This document shows, one piece after another, positions 1-64,000 of a stretch of DNA of 64,000 nt. The translations under genes and the position numbers were made by a program. The notes beneath the pieces are model-generated. The model did not search any database and was not told where the DNA came from. It was given only the letters and a program-made list of their open reading frames with translations. Source of the stretch: Diphasiastrum complanatum (taxonomy: Eukaryota; Streptophyta; Lycopodiopsida; Lycopodiales; Lycopodiaceae). Position 1 is the stretch's first letter. Each line of letters opens with the position of its first letter. The stretch covers positions 13,835,658-13,899,657 of the forward strand of contig CM055102.1 in NCBI GenBank assembly GCA_029204225.1, written 5' to 3'.

Positions 1-331
1 AATTCAAGGAGTTTTATTTAAGGCATGCCTACAAAACCAAGTAATTCTGAAAATAAATGTGGAAATCAATTTCTGAAACATCAGAAATCTACCCATAATC
101 TCTAAAGAATACCCTTACATGCAACTTTATTGAACAACATTCCACCTTGGCTATAAGTTTTATGAGCCTTAATCATACACGGTTTGCATACCTTGGTAAA
201 GACACGTAAGAGGAGAGGACAAGTCTGTACTTCAAACAAAAATAGTCAACACTACATCAAAATTGAAAGTATATGTGAATGCAACTTCCATGAAAGCTTG
301 AGAATATGGATATGTTGGTTTTTACAAATAC

Positions 332-468
332 CTTCTCGCGATCGACGATGATCGGAGGAGCTGGCCCAGATGAATTGCGAGGAGGAGCCAGCAATGGGAT
401 TCTGGGAGGCCTGGATTGCACGTCTGCTGCTGCAGCCGATGACATCTTCCTACTGCTTCTAACTTGCA
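332..468 (-). CDS. Possible Ala/Pro-rich exon, product unknown
   Basis: On the minus strand an open stretch begins just after TATTTTCAG (acceptor-like) and ends at GAG-AAG followed by GTATTTG (donor-like). It encodes an Ala/Pro-rich segment (motifs AAAADV, PPRIPLLAPP, SGPAPP). It lies directly downstream, on the same strand, of the broken lectin-receptor fragment at 490-1077, so it could be a later exon of that gene, but no kinase or PAN motif is present. It could also be chance, since the reading frame is short. Confidence 0.22.
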
Positions 469-489
469 ACTGAAAATAAATAACTTGCA

Positions 490-1077
490 AATGTAGTTGT
501 ATGAAAAGTTAGATGTCAACTCTGGAACGCCAGCATAGGTGTGTCCACTCCAAAGGCCACTGCTTCAGTATTTCGTGGTTGCGTTCCACAAACGCACGAT
601 TTTAGATGTCTGAAACATCCGATTGGAGAAACGACCCTCAGCTGGATCAACAAGGGACTTGGACGAGATTAGATTTGTTCCCACATCAAAGTTCATGCTT
701 GGCACACAAGTATCTGTGGGTGATCGAAGCTTTGCCATATTGCTCTCCCTGTGATGTGGGCGAGAATAAGATTCCCGCTTTTTTCTATCAGCATTGAGGT
801 GATGTTCATTCCACTTGTACCACTCATCCAGACAGTTGTTTGATCAGGATTACAGATGAATAAGTTGCCATCTCTGGATAATCTCAAGAATGCACCATCC
901 CTGGCAAGCTTGTTTTTGTTAGCCACCCAAACATGCGCGATGATCGGAATTTTGAAATAAGATATTCCCAAATAGTTTCGATGGCACTTGCTCTGAAGCA
1001 AAACCAGAATCCGGAAACACATTTCCAGCCACCACTAGAACCAGCAAACTATAGACGTAGCCACTTTCATGGATCAT
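490..1077 (-). pseudogene. G-type lectin S-receptor-like kinase fragment (bulb lectin + start of S-locus domain)
   Basis: In intact members this is the extracellular part of a plasma-membrane receptor kinase. The minus-strand translation shows the bulb-lectin signatures YLGISY, HVWVANKN, LSRDGNL and IWQSFDHP, then the S-locus glycoprotein signatures DPAEGRFS, LWNATTKY and LWSGHTYAGVPE. A Met near 1077 opens a hydrophobic signal-peptide-like run (SLLVLVVAG). The frame is broken several times: one shift between the leader and the YLGIS block, a one-base loss after SFDHP (TDTC continues in the next frame), and a TGA where a conserved Trp would follow ATTKY. No PAN, transmembrane or kinase part is visible. 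The family assignment is firm; the gene is a truncated, inactive copy. Confidence 0.8.
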
Positions 1078-1179
1078 TGATGCAGGTATTAGGAAGATTT
1101 TTAAGGAAATAGGCTCAAGAAAACATCATCATGGATTGCCTACGAATCTGAGAAGTTATTTTCTTACCTACTAATCCGC

Positions 1180-1435
1180 GCTCTTATTGTCTGCACATAT
1201 ACACTGATAATAGACAGTGTGGCTGCACGAAGTACTATCACTTCAAACAAACAGTGACAGCCTCAAAACGCTGCAAACCGAGGAGAGGATCTGTTTTTGT
1301 GCTCTTATTGTCTGCATATATGCGCTCTTGATGATGGACAGCATGGCTGCATGAAGTACTATCACTTTAAACACTTCAAACAAACTGTGAAGGCTTCACA
1401 ACGCCGCAAACCAACGAGAGAATTTGTTTTGATCA
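1180..1435. repeat. Two-copy tandem duplication, about 120 bp
   Basis: The block starting CTCTTATTGTCTGCA near 1180 recurs near 1302. Shared landmarks are CATGAAGTACTATCACTT-like and CGCAAACC-like segments in the same order. The copies differ by substitutions and a short insertion. No coding signal is seen. Confidence 0.75.
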
Positions 1436-2086
1436 CAGAATCAAAAGCCCAAAAATGAGAGTAAAAGCAAGCAGCAGACTGAATCCGTTGTACAACGTGA
1501 CCCCTGATCCACGTGGCTGACATGCACAGCTTCCACGTATTAAATCATTATTTCTTATTCTCCAAAATAAAACCAATATAAGTTCGACATGGTTCGTTCT
1601 GCTCTCAGAAAGGGCACAACACAACCGTAGGCTAAAATTGTAAAAAGTATGCCACCACCAACAACTCATAGATACTGTAATGAATGGCCTGCAAATTGAC
1701 CAAGAATTGGATTCGTTTTTACCTATCACTCGGATCATCTTGCTTTATCCAAATACTATGCTAAAACCTTCGTTCTGATCCTCAAAACGATTCACTTGTC
1801 TCTCTGCCACCTACATGCTCTAATACCACTAAGAAAACATTGTTATGTGATGTTCCACTCACCTACATGTTTAGATCATCAAAGAATTAGCAATGCACTA
1901 ATTTGGCCAAAACACACACACACATAGCATGACAAATCGCTAGCAGGACCAAGTCCTGACCCCTATGCCAATATGCAACACATGGCATGACTATCTTGGA
2001 CCCAGACTGTCTAAAAAGCATTGTACTGATGGATTATGGCATCATAGTACAACTAAGCTTATAATCCAACCATAGAACCAATGAAC
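1436..2086. other. No gene recognised
   Basis: AT-rich sequence between a tandem duplication and an inverted-repeat region. Short open frames exist but none shows a known motif or plausible splice structure. Confidence 0.5.
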
Positions 2087-2172
2087 CGTGACGGTTCACC
2101 ATGGCTCTTGGAACCGTACAGTGAACATAAGGTTCACAAAGTTTGGTTCCAAGAACCCTGGTGAACTGTGGT
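2087..2172. repeat. Imperfect inverted repeat
   Basis: The left arm contains GGTTCACCATGGCTCTTGG and the right arm, read in reverse complement, contains GTTCACCAGGGTTCTTGG. They could fold into an imperfect stem around a short AT-rich loop. It directly precedes a minisatellite and a near-perfect hairpin. Confidence 0.6.
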
Positions 2173-2204
2173 AATTAATTTTTTTTTTTTTACTTCCATG
2201 AGTG

Positions 2205-2306
2205 CCAAAAACAGTGGGGCAAAAACAATGAGTGCCACGAGTGCCAAAAACAGTGACTGCCAAAAACAATGAGTGCCAAAAAATAGTGAGTGCCAAAAAC
2301 AGTGAA
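2205..2306. repeat. Short tandem repeat (GAGTGCCAAAAACAGT family)
   Basis: Several head-to-tail copies of a 16-19 bp unit resembling GAGTGCCAAAAACAGT with small variants. Open frames across it are low-complexity artefacts of the repeat. Confidence 0.8.
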
Positions 2307-2317
2307 GAGGCAGGGAA

Positions 2318-2438
2318 GCTTTCTTGAAGAGAATCAAACATGTACTGAATATAAAAATATATTCCCTTCCTCATGCAATGAATAGGAAGGGAATATATTT
2401 TTGTATTCAGTACATGTTTGATTCTCTCAAAGAAAGCA
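2318..2438. repeat. Near-perfect fold-back hairpin
   Basis: Arms of about 44 bp (2328-2371 and 2384-2427) are reverse complements with one visible mismatch, separated by a 12-base loop. Weaker complementarity extends the stem about 10 bp further. This could be a small fold-back transposon, the precursor hairpin of a small RNA, or a recent inverted duplication. The sequence does not decide between these. Confidence 0.85.
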
Positions 2439-2800
2439 AGAATGGGTGACGTCTCAAATTTGATGGGTGATACAAGCAAGAATGTGACAAGAACGAGAAG
2501 CCAAACGCATTGAACAAGATAGGAACATTCAATAGCATTCTTCTACTCTTATTATTTATTTTGCAATTGAAAAGATCAGTCTATAGAAGAGAAGAAAAAA
2601 AATCAGAAAACTGATGTTCTCTTCAATAGGTTCAGGTTCATTGTTTTTCATCTTGTATACTGTATATTTCATTTTCTTTAACTCCACTTCTTTTGACGTC
2701 TACTTTTCTATCACATCATCGATGACATCTTGAACTAGAGAAATAAAAAATTAAGTATTTATGAAAATATATTGGCGCATTAACGATCTGGTACGAGATA
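2439..2800. other. No gene recognised
   Basis: AT-rich sequence between the fold-back hairpin and the duplicated block downstream of the minus-strand gene at 3137-3694. No coding signal, RNA gene or repeat was recognised. Confidence 0.5.
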
Positions 2801-3136
2801 TGCCTGAACTTTAGAGATACAAAGAGTACCAGCACAGATGAGAACTGCCAATCAAGTAGCAATGCTTGTAAAGGAAACATCCCAGCATTTTCCTTTCATG
2901 TATGGATAATGGCAGCAAAAGAAACAGAAAAAATACATCAAGCAGAGTACCAGGGACGAGCCTTTCGCATTTGTCGGTGAAATGATGATTGCAAAGAACA
3001 AAAATTTACATCATGGCAGAAGTCACAAATCCATACAAAATTGCCATGTACAGGATCTCAACATAGAAACTTGGCCCTAGCGGCCACCTGGTAAGGAGCC
3101 GGCATATGAGACTTGTGTGTAAAACTAGCCCAGCTT

Positions 3137-3694
3137 CTATTTCTGCATCCCATAGGATCCCGTTACGTTAAGGTGGTTATCCGATTTCACAAACAAAAAA
3201 GTGAGCCCATCTGATAGCTGCAAGCCTGCACCATAGCGCAGCCTCTTGTAAAAGCGTTTCTCAAACATTCCGTCCACTTCTTCATTGCTCAAATCCACCT
3301 TCAACTGCTTTGGGCCATCTTTGGCCTTAGCAAGCAGGTCAGCACCGAGGAGGACCTTCACTATCTGCTCACTAATATTGGGAACTTCAGCAGAAAGCCG
3401 AGCTGAGCTATACTTGACACTAAGCTTATACACCACCATCTGCCTGCTGATCTGCTTATGGATTGAACTCAGCATCTTCTTCACAGATTGTCCAAGCTCT
3501 TTTGATGACAGGACCACATTGGCTGGCTTGTCGGACTGTAGCTGTAGCTGCCAAAGCTTTTTGTGCTGCTCCTCCTTCTGGGTCAGAACCTGGATGAGCT
3601 CCTCCAGCTCCTTCTCAGAGACCATCAGCTTCAGCTCCTGAACATCGTCGCAGCTATCCCATGGGCGGACTCGCTTGGCTCTCAAATTGTCCAT
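3137..3694 (-). CDS. Unrecognised 185-aa coiled-coil protein, copy 1
   Basis: I do not recognise this protein. The start is set at the ATG (3694) giving MDNLRAKRVRPWDSCDD, because the same start is shared by the paralogue at 13475 and the upstream frame has no ATG. Visible parts: a basic N-terminus, a Glu/Lys/Gln-rich heptad-like coiled coil at about residues 18-60, a Ser/Lys-rich middle, and a strongly conserved C-terminal block (about 125-185) with KRFYKRLR, LSDGLTFLFVK and LNVTGSYGMQK. No signal peptide or membrane segment is seen from this start, so it is probably soluble. No intron is needed. The paralogue is intact despite many differences, including in-frame indels, which suggests selection on the protein. 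Function is unknown. Confidence 0.72.
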   Translation of the reverse strand: MDNLRAKRVRPWDSCDDVQELKLMVSEKELEELIQVLTQKEEQHKKLWQLQLQSDKPANVVLSSKELGQSVKKMLSSIHKQISRQMVVYKLSVKYSSARLSAEVPNISEQIVKVLLGADLLAKAKDGPKQLKVDLSNEEVDGMFEKRFYKRLRYGAGLQLSDGLTFLFVKSDNHLNVTGSYGMQK

Positions 3695-3776
3695 AACACC
3701 AAGCGAGCAAGCAACAACAACAAGAGCAGCTAGTAGTCTCCAGTGGAAATGCAAATAGAGTAGCCAACGAGCAGCA

Positions 3777-3787
3777 GCTATTTATAT
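3777..3787 (-). promoter_or_regulatory. TATA-like box of the copy-1 gene
   Basis: The minus strand reads CATATAAATAGC about 85 bases upstream of the ATG at 3694. A related AAATAAATAG sits about 110 bases upstream of the paralogous start at 13475, so the element is conserved within the duplication. Confidence 0.5.
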
Positions 3788-3940
3788 GGTAGTAAGAAGA
3801 AGGAGAGGAGCTCTTTTGATTTTTGGGTTAGCAATGCATTGGCGCCAAATTCTCAACTCCCTCTTGGACAATAAATGTTGAGAGTAATTGGTAGTCTTGA
3901 TAATAGGAGGACGTGCCCCTACTACAAGATATGCACATAC

Positions 3941-4060
3941 TCTACCAAGATCCCCTCACCTACATTTCCTTTCCCATTAGCACATTCCCTTCTACACCTA
4001 TTCTACCAAGATCCCCCCACCTACATTTCCTTTTTCATTAGCACATTCTCTTCCTCGTTA
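3941..4060. repeat. Two-copy tandem duplication, about 61 bp
   Basis: TCTACCAAGATCCC followed by CACCTACATTTCCTTT and ATTAGCACATTC occurs twice head to tail with few differences. It lies between the divergent upstream side of copy 1 and the telomere-like tract. Confidence 0.8.
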
Positions 4061-4499
4061 GCAATTAGGGTGGTGACTAGTGAGCGACCTATTTGGGTGC
4101 CTTCGAGATGTGGTTACCCGACGCACCTCATGGAGACCCTGTTATAGCTTAGCAAAATCACATAGATATTTGGCAGTCGCATGGCACATTCTTAAAATGC
4201 GACATGAGTCCATCGCAGTGCAGTGTATCATGGGTAGAGTTGTTGATTGTGATTGGCAAAGCACAGGCTTGAATCCCAATTGCTCATCACTTGGTGTTGC
4301 CCACCTGGCGTTACCATGCTATACATGTTGTGTAACCACCACCACCAATTGTGTAACTCTTTACATTTACTTATGTGGATTTGTCTGAGCGTGCAGCACA
4401 TGACATAACAGATGATCTGAAAAATAGACTCTGTTCGGCAACACTGGACCAATTCTCGGAAATGTTGGAAAGTAGTCTATTTAGTGGCATTCTCCCCAA

Positions 4500-4572
4500 C
4501 AGAAAGGGCATTAGGGTTAAGGCATTAGGCATTAGGCTTTAGACATTATGCTTTAGGGTTAGACTTTAGGCA

Positions 4573-4613
<41 letters not shown>

Positions 4614-4703
4614 GGCTTTAGACATGAATCATTAGGGTTACACTTTAGGCATTAGACATTGGGCTTTAGGCCTTAGGCTGTAACTTTAGGCTTTAGGCTT
4701 AGG

Positions 4704-4735
<32 letters not shown>

Positions 4736-4912
4736 ACGCGCGCGTGCACGCATTAGGCTTTAGGCTTTAGGCATTAGGCATAAGACATTAGGTTTTAGGC
4801 TTTAGGAATCAGGCATTAGGGTTAAGCTTTAGACATTAATTATTAGGGTTAGGGTTTAGGTACTAAGCATTAGACATTGGGCTTTGGGCTTGAGGCCTTA
4901 GGCATTAGGAGG
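4500..4912. repeat. Degenerate telomere-like heptamer tract with TG microsatellites
   Basis: Dozens of head-to-tail units of TTTAGGC, ATTAGGC and scattered TTAGGGTT resemble the plant telomere unit TTTAGGG with decay toward a C in the last position. Two (TG)n tracts (about 4573-4611 and 4705-4734) interrupt it. The second runs into an 18-bp palindrome GTGCACGCGCGCGTGCAC at 4732-4749, making a long alternating purine-pyrimidine run. No gene is present. Confidence 0.85.
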
Positions 4913-5803
4913 TCTCATTGTAATGTGCTAAGTGGTGTGGTCCCCAAACTCAATCTGCCACTTGCAAGATTTGAGCTGACGCACAACAAGACTATTTGAT
5001 CATATGAAGCCCGAAGCCTAGCACTATTAATGACATTCTGTGTTACAAAATATTATTGTGCAAATCTTTAGTAAGCGAAGTCTCAACGTGAGTACCCAAC
5101 TTTAGATTAGAAACTTTTGTTAGCTACAAAACATAAAAGCAAGACGATTCGGATGCCCTTCACAAACCTTAAAACATCATTAAAAGAGCACATGTAAAAA
5201 ATTATGAACTGAACACTCAACATAAGGCACTTAAAAAAGCATTACCTTTAGCAGCCTCTTATAGTAAAGGAAAGATGAATCCCTCCTCCATCTGAGTGTG
5301 TTCTTGTTGGATTGATCTCCTCTACTCTCCTAAATCCCATTTTAATCTGCCTCCATTCATGCTGTATTTTTACTCACGTTGTCGCACAGTCTGCATATTT
5401 ACATGTAAAATAAGACAAACGAATAAAACACGACTACTGTATGCATAAATACAAGTAAATTCTCACAGGTGAAGAAAAGGCAAAAAATGCGACAATGTGT
5501 TTTTACACGTGCTTTGTGACAGGCGAAAAAGACGACACTGCCTTACAAAATGCCAAAGGTGCCCTAGGAAAAGCGAAGGCACCTTGTAAATCAAATCTTA
5601 AGGCATTTCGTCAGAGTGACACATTTTTCGCATCTTCACCAACGTTCACTTCAGCAAAGGCTGACGTCGCAGCCTTTTCATGCTCATCCCATACAACTGT
5701 GCTAACGGATTTGACAACGACAGCAGCCACCCATGATCTCCTGCAGACAGCACATCCACTTTGTACTTTCATCATCTGCACACCTGTAACATTGTGTATA
5801 TAT
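4913..5803. other. No gene recognised
   Basis: AT-rich sequence before the LTR at 5804. An open plus-strand frame at about 5495-5806 has no recognised motif. The tract shares Thr/Ala-rich, TTCGCA-containing texture with the LTR region at 34175-34866, so part of it may be retroelement-derived. Confidence 0.4.
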
Positions 5804-6562
5804 TGATACCATTTTGCGTATTCACATAATCAAGAGATCAAGAGATTAAGAGATTGAAGATCAAGTGTGTGTAAAATAATAGCATCATCAGCTTATCAGA
5901 GATAGACGAAGTAGATGCCTTGCGCATTGATTCTTTATTTGTTAAAAATTAAATTCATTCCTTTACAGATTGAATTAGCTTTGTAGAGCACGCGGTTTCG
6001 TCCGCTACTGTCTTGTGCTCTACTGCATTATTAACATGTATATTTTGCTATACTTAATATGATAACAGCTCTTTTGTTCTGCGTTCAGATTTGTGTCAAT
6101 ATTGCTATGCTTATTTTTCATTCTGTCCAACTTTCTTGTTGCTCAATCTGGTAATCTGTTTTTAGCGAGTTATTATTAGTCTAGTTGTTGACGACTAATA
6201 TTTAGTCTTGCCTTTCGTGAATCATTCGACTGATTATCAGTCGAGCTCAATCTAGCTCTTCGCGAATCATTCGCGACAAATAATTTGTCTAGTTCTTTGC
6301 AACAAATTATTCTTCTGGTGTTTTTATTAATGTTTGGCTATGTAATCAGAACGATCATGATTTCCATCACTAACATTCTGTTCGTTTCTAATAGGCATAG
6401 TCATGCTTAGGGAAAGAGTAATATAGCTCATTCCACTGTGCACGAACACTTTCCATTCGAGTTCGTTTCTTGTTCGAGTTTCAAGTTCGCTTCTTTTTCG
6501 TTTTTGTTTTCTTTTTGAGCTATTTTCGTTTCTCACGTAGGACACACCCTCTTTCTCCAACA
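5804..6562 (+). mobile_element. LTR, copy 1 (759 bp, TG...CA)
   Basis: Begins TGATACCATTTTGCG and ends CTTTCTCCAACA, immediately followed by a primer binding site. The same 759-bp unit recurs at 9886-10644 in direct orientation, diverged but alignable throughout, including AGCGAGTTATTATTAGTC and the TTCGCGAATCATTCG region. The flanking five bases do not match those beyond copy 2, so this is not a simple intact insertion. A more diverged piece of the same family lies inverted at about 27130-27430. Confidence 0.85.
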
Positions 6563-6575
6563 TGGTATCAAAGCT
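6563..6575 (+). other. Primer binding site (initiator Met-tRNA type)
   Basis: TGGTATCAAAGC directly abuts the LTR end on the plus strand. This is one base from the plant copia consensus TGGTATCAGAGC and fixes the orientation of LTR copy 1 as plus. No plus-strand gag follows it. Confidence 0.75.
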
Positions 6576-6619
6576 ATTTTTGTAGCCTGATAAGCTTCCA
6601 CAGTACAAGACTCTACTAG

Positions 6620-7393
6620 TTGATAGAGGAATTGTCTTCTTGTTTTGTAATTCTATACCAAATTTTTATACTTAAGTCATTGATAGTTTTTCCTATCACT
6701 TAGACTAATCTTTGTAAAAATTACATCAAATAAGGATCCAAAAACACTTGAAATGATGAGGGAAACAATAGATTATGATCTCATAAGATTAGCACAAGTT
6801 GAACCATCAAACTCCATCAAAAATCTATGCTTGAACCTCACTAAATGGCCCAAATCCTTGAAGAAGGTTTCACACGTGTGAAAGTACGGCCTCCCACAGT
6901 CTGAGTACTGTACATCAGACCTACATTCAATCCTATAATCATTAGTAATCTCAAAAACTCAAACAATCATGAATATAGAGAGCAATTGCACCATTATGAG
7001 AGAAAAATCATGAATTGCTTGATTGATTTTGGTGAGATATCATCACCTATATATACATGATCCGTCATGGTTTTGGGCAGGTATGAGTAGCCCTAAACCT
7101 ATCCCTAATGCTAATTTTGGTGGATCTTTCATCCCTACCAAGTTAGGGTTGGAGTCTTGGAGATCCCTCAACAATGCAAAAATTACCAAAAATAGCTCCT
7201 ATTTTTTCTCTCTTGTATCTAAGCATAATTTGGACTCATTCCAAAGGTTCTAACACTTAGGTCTACTTGAGAACATCCTTATGAATGGAATCCTATGCTA
7301 TTTGGCACATGTGACAAGCCACATCATGACCATCTAACTATTTACAAGTCATATGACCAAAACTAGTCAAGCTAGAATTGTGAATTTTTAACA
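6620..7393 (-). mobile_element. Probable 3' LTR of the minus-strand copia remnant (inner boundary only)
   Basis: On the minus strand the pol stop is followed by a polypurine tract (GAGGAGGAG) and then TGTTAAAAATTC at 7393, a typical LTR start. No second copy exists in the window, so the far end is a guess. Nothing coding is recognised here. Confidence 0.5.
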
Positions 7394-7407
7394 CTCCTCC
7401 TCACTAT

Positions 7408-9885
7408 CTAGCTTAGTTCAATCATTGCTTTACTAATCACTCCAAGTGATGATCTAAACTTTATAAAAGGTGTCTTTTGAAGTGGTTTAGTAAGTAGATC
7501 AGCTACACATTCATTGCTTGGAACATGCTCCAAAGCAATCTCCTTGGCTTGCACCATTTCTCTCACAAAGTGATGGCATATCTCAATGTGCTTAGATCTT
7601 GCATGGAAGATTGGGTTAGATGCAAGGTGTTGGACTGATATATTGTCATTGTAGATGATTGGTGCCTCCTCTGAATCCATGATCTTTAGCTCCATCAATA
7701 ATCTCTTGATCCAAAGTACCTCCTTTGTAGTGGTTGTCAAAGCTTTGTACTCAGCCTCGGTTGAAGATAGAAATATAGTTTCTTGCTTTTTTGAAAGCCA
7801 TGAAACCACACCTTCTCCTACGAAAGTTGAATAGGCACTTGTTGATTTCCTATCCCTCTTGTCCCCTGCAAAATTTGAATCACTAAATGGATGAAGGTTA
7901 ATCACATCTCCTCTATATAGAATCCCAAAATCCAATGTACCTGAGATGTATCTTAGAATCCTCTTAGCCTTTTTCCAATGGATATTCAATGGCTTTTGCA
8001 TGGATTGGCTCAACCTACATACACTAAAGCTAAGATCTGGTCTAGTTATAGTGATCCACATTAAGGAGTCTATAAGTTGCCTAAACAAAGTGATGTCCAT
8101 GAAGGATCTTTCATCATCTTCATTTGGCACTTTTACATCTTGTTCCATTGGTGTGTCAACACTTTTGCATACTTCCATCTTAAACTTCTTCAAAAGACTT
8201 TGAGCATAGTTTACTTGACTTATAAATATAAAATCAGACCCTCTAAGTACCTCTATGCCTAAGATGAAGTGAAGACACCTAGATCTACCATCTTGAACTC
8301 TAAAGATAGATCTATCTTGATTTTTTCAATACCATCAACACTATTTCCACTAATGATGGTGTCATCTACATAAATGAGTAAAAGTACAATACCAACATCA
8401 TCAAACTTAATGTAAAGAGTGGGATCATATTCACTTTGAACAAAAGAAAGTGAAATAAGATAGCAATGTAGTCTTGAATTCCAAGATCTCGAGGCTTGCT
8501 TCAAGCCATAGATGCTTCTTTGGAGATGGCATACTTTGTTCTCCATTCCATGCTTAATGAACCCTTGTGGCTGCTCCATATAGATATCCTCTTCCAAAAA
8601 ACCATTCAAGAAAGCATTAGAGACATCCATTTGATATAGGATCCATCAAAAATGTGATGCAAGTGCAATGATTAGCCTTATTGTGACCATCTTGGCCAGG
8701 GGTGCAAAAGTTTCCTCATAGTCTATCCCTCTCTCTTGAGCATAACCTTTTGCAACTAATCTTGCTTTATGTTTGTTAACAATCCCATTTGCATTCAGCT
8801 TAAGCTTGAAGACCCACTTGCATCCTATTACATTCCTTTGAGGTCTCTCAACAAGCAACCAAGTTTCATTCTTAATCAAGACATCATACTCATCTAACAT
8901 AGCTTTATACCATTCTTTGGAGTTCAATGCATCTTCAACATTAGATGGTTCTTCAAAACTAGATAAAGCATAAGAAGTGAATGAGATACCCTCAACTTGT
9001 TGTCCTTTGCCTTGATATGTGAGCCTTGATGGCTCCACTTTTGCCCTTGAAGATCTCCTTGGTGTGATAGGTGGGTTTGGTGCTTGCTCCTCCATGAGCT
9101 CCTCTTCAAAACCAAGATCTTACTCCTCGGCCATCTTCTTCTTGATTGTTGGAGCACTTGAGCCTTCTTCAAGCATATGCATATGATGTTCATCAAAGAT
9201 AACATCCCTTGAAACAACAAATTTGTTCAAGGATGAGAGATAGACTTTGTAGCCCTTGCTTGAGCTTGCATATCCAAGCATGATCCCTCTTGTGGAAGAT
9301 GGATCCTCCTTGGTAAAGGTAGATATCTTGCTCTTATCGGCCAACGTGACAACATTAGTATCCACAAATGCATCCAACTTATAAAGTTTGCCAAGTCTAG
9401 TGCCATTAGCCACTATCTTACCCTTCTTCTTGATGAAACATTCATTTGAAGCAAAGTCAACATTGAAACCATTGTTTAACATTTGGCCAACACTTAGTAG
9501 ATTCTTTGTTATTGTAGGAATGTACAAAACACCTTCTATGTTGATCTTTTTGGAAGATACTAAGCAAAGGGGAATGCTACCAACTCCTTCAATCTTACAA
9601 GCTTCATCATTTGCTGTATAGATAGACTTTATAGGTCCATCATAAGATAAGAGAGAAGAGAAAAACTCTCTTTTGCTAGTCATGTGTCAACTAGCACCCG
9701 AGTCAATCCACCAAGGATCTTCTCCTTTGAAGCTTGTTGAAAAAAATATGGACATCATGAGAGAGTCCTTATGTGAACTCTCCTCCTCCTCCTCTTTGCT
9801 CATGTTGGCTTGGCTTTGATCTTGCTTCCTCTTGAAACATTCCAAGGCATAATGCCCCATCTTGCTACAATAGTAGCACTTCAAT
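7408..9885 (-). pseudogene. Ty1/copia gag-pol remnant lacking the integrase core
   Basis: Reading down the minus strand: a gag zinc knuckle CYYCSKMGHYALEC (about 9880-9840), the protease motif IDSGAS (about 9690), a gag-pre-integrase stretch ending LGKLYKLDAF, then an abrupt jump to the integrase C-terminal signature RGIMLGYASSSKGYKVY with VSRDVIFDE. The catalytic integrase core is missing without loss of frame. Reverse transcriptase follows in pieces (8646-9095 with KWVFK, KARLVAKGY; 8259-8630 with MDVSNAFLNG, YGLKQAS and an intact IYVDD). RNase H follows at 7408-8193 (DRKSTSAY, SSTEAEYKAL, HARSKHIE, DLLTKPL). Stops or shifts separate the pieces. The 5' end is cut exactly at the LTR at 9886. 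Confidence 0.9.
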
Positions 9886-10644
9886 TGAATACCATTTTTC
9901 GTATTCACATAATCAAGAGATCAAGAGATTAAGAGCTTGAAGATCAAGTGTGTGTAAAATGATAGCATTAGAAGCTTATCAGAGGTAGACGAAGTAGATG
10001 CCTTTGCGCATTGATTCTTTATTTGTCAGTAATAGGTTCATTCTTTTACAAATTGAATTAGCTTTGTAGAGCACGCGGTTTCTCTACTATTGTCTTGTGC
10101 TCTACCGCATTATTGACATGTATATTTTGCTATAATATGATAACAGCTCTTTTGTTCTGCATTCAGATTTTGTCAATATTGCTATGCTTATTTTTCATTC
10201 TGTCTGACTTTCTTGTTGCTCAAAGTACTGGTAATCTGTTTTTAGCGAGTTATTATTAGTCTAGCTATTGATGACTAATATTTAGTCTTGCCTTTCACGA
10301 ATCATTCGTGACTGATTATCAGTCGAACTCAGTCTAGCTCTTCGCGAATCATTCGCAACAAATAATTTGTCAAGTTGTTCGCGACAAATTATTCTTCTGG
10401 TGTTTTTATTAATGTTTGGCTGCGTAATCAAAACGACCGTGATTTCCATCACTAACGTTCTGTTTGTTTTTTATAGGCGTAGTCATGCTTAGGGAAAGAG
10501 TAATATAGCTCATTCCGCTGCGCACGAACACTTTCCGTTCGAGTTCGTTTCTCGTTCGAGTTTCGAGTTCATTTCTTTTCCATGTTCATTTTCTTTTCGA
10601 GCTATTTTTGTTTCTCACGCACAACACACCCTCTTTCTCCAACA
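9886..10644 (+). mobile_element. LTR, copy 2 (759 bp)
   Basis: Begins TGAATACCATTTTTCG and ends CTTTCTCCAACA. It has the same length as the LTR at 5804-6562. The left neighbour is minus-strand copia gag with no polypurine tract. The right neighbour (GTTCC...) is not a primer binding site and does not match the base run before copy 1. It therefore looks like one half of a rearranged element or a solo LTR. Confidence 0.85.
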
Positions 10645-10739
10645 GTTCCTTCATCAACTCTAATGTATTGCAATAGCCTTTTTAGAGCATCTTCAATTGC
10701 ATTTGCGTCCGCTAGTGGTATGGCCATAAACAAATCAAA
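10645..10739 (-). other. Possible gene exon truncated by the LTR
   Basis: On the minus strand, CTGCAG (acceptor-like) is followed by 95 open bases encoding a peptide with FMAIPLADAN and DALKRLLQYIRVDE, which is cut off at the LTR boundary. The amphipathic composition looks like real coding sequence, but I do not recognise a family and no continuation is visible on the far side of either LTR. Confidence 0.25.
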
Positions 10740-10911
10740 CTGCAGATACATTTGAATAATGGAGTCTTTTTGCTATTTTTTGAGGTGTAATATTTGTGAA
10801 AATCACCGAATGTGCCATTCCTTCTAGTGTAGAAATTCTCCCAAAATGGAAAGCACACAAGCGTTTAGATTTCATATGCAAATACGCAAATTTTCTAGAA
10901 AACTGACTTAA

Positions 10912-10950
10912 CAACAATCAAGGCTGCCCTCAACAATCAAGGCTGCCCTC
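10912..10950. repeat. Small direct duplication (about 19 bp x2)
   Basis: CAACAATCAAGGCTGCCCT occurs twice in succession. Confidence 0.8.
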
Positions 10951-11298
10951 TGCTCTCTGATGTTTAAGTCAATGATCAAAGCCACAAAAGACTTCACAAT
11001 GCCACCAAACTCCATCTAATGATCAAACGTAAACTTTTGCAAAAAATGACGGACTGTGAAGTTCAGTCCTTGCTCTGTGAAGATAAAAGCGGATAAGATA
11101 ATGAATTAACACAAAATAGAATCGCAGTATGGCAGGTTGCAAAAGCCCGTTGATCACACATGAGCTTTATTCTTTTGAGAGTCACATACATGCACATGGA
11201 GGATTCAAACACAAACACTCGAAGACTGCTAGGCACCTAAATTCCATCAGTGTTCCATGGAGAGCATTGTACCCTTACACATGGAAAGCTCTTGGAGT

Positions 11299-11709
11299 TT
11301 ACTTTAATCTTTCGGAGCCTCCATCCATGAGGAGTCTGGTTCCAGCACGTACTACACCACCTCCTGCCTCAGAGGAGGCTCGGATCGTGCCATCCTCACA
11401 GATTGAATTTTGACAGCTGCTAATCGCAGCATTTCTAGTTGGTGCACTCCCAGAGGATGGAGGTGGTGGACCTTCGGTAGCAATGGCTGAGCATATAGCT
11501 ACACTGTATCCAGCAGCGATGTGGTTGAGAAGCGAACAGCCAGCTCTATCTCTCCCATCTTCTTGATGAAGCATCATCAACGGATACCAGGTGTTTGTGT
11601 ACACGCGATTGCTCTCCAGAGTAGACAATCTGATATGCACATTTTCGATCCGCACATCCTTGTTGTGCATTGCGGCTTCGGAATTGTGGCTGTGAAGATG
11701 CCAATTCAT
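11299..11709 (-). pseudogene. MCTP/FTIP-type C2-domain protein fragment
   Basis: The minus-strand frame contains VHIRLSTLESNRVYTNTW followed by YPLMMLHQ. This matches the segment of plant multiple-C2-domain transmembrane proteins (MCTP/FTIP/QUIRKY family) that precedes the C-terminal membrane region, where RIRLSTLET, RVYTHSYPLLVLHP is typical. Intact members sit in the ER at plasmodesmata. After the Leu-His block the expected 'GE(I/L)xLAVRFTC' block is replaced by a Gly/Ala/Pro-rich tail, so the fragment decays or reads into other sequence. No other C2 or transmembrane parts are visible. I treat it as a gene fragment; a misjudged exon of a wider gene is possible. Confidence 0.5.
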
Positions 11710-11792
11710 GTTCTTGAGTCAAGTTTTAATCTAGAGCGCCCCATTTCCAATAATGTTTAATCGTCTTTTGTTGCTTTGTCCTCTGATTCTCT

Positions 11793-12014
11793 ATGCAATG
11801 CAATATAGAGGAAGGTCAATTTTTAATGCCATCGTTAGACAATTCATTTTTTGAGTGTGATATTGGAGAATCTCGTCAATCCACATTTGATCAAAGTCTT
11901 TTAATAAATGATGAAAATATTTATGACAATGATAGCACGGACATTGACAATGACGACGATGGCAATGACGAGGTTGGTGCCAACACCTATGGTAATGTTC
12001 CCAAGGTTTTGTAA
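11793..12014 (+). CDS. Small acidic open frame, unknown
   Basis: A 73-residue frame rich in Asp and Asn (DNDSTDIDNDDDGNDE). I do not recognise it. Low complexity and lack of context make a real gene doubtful. Confidence 0.15.
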   Translation: MQCNIEEGQFLMPSLDNSFFECDIGESRQSTFDQSLLINDENIYDNDSTDIDNDDDGNDEVGANTYGNVPKVL

Positions 12015-12609
12015 AAAAGGAAGGGATTTCATGTTGATCGAAATTTTTTCTTGTTGTCCTGCTCTCAACTTAAGGATTCACTTAAGGTGACATGTTGCAA
12101 TAATGGTTGCATAATTTTTTTTGGAATTTCTAGATTAGAGTCCTTAAGATCTTGTTACTTAAGTCTTACTTGAGAAGAGCAAGATGTGTATCTTACTTAT
12201 GCACTGAAATCTTACATTAAAGATCAAATTGAATATAGCAATATTGGGAAGATGAGGCTTCACCTGATCCTAAAGTTGACGTGTTCCATGGAGACTTCAA
12301 TAGCCTAATTTAAATTCTTTAAGCATATAGGGTTTGTCATACCATGGTTTGACAATAAGGTTCGGCAAGGCCTCTTCCAGTGGCGCCCACTCAGAGACCA
12401 ATGTAGAAGCAACCACATCGGGGGAGCCACATTCGGATCTTGTGTTGTGCTTCTTCTTTGGATCGTGAGAAGAAGGGGGGATCTTGAGAGAGGGAGAGGG
12501 GGAGGATCGTGAGAGAGGACGTGTATCCTCTCCCCATGCATGCATCTAAAAATCTAAATATTTTAGTTAGTTTTTTTTAAAAGTGCATGGGGTAGAAGGA
12601 TGCACCCAT

Positions 12610-12653
12610 GGTTGGAGGATGCACCCATGCAACCATGGGTGCATCCTCCAACC
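12610..12653. repeat. Perfect short hairpin, 20-bp arms
   Basis: GGTTGGAGGATGCACCCATG at 12610-12629 is followed by the loop CAAC and its exact reverse complement at 12634-12653. A third partial copy (GGATGCACCCATG) sits just upstream at about 12598-12610. Confidence 0.9.
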
Positions 12654-12922
12654 CCATACATATGTGCACCACATGCGCACAAATAATTTTATATATTATG
12701 AAAAAAAAAACATAATATAGGCCCCAAAAAGGGGTTAAAATGAGATGATTAGGTGTAACACAATTCCCTTGAGACTTGCAAGGAGGCTCTATCAACTTGT
12801 TAGATGATCTCAAAAGTAGCTAAGCTGGACCTCTCTTGTGGAGCCGTAAAATCAATTTTTGCTTTTATGAAGAAAAACACAGAATGTAATTCTGTGCCAC
12901 CTTGTTCATTTTTTCTGAAATC

Positions 12923-12963
12923 TTTTACATGCACCTTCCGGGATGCTAAAGGTGCATGTAAAA
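12923..12963. repeat. Perfect short hairpin, 15-bp arms
   Basis: TTTTACATGCACCTT, a 10-11 base loop, then AAGGTGCATGTAAAA. The second hairpin within 350 bases shares the GTGCAT core, so both may belong to one small inverted-repeat element. Confidence 0.85.
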
Positions 12964-13387
12964 TTTGTTACATAAACTTCCGCAAGAAAGGTGCATATAC
13001 AAAAAAATTTACTAAAAAGAAAAAGACACGCTGCAGAAGGTCACCTCCTTGTCCGTTCCACCGTGGAAAGAGCCTCGGTTGAAGTCCCTTCCGGGGTGGA
13101 AAGGCATGGGACTTTACTCCCTTTATCACCCAAATTAGCTCTCATTAGGTCTGCCTCGCTATTTGCCACCGGGGAAGGAAATGTGGGTGGGGATCGTGGC
13201 AGCATACGCTGCTGCCTCCACGCGTCTACATAAACAAGCCAAGCCCACGTCCTCCAAAACCCAATTCAACACATGTCTCTAGCTATAATAAGAGCTAGTT
13301 TCTCTGGTTGCGAATGCAAAAATCAAAGGAGCTCTTCGTCTTCGTCTTCTGATTCTGATTAGCAAATAAATAGTTGCTGCCCAGTTG

Positions 13388-13447
13388 ATACTGTCTTTAC
13401 ATTTCTCGTGAGTGATTGCTACTGTCTTTACATTTCTCGTGAGTGAT
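13388..13447. repeat. Tandem duplication in the 5' leader of copy 2
   Basis: ACTGTCTTTACATTTCTCGT followed by GAGTGAT occurs twice, 33-34 bases apart, just before the start codon region of the plus-strand gene. Copy 1 lacks the second unit, so it arose after the duplication. Confidence 0.85.
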
Positions 13448-13474
13448 CTTGTTATTGCTTGCTCGCTTGTTGTT

Positions 13475-14035
13475 ATGGACAAATTGAGAGCCAAGCGTGT
13501 CCGGCCCTGGGATAGCTGCGACGATGTTCAGGAGCTGAGGCGGATGCTCTCTGAGAAGGATGAGGAGCTTGTCCAGGTTCTGATCGAGAAGGAGGAGCAG
13601 CACAAAAAGCTTCGGCAGGTACAGCTACTCTCCGACAATCCAGCCGGGGCCGCCAGTTCAACGCTGTCATCAAAGGAGCTTGAGCAATCCGTGAAGAAGA
13701 TGCTGAGCTTAATCCAGAAGCAGATCAACAGCCAGATGGTGTATCAGCCCAGCCTCAAGCATGGCTCAGCTCAGCTTACTGCCGAAGTTCCCAATATCAG
13801 TGAGGAGATGGTGAAATGCATCCTCGGTGCTGACCTTCTTGCCAAGGCCAAAGAGGCGCCAAAGCAATTGAAGGTGGATGCGAGCAATGAAGAATTGGAA
13901 GGCATATTTGGTAAACGCTTCTACAAGAGGTTGCGCTTTGGTGCAGACTTGCAGCTATCAGATGGGCTCACTTTCCTGTTTGTGAAGGCGGACAACCACC
14001 TCAACGTAACGGGATCCTATGCGATGCAGAAATAG
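13475..14035 (+). CDS. Unrecognised 186-aa coiled-coil protein, copy 2
   Basis: Paralogue of the protein encoded at 3137-3694. The start ATG gives MDKLRAKRVRPWDSCDD. In-frame GTG upstream would add residues, but the ATG coincides with the conserved start of copy 1. It has a Glu/Lys/Gln-rich coiled coil (about residues 18-60), a variable Ala/Ser stretch (PAGAASSTLSSKE), and the conserved C-terminal block KRFYKRLR, LSDGLTFLFVK, LNVTGSYAMQK. Compared with copy 1 there are many substitutions and in-frame length changes (for example EKDEEL against EKELEEL), yet no stop or shift. Third positions are more GC-rich than in surrounding DNA. Function is unknown. It may be a plant-lineage family; a search would decide. 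Confidence 0.75.
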   Translation: MDKLRAKRVRPWDSCDDVQELRRMLSEKDEELVQVLIEKEEQHKKLRQVQLLSDNPAGAASSTLSSKELEQSVKKMLSLIQKQINSQMVYQPSLKHGSAQLTAEVPNISEEMVKCILGADLLAKAKEAPKQLKVDASNEELEGIFGKRFYKRLRFGADLQLSDGLTFLFVKADNHLNVTGSYAMQK

Positions 14036-14395
14036 AACTTGGGCTAGTTTTCCAAAAGCCTCATATGCCTGCTCCTTCCAAGGGTTGCACATTAGTTTCC
14101 GCGTTGAGATCTTGCACAGGATAGCCCTTCACCTGGGCGTTAATATGGCAGTTTACTGTATAGATTTCTGTCTTTCTCCCACGATGTAAAGTCTTGTTCT
14201 TTGCAATCATCGTTTCCCCGAAAAAAACTAATATATGCTCGTTCTTGGCACTGCTTGATGTACTTTTTCTGTTTCTTTGGCAACATCCATGAAAGGCAAA
14301 TGGTGGGATCTTTCCTTTCCGAGCATTGGTATTTGATCGGCAGTTCTCATCTGTGCTGATACTCTTTTATTTCTAAAATTTAGCCTAGCCGTGAA

Positions 14396-14963
14396 GGAGT
14401 CATCTTAATCAATTGTTAATTGTTGCTATTTGGCTGTTGGTGATTTGAAGTTACACATTTTAAGGTTTTTCAGACCAAAATGTTAATGCTCCATTGTAAA
14501 GCCAAAGATCGATCTAAGAAAAAAATGTATGTTTCTACAATCTTTGTATGCCATTGAATATACTTTTGCTAATGCTTCCAACAATCAGCATAGACGGGTT
14601 GCCTTAAAAAGGATACGCGATCCAGGTACACTTCAACTTTTTGTATCAATTCTACCTGGTTTTTAATGATCTGAGTCCATCTAGCTGGATTTTGAAGATG
14701 TGGGCCCTATTTGATGTGTGCTTGGCTAATGCTGTATGTCCCGTCTGTTTTGAGATAATGTTCCAGAGAGTATAGGCTAAGTTTTGGGAGGAGAATTGAC
14801 TGCGTTTTCTAGAAACCAATGGGCTCATTGCCCTAAAGGGAGTGAAGTAAAATGTGAATTTATTGGCACTTTTGATTCCTAAAGATTATAGCCTAGAGAT
14901 TGCAAAAGATGTGTATATCCTAGAATTGAGAAAGATTTATGTGATTATACACCAACAAAAACA

Positions 14964-14964
<1 letters not shown>
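14396..14964. other. No gene recognised
   Basis: AT-rich sequence between the end of the duplicated block and the TC microsatellite. No coding motif was recognised. Confidence 0.5.

Positions 14965-15006
<42 letters not shown>
14965..15006. repeat. (TC)n microsatellite
   Basis: An uninterrupted CT/TC run of about 40 bases. Flanking open frames are shadows of it. Confidence 0.95.
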
Positions 15007-15009
<3 letters not shown>

Positions 15010-15361
15010 CAAAGTTTGGCTTATAAAGTAAAATGCTTTCTGGATCATCAACTCATGGCCCACGAAAGTGCATAAATAGAATCTAACATGGGTGGGAGAG
15101 CCCAACTCAACCATGATCATACATCAATTGATCACCTTATATAACAAAATGGGACAAGAAAAATGGTTTCACTTTCACACTTGCGCTCATAAGTCTTTGT
15201 AAGGTCTATGCATTAGATGTATACATTGTTTGTGATTGCACTTTGCATCCTATTGGAAAACATCCCATGTTTATTGACCTTAAATGTATACTGGGTGAAT
15301 TTGTGGTGATGCTTCTTGTGGGGCTTTGCATTTGATTTGAAAACATCCCATATTCATTTAC

Positions 15362-15459
15362 GTTATGATGTACATATTCCTCTACACACAAAACACAAGC
15401 CATAAACCACGTTATGATGTACATATTCCTCTACACACAAAACACAAGCCATAAACCAC
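15362..15459. repeat. Perfect 49-bp tandem duplication
   Basis: The unit starting GTTATGATGTACATATTCCT and ending CATAAACCAC is repeated twice without a visible difference, so it is recent. Confidence 0.95.
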
Positions 15460-16374
15460 CTTACCAAGATGTGAGGACTACTTGTAATGATTCTCTCATA
15501 TACACACCTTACCAACTTCTTAGTTGGGTGCCCTCTCGCAAGGAGAAATAATCTCTTGAACATTCAATAAATCAATATATCCTCTCAATATCTTTATCTC
15601 ACCCAGTCATTATATAGCATTGGGGTTATGGCCACAGAAAGCCAATTATTGTTCGGTTATGCATGTAATCAATATTAGAGATCTCAATCAAGAATGATAC
15701 CACCATGATTTTCAATATGTAGATATTATTTAACAAAAAGTCATTAAGTTGTGGCATTTTGCATGTCAATGAAGACGAAGTGAGAGTAGAAGTAAAAGAG
15801 TAGTGACAAAAACTTAGCTACTAAATCTTCTTTATCACATATCCAAGAAAGTAATTTCCATGGATAATGTGGAAACAAAAATAAAGTGGGAATAACACTC
15901 AAAAAGTTCACAAAAATAAGTCAAATCTTTAGCATAATATCTCGACTAAATTATCTACACAAGTAATATTTTCATCATAACCATCTCTAATGTTTAACTA
16001 GAAGAGGGCATGGTAGGAATGGAAGAGATAATAGATAAAATGCGCATTCTAGTCTAAGTAATAATGGATAAACAAACGTTAATTTGACTTTTAATTTGAT
16101 GAATAGACAATTCAATTATGCTCTTGTTACAATTTTGTCCTATGGCCAAGCTTAAGCTCCTTGCTCAAAGAGACTATCCACGTGGCAGAATATTTAACAT
16201 AGATATGTGCTCCAATCAAAGGCTATAATTTGACATCCATAAAAAGAAATTGTGTGCCAAATTGGTGTGTCTCTCTCACCATCGACCTTGTAAATGAGAA
16301 ATCTCTTGTGTGTCTCTATTTCACCAGCGCAAGTTTGTAAGAGTGAAATCTTTGTGTGTGTCTCTCTCATCAGC
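15460..16374. other. No gene recognised
   Basis: AT-rich, with no convincing coding, RNA gene or repeat structure. Confidence 0.5.
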
Positions 16375-17045
16375 GATCGGTTTCATGCCACATAGTACAG
16401 ATGAGTTTCCTGCCACACAAGCCATCAGTTTGTATGTGCATTGCAGCAGAACTCCATTTGCTATCAATCCATCGCAGACAACATCGAGTTCAAAGATTGG
16501 TTAGGTTCTGCTACCACTGATATCAATCTCGTTTTGTTGCTGCTATACTATCGACCCAAAAATTGACCACGTTTTGGTGCCACAACAGTAGTTTGCAGGA
16601 TCAATGACTAATATCTAAGAAATTTAGAAAATCCTTTCAATCACTATATCGTTTCTTCTGCTTTCTGACAGTCTTTGAGGCTCCTTCTTGCCTCTGAATT
16701 GATCCTGCCACATAGCAGAGACGAGTTTGATGCCACACAAGCCATCAGTTTGTATGTGCATTGCAGTGGAAGTCCATCTGTTATCAATTGCAGACAACAG
16801 TGACCTCAAAGATTGGTCATGTTCTACTTCCACTGCTATCAATCTCATTTTGCTGCCAGTGCTATCAATCGGACGTTCTACTGCTACACTATTGACCTAA
16901 AAATTGGCCATGTTTTGGTGCCACAGTAGCAGTTTGCAGGATCAATGGTTAATATCTGAGAAATTCAGAAAATCCTCTTTATCACTAGATTATTTCTTCT
17001 GCTTTCTGACAATTTTTGTGCCTCTGAATTGATTCTTCTGCCGAG
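16375..17045. repeat. Imperfect tandem duplication, unit about 330 bp
   Basis: Landmarks occur twice in the same order: GCCACACAAGCCATCAGTTT with TGTATGTGCATTGCAG (about 16410 and 16730), TTTTGGTGCCACA (about 16573 and 16911), GTTTGCAGGATCAATG, and TTTCTTCTGCTTTCTGACA. The two copies are clearly diverged. No coding sequence is recognised. Confidence 0.85.
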
Positions 17046-18400
17046 TGTAGTAGTCCAGCTTTGATCTGCATGTCTCTTCCTTCGTCTTTCTAGTAGAAGG
17101 TTGTTTGTTCTTCGAGGTTGAGGCTTGGGTTTTGTGATCGAACTCGTGTTGGTTGCATGTGCACTATTTCCTCCATGTTGGTGTCGTTTGTGGCCTCTTT
17201 TCCTCACTTGGCCTACAGAGAAAGATATTGAATGCTCTCTTTGACCTGCATTTCTGGACTCAAAATCTAGGTAAATTTACACTGTCCTTCATGTGGCATT
17301 CAAGTAACTCGTTGCTATGGGATATCATAACCTGACTTTGATCTCTTCTTGTCCCTAGTCCAAGAGGTGTATGTCATTGATGATGTGATAGAAAAGTAGG
17401 AGTGAAATTAAGTAGAATTAAAGAAAAAGAAAGATTCTATATGCAAATTGAAAAACAAAGAAAATTTATTGAAAGAATTACATCAATTTTCTAAAATTAC
17501 TTCAATAGATTGACATTTTTTGAATTGCAAGATGGAATCGAGATATCTAGATTATGGTTAAGAATAAGAACCAAAACATAGTTGAAAAAGGTTTATTTCC
17601 CCTCCTACAAAGTGAATCATAGAAAAGGAGAGTAAGAGCATAAGAATGATGCTAAATGTTTCTATCCTGTACAATGCATTTGGATTCTCATTCTTTTGTC
17701 ACACATTGCACCTTGCTTGTCTCACCCATTAAACTGACAAAGTGATTTCATAACCAATATTATTAGTTTTAGTAGCATAGGTAGACTTGATTATTGTATG
17801 CCATGTAAAAGATTGGTTGGTTTCCACCATTCCATGTGCGACATATTGTGAAAGTTTCAAAGGAAAAGCGTTGAGTTCGATGATAATCCACAATTTGTTT
17901 CCTCCAATACTTGGCAAACTAAAACTTAGATGTAGTGAAACAATCAAGGATTTACCTCTCAAATATTGTCACATAAGATTCATCCAAAGCAAGTGAAAAG
18001 AGCATGAATATGACTGACCACAGGTGGACACATACTAAAACTAATATAATGATCAAAGATCTATTACATATCATAAAATTGAAGTGATGTAAACACCTAC
18101 CACAATCCTAACATTATCACAAAACTTAGCAGTACTTTAGTGTTTCACTTGATATGGGACCTGAGGTACCTCTTTTTTATAGTGAACATAGAGTGTGGAT
18201 GTAATTCTACCTCAAGCTATCACCTCTCAAATATGTCTCAATCATCTTTAGAATTCTTTCCTTGATTTAAGGCATCTCTTTTGTCACATGTGAATTTCTA
18301 GATGAGACACCTCTTGATTCTTGAAAAATATCAAGAGACTCACACTTGGAAAGATAGCTTTTGGCCTTAATAAATGATTATGTTAGGTCCAATTCAAAGT
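17046..18400. other. No gene recognised
   Basis: AT-rich sequence with short open frames on both strands, none carrying a recognised motif. Confidence 0.45.
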
Positions 18401-18689
18401 TGGCATTTGAATCATATTCCTCTTGAAATCCAACTTCTTAACCCCAAGGGAGAGCCTATGCTTCTCAAATAGTTAGTTCCCTTAAGATTTAGTCAATATA
18501 TCTGCAATACACACTTTCGAGGGTATGTGGTCAAGTATAATACACTTGGCAAAAACTTTTTTTCACTAAAATGGTGAGCAATCTTGATATGTTTGTTCCT
18601 TGCAAGACGCGTTGGATTATGTGCTAATTTTGGGGTTGAGACTTTAGCACAATCAATGGTTGTGGTAGTCTCAAAATTTTAAACTTAGA

Positions 18690-19110
18690 TATTTATGAGT
18701 GGCCTTTTAAAAAAAATGCCTCTTTGCAAGATGTAGCAAGTGCTCTACACTTGGCTTCAATGGATGACAAGGAAATAGTATCTTGTTTTTTGGATATCCA
18801 TGAAGTTGCTCCATCCCCAAAGAAGAAAACATGCCCCCTTGTAGACTTCCTATCATTAATATTGCCAACAAAAATTTGAAGTTGAGTAGTCTTGAATGTT
18901 GATTTGAGAACCCAATATTCAGCCATAATCTCTAATTCTTGAGCTTTATCTTAAGACTCTCTTAGCCATACTCCAATGCTCGGCGCCAGGGCTTTGGCAT
19001 GAATTGATTTAACTTCCCAACGTCAAAGCTAAGATATGTTCTCCTAATGCTTAATCACATTAGGCTAACAATAAGTTTTCTGTAGAGAGTAGTACTTGAA
19101 GCATGGTCCG
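18690..19110 (-). pseudogene. Ty1/copia RNase H remnant
   Basis: The minus strand encodes NINDRKSTRGHVFFFGDG, then SWISKKQDTISLSS and IEAKCRALA. This is the RNase H region of copia pol, where DRKSTSGY...WSSKKQ...SSTEAEY is typical. Bases up to about 19110 and down to about 18480 have weak copia-like texture, broken by stops. No LTR was found. Confidence 0.75.
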
Positions 19111-19647
19111 CTACTTTCTTTTTTAAACTTATAATTACAACTTATATCCATTAGTGTTGTTATGGATCTACATGTTTCCACTTTTAACTTCTTAGAGATA
19201 GAGTTTACATACTTTTCTTGACATAAGAGTAACATCATTGCTTCTCCATACTTCTATCTCTAATGTTTATCTCAAACACTTGATTAAGTATTATCTTGAC
19301 ATTATTAATCTCTAACTCACTCATATTGGAGTGTAGATGAGTATTAGGACTTTTGTACCAGCTCCTAGGTGCTTTCATGATTCCATATAAGCTCCACCAG
19401 TCACCAAGAATACACTACCAGAACAAGGACACGAAAGCCTAAACTCTAAACCAAAACTGTCCCAACACAATATGTCGATATTGTAAAAAATCAGGCCATT
19501 TGAAAGATAGACGTTGGAATAGAAGAGAGCCTTAAACAATGGAAATCGAATACCAGGACCAACTACCACGTGAACTTGGGACATAGTTGAAATTTAGCCT
19601 TTTTTTCATGGCTCTACCATGCGTGGCACATCCACACCAACCATTTT

Positions 19648-19905
19648 TCGGTGACATTGCTTGTCAAAAATGGGTTGACTATGGGTACGGGTGTCACGAG
19701 AGTGCCACTTTTAAATTTTTGCATGGCAAATTTCCAAGAAAGGGATGTTTGTTACATCCATGCCAATAAATTTTTGGCAACATTGTTGGTAAAACATGGG
19801 TTGACGATGGGTACGGGTGTCGCGAGAGTGCTACTTTTAAATTTTTGCATGGAAAATTTCCAAGAAACGACTGTTTTCCACTCGCGGGAAACAACCCTTT
19901 TTAAT
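19648..19905. repeat. Two-copy tandem duplication, about 127 bp
   Basis: A unit containing ATGGGTACGGGTGTC, TTTTAAATTTTTGCATGG and AAATTTCCAAGAAA occurs twice (about 19650 and 19778). A short inverted repeat around GGTACAATCACGTGGTTGTACC follows at 19931-19953. Confidence 0.88.
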
Positions 19906-22072
19906 TTTTTTTGAAATTTTTTTGTTGCGTGGTACAATCACGTGGTTGTACCAAGCATATTCAAATTCAAAATCCCCCTCTATTTCTGGCTAAGGACGGG
20001 TGGAGTTGACAATTACTTTTAGAGTTAACAGACCTTCTTATGAATTAATTAAAAAGTGATTTGGATAAGGATCTAAATGTGGTGTTGTACTGGTACAATT
20101 AAAATCTACACCTGGACATTTGAGATTTCTAAATTATTGGAATTAACTTGAGTGATTGGGTGACTCTTCATTTGAACAGTTACTTGGTCAGATGGACAGT
20201 CTGAAGAAAATTCACCAAAAATCGTTTGTTTATAAATATATATTGCTTATAAGACGCATGATTTATGAATCTTCGACACTGTCTCGATAATGGGAGTAAA
20301 ACTACAGAGTAGTTCCACATTACAAAATGATTTAAGGAATGAAATCTGATACTCCCCCTTAATGTAAACTCATTAAATTTGAGGTATTAAGTTGAGCATA
20401 CCACCAAACTTAGAATGATTGTCGAATGATAACGCTTTAGGAAATATATCTGATGTCATGAACTTTGTTTTGCAAAAAATTAGAATAATCTCTCTTTCAA
20501 GTACTTTGTCCTAACAAGATGATACTTTATCTCAACATGCTTGCTTCGGGAATGATACCTGGGACTAACAGATAAAGCAATTATACTATAATTGTCACAA
20601 AAGATGGAAATTGCTTGTAACTAACTAAGATTAATGTCCCGACAACCAGATAGCTTCTTTTGCAACATGTGCGACGACAATGTATTTGGCCTTTGTCGAA
20701 GATAATGTAGTCGAATTTTGCTTCTTCTTGTTCCAAGAGATAGGAACTTTGTTGACTACAAAGAAATATCTTGATGTCGACTTTTTCCTGTCAATATCTC
20801 CAACCCAATTTGCATATGTAATCCTTGAAAAGATTACATGGTCATTCGAATTATCATTCAGATTTCCACCATAACAAATGCAATAATTTTGTGTTGACTA
20901 TAAATATCGAAGAACTCTAAGTAGAGTTTTCCAATGACAAAATTTGTATTCAACATGTACTGGCTTAGTATACTAAATGAATGAGCAATGTCAGGTCTAG
21001 TACATATCATGGCAGACATGAGAGAACCAATAATTGAATGATAAGGATACTGTTTCATTTGATCGACTTCTTCGAAAGACTGGGGACATTGTTCCTTGGA
21101 ATATTTTGAACTTGGATCTATTGGTGTTTTGGCTGGTTTACAGTTGGCCATTTGATGTTTGAATAACAAGTTATGAATGTACCTTTGTTGATTGATGTAA
21201 TTCAATCTATGACATGATCTCTGAAATTCTGTATACCAAGGCAAAAATGGGCCTCCCCTAAATCTGTCATATCGAATTTCTTTGATAACATCTTTTGGAC
21301 ATCCTTCAACATTAGAATGTCATTACTAAATAGTGTTGGGGCTTTGATACCACTCTTGTTAGGGGAGGTGACCTAGTTCGACATGTCCGATATCTCTCCA
21401 ATTGGGAAAAGAATAATGAAATTAGAAGGATCGAAACAAACCAAGATTCAAAAAATTGCTTAGAACATTCGTTCAACTTAGTAGAATATCTGGGTAGGTG
21501 TCGAAGACAACCATGAAGAGTGCAAATAGTTAGGTGTTTTGACAATTGTGCAAACTTCGATAGATATTGTATCTTTAATTGATGGAATGATAGCATCAGA
21601 CAATGAGAGAGCATTTGACAATGACTAGAGCATGTGAAGACAATAGAAGATCTATAAATTAAGCTTGTTGTAGTACAACAATCAAATCATGAATAGGAAT
21701 CATGTGCCCAAAAATGCTTCATAGTAGTAGTGCGCTAAGTGCTGTGATCCTATTATGCTTAAATAATTGATCAAAACAACTGACAGGTAAAACACTCTCT
21801 CTATCATCTTGAATAACTCTCACTTTCTCGAATATCTGGTTCTAAGGACTCAGATAGCCTAATGCATTTGACACATAGTACTAATATACCATAGCTAGAG
21901 CCTCTGTATCGGAGATACACATTCGAATCTACAATTGGAAGTAAATTGATGCTACAAGAATAATCGATTGATTCTATTGAACCAGGCTCTTGGAGCCTAC
22001 TTATAGACGACCTTGTACAACGTGTAGACTTTGTGCTCTTGGACTTGAAGGACATAACCTTTTGGTTGATGG

Positions 22073-22553
22073 TGTTGAAATCCTGTTAGGATCTAGTGCG
22101 GTATGCAGATCACATAAATCAATCACCATAGACACTCCTCACAAGCTCTCAAAGATGGCACAACAAAAGCTTATAGATTACAAAGAAACACTGTACATAT
22201 AGAGTATTCACAAACTGCATGAAAAGGCAGGTGTCCGAAAATTGGCCTACCACCTGTCAAACTAAGGTCGGCCCAATATGGCCAAATTCGACCGACAAAC
22301 TTGGGACATGCCCCCAAGTATAACAAGTACTATAGATAACTTTGTACAAGCTAATTCTTCCTATGTGTGGCTACTCGGCTAACCCAAGTAGCCGTCTACA
22401 GGATCAGTGCCCGACTGATATGACAATAGTGGGTCACGTCCCGATAACAACCAAAAACTGTAAATCCTAATTAATTGAAGATATGTACAGTTGATTACAA
22501 TACTACATTTTGAGCTTACAATAAACATATCAGATCAAATCTGATTCTTAACA
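22073..22553 (-). mobile_element. 3' LTR of nested non-autonomous element (481 bp)
   Basis: Read on the minus strand it starts TGTTAAGAATCAGATTTGAT and ends GATTTCAACA. It is nearly identical to 23736-24217. On its minus-strand 5' side lies the polypurine tract TTAAGGGAGAG (22554-22564). Confidence 0.95.
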
Positions 22554-23723
22554 CTCTCCCTTAAGCTCAAATGCAGTAGAGTAAGGAAATATATTGCAGC
22601 AGTGTTTGGAGTGTCCAATAGATGTTATGCATATCCCTGCTACCCTGTACTTGACTCACACTCAAGCACACCATCAAACCACCAGGTTTGGCACACAAAG
22701 TATCATGTAAACACAATGCTCATATAGAGAGTCTAGCACACTCTCGACCAACTGACTCATCCCCAATCCAACTTGACCACAAGTGGACCACATGACTGAC
22801 ATGGCTCAAACTGAGGAAATCCCACTGCCACCATGAGACTTATATCCTCCATCTAGCTAGGCTGACATCCTATCAGGCACTTACAAGCACAAACCTGTAA
22901 AGCTGACACAAATGGTGACTGAGGCTCAACCTGAGACCTGTGATTGCTTTCCCTCTCAAAATTGTCGCCAATGATGAGTAGTCACACCGCCAAACTGCAC
23001 TTCTATTGTCAAAACTAGCTTTCTCCACACAATTCTACTACCATTCGCCCCCATACCACATATACCACTTTCAAAAACCCTGTTACCCTGTCAGGAGTAA
23101 GTAATAATGATTTCAAAGTGATAATGCCTCATTGTACCACCCTATAGCAGGTTTCACCAGCCAAAAATTGCCCCGAATTCGGCCCTACGGTACCCAAATA
23201 GCGAATGTAGCCCATCACTAGGTCACCCGCACTCTACTTGATGGAATGGTGATGAAAACACCTTGAAATCCCTTTCTCCCTACTCTGTGATGTCGCTCTA
23301 TCTGATGGCTCTGAGCAGCCAGTTTCAAGGGTCATTTTGGCCCAAGGATGGCCAAAATAGGTGCCTTCTAGCCAAAGATATCCCTTTCCAAAGGAATTGC
23401 TTGCAAAATGAACTAATTCTTCACAAAAAGATTTTTAACGAAGAAATCCCAATTATGGACTTCGGGTCCCTTTCAGTATTTCAAACTGAAAATTTTTATT
23501 GAAGTTGAAGGCCCAATGGCCCTTCGGACCCCTTCAACCTTTCATTGGCCATTTCGATGATTTCCCCGAAACCACTGAACTGCAAGATTCTCCGTGCTGC
23601 CATTTGGACTGCCAATACCTCGTATGGAGTCCTCTCTCCTGAGACGCTCTGAGTGCTATTTTTCCTGGTGATAGACGTTATCCCAAAGCTCCACCGGATC
23701 GTGCATACCTGCAACACCCTGAC

Positions 23724-23735
23724 GCTCTGATACCA
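23724..23735 (-). other. Primer binding site of the nested element
   Basis: TGGTATCAGAGC on the minus strand directly follows the LTR end ...TTCAACA, matching the plant initiator Met-tRNA 3' end. Confidence 0.9.
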
Positions 23736-24217
23736 TGTTGAAATCCTGTTAGGATCTAGTGCAGTATGCAGATCACATAAGTCAATCACCATAGACACTC
23801 CTCACAAGCTCTCAAAGATGGCACAGCAAAAGCTTATAGATTACAAAGAAACATTGTACATATAGAGTATTCACAAACTGCATGAAAAGGCAAGTGTCCT
23901 AAAATTGGCCTACCACCTATCAAACTAAGGTCGGGCCCAATATGGCCAAATTCGACCGACAAACTTGGGACATGCCCCCAAGTATAGCAAGTATTGTAAA
24001 TAACTTTGTACAGGGTAATTCTTCTTATGTGTGGCTACTCGGCTAACCCAAGTAGCCATCTACGGGATCAGTGCCCGACTGATATGACAATAGTGGGTCA
24101 CGTCCCGATAACAACCAGAAATTGTAAATCCTAATTAACTGAAGATATGTACAGTTAATAACAATACTGCATTTTGAGCTTACAATAAACATATCAGAGC
24201 AAATCTGATTCTTAACA
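23736..24217 (-). mobile_element. 5' LTR of nested non-autonomous element (482 bp)
   Basis: Pairs with 22073-22553. The first and last bases are TG and CA in the minus orientation. Differences between the two LTRs are few, making this one of the younger insertions in the window. Confidence 0.95.
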
Positions 24218-24720
24218 GATAGATATAGATGTCTTCTTGAATGTAACAATTGAGGAATGTTGTCTAGATGTCCATATGATGAATGCCCAAATCTTCTATA
24301 GTTGCAATGGCCAATAATGTTCGAATAGATTCATGTCTTTTTACTAGACTAAAGGTCTCAAAGACGTAATCTATCTCATAGATTTGTTCATAGCCTTTCG
24401 CCACTAGTCGAGATTTCCGTTTGGATATAGATCCATATTCTAGATTAAGCTTTAACTTGAAGTTCCACTTGGTGTCAATGATCTTCACGTTCGGAGGAGT
24501 GTCAACAAGACTCTAGGTCTTATTCTTTATCAAACAATTATAATCAGCATTCAAAATTGTATGTCAGTTGTCCTACATCTGAAATCGACAAGGGTTTTAC
24601 TATTGAGGCATGTTCATCATGACTGATGAATGCTTGAGGAATGTATTGATCAGGCTCTTGTTGGATTCGAGCAGATCTTCGAACAATCGTTGTCTATTGA
24701 GTGCATGTCTTCCTTGTTGT

Positions 24721-25262
24721 GCAACTTGAATATCTTCAATAGGATTATGTTTTTAGTATTGATGATGGTTACATGTCTAGTTCAATGGAGTTTTCACTTT
24801 GGAGTCAAAATTCAGCATAATAACATCAATAATACATCACACACAAAAGGGCTCTTTCTTTCAAGAAGAGAGGAATCTTGTGATTGGCCCAATATAAAAG
24901 CAAATCTCTTGGCCAATCACCTTATTTCACTTGGATGGGTGGAAGAAGTGCATGCAAGAGGTGGTGAGGTTTCTCCCTCCTCTCATTCGAGGGATTCAAA
25001 AGAAGATGGAGAGGAAGGAGTGGATTGGTCCAAGGCAGAGGTGGAGGTGATAGTTGTTTGCTTAGTGAATGTACTGGATTTAGAACTAGGGTCAAGTTTG
25101 GTAGTTGTAAATGGTTCCACATCACTGCGAGTGAATCCCAGGCATGAGGTAGGTGGCTGGCTACAGGAGATTGGGGTGTCTAAAAAATGGCATTTCGGAG
25201 CCATGTCGGTGGATTGAAATTTTTTTTGATAGAATATAACATGTGAAAGGAGAAAATAGAAT
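24721..25262. other. No certain gene; region upstream of the copia linker
   Basis: A long open plus-strand frame exists here (24630-25217), but its first part overlaps antisense to a recognisable copia linker. The minus strand has a Ser/Thr-rich frame (24983-25204). Neither has a known motif. It may be decayed integrase-RT linker or another insertion. Confidence 0.35.
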
Positions 25263-25460
25263 ATACATACATACCTATATATATATCATAATACATAATA
25301 CATACATACACACACGTGTGTGTGTGTGTGTGTGTACTAGTAAAGTGTGCCCACCGATGGCGGGAGCGCGTTCGCATGTGACTTTCTGGATTTGTGTGTA
25401 TGTCTATGTATACGTATATGTATATGTTTGTATGTGTGTATGTGTGTGTATGTGTCGATG
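25263..25460. repeat. Compound TA/CA/TG microsatellite region
   Basis: Runs of TACATACA, TATATATA, CACACACG, (TG)n and TATGTGTG cover most of this stretch, interrupted by about 60 ordinary bases. Confidence 0.9.
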
Positions 25461-25464
25461 ACGG

Positions 25465-25830
25465 TGTTAGAAAACCTGCCTTAAACACGTCACTCAACAG
25501 AATGAAGAAGGACAATGATACAACATTCAATAACAAGTAGGGTAACAATGACAGAGTAAACTTGTTGTGCTATATGGAGAAGGAAACAAGATACATCAAA
25601 AGCGAGATCTAGATCTGAAATGTTGGAGACAAAACTGCTACGCTAAATGATTCTATGTACTACTTGTGGGATATCAGTGTGTAATGCCAAGAAAACTGCT
25701 ACGCGTGGTTACTAATCCCATTTCAAGATTATACAGAGTTTCTATGACCATCGGCTAACTAATTGACTAAACACTCAACCAGAGTTAACCAGCAGTGAAG
25801 CATTGTGGAACACTATGTGGTTCTTCAACA
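25465..25830 (-). mobile_element. Putative 3' LTR (366 bp) of the 25.8-27.2 kb copia
   Basis: On the minus strand the pol remnant is followed by the polypurine tract GAGGGAGAG and TGTTGAAGAACC (LTR start, 25830). A matching end TTTTCTAACA is at 25465. No second copy is in the window, so the outer end is provisional. Confidence 0.6.
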
Positions 25831-25844
25831 CTCTCCCTCAACAC

Positions 25845-27154
25845 TTCACCCATTACTATCTCCATAAAATTAATTAACTTCCAATGCCCTTTTCTACTAG
25901 TCCTTTAGTTAATATATCAGCTAACATTTCTTCTAATGGGTAGTATTTTAGTACTACATCATTGTTCTCTACTGCTTGTCTTATAAAATGGTGTCAAATA
26001 GCAATATTCTTGGTCCTCTTATGATGAACTGTATTATGGGAAAGCGCAATGCTTCCCTAGTTATCAACCATTATTGTAATGTTGTCTTGTGTTCCTGGTT
26101 GTAGTTCATCCATCGGCTTCTTCAACCAAATTGCTTCCTTGGCCGATTTCGTCGGTGCTACATATTCCACCTCAGTGCTAGATGGCGTTACACAGATTTG
26201 TCGCTTGCTACTCCAGCTGATTACTCCTTCAGCTAACATGAAGACATAGCCAAAAAAAGAATTTCTGTTATCCATATTTCCTCCCCAATTAGCATACGAA
26301 TACCCCATCATACTGAGCTTGCCAAAGTTCCCATTGTACTTGATGCTCAGGTCAAGAGTTCTCTTTACATACCAATGGCAAGGGCCAAATCCACCCTTGT
26401 TGTGAGCATTGCATACATTAGGCTGCCTAACAGTTCCTGATATGGCATCTTTTCCATCCTAATCCTTCCCTCATCATCTTTTGGGCACATTTCTCTAGAT
26501 AATTTTTTATTCACATGAAGTGGGGTTGCCACAGGCTTACATTCACTCATCTTAAATTTTGCAAGTACCCGCTGCAAGTATCTTCTCTGATTGATGTGTA
26601 AAGTTTGACTGTTCTTGTCTCTACATATCTGCATCCCAAGAAAAAAAAATGGATTTCTCCCAAGTCCTTCATCTTGAAGGAGCTACTCAACTTCTTCTTT
26701 AATGTGGCCACCAATGATCTGAACTACAAGCCAAACGGATGTCATCCACATATATCAAAACAATGAGAGTTTCTCCTTTTTTATGCTTTATGTACATGCT
26801 TGGATCTTCTGCACTTCTCTCCAGCCCTTCATGTTGAAGGAATGCATCTATCTTGCAATACTAGGTCTAGAAGATTGCTTCAATCCGTATATTGCCTTAC
26901 ACACTAGATCTTCTTTGCCATCTTGAACAAAACCTTCAGGTTGGAACATGTAAACTTCTTCCCTTCAGTTCACCATTCAAAAATGCACTAGTTACATCCA
27001 TTTGGTGGACCAAGAATCCATTGTGGGTAGCCAAAACAAGTACACTTCTGATTGTTTCTAGAAAGAAAACTTTCGTGTATGGCGGATCACGTTTGAACTT
27101 ATAGTAACTAACTTTGAAATCGCCAGTGACTACAATGATTACGTAGCCAAACAA
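25845..27154 (-). pseudogene. Ty1/copia RT-RNase H remnant
   Basis: Minus-strand order: RT N-terminal part at 26936-27154 (ETIRSVLVLATHNGFLVHQM, DVTSAFLNGELK), a degenerate catalytic region at about 26640-26930, the connection domain at 26365-26634 (LHINQRRYLQRVL, PYQELLGSLMYAM), and RNase H at 26057-26311 (SYANWGGN, ISWSSKRQ, SSTEVEYVA, EAIWLKK). Stops and shifts separate the segments. Gag, protease and integrase are absent because the 5' side ends at about 27154 against an unrelated LTR-family fragment. Confidence 0.85.
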
Positions 27155-27430
27155 TAATGCATAAAAAATTATCAGACAAATGATTAGTCGCGAAGAACTC
27201 CAGAAAACGCATACATTCTAAGACGAAGCTGAACGCAATAAAGAATAGTATTGATTAAAAACCGAAACAGAAATAAATGAGTACAATAAGTTGCGGATCA
27301 AAGTCGCGTACTCTATGCTATCTATGAGCGGCTAAAATGAAAGTCTGAATTAATGCGCAATGCTGATAAGCAATAGTGCAATATCTCTAAAACAACTCTA
27401 AGAAGTGAGCTAGAATGCTCAGGAGTGTTC
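27130..27430 (-). mobile_element. Diverged fragment of the 759-bp LTR family
   Basis: In minus orientation the segments TTCTTCGCGACTAATCATTTGTCT, TGTTTGGCTACGTAATCA and GCTTATCAGCATTGCGCATT follow the LTRs at 5804 and 9886 in content, although the order and spacing differ in places. It abuts the copia RT remnant. Confidence 0.45.
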
Positions 27431-27446
27431 AAGCTCGCAGGCTTGA

Positions 27447-27464
27447 GAGAGAGAGAGAGAGAGA
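27447..27464. repeat. (GA)n microsatellite
   Basis: A short uninterrupted GA run. Confidence 0.9.
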
Positions 27465-28020
27465 ACTAACTATTCAAATGCTTCTGATAATCTTAAAAGT
27501 TGCAACAAAGGTATGAACCCTACATTTCTCTTGTTTTCGATATCCATCTAAGTAAGTAGCTATGTTCTTTTGCATGATAATTTAGACATGAGCTTCTTTG
27601 CTTGGAGCCATTATCTTGCACACTATCGACATTGATCTTAATAACGCTTGCAAGCGTTATATTTTCATTAGATGTTATATTTTGGTATTTCTTTGACGAT
27701 ATATAGTAGTTTTTTTTTTCCAATCCAGCAATTAGTGTGAAATCGGCCTTATATTTTGTGAAACTTCTCAGGACACCTTTCCATGTGGCTTGTTCACCTG
27801 TGGAGAGTGACATAAATAAGAAAATGTGTCTGGATAGATTTATAAAAAAAATTAAATTGTCAAGTGCCAAAGAAAACGACTCACACGTCCACCTTGGAAA
27901 TGTGTGACGCACTTGGGTAACATGGAAAAATGCCTTTAGAGCACCTTTTCATGCTCACACGTTCACCTTGGAAGCTGACATAAATCAAAAGCATGGGTAA
28001 AAGACGTGTCAAACATTACG
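27465..28020. other. No gene recognised
   Basis: A 130-residue open frame on the minus strand (27520-27912) has no recognised domain. Short direct-repeat sequence (CACCTTTTCATG / CACCTTTCCATG with GTTCACCT and GTGACATAAAT / CTGACATAAAT) occurs at about 27770 and 27940. Confidence 0.4.
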
Positions 28021-28028
28021 TGGGGGGG

Positions 28029-28085
28029 AAAGGCCCTGCCCGAGGGCCGTTGCCCGAGGGCGGGAGCCCGAGGGCAGAGCCCGAA
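28029..28085. repeat. GC-rich palindromic tandem units (GCCCGAGGGC)
   Basis: GCCCGAGGG occurs four times in about 55 bases in an otherwise AT-rich region. Each unit is self-complementary, so small hairpins are possible. It lies about 430 bases upstream of the p24 gene start. Confidence 0.8.
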
Positions 28086-28479
28086 CTGCACAGAAGGCCT
28101 GAGGGACCATGCCTTCCCCTGCGTGAAGGGTGAGATTCCTGCAGAATGGACTACTAAGCCAGCTATCAGATTAATCTTTCCGGCAGAACGTGCTAGTAAT
28201 CCAGCTGTCACAGCAAGCATTCCAGCATAATGTCTTAGTCAGCCAGATTGTGGCATTACAAACAGTGTGCTTGAAAATTCTGTGGGAGGACGTGCCTCCA
28301 AAATACACACAAACTCTGAGCACTGAGCATTACGTGTTCAAACATTTTGCCAACCTCTTCAATGGGAAATGATGACCCTAGTGCCTTGGTGAACGGGTCA
28401 CATGGTCCAAAGTCATCTGGTCATGTTGTAACGCCCGACATACTAGGTAGCGCAGTGACCCTCATTCATGGTAGAAACA

Positions 28480-28516
28480 GCGAGCAAGAGAGAGAGAGAG
28501 AGAGGGAGGGAGAGAG
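28480..28516 (+). promoter_or_regulatory. GA-rich leader tract of the p24 gene
   Basis: GAGCAAGAGAGAGAGAG-type sequence runs up to the start codon. GA/CT tracts just upstream of plant start codons are common core-promoter or leader elements. No clear TATA box was identified. Confidence 0.5.
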
Positions 28517-30624
28517 ATGGAGATGGCGCAAGCTCTGATGCAGGCGCTGTTGGGATGCGTTGCGATCGCGCTGGTTCTGTTAGGATCGTGTCCAGGTGCA
28601 TATGGCATACGCTTTGTGATAGACAGAAAGGAGTGCTTTTACCACAACGTTCCATATGCTGGCGACACTGTTTACGTTTCGTTTGTGCTAGTGAAAAGCG
28701 ATAATACATGGATTTTCGAGCGTGCAGGCGTAGATCTTGTGGTCAGCTTCTGCCTTCAGATTTCTAATTTTATCAAATGTTTTGAGGACTATGCGCTTGC
28801 AAGTTTAAGCTCACAATCAAGCTAACTGTATGTATGCTATGTCATATTGTATGCGAACAAAACCCTAAGCAGTAAATTAGGGTTCTCGAAAAGTTATATG
28901 CAATGCCTGTGTCTCACTAAGATCATAGTAATGGTCAAATTATGCTTTAAAATTTGTCAAGTCACAACTATTTAGGCTATATAATCTTGTTGTCGCACCT
29001 TTCTAACAAGCTGATGGTAATACTTAATTGCTTTCTGCACAGGCCGCACATTTAGAACAAGAGTTTTCTCTGTCTCTCTTATCATGATTGTCTCTGTTAT
29101 CATGATTCATGAGAGTTCAAGTTGCACTCGGGAGCCTGCCCCACTTACAGGTTAGCGTTTTTCAGTTAGCCCTAACTGAAGCTAACTGAGAAGTGTGCTG
29201 CCCCACTTATAGTTAACGCATCCAAGTTAGCTAACGGATTCAGTTAGCACTAACCTAGACTAGAGCAGTTTGTGCTCCCCACGAACTGATGCAAAGCAGG
29301 TTCTTTAAGCTAACCTGTGTCTCCATTAGGAGAGGTCCCAACTGCCACAGTCCGTTGCCCCTCTCCTCCTCCAAATGCCAATCTCCACAAGCTTCCCCTC
29401 TCCTCCATGGCAGCTCTTCTCCTCTGCTATTGAGCCACTTATGGGTGTGGAGATGGAGCAGAGCCTCAGTTAGTTCTAACGTAACTGATGAAGATAAGTG
29501 TAGGTGGGGCAGCAAGAAAGACACTTAGCTAACTGGCACAAGTTAGCACTAACATAACTGCCAGCTAGCTAACCTGCAACTGGGGCAGGCCCCTCAGCAT
29601 AACAATTAGATTCAATTGAGGCTTTGCTCTTAGCATCATCAAATTCCTGGAGCTCAAGGATTATTTATTTGATCGTAGTTTAAAATATGTATCTTCTTGT
29701 TTTGGTGTTTGCTCCTGGACTTTAGTGCTCTGTTTTCCAGCGGCAACTTTACCTCGGAATTTGGTTCAGGCTTGATCAAACTTTTGCTGAAACAGTTGAC
29801 ACTGAAGTACTAGAGTTTCTAATATTCGGCTGTCCAAGTTTGCAATCAAACTTATAAGATTTCTAGACATGATGTAAATAATCTCGAATTGGATGATTTT
29901 GGTTCTGGGCTAGGTGGAGAGTGTAGATGGGGAACATAAGCAAGTCTATGATGTGCGACACAAAGCAGAGGAGAAGTTTGCTTTCATGGCTGGAAATGGT
30001 GGGCTTTACAAATTTTGTTTCATCAATCATTCTCCAGTGCACGAAACCATCGCTTTTGATGTGCATGTGGGCCACATTCCTAGTCATGAAGAACACCTTA
30101 AAGATGGTAGTCCCACCACCTATGTTTTGTTTCATTTTATGCGATCATGCTTGTATCCAAGTCATAAACTCATTTAGAAATTCGGGTTTTTTTGGCTTGT
30201 ATCCAAGTCATAAACTCATTTTGGAATTCGGGTTTTTTATATTAGTCGGGAGTATGCATTAACTTATTTGCTTCTGTGGATGTCTGCAAAGACCATTTCG
30301 ACCCCCTGATGACTCAGATTGCAAGGTTGGAGGAGGCACTTTACACAGTCTCATTTGAACAGCATTGGCTACAAGCACAGACTGAACGCCAAATTCTTTG
30401 TATGTATCTTTGCCAAGACGTCTCCTTATCCAAGTTAAGAGGGTTATCCACGTTTGCGTTTGACTTTCTAGCTATGTTTGTGTTTGGCAGTGAACAAGTC
30501 AATGAGTTGGAGAGTTGTATACAAGGCTGTGTTTGAATCTGTGGCACTTATTTGCTCAAGTTTGATCCAAGTATACCTTTTGCGCCGTCTTTTTGAGAAG
30601 AAGTTGGGCAACACTCGTGTATAG
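28517..30624 (+). CDS. p24/emp24/gp25L family cargo receptor (GOLD domain), four exons
   Basis: A type I membrane protein of COPI/COPII vesicles that selects cargo between ER and Golgi. Exons inferred from splice sites and family alignment: 28517-28741, 29914-30106, 30292-30399, 30491-30624. Together they give 219 codons without a stop, close to the usual 205-220. All four junctions use GT and AG. The protein has a signal peptide (about 1-31), then a GOLD domain opening IRFVIDRKECFYH and including GVDLV, GLYKFCFIN, HETIAFDVHVGH. Next come a coiled coil (MTQIARLEEALY, FEQHWLQAQTERQ), one transmembrane helix (VALICSSLIQVYLL), and a short basic tail RRLFEKKLGNTRV. The two GOLD cysteines are present. 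It most resembles the plant beta-type subfamily. Intron 1 carries a MITE and intron 2 a short tandem duplication. It appears functional. Confidence 0.93.
29128..29595. mobile_element. MITE-like inverted-repeat element in intron 1 of the p24 gene
   Basis: The left end GCCTGCCCCACTTACAGGTT and the right end, in reverse complement GCCTGCCCCAGTTGCAGGTT, form terminal inverted repeats of about 20-25 bp. Inside are many AGTTAGCTAAC-like short inverted repeats. No transposase frame is seen. A 3-base CTC on both outer sides could be the target duplication, but the exact ends are uncertain. It sits between exons 1 and 2, clear of the splice sites. Confidence 0.7.
30146..30240. repeat. 45-bp tandem duplication in intron 2
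   Basis: CTTGTATCCAAGTCATAAAC then TCATTT and AATTCGGGTTTTTT occurs twice in succession with few changes. Confidence 0.88.
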
Positions 30625-31342
30625 TGAGTCACGACGGCAATGTGGAAGGCAAACCAGTGAGCATTCTGCATTTGCGTCCTTCCGACATTTTTTCAAAAAG
30701 GTGAAGAGTTTGGAGCACTTCACATTTAGTTGCTGTAATAGTTTAAACCTTCACGTCATCTGATTAAGCCTAACATTCGTTTTTCTTCAAAAGTAGATAC
30801 AAAAACCTTCGCTAAGAAGGGTATTTATTGACTTTCTAAAAATGAACTTTTCATCTTTCAAAGGAATGTGAGCGATATTTTGTTGTCATTTTCATCTTGG
30901 CCATAAGATAGTCAGATTTTGTGTGTTGTATGATAATTCATGTGAAACAAGAGGCTTTCTAAAGAGGTGGCTTAGAATTTTTGGAGTATGATGAGCAGGC
31001 TTTGTTAGGAATTGATTGTTAGATTGAAAAGACAAGTACCTGGCTGGATGATGTGAATGTATGAGAATTTGAACGAGCTATCAGGATCTTGTATGACGAC
31101 TATTCAAAACCCAAATTTCACAATCACTTATGGTTTGAAATTTTATTCATAGGCATTAATTTGTTAAAATTAAATCTCTCTAAATGGAGCTATGCTTGTT
31201 TTACTCTGAAAGAGTCAACTATATTGCCATGCTTCATGTAATCTTCTCATAGATTGTTCTCGCTTTAGGTAGAGAAAATTCATTTTACATTTTTGCTCAA
31301 CTGCAACTGATTTGTTTGATTGTTTTCGTTCGGGGTTGTTTA
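30625..31342. other. Downstream of p24 gene; no further gene recognised
   Basis: Probable 3' UTR followed by AT-rich intergenic DNA up to the DNA transposon. Confidence 0.5.
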
Positions 31343-31350
31343 CCTAGATC

Positions 31351-32207
31351 CATAGTTGCAGCGCGATTCCCGAATCGCGATTTAGAATCGCGATCAGAAT
31401 CGCGATTCGGGATTTTCCCAGAATCGTGTAGAATCGATTTTTGTTTTTTTTTTTTTTGAAATTTTTTTAGGCAATATGGGTATTAGATGAAAGCTCTGAT
31501 CGAGGGGATTATGATTGTGTAGTTTGCCGACTGTTTCGGGTGCGAAACACCAAAAAGTGTGTTTTCACTCGGGGAGTTGGAAGGCCAAATCATGAAGAGG
31601 CCTTACCGTCAGGGCCGGGGTCTACCGGCAGCCCCCGGACCCCGCCATTGGGGGGCGTTGCCCCCCAATCCCCCACCAGGGGGCTACCGCCCCCCGAACC
31701 CCCCGTTTCCCGGGGGGGGGGGGGGGGGGGGGGGGGCTACTGTCCCCCGAACCCCCTAGAGCTTCTTGCTATATAGACACTGTAGATAAAAATGCCACCG
31801 CCCCCCTGTAGATAAAAATGGGGTCCAAATGCGCGCCGAGAACGGCCCAATATTTATGCCCCCAACTGTATGTACATTGCACTCACATCTCCAGTGAACC
31901 AATTGCAAAAGTGATCATCATCCATACAGTTGATAGTCCAAACTGTAGCATTAACATTTACTGAAAACCAGAGCAAATGACAACCAGATAGCTACTGAAA
32001 ATAAGATCTGTTTGTGCCTCATCTACTGCACTTATGAGAGGCAAAACGCTGGTTTGACCATTGATCCCCTAAAAAAATTTTAGCAATAAGCTATTTTTCC
32101 ATTATTTTTTTTTTTTTTTTTTTGCGATTCTGGGTCGCGAATCGCGATTCGCAGAATCGCGACCCGCGAATCAAAGTCCCAGCGAATCGCGATTCGCTGC
32201 AACTATG
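31351..32207. mobile_element. Non-autonomous DNA transposon, hAT-like (857 bp)
   Basis: The ends are CATAGTTGCAGCG and its exact reverse complement CGCTGCAACTATG. They are bordered on both sides by CCTAGATC (31343-31350 and 32208-32215), an 8-bp target duplication as made by hAT-type transposases. The subterminal regions are packed with GAATCGCGATTC-like palindromes. The interior has poly-T tracts, a GC-rich patch with GGGGGCGTTGCCCCCC-type inverted repeats, and a run of 25 G (31712-31736). No transposase is encoded, so movement would need a relative elsewhere. Class is inferred from the target duplication length; the TIR is not a textbook hAT end. Confidence 0.88.
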
Positions 32208-32215
32208 CCTAGATC

Positions 32216-33090
32216 AAAGTTTGTTCTGCATGAGAAGATCTTAAGTAGAAAATTGACCAGTTATGGATTTCCTGAATTGATGAGAGTCATTTTACAGTTT
32301 GGGACTGCTATCGATGGTCTATACAATGCCATATGCACGCAATACGCTTGAAAACAACATGTATCATAATTCTTTCCACAAAATCCCATGTACATCTCAT
32401 ACATAGCGTTCCAGAGCACTAATTTTTTTCCTTTCAAAAACCAGTAAAAGACGGCTGGAGAATACATAAAAACCAGCAGGCAATCTTTTTTCAAACTACC
32501 TAAAAGAATTCACACCACATCGAAACCAAAAAACCAGCATTAATCATGTTCCGGTATACCCTAGTGGGATTTCTCAGATCGTGTTCCGGGACGGAACATG
32601 CAAATTGTGATCGCTTAGTAAATCGCCATCATAATTTGAATGATAAGTGAATATCGAGACTATTTTTAGTGGTTGTGATTGCTAGAATTTCTTGTTCAAA
32701 TTGTTATTAATCTTCGTAAAGACAAATTTCTTGTGACTTATATATTTGGAAAATGGCCAGCTGTCAGCATCTGCTGTATTGCGATCCTTGAACGTCAGTC
32801 TATCTTTATCGGTAGGGGACAAAGATGGACTGCATATAGTGCTTTCAAGTACATGTGCATGTGTTTAATGCTTGTCAATTCATTGATCTTGTGCTTTGAG
32901 CAAACTTATAGACTCAATCAAGTATGGTCTTGGAAAGTTTTTGCAAAGAACAACAATGCTAGGATTGATATAATAATGTTAGGATTGATATAATACATAA
33001 TATAGAACCTAAATAAGAAAAGTATCTATGTTTTTTTGTTTGACTAACTATTCTTGGTAGAGTTTGTCATTTCTACTAGGAATCAATCAA
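32216..33090. other. No gene recognised
   Basis: AT-rich; short open frames on both strands lack known motifs. A short direct repeat TAGGATTGATATAATA occurs at about 32960-32990. Confidence 0.45.
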
Positions 33091-33515
33091 TGTTGTGACG
33101 TTGACGGTCTAAGACTAAAGTGCTATCCCAAACATAACATTGATATAGTGCACCAATATAGTGCACCAATGGATAGATGAACCCAAATAGAACTATATAT
33201 AAGCATGAATGAGATAAGAGAGAGAGAATGTCTTCTCTTCACATGAGTTGTTTTCGTTTATAACAGGTCCAAACTTAAATTTAAACTTTGGTTTCTCTCC
33301 ATAATGAAAACCTTACTATTTTTGTGACTAGATTCAATGTCGCTACTGCTCAAATTGAATCCTACCAAAACTCGTGTTCTATAGTTTCTCACACTTTTCA
33401 AAAGTGTTTATTCAAATGCTTTAATATAACTTCGTAAGTCTAATATGAAAATTGGTCTCAATTGCCAAACATACAAATATGATCAAAATAGTAAAACAAG
33501 TTAAAATTTCTCACA
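33091..33515 (-). mobile_element. Probable 3' LTR of the internally deleted copia
   Basis: On the minus strand the tract GTTGAGGAGGGAG (33516-33528) is followed by TGTGAGAAATTTT (33515), as at a polypurine tract/LTR junction. The outer end at 33091 (…GTCACAACA) is a guess from the CA terminus. Confidence 0.5.
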
Positions 33516-33527
33516 CTCCCTCCTCAA

Positions 33528-34165
33528 CTAGTTTAAGCATAGACTTTGAAAACACTCAAGTGAAGTACTATGCTTCATGAACAAGTCATTTTCCAATGCT
33601 CTGGTGAAAATATCAGCTACACATTCCTTGGAGCACACATGTTGAAGCTCCACCTCATTTGCCATGACTTGCTCCCTCACAAAGTGATATGCCACCTCAA
33701 TATGCTTGCTCCTAGCATGAAAGATAGGATTGATTGCCAACCTTTGGGCTAATAGATTGTCACAAAAGATGATTAGGCTCTGAAAAATCCACCAAGTGAA
33801 GATTCTTGATCATCCTCTTGATCCATACCATCTCCTTTGTGCAATGTGTAAGAGCTTTGTACTCGGCCTCACTAGATGACAATGAGATAATGACTTGTTT
33901 CTTCAACATCCATGATATAGCTCCATCACCTATGAAAATACAATGAGCACTAATGGATTTAAAGCATCATCATTTGAGTTTTGAACATCCAAACAGTCTT
34001 CATCATAAGTAAGATTACCTTGCTTGTCTCCTTGATCTCTCTTCTTCTTGTAGCACTCACTTTCAAAGTGTCCTTTGATGTCACAATAGAAGCACTTGAG
34101 CTTTGTCCTATCTTTCTTTTTGCCATTTGAAGAACTCTTCCCTTTGTTAGATTTTAATGCTTAGC
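33528..34165 (-). pseudogene. Ty1/copia remnant joining gag knuckle directly to RNase H
   Basis: The minus strand shows a gag zinc knuckle CFYCDIKGHFESEC (about 34105-34065). After a short spacer it shows RNase H: FIGDGAISW, SLSSSEAEYKALTHCTKE (about 33930-33840), a broken middle, then HARSKHIEVAYHFVREQV and DIFTRAL (33740-33540). Protease, integrase and reverse transcriptase are missing at about 33965. This is a large internal deletion of the kind made by recombination or template switching. Confidence 0.85.
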
Positions 34166-34174
34166 CTTAACATT

Positions 34175-34866
34175 TGTTCAAGTAATGAACATTCTGAAAA
34201 CAGCCGAAGGCCGACTACATATTTCGGACCTTCACATTTTTCGCAATCTTCGTTTTTGTCTTAAAATATTTTTTAGACGCTTTCGTCTTTTTTGCCCTCT
34301 TCGCATTTTTTGCACCTTCGGAAAAATGCGACACAATAATCAAAATGCCTTGAAAACCATTTCAGACATACCTTCGGGATTTACATGCTTTCTCTGTTCA
34401 AAGGCACCTGCGGGTTTTTCGGGGTTTTCGCAACAGTGGCAGACCGACTTTGCCAAACTATCATCAACCCTAAAACAATTGGATAACTAAATATCCCAAG
34501 GGCGGTTACCTACTTTGTACATATACAAAGACTGGCGTAAATAGCATTCAATGCTTGTAAGATATTTTTTGAAGATATTTGTAAATATATACTACTAGCT
34601 GAATCAAGCTAAGTAAGAATTTTAACAATCAGAGTTTCATATAGCCAGCGTAATCACGCTCAACAATCAAGTTGAAGTTATCACTTGAAGCATTGTACTC
34701 ACTGTTTGATATTAATCAGAGTGCATTTTTGTCTCACTATTGTATCGTTCTTTTGCGCAATTTGTCTGAACCATTCATCTTGAGTATTTTTGCTGCTAAC
34801 TGTCGTGTTTCCATTCCTACACGCCTACGCTCAATCCTTCGCTACGGTCACTCACGTTTTACGACA
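34175..34866 (+). mobile_element. Probable 5' LTR of a plus-strand copia
   Basis: Sequence ending ACGTTTTACGACA is followed at once by a primer binding site, and copia gag follows on the same strand. The left end, TGTTCAAGTAATG at 34175, is inferred from the TG start and the end of the neighbouring element. No second LTR copy is seen. Confidence 0.6.
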
Positions 34867-34878
34867 TGGTATCAGAGT
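34867..34878 (+). other. Primer binding site
   Basis: TGGTATCAGAGT follows the LTR end CA. It differs by one base from the initiator Met-tRNA complement. Confidence 0.8.
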
Positions 34879-35009
34879 GAGCATTTCAGTAATCTGCATT
34901 TTTACTGCGGATTATCAGTCTTGTTTCTATCAAGACGTCTTTCTAGCAAACGCGCGACCAACAGTATTCCAACAATCGTTGTTTCTACCATCGATCTCGT
35001 TCAACCAGA

Positions 35010-35659
35010 ATGGATCCATCATCTAGTTCATCTCTTATTAACAAACTCGATGGAGATAACTACCATATCTGAAAATTCAAGATGACTGTTACACTACTAG
35101 CCAAAGAACTGTGGGACATCATTGATGGCACAAAGCTCAAATTAAAAGGAGATGCAGCCAACATCACCAAGTGGAGATTGAGATATGGCAAGCATTTGCC
35201 ATGATCACCCTCAACATCAAGGATACTCAAATCAGCCACATACGTGCTGCTCAGACTGCTAAAGATGCATGAGACATCTTAGCAATCCTCTACGATATCA
35301 GAGATGTGACTACTAAGTTACATTTGAGAAAGAAATTCTTCACCCTAAGAATGTCTAACGCAGAAAGTGTTTCAAGTCATCTCAACGCGTTCAAAAATAT
35401 TATCGAGCAGATGAGTGCAACTGGCTTAGTCATACAACATTCTGATGCACTGATGACTCTATTATTGAGTCTACCTGAAGCCTACGAAAATTGGGTTATG
35501 GCAATTTCAACCCATGAGTACCTAATTCTATCAAGAGTAATTTCATTGCTTCTACAAGAGGAGATCAGAAGATCAGCATCCTCCTCAGGCTCAAGATCGG
35601 ACCCTCAAGTTCTATATTCTATGTTAACTCTGCAAGTAATTATCGAACACAATACTTGA
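35010..35659 (+). pseudogene. Ty1/copia gag fragment
   Basis: Starts MDPSSSSSLINKLDGDNYHI, has a TGA where a conserved Trp precedes KFKM, then LAKELWDIIDG. After a frame change it continues with TTKLHLRKKFFTLRM, SVSSHLNAFKNIIEQM, LLLSLPEAYENWV and RVISLLLQEE. These are the standard copia gag (UBN2-type) landmarks. Everything downstream of gag is missing; the element ends at about 35660. Confidence 0.88.
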
Positions 35660-37436
35660 TCGTATGTCTTTGTTCAACGACTAGGTTAAGTGCACCAGAT
35701 AACCTTAGTAACCAGGAATACATAGTATATCCAAACAAGATTACACGTGCACATATGAGAAAAATCTCGCTATGACCCAATAAATAAACACATATGTCCT
35801 TATTTGGCAGATTTTTCCAAAATCCGCATATGTTACTCACACATCTCACTGAGAATCTTGTAATTCGGCTACTGAAGAACTCTATTTCTCATGAGTAAAT
35901 AACATATCTGGGAAATCTCTGAAGTGAATAATTTCATATCTCAAGTTTTTCAACCATTATACTTTTACCAACAAATTTTTTTTCCACAATCAATCTACAT
36001 TAGTGTACAAACCAACATTAGGTTGACTCATACAGACATCTTTGGACATAAGGTTAAGATTAAAGCTTTATTCCACTGATTCAATCCATAACAAAATGGT
36101 ACTTGGCAAACCGATCAGTGAACCATAATTTAAACTCATGAATATCTCATAGCTCAATATCCTCAAAACTCCTCTAGTTCCAAATTATTTAAAACAATCA
36201 CTAGAGATTTCCTCTATTCCACTGGATAGTTCCACCATTGCACACAAACTGGATTCCACAAAAACAAGAATCTGCACATGGCTTTACTGTCACATAACCA
36301 ACCCACCTGGTTGGTACTAACTTTCACCGAATTCCTACCATCTGAGAGTTCCAACTCTTAGGAATAAGGCTCTTTACAGTACAAGTGTGAACCAAGTGTC
36401 ATTCTCGTTCCATGTCACAATTTCCATTAACAAATAGGGTCAACTCATGGTCCTATAGACATTCAAAATAAATTCAACTTAATGAATTCAAAAATCCAAT
36501 GCTATGCAATTTCCATACATGGATTATTAACCAATCCAAATTACACAACACTTTCACATTTACCTACTCAGGTGTCTCATTTTCTTCCTCCCTTAAGTTT
36601 TTCGGTTACTCGAAAACATTCATCAGCGAAGGCACCGAAATTTTTTATGACACTAGTTCCATAAAATTTGGATCCAGGTACTCTTTTACGATTTTTAATA
36701 CACTTGTTTATTTATCGAATATAGAGCTACCACCAAATATTAAGACCTTTATTCCAATTGTTCACTTTAACAAGTATCTCAAAAGCTTTAGCTTGCCCTA
36801 TCTTAAAAATCAAAAGATAAGCTTATTGGTGCAACACCGAAGTCAAAAAGGAAAAACCAAAAACACCATTTAACTCATTTTACAGGGAGTATTTCTATTC
36901 CAGAGTTAAACTGATAAAAAGCACAGTATCCGGTTATCATATTTCCACTCACAGGCCACTTGCTTGGAGAAAAATTACCATGAAGAATATTATTCTATTG
37001 CCAATCCTAAATCCATGGATCAATCACATAGACATCGCAGTTAGAATAATAAGATTATTCTCCAAACATTCTCTTGTTAAAACACAGGAGAATAGATAAC
37101 TCTATTCTCAAACCGATTTAGTTAGATTTTTCAGAAATCTTCATCCTAAATCAATAAAAAGTTTAACCTTTGGTTACCTATTATTAGGCTTAGTCAATTT
37201 TCCATGCGATTACTAGAAGAGAAATTTAGAGTAACCAGTGAATAAAAATCCACCCTCATGCAAAAAGCTCCTCACGCATGCAAACCGTTAAAGGCCACCA
37301 AAAGCAATAAGGCTATCAAAGCCCTCCATAAGGTTTTCAAAAATAAAACCCCAAAGAAAAGATTATGGCTGGGGTTCCAACCACTTTTCTCTCCACTTGG
37401 CCGCCATACAAAGAAAACATATATGCAGCCAGTCGC

Positions 37437-37476
<40 letters not shown>

Positions 37477-38440
37477 GAAGCACAGTCGTGAGAGAGATTC
37501 CAGGCACGACTAGCTTCTGAATCGAACCCAATCACGATCCATTAGCAGTCTCAACCATTGTCCATTATAAGTCTACATTGTCAATCAGCGACCAGCTGCG
37601 ATCAGGTTTACCTCCAGGTCAGAGATCCGATCTAATGCATGTTGCTCTCAATCTAGACACTTCTCACATTCACTTCAAGAATCTTTTTACATTGTCCTTA
37701 CCCTCTCCAGGAAACAGGTGAAAGTTGCATGATTATTCTACCTAAATAATCTAACAGATGCATCTTCTACCTGCAATCCACAACGGGACAGGGTGTTTTG
37801 CACAGCACAAAGATTTAAAATGAAAGGAAGGGCGAGCTCAAGACATCATCAATCCCAGCATTCAGGAGACAAAGACATAGACATAGTCTACCTACTATCT
37901 TCTAAATATGACTTACAAACAAAGCAAAGTCTGACGACTTCATAGCCCCTGGTGTTCTCTGTCTGCAACTCCTATGAAAAACAAAAAATTGAGAATACCA
38001 CAACAATGCTAGAACCCGTTGTCTCATGGCTTTCAATAGCCAATCCAAAGCTTCAATATTAAGGGAGGTCCAAGCGCTATAAGGGCCCTTTGTAAAGATA
38101 CTTTTTTTTTACTTTTCAACTATTCGACGTCCACATATCCCAATAATATTTTTGCAGGACCGTAACGGTGTTTGCTGGACAAATTTTTTGTACAATTTCT
38201 CAGGCATATTTTTAGCCAGTTCAAAACTCCCGTCGAGCAGAGTCTAGACATGTGATTGGATAATATATTGTTGCCCGTCGGCAAAAGACTGCCCGAGTTT
38301 AACTAACTGAAGTTTAACTAACTTGCATGGATGGTTCAACTAACTGAAGTTATAAATCGTTTTGTACATTATCAATTGTTTTGTATCTTGCATGTACATT
38401 ATCAATCGTTTTGTATCTTGCACTGTTATGCATGTGCAAT
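35660..38440. other. Long stretch without a recognised gene
   Basis: AT-rich, with many short frames on the plus strand but no known motif. Contains a (GA)n microsatellite at about 37441-37471 and small direct repeats of AACTAACTGAAGTT and CATTATCAATCGTTTTGTAT at about 38300-38420. Confidence 0.45.
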
Positions 38441-38469
38441 GGCCGCTTGCAATTGAAGACCACGTAGTG

Positions 38470-39767
38470 CGATCAATTTTGAAGGGTTATGGATACCATG
38501 CACATACAGAAAGTTTCAATGGGTTGTGATGCATCCCTCATCAAAAGGTGCATTTCTCAAAAGAAAGATATCAAATATGGATTACATAAACTTTTGGAAA
38601 GGAAGAATTTTAGATTTCAAAGTTTCAAAGGGAGGTCAATCCATTTTAGAAGTCTTGATTCAACATGTGTATATGCACAATGAAGTTATGGTGGTGGATG
38701 TCAATCCCGTAGATCGACTCAAATGTAATTGTATGTGATGCAACTTATGCTGGTTTTTCTATGTTAATGATCTACATTCATTATTGTGATATATTTGTGT
38801 TAAAATGGAATATTGTCTTTTGCAGACTTCATCGAGCATAAGCGAATGGCAACCGATACAATCACTTGCAGGCATCATAGGCATCGTTCATTCTGATATC
38901 GGTTTACTCCAGTATAAGCATCGTCCTTTAAAGTTACTTTTGGATTCTGGCATTTTTTTTTACGATTCTCTTTACATACCATGCAAAAATGGCTTGAATG
39001 GCAAACTAGAAACTCTACCTCTACCACATTTTTTAAGTGAGGAATGGGTTCCCCCCGATTCTACCATAGTAGAAGTTTTAGATCGAAGTTTTTTATGGAC
39101 ATTCAAAACTACATGAAATGTAGGACAAGCTCAAAAATCAATAGACTATACTGGTATTTACCATTTGCAATTTTTGTAGATTTTTGTGCTAGATGTAATG
39201 TTCGTAAACAGCTACAATGTTCATTGCTAAGGATTTAACTGATGAAATGATATCAGAACTCCTTGATGATCATTGGGATGGGAAAACTGATGGCAGCATT
39301 CAATGTAGAGCTAACAAATCATCCATGATATTTCGATATCATTTAGAAAAACAAATGCTTTCTTTTATGTTTTATTATAGAAGATGGATTAGAGTTAATA
39401 ATGAATGGAAAGCATTAGATCAAGACTTTACAGTGAACCATCATGAGCAAATGCAAATAGAGGTGAAGCAAAATGGGGTTGTTATCATGACAATTGAAGT
39501 GGAGGAGGATTGGAGTCTAAGATATATACGATCGGAACTTACAATGCTCCAATTTGACATCCCTCAAAACTATGGTTTTCGAGTAAATGGAAGAATGGTA
39601 CATTTTTGTATTTGAATAGTCTGTTATGTAATTGTTATCCTGTTATTTATTAACAATGATTTATTGATAGACCATTTGCAATGTTAATGCAGATCATAGC
39701 AAGGCAAGAAGATTATATCCCATGCAAAGATTTATTGTCAAGCATAGAAATTGTCGAAACAAAATAA
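38470..39767 (+). pseudogene. Gene A: unrecognised multi-exon gene with ubiquitin-like C-terminal texture
   Basis: I do not recognise this protein. Likely coding blocks on the plus strand are 38526-38724 (SKGGQSILEVLIQHVY, NEVMVVDVNPVDRL), 38826-39114 (entered after TTTTGCAG; SEWQPIQSLAGIIGIVHSD, LEEWVPPDS-like), and 39238-39597 (MISELLDDHWDG, LRYIRSELTMLQFDIPQNYG, FRVNGRM). The last joins through GT...AG (39598-39692) to 39693-39767 (IIARQEDYIPCKDLL) with the frame kept. The C-terminal pattern 'strand, helix, VNGR, RQE' resembles a ubiquitin-like fold, which is only an inference. Other junctions do not keep frame and an in-frame stop follows FKTT, so the gene is probably decayed. It is the leftmost member of the unusual 38-47 kb cluster. 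Confidence 0.4.
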
Positions 39768-40296
39768 AAGCTTTGATGGATCAGTAAATCTACAATATTG
39801 AATTTTAGACTGTTAACTTTTGGCTCCTTTTCTATTAACCCACATTGTTTATTGAAAAATGTAATTCCATTGTTTTCATGTGCAGGTTCAAGGAAAGTGC
39901 AATGAAAGATGGAAGTAGCAACAATAGAATATCAAATGATGGAAATAGCAACAATCGAATATCAAAAGACCCGAAAGGGTCATCATTTGTACACATTGAA
40001 TGTAAATTTTTGAAGTACATATTTTTATATTGGCCTTTCAATAGGACCATCTATCTATTTCTCTATATAAATTTCTTTTCCATCAGCTCTTTCAAGTGCA
40101 AGCTGCCCCTGCTTCTTGTTCCGTTGTCACCGATGTTGCATTAGAGAGGAAAATCTTAATCATCTCTTGTCGAAATTCAAATATGTCATTTTGTATGAAT
40201 TTTGGACAGGTGAACTGCAAATCATCAACAATAAACAAGTTAGACGAATACACAAAAACAAAAAATCATATAAATAAAATCAGTGTACATCCAAAC

Positions 40297-42009
40297 TCAA
40301 ATTTCTAGACGTATATCGACATTTTTACCTTGGCTAATGAACCATTCCATAACGCATTTTACATTTTTAATGGCATACCAGCCACAACTGAATGAGTCAA
40401 CTTGCTGAGAGGATTGAGAATCAAAATACAGAATGTTAGTTTCATATTTTTTTTATATGGCAATTTGCATCACGATAAAAGTAATTAAAAAATTGGTTAC
40501 ATGTGCATCTATTATCTCTATGTGCTTTGCTACACACAAGGCCTTTGTTGGAAAATATATGATCATGCTTTTGTACATCTCAATGTCCACATTGAGGTGT
40601 GTTGATCTCAAAGAGTTCATTCTCAACACCCTTGGATTGCACAAACCGGCTTCATCCACTCTTAGTGATATAATATGTACAGACCAGTGATGACTGCAAT
40701 CAACCAAATAGTCAACGATATGTAAATGAAAAAAATACAAATAAAGCATACAACAAAACAAGACATACAATTCAAACAAAACAATATATACTTTGACAGT
40801 ATGGTACAACAAAATTTTTGGTGTCGCTTGGCATGGGTCGTAAACATGATGAAGCTGATTGCTCGTCCTTAAGTGACAAAAAAATTGAGTAAGCACAAAA
40901 ACACTAGGAACACTGTCGCTTTTGTACAATTGAACCCAATAATTGAGTCCAACTTCGACAATTGGATCTGTGAGGTCCGAAGAGTAATTTATTAGTTCCT
41001 TACAGAAAGCAGGATTAAAATAATTCATATATGAGGCCGAATATATACTAAATACAAAGTGACCACCTAATTTATCTATTTTTTTAGCTATGTACTTGTC
41101 AAAAATTATATATCATTCAGAATAAAAAAAATGTCAGCATGGGATCGACCGGATATTGAACAACTAAATTTTTATATATAGTTCCTATTGATTGAGAAGG
41201 GCTTTTAGGAAAGAGAGCAATTGATTTTGTGATGTATCTATCCAGATCCTCTGTGGTGCGTCTGGGCACATCCAAAGACTGGTCACTATCAGAAGAGTAA
41301 TCTAGTAAAAAATTAGACCAAGAGTGACAGAAAGACCCTTTTGAACTTTCAGTGTATCAAGAATCAATTGGGTCTGGTCTATCATCTGTTCGGTCTCATC
41401 TGATAGTACTAATCTTCTTTTAGGTGGAGGTGGAGGAGAGGGGGAGTCTTCAACTTTCACCCTAGATGAACCAGCTTGATCATGAGTTGGCTGGTCCTCC
41501 ACTGGCTTGATTTGGCCTTTTTTGGCCTTGGTTCCTGACCTCACTGGCCTTGATTGATTTCTTTTTCTCTGATAAGGGGGTGTAACCTTGGGAGCAGGTC
41601 GGGGAGGTGGAGGTGCCTCGAACACTTGCTCATACTGATTCCTCAGCCTGAACACAAGCTCCATATCTTTTGGCATGATAGTCACCCACTTTGCATGTAC
41701 AACAACAAGCACAGTGTCCTCAAAAAATCTAATCTGATAATCTTCATAGGCTGTATGCAAAGCTTCAATGCAATCACGCACCATCTCACATCCACGAAGA
41801 AAGATCTCGTCACATCCCTCACTATCCTGTTGAAGTGAGCTTTTGGTATCAGTAGGTTGGTGGACTTCTGTAACCTCCTGATATCTCTAAGCCATGGGCG
41901 GGGTTTTATGCCAGTCCCCCTAGCACGAGGTCTAGCAGCTGCAGGATGAAAGTTGATCAGCAGACAGGACAATAGATTGTGGACGCGCGGTCTGTTTAGT
42001 CCTTGCCAT
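40297..42009 (-). pseudogene. Gene D: histone H3-like domain joined to a Ulp1/C48-type cysteine protease domain
   Basis: The ATG at 42009 gives MARTKQTARPQS, the exact H3 N-terminal tail with Lys4 kept and Lys9 replaced by Pro. After a one-base shift follow RPRARGTGIKP and DIRRLQKSTNLLIPKAHF, then VDVR. After a compensating one-base loss follow DCIEALHTAYEDY, RFFEDTVLVVVHAKWVTI and MPKDMELVFRLR: the whole histone fold in order. A Pro/Lys-rich linker (APPPPRPAPK, SPSPPPPPKRR) follows. A third frame change near 41330 leads to YSSDSDQSLDVPRR and LDRYITKSIALFPKS. The C48 region starts near 41080 (DKYIAKKIDKLGGHF, YMNYFNPAFCKELI). After an apparent intron it continues with HHWSVHIISL, RVLRMNSL (Asn where catalytic Asp is usual) and QQVDSFSCGWYAI (oxyanion Gln and catalytic Cys). 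The H3 identity is firm; that H3 and protease form one gene is inferred from strand, spacing and lack of another start. Confidence 0.72.
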
Positions 42010-42873
42010 ACCTTTCCGATATCGCAGACACGCGAGTAGATCGTAGATGAATTAATTGTATACAGGTTCTCGCGTGGCTCTGATATCAGACAAAGAGATT
42101 CCAATATCGCAGGGGCGCGAGCAGGGACCGAGCCTCTCAGAAAGAAACTAGACCGTCGCACGACTTTGATATTCTGTTTGGGCGACCGAGAGAAAGACAC
42201 AATTCACAAATCTGATAAGCAAATGGTTTTTAATCACAGTCTCTGCTTATATAGAGAGATATTTTTTATGCATTGAATGAAAGAGCGCCACGTGCCAATT
42301 TCTGATTAATGTGTCATGTTAATGATTGTTCCACACATGCAGATATACATGTCCAATTTTGAACCACATACGTGCCAATTTTTTATTGGTGTGTCCTATT
42401 AATGATTGTTCCACACGTGCAGATATATGTGTCCGATTTTCAACCACACGTGTCACCTATGGATTTGGCCGACATTTCACATAAATGCTCCACACGTGAA
42501 CGGCTGTGATGAATCTGCGAGGTGTATATAAGGGCTAAACACTGTCATAAAATGTTTTGCTTACTCAGAGATCTTGATTGCAATATCGCAACCATGTGAC
42601 TCTACTGCTTTTGATCTTATTTGCCAGCACTCCCTCGCGTGCCTGTGATATTGGATATTCTTGTCAACTACCCAATATCGCTACCGCACGACGTTGCTGT
42701 TACTTTTCAAAATTTTCAGCTCACCGTTGCGTGCCTTCCATATCTTTACATGCTTGTTTCCTTCATATCACTGCCACGCGACAGTGCCTCTCCGAATTTG
42801 AATTTTGGCCATTCCTTGCTGCGATATCCAGTATCTAGTTTTCCTTGTCATATCTAATATAAAATCTGACAAG
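42010..42873. promoter_or_regulatory. Divergent promoter between genes D and B
   Basis: A minus-strand TATA box CTATATAAGC (42245-42254) serves gene D and a plus-strand TGTATATAAGGG (about 42523-42534) serves gene B, about 270 bases apart. Between them are two 80-bp direct repeats (from 42291 and 42371, with CGTGCCAATT and AATGATTGTTCCACAC). Four CACGTG G-box cores occur at about 42289, 42413, 42447 and 42494. Both leaders carry repeated GATAT/ATATC segments next to CGCG or GCGTG. The two-way arrangement suggests co-regulation. Confidence 0.65.
42291..42450. repeat. 80-bp direct repeats in the divergent promoter
   Basis: Units start CGTGCCAATT at 42291 and 42371 and each includes TTAATGATTGTTCCACAC, GCAGATATA and TGTCC. 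A partial third starts at about 42449. Confidence 0.88.
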
Positions 42874-44390
42874 ATGCATAAGTTCCTCTCTGATGCTGGT
42901 GTTCTAGACAAGACTGAGTACTTTTCATCTCTTTTTCGACTGAAATTTGATGTCGAGATATTTGTGCTTGAGCACAAGTCTCACCTATTGGAATTATTCG
43001 AAAAGTTTCGGACTAGCATCCAAGAATTATCTCTTGTTATTGATGGCCTGAAATTTATTCATTTCCATGAATTGATAGTTGCCCAGCCTAAAGCCAAACA
43101 CAAGCATGATAGGAAGTTTACCAAGCTTGACGAGAGCCTGAAGGTTGTACAATATTGAGAATCCTATAGATGATCATGTAGGTTTATAGCTGAGGGCATA
43201 GCTTTTATTTTCTTCATGTATGTCTTAATACCTGATGAAGGCCAATCTTCCAGATCAATTGGTGTTGGTTCTTCAAGTAGAACATCTACTCAGAGATGTA
43301 TTGTCGATGTGGACAAAATTTAGAAGACGAAGTATTGGGTGATGAGGAAGAGGCTAGGCTGGCTTCGATGTATGACCTTGCTCTATCACGGTCAATGGTA
43401 ATATCTTCTACAGGTGTAGAAGAACACGATAAAAGCAAGACACTTATTGACATTCTTGTATACCATATGAATAGTCTACCATATTTTTCATTGAATGATA
43501 TTGGGGATGTGTTAGATATGAGAGAGGATGAGATCCTATCTATACTAGCCAATGCAATATCTGAATTTTCGGATATAATAGACTTCAATCATAATGATTT
43601 AATTGAAGGGATTGACTATGAAGATGAAGGTGATTGGAAGTCTGGAGAGCAGGCCTTACAAATTGCAAGGCAACAATGTCTAGCCTATGGAGCAAATGCT
43701 CCTAGTGAGGAGGAGTTTATTGAGTTTCAAAAAAGATATCCTCCTCCAGAGCAATACGTTTTTTCTGAGGTAGTGAGAAGTATTCTTGTTGGGCATGACT
43801 TGCGTGGAAAAGGATTGTTGGAGTATGACCAACATGACATGGTAATTTTCATTTTCTTATTCTATCATAATCATATTTGGCATTCTATTCAATCAAAATC
43901 CATCTAAAAGTTAAATTGATTACAAATTTTTGTATTTATGTTGCAGGACACAATTGAAGTTGATGATTTTTCTACGAGAAGAGGAGGTGCCCGAGGTGTT
44001 GTTGGCCAAAAGGATTCAACATTGTGCCATTACTTGAAATCCTTTGTACAAAATGAAATTTGTATTCAAAATGACAACTTTTATTCACAAGCAGAAACTA
44101 TAGTAATGGCAATAAAGGCATTGTCCTATTTTTGTGATGGACATAGATATCCTAACAGACATACAAAATCATTTTTGTGAAGACAAATATAGTTATAAAA
44201 ATATTGGGTTATGTTTTTGAAAATGTATTCAAAAGATCATATGCTTTAGCAGTGTACGCAAGTTACATAGAGTTGAGCAAACGAGGATCGATTGAGCATC
44301 TAGATCCATATGAGAGGAGAAAATTTCTTCACGACCATACTGCTCAGCTGACCTTTTGTACCGATGAGGATATGTAATGTTTTAATTGTT
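42874..44390 (+). pseudogene. Gene B: unrecognised multi-exon gene
   Basis: I do not recognise this protein. The first block (42874-43158) starts MHKFLSDAGVLDK and ends in a stop after LDESLKVVQY. A second block (43296-43840) is acidic and includes MREDEILSILANAI, GIDYEDEGDWKSGEQAL, EEEFIEFQKRYPPPEQYVFS and VGHDLRGKGLLEY. It splices cleanly (ATG|GTAATT...TTGCAG|GACACA, intron 43841-43947) to DTIEVDDFSTRRGGARG, CHYLKSFVQNEIC and IKALSYFCDGHRYPNRHTK. A one-base shift at about 44178 leads to ILGYVFENVFKRSYALAVYA and PYERRKFLHDHTAQLTFC. It has no signal peptide or membrane helix. The divergent promoter and cluster position tie it to gene D. Confidence 0.45.
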
Positions 44391-44396
44391 TTTCTA

Positions 44397-46946
44397 TTAC
44401 AATGATGAAGTTGAACTGTTTCTCCTCAGATGTTGAAATGCCTTTTTGAATAAAATTAGATTTGTTGAATATTTGGTTTGATATCTAAACTGTGCTCTTC
44501 TATAGAACCATTGAAATAATTGATATAAATAGCATCTCTTTGAATTATATCCTCCATGGTTGGTTGCTCGATGAAAAGATCCTCTTGCTTGCCAATGCGA
44601 TTTCTCCATACCTTGAGAAGACCATATGCTCATACTTCCATATTCTTTTGCAAAAAATGTGGTGTGATGTAATAGAATATGATGCAACCACTAAAATACA
44701 TATATCAAAAATCAAATATATGACATTTTTGAACAATTTTTGCACAAAAAACAGATAGTGAATTACCATATAGTGTGTAACATGATCCTCTCCCCAACAT
44801 TCTGCTACCGATTTGACAAATATCTCACAATATCTTTGTAAATTTGCAATGTCGATTTCAAATAACTTTTCTTTTTGCAACATGCTAATCAAATTGTCGA
44901 GATTTTGCCATACTGCAGCTTTTTTTTAATCTTGTGTTGCCTCTATCTTCAAAATCTTTTGATGTTGCAACGTCGTCTTTCCAAACATTGTATGTCACGG
45001 TAGAATACTTTCCATTGTGATTGGATAAAAAAAACTTCTATCTTTTGCACCTCCAACAAATGGCTTGTTTGGAATGTTCCCTGATTTACCCGATAGTATT
45101 TCACTTTTTTCTATTTTTACATTCTCCTTGTGCAAACCTGCTTTTGAAAGTACTTGCTCTAATATCTCAATTCCAATTTTAGAGGCCGATTCAGGTTTGG
45201 TATTCCAGACATACAAAATATGATTGTAAATCAATTTTTTAATAAATCGTACTCAGCATGCAATGTGCATATGTGAATGTTGATCAATGGAATTGCCAAC
45301 ACAGGTCTAAAGTTCAGATCCTCTCGATCTCTTGTTGGACCAACTCTTGATCTTGTCAAATTCAAGTCTTTACAATTCTTCATACAATACAAACAAGGAT
45401 GTTTAGTATTTGCCCCATGCGAAACATTATACATACATTTTAGTGTCTTTAAATCACCTACAAGATGCCATAAAATTTGAAACGTGCCATAGTTTGGCAC
45501 ATAAATCTTGTTTCCACCCATGTGCTCTTCAATGATCTTCGCATAATTTGATGTCAAAAAAATCCACGACAAGATAGCATGGTCTTCTTTTAGAACCTGA
45601 AAAGTAATAAACACATACAAAGTTACAAACATTGACATTAGCAAGCTTAGGTGATAAGATACAATAATAAGTAAAATTGAAATATACCTGAAATGCTGTT
45701 AACTACCATATTTCATTCTTTGATTGAACACTAAATGATGAATCATCTGCATCATTTTCAGTAATGTTTAATGCTCTGTTCCATTTTTTGTCCCTTAACA
45801 ATTTCAGACTCATCAAGTTTTATAACCAATATCAATTTTCCTTGGACTTCTCTTTCAAATATTTTGTAATATTTAATCATGTATGCCACTACTTTGTTAA
45901 TATCCAAAAATAAATTGTTGGACTCATTGTATTCCAATATTCCACTCTCACATGTATACAATTTCTTGATATGAAATGGTTCACCTATAAGCATATTCAT
46001 AGTCTCATTAAGACAATATCAAGCTTTTTTTACTCTAAACGGACGAGGAAGAGATAGCTTTCGAATCTTCACATGTGCAAAGGCTTCCTGTACAATTTTA
46101 AACAATAGAGTATATGCTTTACGACTAATTCTTGAATCATCACATGCTCCCTAGATAACTCTTGCATCCAAGACATGTTGAATGCTCTGTATAATCACTG
46201 TAGCAATATCATTCTTAATCCTGTCATAACAAGAATTCTTTAACATTTCTTTTGTAGTTTTTGATGACAATATGGAACCCAAAGATTTTCCAATACTCGT
46301 AGAATCTTTATGATATTCTCTCGCCACCAAAGATGATTTGCAAAACATAATAAATAATAAAATTAGCAAGCATTAGAAAAACAAGGACATAAAAACTTAG
46401 CAAGCGTGTCATTTGCTCTTTTAATTAATACTTACTTCAATGTCTGAATCCTTTTCTTCTTGTTTCCACTTCTTGAAGACAGATCATCTATGTCTTTTTT
46501 TGGAAGTCGTTTGCGTTTTCTCATGTCTAATTTTCTCCTGAGAACTTCGCCTTCAGCAATAGCACTCAGGCTTTCCCTTTTAAAATTCTCAACGTCTCTC
46601 AACATAACTTGATTGGATATTTGAAGATTAGTAACAATAGTTTGCAATTCTGATATATTGGAGCTCAATGTCATATTGATAGTATCCCAACAATCCACTA
46701 TGTCCATTACACACAAAATTCAAGCCCAGTAGTTTGAAAGTCCAGAAAACATCCTATACTTGGATCTTTGGGATAGATTGATCCAACTATCCACAAATCA
46801 ATATTTCTACAATTTCTTTGTCTAAGTTCTTTCTTACAAGTCTCATTAATCTGACCAGCTTTGGTGTTTTTCTTATTAACTGGAGCACAATCAAGTGGGA
46901 GCACAATATGAAGATCAAACTTTTCCATTATTTCAAAATCAAACAA
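44397..46946 (-). pseudogene. Gene C: transposase-like protein with D...D...E candidate triad, interrupted
   Basis: Minus-strand order: MEKFDLHIVLPLDC (46928); a coiled coil plus nuclear-localisation-like RKRKRLPKK (about 46500); then after an intron one frame from 46350 to 45758 holding DSTSIGKSLGSILS, ISRKAYTLLFKIVQ and LPRPFRVKKA. It is broken by TAG at 46151 and a TGA at about 46030. KLILVIKLDES (about 45814) would give the first Asp, and WHLVGDLKTLKCMYN (about 45455) the second. Zinc-binding-like CLYC...HICTLHA (45393-45273), WGEDHVTHYM (about 44780) and EYGSMSIWSSQGMEKSHW (about 44606) follow, the last with the candidate Glu. I recall similar proteins as repetitive 'hypothetical' families in seed-free plants and other eukaryotes. 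The RNase H-fold assignment is inference. The copy is inactive. Confidence 0.6.
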
Positions 46947-46949
46947 ACT

Positions 46950-47998
46950 AAATTATGTAACGAGAAAATAATTCACACAAAACCAAAACAAGCTTGTAAA
47001 TCATTAAACATGCATGTTATATAATCTACCTTTCAAATGTTTTCAAAGATTTTTGGAGGGAACACCAAAAACTTATCCTCTCCTCCTCCTCCCACTACTA
47101 ATATCTTCTTGAGAGCGTGAATAAAAGCTTTTTGGTGTGCTTAGGCCGCGTGTGCTTAGTCGACTGTGTGCTTAGGCGGTGTGTTTATTTCATTTGAGCT
47201 GGAAACTAGAAAGATAGCAACAAATCTTGTCGTGTTTACTTTCTCTCTCTAATCATTTTCTCACTAAGTTCAAGTTTGTTATAGTGCCCTTTTTGAGTTG
47301 AGGTTTCCCCTAATGATCTCAAAAACAAGTTTGAGAAAAGGCCTAAATTTCCAGGTGGCAAGAGGAATTTTCAGAGAATATCCAATCCAGGGTGGTGAAT
47401 GCTCTAACAACTATCTTAGCTAAGTATTCTACTTGACATTAGATTAACCACCTTCCATCAATGTTTTTCAACATGCAGGTTCACAGGAGGATTTTGGGCA
47501 CAAATCCCTTTATTCTCAACATGCAGTCACCGAAATCATGTACAAAAAATGTTAATTGTTCATATTAACATGATGAATTGACTTACATCAATCAATCTAT
47601 GAACCCAAACTGTGATGACACGATTCAACACATTATGGATTGAAGCATGCAATCAAACTTAACCAAGTGGAATCTAGCAAAAAAACAAGCCTCCAGATCT
47701 ACACTAGCAGATCATTCTACCACAATTGAAACCTTCCTCAAAGAATAGAAAATTATGAATGAAGTCACAAAAATTCTCAGCATCAATACCAAATTTAGCC
47801 TAGTAGAAGACCACTCTACCACAATTTTGGAGAGTATGCTGCAACCAGAATTTTGTGAATCCGTTTTCATTACCCCACATGAGAAATCAGCACTCCAATC
47901 CGAGGATGCAACTCCAAGTGCTTTCACTTCTAATCACAAGTAGAACTTGCCTCTATCCCATCCAAGACCGCATCTTAGCTGGCGGGCTCTGATACCAA
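46950..47998. other. No gene recognised; short GTGTGCTTAG repeats
   Basis: GTGTGCTTAG occurs three times at about 47134-47180 with 16-17 base spacing. The rest is AT-rich with short frames only. A copia leader probably occupies about 47700-47986. Confidence 0.45.
47987..47998 (-). other. Primer binding site
   Basis: TGGTATCAGAGC on the minus strand, one base downstream of the LTR end ...CTTTACA. It marks the LTR at 47999 as a 5' LTR in minus orientation. Confidence 0.8.
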
Positions 47999-48487
47999 TG
48001 TAAAGACCACTAGGGAAAACCCCTAAGATGAGGCTAGGAAACACAAGAGAGATTGTGGAGCAAAACCACCCAACCAATCCTAGATCCCTCCTGGAGTACC
48101 CTCCAGGATCTAGTCCCCAAGCCATGCCATGTGATAACAAGAGGAGAAGAGCTCTATAGGTAACCTAGACCAAAATCGTCGACGAGATAATCTCTACCTC
48201 AATATATAGAGAGTAGGATCTTGTGCATGATCCCATGCAATCCCCATGCAGGTCAACTATAAATAGATCACAGCTCTTTATGCGTATCTCCTGCCTATAT
48301 CAATCACACATACATGCACTACTCCATATGTCTCAATTAGAGTGTCTGGGTCCTTTCAAGGTCATTAGTCACCAACAGGCCTCGATGTGGAATAAATTCT
48401 AGGCATGACCAATAATCTCAAACACTGGAGGGCTGGTCTATCATATTAGGACTATTCCATGTCCTTAGCTGAATATGGTCGTAACAA
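47999..48487 (-). mobile_element. LTR (489 bp) in minus orientation, truncating a copia integrase
   Basis: Minus-strand ends are TGTTACGACC and ...GGTCTTTACA, with a primer binding site just beyond. Its outer edge at 48487 falls inside a copia integrase frame, so the element inserted into that older copy. The interior contains CTCCTGGAGTACCCTCCAGGA, a short palindrome. The partner LTR is missing. Confidence 0.78.
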
Positions 48488-49065
48488 TTATGTTGACATA
48501 GCATGTGCATCCAAAAGTTCTAAGAAAGTTGACACATGGCCTCCTCTTGAATAGCATCTCAAATGGTGTCCTTCCATCCAAAATTGCACTCGGCCACCTA
48601 TTGCACAAGAGGGTCCTTGGTGTTGTATACTCCCTCTTGATCCCATGCTCATCACAAAAAGCCTTGGACTTGGTAGATATGTACTTCACCACCATTGTCA
48701 CTCCTTAAGCACTTGATCCTTGTGAAAAATTGGTTCTCCCTTGCATTCTTGAACTTAACAAAGACATCATACACTTCATCCTTGCACTTTAGTAGATAGA
48801 TCCAACAAAATCTACTAAAATCATCAATGAAAGCTACATACATCTTAGCTCCACTTATGTTTATTCCATGAATATCCGAATGTAACTTGAAAGGCTTTGT
48901 AGATCTAGATGTAGATCTAGTATAAGGTAGTCTATGTGACTTTGACAAAGCACAAGACTCACAAACATGACTGATATACTTTTTAAGGAACTTGGAAGAC
49001 CAATCACAACTTGCTTCCTAGCCATTACCTCCAATGACTTGAAGTTGAGGTGTCCCACCCTTTAT
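48488..49065 (-). pseudogene. Ty1/copia integrase remnant
   Basis: The minus strand reads GHLNFKSLEVMARKQVV (gag-pre-integrase), LHSDIHGIN, YVAFIDDFSRFCWIYLLK, RSDNGGEV, EHGIKREYTTPRT and GRTPFEMLFKRRPCVNFLRT followed by FGCTCYV, where it meets the LTR at 48487. Both catalytic Asp contexts are visible (FIDDFS and RSDNGG). The usual NGVAERKN Glu context is altered. Frames shift between blocks. A further open stretch upstream (49070-49210) may be the preceding domain but is not recognised. Confidence 0.85.
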
Positions 49066-49273
49066 TGCCAAACCTCTTGAATGGGTATTTGTCGATCTGG
49101 TACAAGAGTGTGTAGCAGATTGTTCCGCTCTTCGACTGTCACATCCAATTCTTTTAGGATCCGCTCCTTTTCCGTCTGAGCGATATGCAATCCAATCTAG
49201 CATGCTCTAGAATTGATATATTCTCCAAATCATTGATAGATTGTGAATTCGTCCTTCATAACCTGAAACACAA

Positions 49274-49640
49274 GCTTTGATACCATGTGAAGTATTTCAT
49301 ATCATTAAGATCCAAAATATCCCTTTGATATTTGACTAAAAAGACAAGCAAATCACCAATCGTGCCAATGTAGAAAAACCAACATCTACACTATGAATTG
49401 GATGTGAACTCTAATAGATCTTGATCATATACATATTTCAAGATGCTCATTACCGAATGGATTTGGATCTGAGCATTAAATCCAACACTTTGTAGTAATT
49501 CTTGAATTTAGTCTAAATGAATTTACCTCCATCATCAGTCCGAATTGTCTTGATTTTCTTGGAAGTTCGATTCTCAGCTTCTTGCTTGAACTGAGGAAAA
49601 TACTTGAAGTCTTCTGATTTCTTTTTCAGAAAAATAGACT
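49274..49640 (-). mobile_element. LTR end with primer binding site (minus orientation)
   Basis: TGGTATCAAAGC (49274-49285 in reverse complement) directly follows ...ATACTTCACA, an LTR 3' end at 49286. The other LTR edge is not defined; the stated end is arbitrary. Confidence 0.4.
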
Positions 49641-49769
49641 ACTATCCTCCTTGAATAATTGTTGATGAAGGTCAAAAGGCATTTTGCTCCCCCCTGTCGA
49701 GAGAGTCTACATGGGTCCACATATGTCACTGTGTAGGAAAGCAACCTAGATCAAGATTTCGAAAAGGAC

Positions 49770-50464
49770 AATCCACTATAGCTAAGTCCATTTTAGAACT
49801 GATTCTTAGTGATTTGTGTGGTCCTATGAGAATACCCTCTTTGGGTTCTACACTATATTTTATCACTTTTATTGATGATTATTCTATATTTATGTGAGAA
49901 AATCAGATCCAAAACACACTTGATGGATCATAGATCTTTAGCCAAATCTGGTTGCACATCTAGATTTAGCTACAAAATAGAAATAATCACTTCACACATG
50001 CTAGAACTTGGAAATGTATGAAGATCTAATCATAAGCACTTATATCTGATTTGCTATTGTCCATGTCCACAACAACAACAACCTATATTCATTCACACAT
50101 GTGGATGCAAGATCAACAATAAAAATCACATTCTACACACTAGAAATCAAGATTTCTTGAGAAATGCACATGAGAGCATATAGAATCAAAAGAGGTGAAT
50201 TCTCCCAACTAAACTAGTTGACATTTTTCACAATTTACCATAACAATGTTTATCAAGAACAAGTTAGAGGCATTCAACTACTTTAAAGAATTCAAGCAAT
50301 TTGATGAGACACAAACTGGACCAAAAATCGAGACCCTACGCTCTAATTGTGGGAGAAAATACATGTCAAACTATCTTGCTTCATGCGGTATGCATCATCA
50401 GTTCACCACCAGCCATATTCCACAGCAAAATGGAGCAGCGGAGAGGAAGAACCTAACATTATAA
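49770..50464 (+). pseudogene. Ty1/copia integrase split by an LTR-like insertion
   Basis: The plus strand encodes ELILSDLCGPMRIPSLGS and FITFIDDYSIFM (to about 49890), then about 355 bases of foreign sequence beginning TGTGAGAAAATCAG and ending ACCATAACA. It then resumes with FIKNKLEAFNYFKEFKQF, IETLRSNCGRKYMS and PQQNGAAERKNLTL (50246-50464), which keeps the catalytic Glu context. The foreign piece has TG...CA ends and could be a solo LTR, but no clear 5-bp target duplication is seen. Confidence 0.8.
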
Positions 50465-53400
50465 AGTTTTATCATAAGGGCAAGAAGCAACAAAATTGCT
50501 GCCATTAACAAACATTCCAAAATTCTGAGCACTCAGAAAAAGCATCAATGTACAGAGGATTAATGTAACAATAATATGTAGTAGTACATTTGAAAATATT
50601 CGCACTTATTGGGCGTAAGATTTACATCATCTGAAGTTGAATCTATAAATTTGGTTACCTATATTTGCAATTCATTTTACAACTACTACATGCCTACATG
50701 GATGAATATACTACTTGCCAAATGCTTGATCTAACACATGGACTATCACTTATACTTATTTGAAGCTAGGAAAAAACTTGTGCGTCTTTTTTTGCTTTGT
50801 GTGTGTTTTCCCACTACAACACTACTTCCCATCATTAATTTCTTTAGATGTATATGGACCATCCTATCAAAGACATTCCTCATTTCTTACTATTAACCTT
50901 TTTATAAGGAAACCATTAATGTCATGCACCTACTCTCATATTTTTCAATTTTTACTATTGATCATTGACGTAGAGACACCAATGCCCTTGACTTATTTGA
51001 CAAGTGAATGACACCACATTGTGTGGCTACTTATGACAACAAATCCCATAATCTAATAAGAACTCCAAAAGGCCATAGGTCAAATGTGAAACAAGAGATT
51101 CAAGAATTTGGTTCGTTTATCAATGCTATTGCAAAGACCAACAATAACTTCAACTACATAGGGTTGGACATGAAATCAGAATCAACAATACATTAGATTG
51201 GAAAACCGAGTACATTAGGAAGCCAGTTCACTATTGGTCATTGGGAAATCATGATGATTAACAACCATGGTTAGCACAATAACACTCTATGTGTCTTATG
51301 AGGTGGCATGGCAACTAGGCAGTGGTTAGTGTCACACTCACTAGCATTCACTCAAAACTAAAGACGCATCTCAAAGGTACAGTGATGAACAAAATATCAA
51401 ATTTGCATATATCCCAATTAGCAAGGAACAAAGTGGAGCACATACCAAAGCTTGCACCTTATTGTACTTTTCGCTCTATCTTCAAAGTTCATAGTCCAGC
51501 TGCTACTCCAGCTCAGCCTCGAGGTGTAGTAAGGGCTGATTCATCTCAAGATTATTGATTCATCAATTGGCTGAGTCTGATATTCCTGTCCAATTGTGGA
51601 AATTTAAGATCGGGTTGCAAGTACCTGGCTTTCTTTTCATCATATTTGTACTTACTACTTAGTAGCTAATGTATCATGCATATGCCTTTCATCGACCAAC
51701 GCGGCTCTGATCTGGTGAGATACACGGCTTTTGACGGTTTGTAAATGCTTGTCATTAATCATCATGAAAAAAAAATTTCTGCTCTCACAAGAAGAGCTCG
51801 AGCCTCGTTGTATAGACTATAGCTAGCAGATTCAACCAGTATTATGAGAAGAATAGCACCTAGCGATGTATGACTTTAAGTGATCGTGGGCCTGAGCGTA
51901 CTATTCTAGTGAAAGACGGTTGTATGAGTGAAATCTGGGTATAGCTGCAACTTTACAGTACAAGTACGAAATTTTACTAACCCTCTACGTAACTTGGCAA
52001 ATCATGTAACTAAAAGAACCCTGAAAGAAAGGTAGTAATCCAGGTTTTTTAGATTTTAAGATATGGAATTCAGATTAAATGTGTGTGCAAGTAGATGGGT
52101 AAAGTACACTGCGAGTAGCGTGAATAGGAATGTATTTAAGAATAATAGATTATGATCATTCCTACCGTAAATGATAACCATGTACTAAGGTAAACTTTCA
52201 CTTTTTGAGTATTTAATATAGGTCTTTGTAGGGCCTGATACACAAACAACTTACAACTTTACAAGTTACAGTGGTCGTAGTGAAATTTTTCATACAATTC
52301 ACTCTAGACTACAAGACTTTGAAGTTTGAATTGTTGCTGCATGCAGGCACGTCTTACAAATTGAGACAGTAAATTGTTTGTGAGGGGAATATCTCAATGG
52401 AATGCAAAGACTCACGTAATGCCGCTGGCATTGCAATTTATTCCATGCACAAAATACCACTAACTTATTTTCCATAAATAGAATTGCGTAAGACTTACAC
52501 TGAGCTACTTATGGTAGAATGATTTAAGCTGGATACGTCCAAAACATAAATTAAGTATGAAGACGGGTTCCTGTACACGACGTTCACATTGCAGTTACTG
52601 TTTATCTCCAGTTTCAGCAAAGCAAAGCATTTAGATTGAAAGTACACTACCAAATTCCAGACGGGCTGTCGTTTATATAAAGAAGAAGATAGTTGAAGTG
52701 GAGATATTGACCCGACTCAACTCACTGCCTTCGCTAGCACCACTAACAAACCCAATTGGTTGAGCCGGGGCAACATCCCCATTTCGCAAAGCTTTGATCA
52801 ATCATCATCGTAGTGAGCGAGTAATTAAGAACAACATTGCCTGTAGTAGTCCATAGACAAAACAAGAGCTTGATCGTATCAGGAACTAGAATTTGAATCA
52901 GCAAATCGCTCCAAATTCACAAGTACGTCAGGAAATTAGCTCACTTGCATGCATTGATTGATGCATGGATATGCAAGACGACTAAACTATTAACTTATCA
53001 TTTCAGGCACCTCTCTGGAATATTCTGTACTATTTTTCACATATTGCAACTATGAATGTAAGGAATACATTTGGGTCAATTGCCAATCAAATCATTCATG
53101 AATCTTTGACAAAATATGCTTGCTTTTGGGATCAAGACCCTAAATCTCACTCTCTAGGGGACATTGTCTCTATGAATCTCATACACAAGCAAATATAGTG
53201 CTAAGCAAGAGGGTTTATATGGTGAGAGTAGATGAGTAGAAGTCACAAAAAACAACAAAAGCAAAGTGCTAAGAGTTCAAGTGCCAGCTATTTGCCGGCT
53301 CCTTTGCTCACTTCCAAGAAATGGATAACTATTTACTTTTGTAGTAAATTTCATGTCCATGTCCAAGTAGAATATTTACAAGATCCTAGATAAAGTTTTA

Positions 53401-54290
53401 CAATACATATTATAGGATTCATTGAGCTCATTACAACAACTATTTAATAAACCATAAGGATTCAGACAATGCGCATTTCTATCTCATGTTGGCTGAATAA
53501 TCATGGGCCAAGCGTGGGATTGGTTAGGGTTGTATTGAACCAATACAAGCTGATTAATATATAGATTTATATCACACTTCATGCTAAAGTGTCTCAATGA
53601 AGTGGGGTGAGGCCCAGGAAGCAATTTATACTAAGAATTCATGGAAAATTCAATTTTTTTTAATTGTGAGGGGTAAATATTAAGCCAATTTACTTAGCGT
53701 TTTATTTGTTGATTTGTCATCATTCTACCTTTTGTAATTATTTCGTAGTTGGAGGATTTTTGCCGGCAAGAGTTTAGAGTTACAAGATTTGAAAGACAAC
53801 ATTTTCTAGAATTTAACAACCATTACAAAGTGCAGGACATTGGAGAGAAAGTCGTAGGATGTTTCTTGAACATTTGGGGGGGATGTTGGATGCTTCCACA
53901 AGCCTAAATTTACTTTCAATTAATATCTCAATCTCATTTGTATCTACTTTCAATGATCTCGATTCTGTTTTGTTCCACTAAGGCATCTTGAATCTACTTA
54001 GGACATGGCCCATGGCCCCGTCACAAATTCATTGCATGGGGCTCAAGCACTAAAGAATGCTTTTGTCTACTCAAAATGTCCAAAATTGTAGCTAGTATGA
54101 CATACATACCAATTTTCAACATCATCGAAAATTACAAAAAATGTCATATTATCTTTTTAAGTCTTCATTGAAGACTTAATGACCGTAGATATTCCATGAT
54201 GTTGTTTATTATGTTGCTAGGTCCGTAGTCCATACTCAAGAGTTCAAAAACTTCCTATAATTAACCCTTCATTACCTTGCATTCTTTTAA
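50465..54290. other. Long stretch without a recognised gene
   Basis: AT-rich, with unrelated short frames only. A Pro/Ala-rich frame end near 51480-51558 (HSPAATPAQPRGVVRADSS) has copia-linker-like composition but no firm motif. Confidence 0.45.
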
Positions 54291-54534
54291 GGCTTGTCGG
54301 TTTTTGAAGAGTGTTACTTCTTAATTCCTCCAACAAAAAACCTTTGTCAATTGAAATCCCTCCAATTATCGACACTACAACAAGATGCGCGATTTCCAGC
54401 ACTTTTTTTTATTGTTTTTTTGAAGAAAGAATTTGAAATAAGTCACGGGGGGAGCGGGATGCTTGAGCATCGGGTCCGGTTTTTGGCCTCGATATAAGCC
54501 CTGCAAATTTTAACGTGTTTTTGAAAGATTTATA

Positions 54535-54616
54535 GAGAGGGATATAGGGAGGGTTACATGGAGGGTTATAGAGACGGTTATAGGAAGAGTTATAGAGAGG
54601 GTTATAGGGAGGTTCA
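54535..54616. repeat. Minisatellite of GGGTTATAGAGA-like units
   Basis: Five to six variable head-to-tail units. Read on the minus strand they would give a Pro-Tyr-Asn-rich frame, which is an artefact. Confidence 0.85.
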
Positions 54617-55102
54617 AGTAGGGCAAGAGGCATTCCGGAATACTTTGTTCACCGTGGGTAATACAGTGACTGATGAAAAAATGTCCCTCGGTATAAACCC
54701 TCACTTTTGAAAATTGTTGTCTATCAACACATTGAATTCCAATTTCTATCAACAATAGTTGCCATATCCACAAGTGAGTAAAGAAACTTATGTATCACAA
54801 ACATATCATGACCACAATTTGTGTACTCACAAGCGTCGCCTTCTTGTTTGATGTCAATAGTCAAATAATAAAGTGCAATTGCATCTGTGAGCAATCTGAT
54901 TAATACTACAATGAGTTGAAATACATATTGTACGTCTCACTTATTCATTTGGTGGTTCCTCGTTATCAATAGTCGCATCATCATGTGACAAATCCACCAA
55001 ACCAGATGAGCCTATCTCTAATTCTACCCAAATATCTCCTATAACATCGTTATTAATAAATTGATCTTCACAAGCTAATGGCGAGGGTGACAACGAGGGA
55101 GA

Positions 55103-55660
55103 TCAAGTAGGTGTGTCGTGCATTGTCGATCCATCCGATGATGATGCATCGCACTCAATATCATCATTAGCTTGTGAATCTTGCACATGATCCTCCAAAA
55201 ATGTGTCATCGAATCCATCATCATGATCTTGTTCAGGTGCATCAGTTGGCAACACCATGTCCTCCACAACATCTCTATCTTCAAAAGTTCTGTTACTTCG
55301 AGGAGCGACTTGAATCATGTACCACCATCTGGGATCTAAACGGTCAGGTTGAAAGACCACCTGTGATTAATCGATGTTATCATACCTCGTAATTAGTATC
55401 TATATCTATGCTACAATTGCTTGGGTATATACACAATATACATTTTTTGCAGTATACTGAAAATCCATTGATTGACAACAAAATAGCATAGACATCTTGA
55501 AGACATAAAAGAAATGTACCTGCTCACATTGCTGAGACAAAACAAATGTATCGCTTTGATCCGTCCAAAGCTTGGTGGAGTCAATGGTGAAATAACCACT
55601 CTCATCTTTCTGATAGTTGCATTGGGACCATTGCAAATAACTTTGAACCATTTGACATCC
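55103..55660 (-). pseudogene. CACTA (En/Spm) transposase C-terminal remnant
   Basis: Exon 55520-55660 on the minus strand encodes VKWFKVICNGPNATIRK. After a one-base frame change it encodes DESGYFTIDSTKLWTDQSD and FVLSQQCEQ. A GT...AG intron (55361-55519) joins it to 55103-55360 with VVFQPDRLDPRWWYMIQVA and an Asp-rich tail. The pattern 'WF/WWD... DE.G... SQ..QVFY..DP.D.RW' is the C-terminal region found with plant CACTA Tnp2-type transposases. The catalytic part is not in the window. The retained intron shows descent from genomic DNA. Confidence 0.75.
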
Positions 55661-55739
55661 AATGTGAAAAAGTTGAATCCCCTAAATCCAACTTCAAGGA
55701 TGTCATTGATTGTCCCACAATAATCAAGTTGAAAAGAAA

Positions 55740-56764
55740 ATTGGTGTCAACTATGCTTGCTCAACTCTCTTGGATAAAATTTACCATGACTCCACAATCA
55801 TATGTGTTTCTATTTTTGTCAATGTCAATCCAAATATCATGTTTGGTTCTTTATCAAGTTGTTGGTAATGAAAGATATAGCTTCCTTGACGGGTTTTCTG
55901 GCTATAATCAGGTATCTATCCAAGAAGAGGACCAGTCCAAAACAACTTTCACAACAGATTGGGGTACTTACGCCTATCAGAAGATGTCGTTCGGACTATG
56001 TAACGTGCCAACCACATTCTAGATAATGATGACTATGATTTTTCAAGAATTTCTACGCGTATTTCTAGAAATTTTTATGGACGACTTCTGTGTCTACAAC
56101 TCAGAAGCCACACATTTTTCGAAGTTGCGGAAGACATTGCAGAGGTGTAGAGAGACTTCATTGTTTCTACGTCCTAAGAAGTGTTATTTCAGCATGCCGG
56201 AAGGAATACTACTTGGACACATAATATTAAAGAGAGTAATTGAAGTCGATAAAGATAAGATAGAAACTATAAAGAATTTGAAAGAGCCGACAAACCTGTC
56301 AGAACTCAGAGGATTTTTGGGTCATGTCGGTTATTATAGGTTCATTCAAGGCCACACATCTATTGATGCTCCACTAACACACATATTAAAGAAAGACATT
56401 TACTATGAATGGTCTGCTGATTGTCAATAGTCATTTGAGTTACTGAAGCAAAAACTCTTGGATGTCTCAATTTTGAAACCCCCTGATTGGGTAAGGACAT
56501 TTCATGTTTATGTGGATGTTTTATCATTTGCAATTGGAGTTATCCTAAGTCTGAAAAACGGGACTATTCTGTCTACTATGCAAGAGCATCTCAAAAAAGA
56601 ACTATTCAACTACGGAGCATGAAAGACTTGGGATAATTTTCTTAGTGAAGAAGTTTTGACATTATTTGTTGGGATACTCCTTTGTCTTCCATGTTGACCA
56701 CTATGCACTCAAACATCTGGTGAATAAGCCAGATCTATCGGGCCGAATAACGAGATGGGTGTTG
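55740..56764 (+). pseudogene. Ty3/gypsy reverse transcriptase-RNase H, 5' part
   Basis: The plus strand encodes the RT landmarks YSFLDGFSGYNQVSI, KTTFTTDWGTYAYQKMSFG, LCNVPTTF, IFMDDFCVY (the catalytic DD), LRPKKCYF, LSELRGFLGHVGYYRFI and PLTHILKK. It then encodes RNase H pieces FHVYVDVLSF and HVDHYALKHLVNKPDLS, with ITRWVL at the breakpoint. Stops and shifts occur at about 56020, 56430 and 56620. The reading frame is cut at 56764 by a copia insertion and resumes at 62785. Gag and protease are absent upstream, where CACTA sequence begins. Confidence 0.9.
56760..56764 (+). other. Target site duplication, left copy (TGTTG)
   Basis: Identical to 62785-62789 on the far side of the copia element. 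Confidence 0.95.
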
Positions 56765-57104
56765 TGTTAGAATAAGTAAGCCCGAGTTTCTCTTACAATT
56801 CATGACTTTCTGTGTTTAGCAGTGATTTCGAACTTTTTTATTGCTTTTGTAATAGTGTGCATGAGTGCGAGCTTAACGGCACACATAGTGTAAGTTGGGA
56901 CACATGTCCCGTAACGAGGACCGAATTGCCATGCAGCAGTTACCCACAAAAAATAGACTGTGTACATGTACCTTTCAGTCTCTTTTGTTAATACAGTTCA
57001 AAAGTGTTCTCTTGGGTTGGTGTGTGATCTCTCTTTACTGCTTATTTGATTGATATTAGATTGCTTGCAAATTAGCTAACTATACTGCCATAAGATCCTT
57101 GACA
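56765..57104 (+). mobile_element. 5' LTR of the complete copia (340 bp)
   Basis: Starts TGTTAGAATAAG and ends AAGATCCTTGACA, followed by the primer binding site. It has the same length as the 3' LTR, with some two to three dozen differences by eye. Confidence 0.97.
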
Positions 57105-57117
57105 TGGTATCAGAGCC
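57105..57117 (+). other. Primer binding site (TGGTATCAGAGCC)
   Basis: Exact match to the plant initiator Met-tRNA 3' complement, abutting the LTR. Confidence 0.95.
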
Positions 57118-58384
57118 TGGGAGTGGTGTAGTTTGATGTTAGCTGAAAGCCGAATTCTGGGAGAGTTCAAGGAATTGTTTTCACGGTTGGTCAAGCAAGC
57201 AAATCAGATAGTGTACGTTGAGAGAACTGAGCTCTCAAGATGATCGATTGGCCTGACTTTGAAACTGATTCATGAAACTGTCTATTTTGAGTTTTTTTCA
57301 TGAAAAGCAAATGTATGACAGAAATTCAGATGGTGTGCAATGATTACAACAACAATAGATGAGCGGTCAGTTCCAACACAGAGCCTGAAAAGGGTGACCT
57401 ATGAGGAGCAAGAGTTTGCTAACAAAATCCCTAGGAAGGAGATAAGAAAGCTAAAAAGGTTGAATTCTTTACAGCCAAGGTTTGAAGAGAGAAAAACATC
57501 ATTCTCTCTCCACAGTAGATGTCTTTTGAAGAATTGACACCATAGGTTTGAGTGCTCGAGTAGTATTCAATTGCTGCTAGACAACCGTGGACAACCATAT
57601 AGCAATTGATGCGCTGGATCAATATGGAAGAGGGCAGTTGTTAACCCTAGAAGAGCGCTGCCATAGCCAAGGAATCTTGGTGAAGAGGAGGACGTCGCGG
57701 ACAGTCGCGGGCGTGGAGACGAACATGTCACGTTGTGTGTGGAAGGGTGCAGCATGCGGAGGAGACAAGTTCGATGCCCAAACATTTTGAGGATCATCGG
57801 ATCTGATCAACGGTTGTGATCGATTTTCTCGAGAGTCATCTAGGACCGTGGATTTGAAAATATCCACTGGATTATCAAACTTCAAATCTCACATTTTATG
57901 TGAAGGGGTCCAAAAAACTAAAGGGCCTTCGACTTCATATAAAATTTTCAAGTTGAAAGGGACCCTGAAGGTTAAATTCATTTGAAGAAAAGTTTTACTT
58001 CAAGGTAAAGAAATAGTGTATTTTCTTCAAAGGCCCTTATCTTTTAGCTCTTTTCTCCATTTATGGCCGTCCAAAAGCCAAAATCCTCCAAATTAAGGGC
58101 AGGAAAGGACTGTACTCTGCAAGTACGGTACCTAAAAACAGAGAGATTTTCGTGAAGAAAGTGCTCGAGGTGCGCCAAAAGTCTTTTCACCATTCCAGTG
58201 GGGAAGTAGTTAGGAGTTGGTGACGAAGGGCATTTCGGAGGACGACACCGATTTGGCAAAAAAGCGGCGGGAGGTCCTGAAACTTTTTTGGTCAGACCTT
58301 AAAGTTGACTTTTAGAAGTCCAAATTGCTCTATAAGCTTGTCTTTGGGCTCTATTAAGGCGCTATAGGAGCAATTTTTGGTGAA

Positions 58385-58964
58385 ATGACAAGATTGGGGG
58401 AATCCGTGCTTGGAGAGTCTAGTAGATTGGATAGGGTATCCAATTATAGCATTTGGAAATTCAAAATGAAAAGTATTTTCATGGAAAAGAAGTTGTGGGA
58501 CATTGTCACTAGGGTGGAACAACGGCCAACTACAACTCCAGCCAATATTCGTGCATTTGACAAAAGGGTGTAGAAGGCCTTATCCTTGATAAATTTGTCA
58601 GTGAAGGATCATGTCATTGCCAACATTAGTGAAGCTGTATCAGCAAGAGGCGCTTGGGATGCACTCAAAACACAGTTTCAGATGGCGAATTCCTCTTGAA
58701 TGATGCTTTTAAGGACCAATTTTCACACGAATAAAGGAGTTACGAGACTAGTTGACAGCTATTGGAGAGCCAATAAGAGATGTTGAGCTAGTTCACACAA
58801 CTATAAATGGTCTACCTGAAAGTTTTCAAATGTTTGCAAGTTGCATTGCTTCAAGGGAGAGGCTACCAACATTTGAAAATCTTCATGGCATCATCCTACA
58901 GGAAGAACAAAGACATGAGGTGGTAAAAACTGACTTCCCACATTGTAAGATCAAGCAATGCTAG
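58385..58964 (+). pseudogene. copia gag
   Basis: Starts MTRLGESVLG and has the gag landmarks NYSIWKFKMKSIFMEK, LWDIV and AFDKRV-stop-KALSLINLSV. After a loss of frame near 58700 it has VHTTINGLPESFQMF and LHGIILQEEQRHE. Intact copia gag of this clade forms virus-like particles that package element RNA. A TAG at about 58573 and frame changes disable it. Confidence 0.88.
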
Positions 58965-59007
58965 CAAAGGGAAGCATAAATACAAGAAGCAACCCAAGAA
59001 ATCGAAT

Positions 59008-59409
59008 GTGGAGGATGACAATCCAGGATCCACATTAGGCAAGAAGAAGAAAGACAATTGTTTCTATTGCCAAAAGCCTGGACATTGGGCAAGAGATTGT
59101 TGCAAGAAGAAGACGGATATTAAGCGGGACAAAGTGAAGCAGATGACCAATTTTGCCGAAGAAGAGAATGATAGCGATAACGAAGATCAAGGCACCGCAT
59201 TTGTGACAGCATTAGCATCACAACATTCCATTGATCACACACATTGGTTCGTGGACTCAGGAGCAACGAGACACATGACTGGCAACAAATCATGGTTTAA
59301 AAACTGGAGCTTATTGATGATGGAGATAGAGTTGCATAGACAAATGGCGATGACTGCCAAATTCATGGAGTTGGTGCAGTGCCTATTCAATTTTTTGATG
59401 GACATGTGA
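59008..59409 (+). pseudogene. copia gag zinc knuckle and protease
   Basis: One open frame with the knuckle CFYCQKPGHWARDC at about residues 18-31, an acidic spacer (EEENDSDNEDQ), and the aspartic protease active site WFVDSGATRHMTG at about residue 80-92. Downstream of the active site the frame departs from the family and ends early; ENLLYVWSSEESFIR-type sequence continues in another frame. Confidence 0.88.
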
Positions 59410-59613
59410 AGGTGATTGAAAATTTGTTGTATGTCTGGTCTTCAGAAGAGTCTTTTATCCGTTGGTACAATGACAGACCATAAGTTGAAGGTGGAATTCA
59501 ACAACAAGAAATGCCAGATCAAGGATGTGAAATGGGATTTCAAGGTGATTGTTGATGGCTTTAGCGATAAAACTTGTGGTTTGTACAACTTAAATGATGT
59601 TACGAAGTGAAAT

Positions 59614-60884
59614 GTGTTAGCATCTACATCTATATCACAAAGTGATTTATTGCATAGACGTATGGGGCATTTGAATGTCAAGAGCTTGAGGCTACTTCGT
59701 AAGCTCAAGATGGTAACGAGTCTACCTAGTTTGGATGACAAAGAAGAGTCCATTTGCAAGGAGTGCGTGCTAGGCAAGTTACACAGGAAGAAGTTCAACA
59801 AAGAAGGAGCAACAAGGGCAAAACGAGTGCTTGAGTTGATACGCTCTGACCTATGTGGGCCAATGAAGGTAATGTCTATTGGTAAAGCATTTTATTTGCT
59901 AACCTTCATTGATGATTACTCACGAAAGACCTAGATCTACACCATTAAGCAGAAGTCTGACACATTTGGATGCTTCAAAACTTCAAAGCATTGGTTGAAA
60001 ATCAGTCAGGTGCTAAGACCAAGGTACTTAGGGCAGATCGTGGTGATGAGTATCCTTTCACATATTTTACTGATTTTTGCAAGGAGCATGGCATTAAACA
60101 GGAGTTTGCACAAGTTGATACACCTCAACAAAATGGAATAGCTAAAAGGAAGAATCGTACAATTGTTGAAGCAGCTAGGGCAATGATGACACATACGGGA
60201 GTTACCGATTTTTTATGGGGTGAAACTGTCAAAACTATTGTGTTCTTGCAAAATAGAAGCCCTACAGTTGTTGTACATAATTGCACACCCAAGGAGGCTT
60301 TCACTGGTAAGAAGTCTAAGATGGATGGGTTGCGAGTATTTGGATGCCAAGTGTATGTTCACATACCTAAGACCGAGAGAGCCAAAATGCAGGTAAAGGC
60401 CTTGAAGTGCATTTTTACAGGTTATAATGAACAAACCAAGGGATATAGATGTCATGACCCAAATGGGCTACGTGTGCACATAAGTCGTGATGTCTTATTT
60501 GATGAAATCCATAAGATTGGGCATGAAGAAAAGGATAATGATGAGCTATGTAAGCTTCTCAAAGAGAATGAAGTAGTTCCACCACCACAGGAAGATCATC
60601 ATGATGATGACGAGGGACGTGGTACTCCTCCCACCATAGAGACAAGATGGAGAGTGAGAAACAAATCTATTGGATCAGAAAAGGTTGAGGTAGCAGATGA
60701 TAAAAGGAAGGAGCAAGATGCACCATGGGATTCCTATTCACCTCGTAGCGGATCACCTCAACGTAAGTTACCTAAATGGTATACTAAACTCATGAGTGAC
60801 AAGGAAGGGGAAATTGCCGAGTCTAGTAAGGAGGGAGAGTTGCAGCATTCCACAAGAAAGAGGAAGGAACCTGACAGGTTTTAG
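59614..60884 (+). pseudogene. copia integrase, catalytic Glu lost
   Basis: GAG-pre-integrase RRMGHLNVKSL and the CKECVLGK finger part lead into the core: RSDLCGPMKV, FIDDYSRKT-stop. After a frame change come KVLRADRGDEY, HGIKQEFAQ and PQQNGIAKRKNRT. The Asp contexts are kept, but the Glu of the usual NGxAERKN motif is Lys. The C-terminal region has RVFGCQVYVHIPK, GYRCHDPNG and HISRDVLFDE, followed by an acidic, Pro-containing linker. A TAG at about 59935 splits the core. Confidence 0.9.
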
Positions 60885-60899
60885 GTAAATCTTGCACTT

Positions 60900-61650
60900 A
60901 TGAGTGATATTATTTCATCTGCTGAACTCTCTTGTTTTGAGAAGGCCAAAAATCAGGAGATATGGCAAAAAGCAATGCAGGAGGAGATTGATTCCATCAA
61001 ACACCATGACACGTGGGAGATAGTGGATCTTCCAAAGGGCAAAAGACCCATTGGCAACAAGTGGGTATACAGGACAAAGTACAATGCCGATGGAACTATT
61101 GCAAAACACAAGGCAAGGCTTATAGTGAAGGGCTGTGCACAAAGTAAGGGCATTGACTACAAAGAGACCTTCGCTCATGTGGCCAAGTGGAATACACTTC
61201 ACATGGTGATTGCTTTGGCAGCACTATTTGGATGGAATCTACACCAGATGGATGTAAAGTCCATGTTCCTGAATGGTATGCTTGAAGAAGAAGTGTACAT
61301 GGAATAGCCTAGTGGCTTTGTGGTACATGGAATGGAAGAGAAAGTATGCAAGCTGAAGAAAGCCTTGTATGGATTGAAGCAAGCACCATGTGCTTGGTAT
61401 AGCCACTTTGATGAGCATATCCTATCTAGAGGTTTGACATGCACTTCTTCAGATTTCAATCTTTACTACTTTGCTCGTGACTCTAGTATCACACTAATTG
61501 TGCTGTACGTACATGATCTCATAATCATGAAAAATGATGATGATGATTTGATTGGTGCAATCAAGAAGGACTTATCTTCTAGTTTTGATATGATTGATCT
61601 TGGCTTGATGCACTACTGTTTGGGCAAGGTTGCAGTAGCATCGCACTAAC
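60900..61650 (+). pseudogene. copia reverse transcriptase, YVDD changed to YVHD
   Basis: The frame shows NKWVYRTKYNADG, KARLIVKGCAQSKGIDY, HQMDVKSMFLNGMLEEE and a TAG in place of Gln after VYME. It then shows ALYGLKQAPCAWY, LIVLYVHDLIIM and FDMIDLGLMHYCLGK. The first catalytic Asp of the YVDD box is His (codon CAT at 61512-61514), which would abolish polymerisation in known RTs. Confidence 0.92.
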
Positions 61651-61663
61651 ACAAACAAAGTAC

Positions 61664-62425
61664 ATGAATGAGATTTTGAAGCATTTCAAAATGTGCATTA
61701 GAAAGCCAGTATCCACACTTGTGGAGGTTGGTAAGAAACTATCTAACCAGGATGAGAGTGCACTAGTTGATGCCACTTTATTTCGTCAATTAGTTGGTTT
61801 GCTAATTTATCTCACAACTACTCATCCTGACATAAGTTATGTTGTAAGCGTTGTAAGTCAATTCATGGCTACTCCTAGAGAAATTCACTAGAAAGTAGCA
61901 AAGAGAATTCTTTGTTATGTGAAGGGCACATTAACCCATGGATTGTTGTATGAGAGGCAATATACTTTACCAGTTTTACAGGGCTTTGTTGATTTAGACT
62001 GCGCATGCTGTATTGATGATAGAAGATCTACCACAGGTTATGTATTTCATGTTGGTAATGGTATATTTTCTTGGTCAAGTAAGAAACAAGACACAATTGC
62101 TCTTTCTACTATAGAAGCATAATACAAAGCACTATGTTTAGCCACACAAGAAGCAGTTTGGCTAAGAAGAATGTTAGAAGGCATTGGAATTCCGCAGAAT
62201 AAGCCTACTGTGATTAGATGTGATAGCTAGAGCGCTATACAGCTAGCTAAAAGTTCTATATTTCATGCACGCACAAAGCATATAAAAATTAGGTATCATT
62301 TCATTAGAGAGAAATTGTTATCTAATGAAAGAGACGTAGTGCATTGTAAGACAGAGAATCAGTTAGCTGATATATTCACTAAACCTTTAAGTACTGATAA
62401 GTTTGAATTTTTTAGAGAAAGATAA
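61664..62425 (+). pseudogene. copia RNase H and C-terminus
   Basis: Connection region MCIRKPVSTLVEVGKKLS and LTTTHPDISYVVSVVSQF, then RNase H with FVDLDCACCIDDRRSTTGY, SWSSKKQDTIALST and IEA-stop-YKAL. It ends with EAVWLRRML, FHARTKHIKIRYHFIREK and LADIFTKPLSTDKFEFF. Nonsense codons occur at about 61890, 62120 and 62230. Confidence 0.9.
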
Positions 62426-62430
62426 ACTAG

Positions 62431-62444
62431 GGCTTAAGGGAGAG
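62431..62444 (+). other. Polypurine tract
   Basis: TTAAGGGAGAG directly before the 3' LTR. The same core is found before the LTR of the nested 2.1-kb element on the minus strand at 22554, pointing to a shared copia lineage. Confidence 0.88.
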
Positions 62445-62784
62445 TATTAGAATAAGTAAGCCCGAGTTTCTCTTATAGTTCATGACTTTCCATGTTTAGC
62501 AGTGATTTCGAGGTTTTTACTGCTTTTGTGATAGTGTGCATGAGTGCCAGCTTAACGGCACACGTAGTGTAAGTTGGGACACGCGTCCCGTAACGGGGAC
62601 CAAACTACCATGCAGCGGTACCCCACAAAAAATAGACTGTGTATATGTACCTTTCAGTCCCTTTTGTTAATAGAGTTCAGAAGTGTTCTCTTGGGTGGGT
62701 GTGTGATCTCTCTTTACTGCTTATCTGATTGATGTTAGATTGCTTGCAAATTAGCTAACTATACTGCCAGTAAGATCCTTGACA
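62445..62784 (+). mobile_element. 3' LTR of the complete copia (340 bp)
   Basis: Starts TATTAGAATAAG (the terminal TG has become TA) and ends AAGATCCTTGACA. It pairs with 56765-57104 and is followed by the target duplication TGTTG (62785-62789). Confidence 0.97.
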
Positions 62785-64000
62785 TGTTGTTGCTCCAAGA
62801 ATTTGATTATCAAGTGGAGGTATGCCAAGGCAAGTACCACACTAATGCATATTATTTATCGCACTTAAATATGGGAACTGTTGCCGAGAACCTAAGCGAC
62901 GAATTTCCAGATGAGAATATTATGTTTTTATCCAGTGAACATGCTCTGTATCTGGAAATAATTGACTACCTTCAGAATCAGAATTATCTTTCTCATTTTG
63001 ATCTTGAACAGAAAACGGTCTTTCAACACAAGGTTGGACCGTATACAATAAGGAATAACGTACTTTATAAAATGGGACCTGACGAACAGCTTCGCAGATG
63101 TCTCGAATTGATTGATATTCAAAAGTTAATTCAAGCCTTGCATCTGAAAGATGCAGCTAGACACTTTGCAGTTGTTAATACTGTGAAAAAGATTTTAAAT
63201 GCCAAATATTGGTGGCCAACGATGTACGAAGGCGTTGCAGCATCTGTAAAAACCTGTGATCCTTGTCAACGAGTTGGGAAACCAACTCCTTCAATGTATT
63301 GGCCACTTATGTCGATACTTCCACTTGCATCATTTGAGAAATAGAGCATTGACTTCATTGAACCGATTAAGCCGGGGTCACTCGCTATACCAAAAGAAGC
63401 TATATTCTTGTAGTAACTGATTATGCGACTAATATGGTCGAAGCGGGAGTGACGAAGAGGAATGATACAAAAACTGTTGTAGAGTTTCTCTTTCGAAACA
63501 TTATAATCCATTACGGTTGTCCCTTGGAGTTGGTAAAAGCGACAGAGTACACATTTTTTAAATGATATGATACGTCTGCTTACCAAGCACTTCATGATTT
63601 AACACAAAAATACAACTCCGTACAACTCGAAGGCTAATGGCTTGACTTAAAGAGCCAACAACATTTTGTGTAAGATAATGGGATCAAAAATGCCGAGAAG
63701 GTGACCACAAAACAAACTCAATTCTATCTGGTCTATGGCATGCACCAAATATTGCCAATTGAGTTTGAAGTTCCGACATATCATGTATATGTTGAAACTA
63801 GATCTAAAGAGTACTCGAGCTTAAAGGAGAGATTTTTATCGATCAAAAAGCTAGAGGAGAATTGTAATCAAGTGTTGATCAACACAACAAAGACTCAGTT
63901 GGGACAAAAGAAGGCCTTTGACATTTCGATAAAGGAGGTCTTTTTGCGTGAGGGAGACTTTGATCTTCTGTATGATAACTGTCATATCAAGTTTCCAGAA
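62785..64000 (+). pseudogene. Ty3/gypsy RNase H end and integrase, 3' part (runs off window)
   Basis: Continues the gypsy pol interrupted at 56764: LLLQEFDYQVEVCQGKYHTN closes RNase H. A spacer then leads to the integrase HHCC finger (ALHLKDAARHFAV, YWWPTMYEGV, CDPCQRVGKP). The core begins SIDFIEPIKPG after a TAG, with VVTDYATNMVEA and IIHYGCPLEL, and near the end LVYGMHQILPIEFEVPTYH. Several stops and shifts are present (about 63343, 63410, 63560, 63670). The catalytic regions are degenerate and the 3' LTR is beyond the window. Confidence 0.88.

Follow-up and report, generated by a model that had tools for sequence, protein, structure and literature searches.

Transposons that carry DNA-modifying enzymes, histone methyltransferases or anti-silencing proteins are known. 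The VANDAL transposons of Arabidopsis encode VANC, a demonstrated anti-silencing protein (PMC5735166, excerpts), and some VANC genes also carry a Ulp1 domain (Kaonashi/KIU; PMC13317346, excerpts). TET/JBP genes have also been described in fungal transposons, and SET genes in those of oomycetes (PMC12730594, excerpts).

The locus reported here lies in a stretch of 64,000 nucleotides from Diphasiastrum complanatum (contig CM055102.1, positions 13,835,658 to 13,899,657), called the window below. Very probably, a DNA transposon with four genes, among them a transposase of RAG1/Transib fold, has left a decayed copy in the window, and its gene 3 encodes an H3-like protein joined to an Ulp1-type C48 cysteine protease (H3::C48). 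As in VANC-Ulp1 of VANDAL (excerpts of PMC13317346 and PMC5735166), an accessory gene of a plant DNA transposon joins another protein to Ulp1. However, the partner in VANDAL, which are non-TIR MULEs, is VANC, a protein binding DNA motifs, whereas here it is histone H3, and the element is bounded by 35-bp TIRs and encodes a transposase of RAG1/Transib fold. With Transib and RAG-like transposons (excerpts of PMC9435367 and PMC7204232) the element shares the transposase fold and the spacing of catalytic and zinc residues; it differs from them in having four genes, a TIR starting with CATTAGAGG instead of CAC, no 5-bp TSD at two copies and no RAG2 that we could recognise. It resembles the fungal TET/JBP and oomycete SET transposons in being a DNA transposon with its own chromatin-modifying protein, but those elements encode DNA- or histone-modifying enzymes, while here we find the histone itself, joined to a protease.

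Among the papers listed by our literature search, which largely leaves out subscription papers, bioRxiv and Repbase, none deals with a transposon-encoded H3 or an H3-Ulp1 fusion, and the word 'histone' is absent from the main text of a 2026 review of plant transposon gene capture (PMC13317346). As far as this search reached, a transposon with a core histone appears to be new, and so does a histone joined to a protease. The element may serve as a direct test case for changes of nucleosome composition by selfish DNA, and the fusion may be a naturally occurring means of directing a SUMO-type protease to chromatin. In addition, it brings a plant lineage with accessory genes into the RAG1/Transib transposase group, for which 39 plant Transib-like proteins have already been reported (PMC9435367, excerpts). 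The presence of such a fusion gene in a many-copy jumping gene suggests that the element tampers with host chromatin through a counterfeit histone.

Gene content and ends of the transposon

The limits of the element are visible in a copy of subfamily B (L031+L017; C7:71809545-71818225, 8,681 bp), in which perfect inverted repeats (35/35 bp) stand at both ends, where copy-to-copy similarity ends, and thus bound the repeated sequence. Its genes are ordered transposase (+), geneX (-), H3::C48 (+) and gene 4 (-). In translated searches, pieces of all four genes of L017 and of other B-type copies matched the window at about 28-69% identity, and the window genes have the same order and relative orientation. 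The decayed transposase (gene 1), whose kind was assigned from its relatives, is at 44439..46348 on the minus strand, geneX (gene 2) at 42820..44344 on the plus strand, H3::C48 (gene 3) at 40137..42009 on the minus strand and gene 4 at 38496..39600 on the plus strand.

The ends of the window copy lack a firm assignment. A search of the window with the B-type TIR gave one weak candidate terminal repeat as its best match (47289..47315, minus strand; score 15, next best 14), located beyond the transposase, as expected; the other TIR was not found. No TSD is visible at either of the two TIR-bounded copies (L017 and L024), though the 35-bp arms of L017 are identical.

Neither geneX nor gene 4 reached a Pfam cut-off in the pieces scanned, which for geneX came from relatives. 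The first half of gene 4 looks BAH-like by eye, and the last part of a gene 4 relative was modelled as strand-strand-helix-strand-strand. As this model is of low confidence (pLDDT 53.6) and Foldseek returned nothing for it at E <= 0.001, the BAH-like or ubiquitin-like reading of gene 4 is a by-eye remark.

The transposase agrees with RAG1 in its catalytic and zinc residues

The relatives of gene 1 have a RAG1-like fold. Among 24 relatives, D170 (conserved in at least 90%) and the invariant D280 are spaced by 110 residues, compared to 108 in RAG1, and C300 and C303 are invariant. In the C-terminal part, two His residues five apart are followed by a Glu 20 residues after the second, and this arrangement is invariant in four aligned pieces, as in RAG1. 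The pattern agrees with the RAG1 set of D600-D708, C727/C730, H937/H942 and E962 (PMC4914335, excerpts). The transposase has a fern relative; none was found in phage records and viral contigs, and the transposase profile gave no match to PDB sequences at E <= 1. In the subset of pieces scanned with Pfam, none of the MULE models scored above its cut-off.

RAG1/Transib transposons have TIRs starting with CAC and a 5-bp TSD (PMC7204232, excerpts). The B-type TIR starts with CATTAG (CATTAGAGG) and neither TIR-bounded copy has a TSD, and we therefore class the element by its transposase alone and not as a Transib/RAGL transposon.

Gene 3 of the window is a broken copy

An earlier note on this DNA, made from the letters alone, had proposed an H3 tail with Lys4 kept and Pro at position 9, an H3 fold with LQKSTNLLIP-type motifs, a Pro/Lys-rich linker and C48 motifs on the same strand, and all of these are indeed there. 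Read from 42009 on the minus strand, the order is MARTKQTARPQS, WLRDIRRLQKSTNLLIP, FFEDTV, HAKWVTIMPKD, the Pro/Lys linker, HHWSVHII and QQVDSFSCGW. The gene has four exons. The tail MARTKQTARPQS, which has counterparts in relatives, occupies 41974..42009, the H3 fold, split over two frames, 41635..41938, and the linker joining H3 to C48 approximately 41400..41634. The first part of C48, which precedes the catalytic exons and matches residues 231-405 of the relative L060, is at 40793..41314. It is followed by exon 2 (40504..40692), with the His of HHW and an Asn (RMNS), exon 3 (40312..40416), with the Gln and Cys of QVDSFSCGW, and a last exon (40137..40220) slightly beyond the range first assigned to the gene; all these parts are on the minus strand.

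Pfam recognises Histone in the piece 41302-41784 (37.9 bits, cut-off 26.4), and Peptidase_C48 reaches 16.6 bits (E 0.0075), below the cut-off of 20.7, in the piece 40300-40452; the larger piece, 40456-41112, has no Pfam match at E <= 1. The gene consists of five open segments (41935-42051, 41685-42203, 41305-41886, 41120-41356 and 40456-41112) separated by four frame changes, one more than the minimum of three counted earlier. As these segments lie in different frames, this copy is broken. L060, a relative in the same genome whose frame is open from the H3 tail into C48, aligns along the window gene: 56% of 410 columns at 42009-40825 (E 2e-117), 87% of 63 columns at 40692-40504 and 83% of 54 columns at 40404-40243. 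The arrangement in the window is therefore not due to chance.

Copies and subfamilies in the genome

The H3::C48 gene belongs to a multi-gene, many-copy transposon. The window copy is a relic, as had been assumed, but not a solitary one. A Histone-family search of the same genome (1,744,706,496 bases, 5,176 contigs) gave 6,325 first-look candidates, 150 of which were scored, with 153 matches. Thirteen of them score 163.7-165 bits, and all eight recovered as loci (L001-L008) are canonical H3. The remaining matches among those listed score 82.8-109.5 bits; many lie in open frames of 200-417 aa, and others contain stops. A search with the H3-linker piece of the window gave 5,299 candidates (150 scored, 151 matches), a figure that yields a lower bound only on copy number, because search candidates are not copies; among the 150 scored, the best genome matches besides the window itself show 80-87% identity.

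From the matches of the Histone-family search we took another 40 copies, half of them about 9.9 kb and half about 1.6 kb long, and preferred those with long open frames. Sorted by text patterns, 20 belong to subfamily B, 16 to subfamily A and four (L011, L027, L044 and L053) to neither, L011 falling with A in the tree described below.

H3 and C48 form one gene in relatives of the window copy

The earlier claim that H3 tail, H3 fold and Ulp1/C48 lie in one gene was borne out. In 11 of the 20 B-type copies, the H3 fold and the first C48 part share one open frame in a single exon. Undamaged copies with both domains, which the earlier note had proposed to look for, exist too: two of the six B-type copies modelled, L017 and L024, give complete open four-exon models of 470 aa, and each of the three L017 introns begins with GT and ends with AG. 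These spliced models score 97.3 and 94.2 bits with Histone (PF00125; cut-off 26.4) and 42.2 and 39.9 bits with Peptidase_C48 (cut-off 20.7). Of the others, L028 goes out of frame in exon 2, and no complete model was obtained for L016, L022 and L023.

In the subfamily of the window, L060 has a 516-aa open frame that begins 14 residues before MARTKQT, spans H3, the linker and intron 1 into C48, and runs into a stop where exon 2 ends. Its Histone score is 88.5 bits (PF00125, cut-off 26.4), and 60 of 60 rows among its listed PDB matches are named H3 or H3 variants. Other window-type open frames are 440 aa (L057) and 302 aa (L058/L059) long. The spliced window-type model scores 88.2 bits with Histone, and Pfam finds no C48 in it. 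The profile search proposed earlier thus succeeded for the histone throughout and for C48 in the B-type models, but not for C48 in the window, where it stays below the cut-off, or in the window-type model. The C48 identity of the window type rests mainly on exon-by-exon similarity to the B type, together with the weak window match of 16.6 bits. Intron 1 has the same phase and a matching place in B-type and window-type copies.

Might H3 and C48 nevertheless be two tandem genes whose joint frame is accidental? The A-type elements (L009-L015, L018-L021, L025 and L026) could be taken to say so: their H3 is not fused, contains a long Pro/Gln-rich insert that separates the tail from the fold, and ends at a stop of its own (in L009 a 417-aa frame with the tail MARTKQTARDPR), and C48 exons were found in none of 13 A-type loci of 9.9 kb. 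In the B and window types, however, H3, linker and the start of C48 lie in one exon, with about 270-400 stop-free codons, in separate copies. We thus reject two separate genes on these open frames and regard that arrangement as highly improbable. As no C48 was found in these A-type loci, the protease is not needed in every lineage.

Conservation of the tail, the fold and the presumed catalytic residues

The window-type tails are MARTKQTARPQS in the window, MARTKQTTRPKS in L060, MARTKQIVRPKS in L055 and L056 and MARTKQIARPKS in L058 and L059; the other types include MARTKQTARDPR (A-type, L009), MARTESTARATT (L027) and MDRRKQTRRDFF (B-type, L017). Across these copies position 9 is Pro, Asp or Ala, and in the window-type relatives a Lys comes right after the position-9 Pro. 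The tails of the window type, of L009 (A-type) and of L017 (B-type) retain Lys4, and L027 has Glu in its place.

Canonical H3 of the same genome (L001-L008) has the same tail start and histone fold, but gene 3 differs from it in the C-terminal C48 extension, the altered Lys9 context and its place in the tree. In a quick tree of 60 H3 domains (88 columns; 32 of 48 inner branches unresolved), B, the window type and L027 form one group (SH-aLRT 98) that is separate from canonical H3 and A. The folds differ from canonical H3 at many sites, so that entry into nucleosomes is not assured. Two aligned positions, which we take to be His113 and Asp123 of H3, are unchanged in the window and in the majority of the other aligned rows. 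The strongly diverged H3-like domains of L044 and L053 sit on long branches near the A-type branch.

The dN/dS values are biased downward, because the copies used had been selected for HMM score or an open frame; for the H3 fold they are 0.21 in 20 B copies (codon bootstrap 0.13-0.35) and 0.32 in six B copies, and three window-type copies give 0.18 and ten A copies 0.40. The disordered A-type insert gives 0.41, the same as the A-type fold. The linker gives 0.70-0.74, and the first C48 part (0.50-0.78) is under weaker constraint than the H3 fold. The fold thus shows signs of constraint.

The presumed catalytic residues were read by a pattern scan of 34 loci, in which the His and the neighbours of the Asn were fixed and the Asn position itself was free. 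In exon 2, the position where Asp is expected holds Asn in 14 of 14 reads, including both fully open spliced models, and Trp follows the His in 13 of 14. The Asn had been taken earlier as damage; being family-wide, it is not, and we reject decay as its explanation. Exon 3 gave ten pattern matches, one of them spurious (L023), and the Cys is present in seven of the nine genuine ones; in L016 it is replaced by Tyr, and in L022 the stretch is gone.

When proteins were searched with the H3-C48 exon, 1,707 candidates yielded 355 matches, and the 120 listed cover 25-40% of the query, which is the H3 part. For the C48 part of the spliced model, none of 715 candidates reached E <= 10; both searches need exact 5-residue words and cover few named plants, and make no statement on other species. 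P0001, P0004, P0076 and similar proteins, about 390-425 aa long, start with MARTKQTAR or a near-variant and have a near-canonical H3 fold and a long insert that looks unrelated to the A-type insert; many of the 120 matches listed are similar in length.

Possible roles of the H3::C48 protein

How might such a protein serve the element? The earlier note had suggested that it could place an isopeptidase in nucleosomes or, as an H3 mimic, recruit Lys4 readers. In the reading that we prefer, the H3 part would bring it to chromatin, either by pairing with host H4 or by binding H3 chaperones, and an H3 with Pro, Asp or Ala at position 9 would resist H3K9 methylation. The protease part presumably acts on SUMO, as is usual in the Ulp1 family, and would strip SUMO or a related modifier from factors of silencing or DNA repair that work at the element. 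With an altered Lys9 context and SUMO removal combined, the protein would act as an anti-silencing factor, keeping the element transcribed and mobile. Chromatin targeting coupled with SUMO-type cleavage against silencing would make it comparable to VANC and VANC-Ulp1 of VANDAL. Taken jointly, the H3::C48 identity and this anti-silencing role seem plausible to us, but we hold them tentatively, with slightly less than even confidence. A bolder version, in which the element builds its own nucleosomes, its H3 with the tethered SUMO-type protease replacing host H3 on the mobile DNA, blocking its H3K9 methylation and stripping SUMO from silencing factors bound to it, is unlikely; if true, it would mean a selfish histone beside a RAG1-family transposase in one element.

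RAG2 reads the H3 tail, and the reverse of this is conceivable here: the fusion might be a transposition cofactor, in which the H3 tail or fold tethers the RAG1-like transposase complex to chromatin or direct target choice, while the protease remodels the complex. The first C48 part is present in all six B-type loci of 9.9 kb, that is, in an element with a RAG1/Transib-fold transposase, and Lys4 with its neighbours is kept in several subfamilies, which would suit such a role. However, nothing in the scanned pieces could be recognised as a RAG2-like protein with kelch or PHD domains, geneX and gene 4 being below Pfam cut-offs, and the tails of the B type (MDRRKQTRR) and of L027 (MARTESTAR) depart from the H3 tail. 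We consider a cofactor somewhat unlikely. It might also be assumed that host H3 and host Ulp1 were captured as passengers (Pack-type capture) and do nothing for the element. Many copies do contain internal stops, and plant transposons capture pieces of host genes (PMC13317346, excerpts). Yet two subfamilies that have diverged deeply (39-43% identity between H3 matches) share this gene at the same position, the dN/dS of the H3 fold is low, and both the intron and the reading frame are kept, so mere passengers are quite improbable. The anti-silencing role, conditional as it is, thus remains our preferred reading.

Other features of the window

A cluster of CRATATCRCA-like sites lies at 42015..42829, between the divergent H3::C48 gene and geneX, and resembles VANC-bound motif arrays. 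It contains 8 of the window's 22 sites (<=1 mismatch), two overlapping pairs among them; the motif was picked only after being noticed, and 22 sites in the whole window are unremarkable, 15.8 being expected and 22 being reached in 10 of 100 shuffles. Such sites also occur in L055, L056, L058 and L059, and were found neither in L057 nor in five A/B copies. Two 80-bp tandem repeats, 86% alike, are located at 42290-42448, upstream of the H3::C48 gene. Elsewhere in the window, translations of 7408-9683 and 59008-61649 look by eye like remnants of Ty1/copia-like retrotransposons, and two open frames that resemble each other (205 and 207 aa), one on each strand, at 3137-3754 and 13412-14035, represent a duplicated gene piece.
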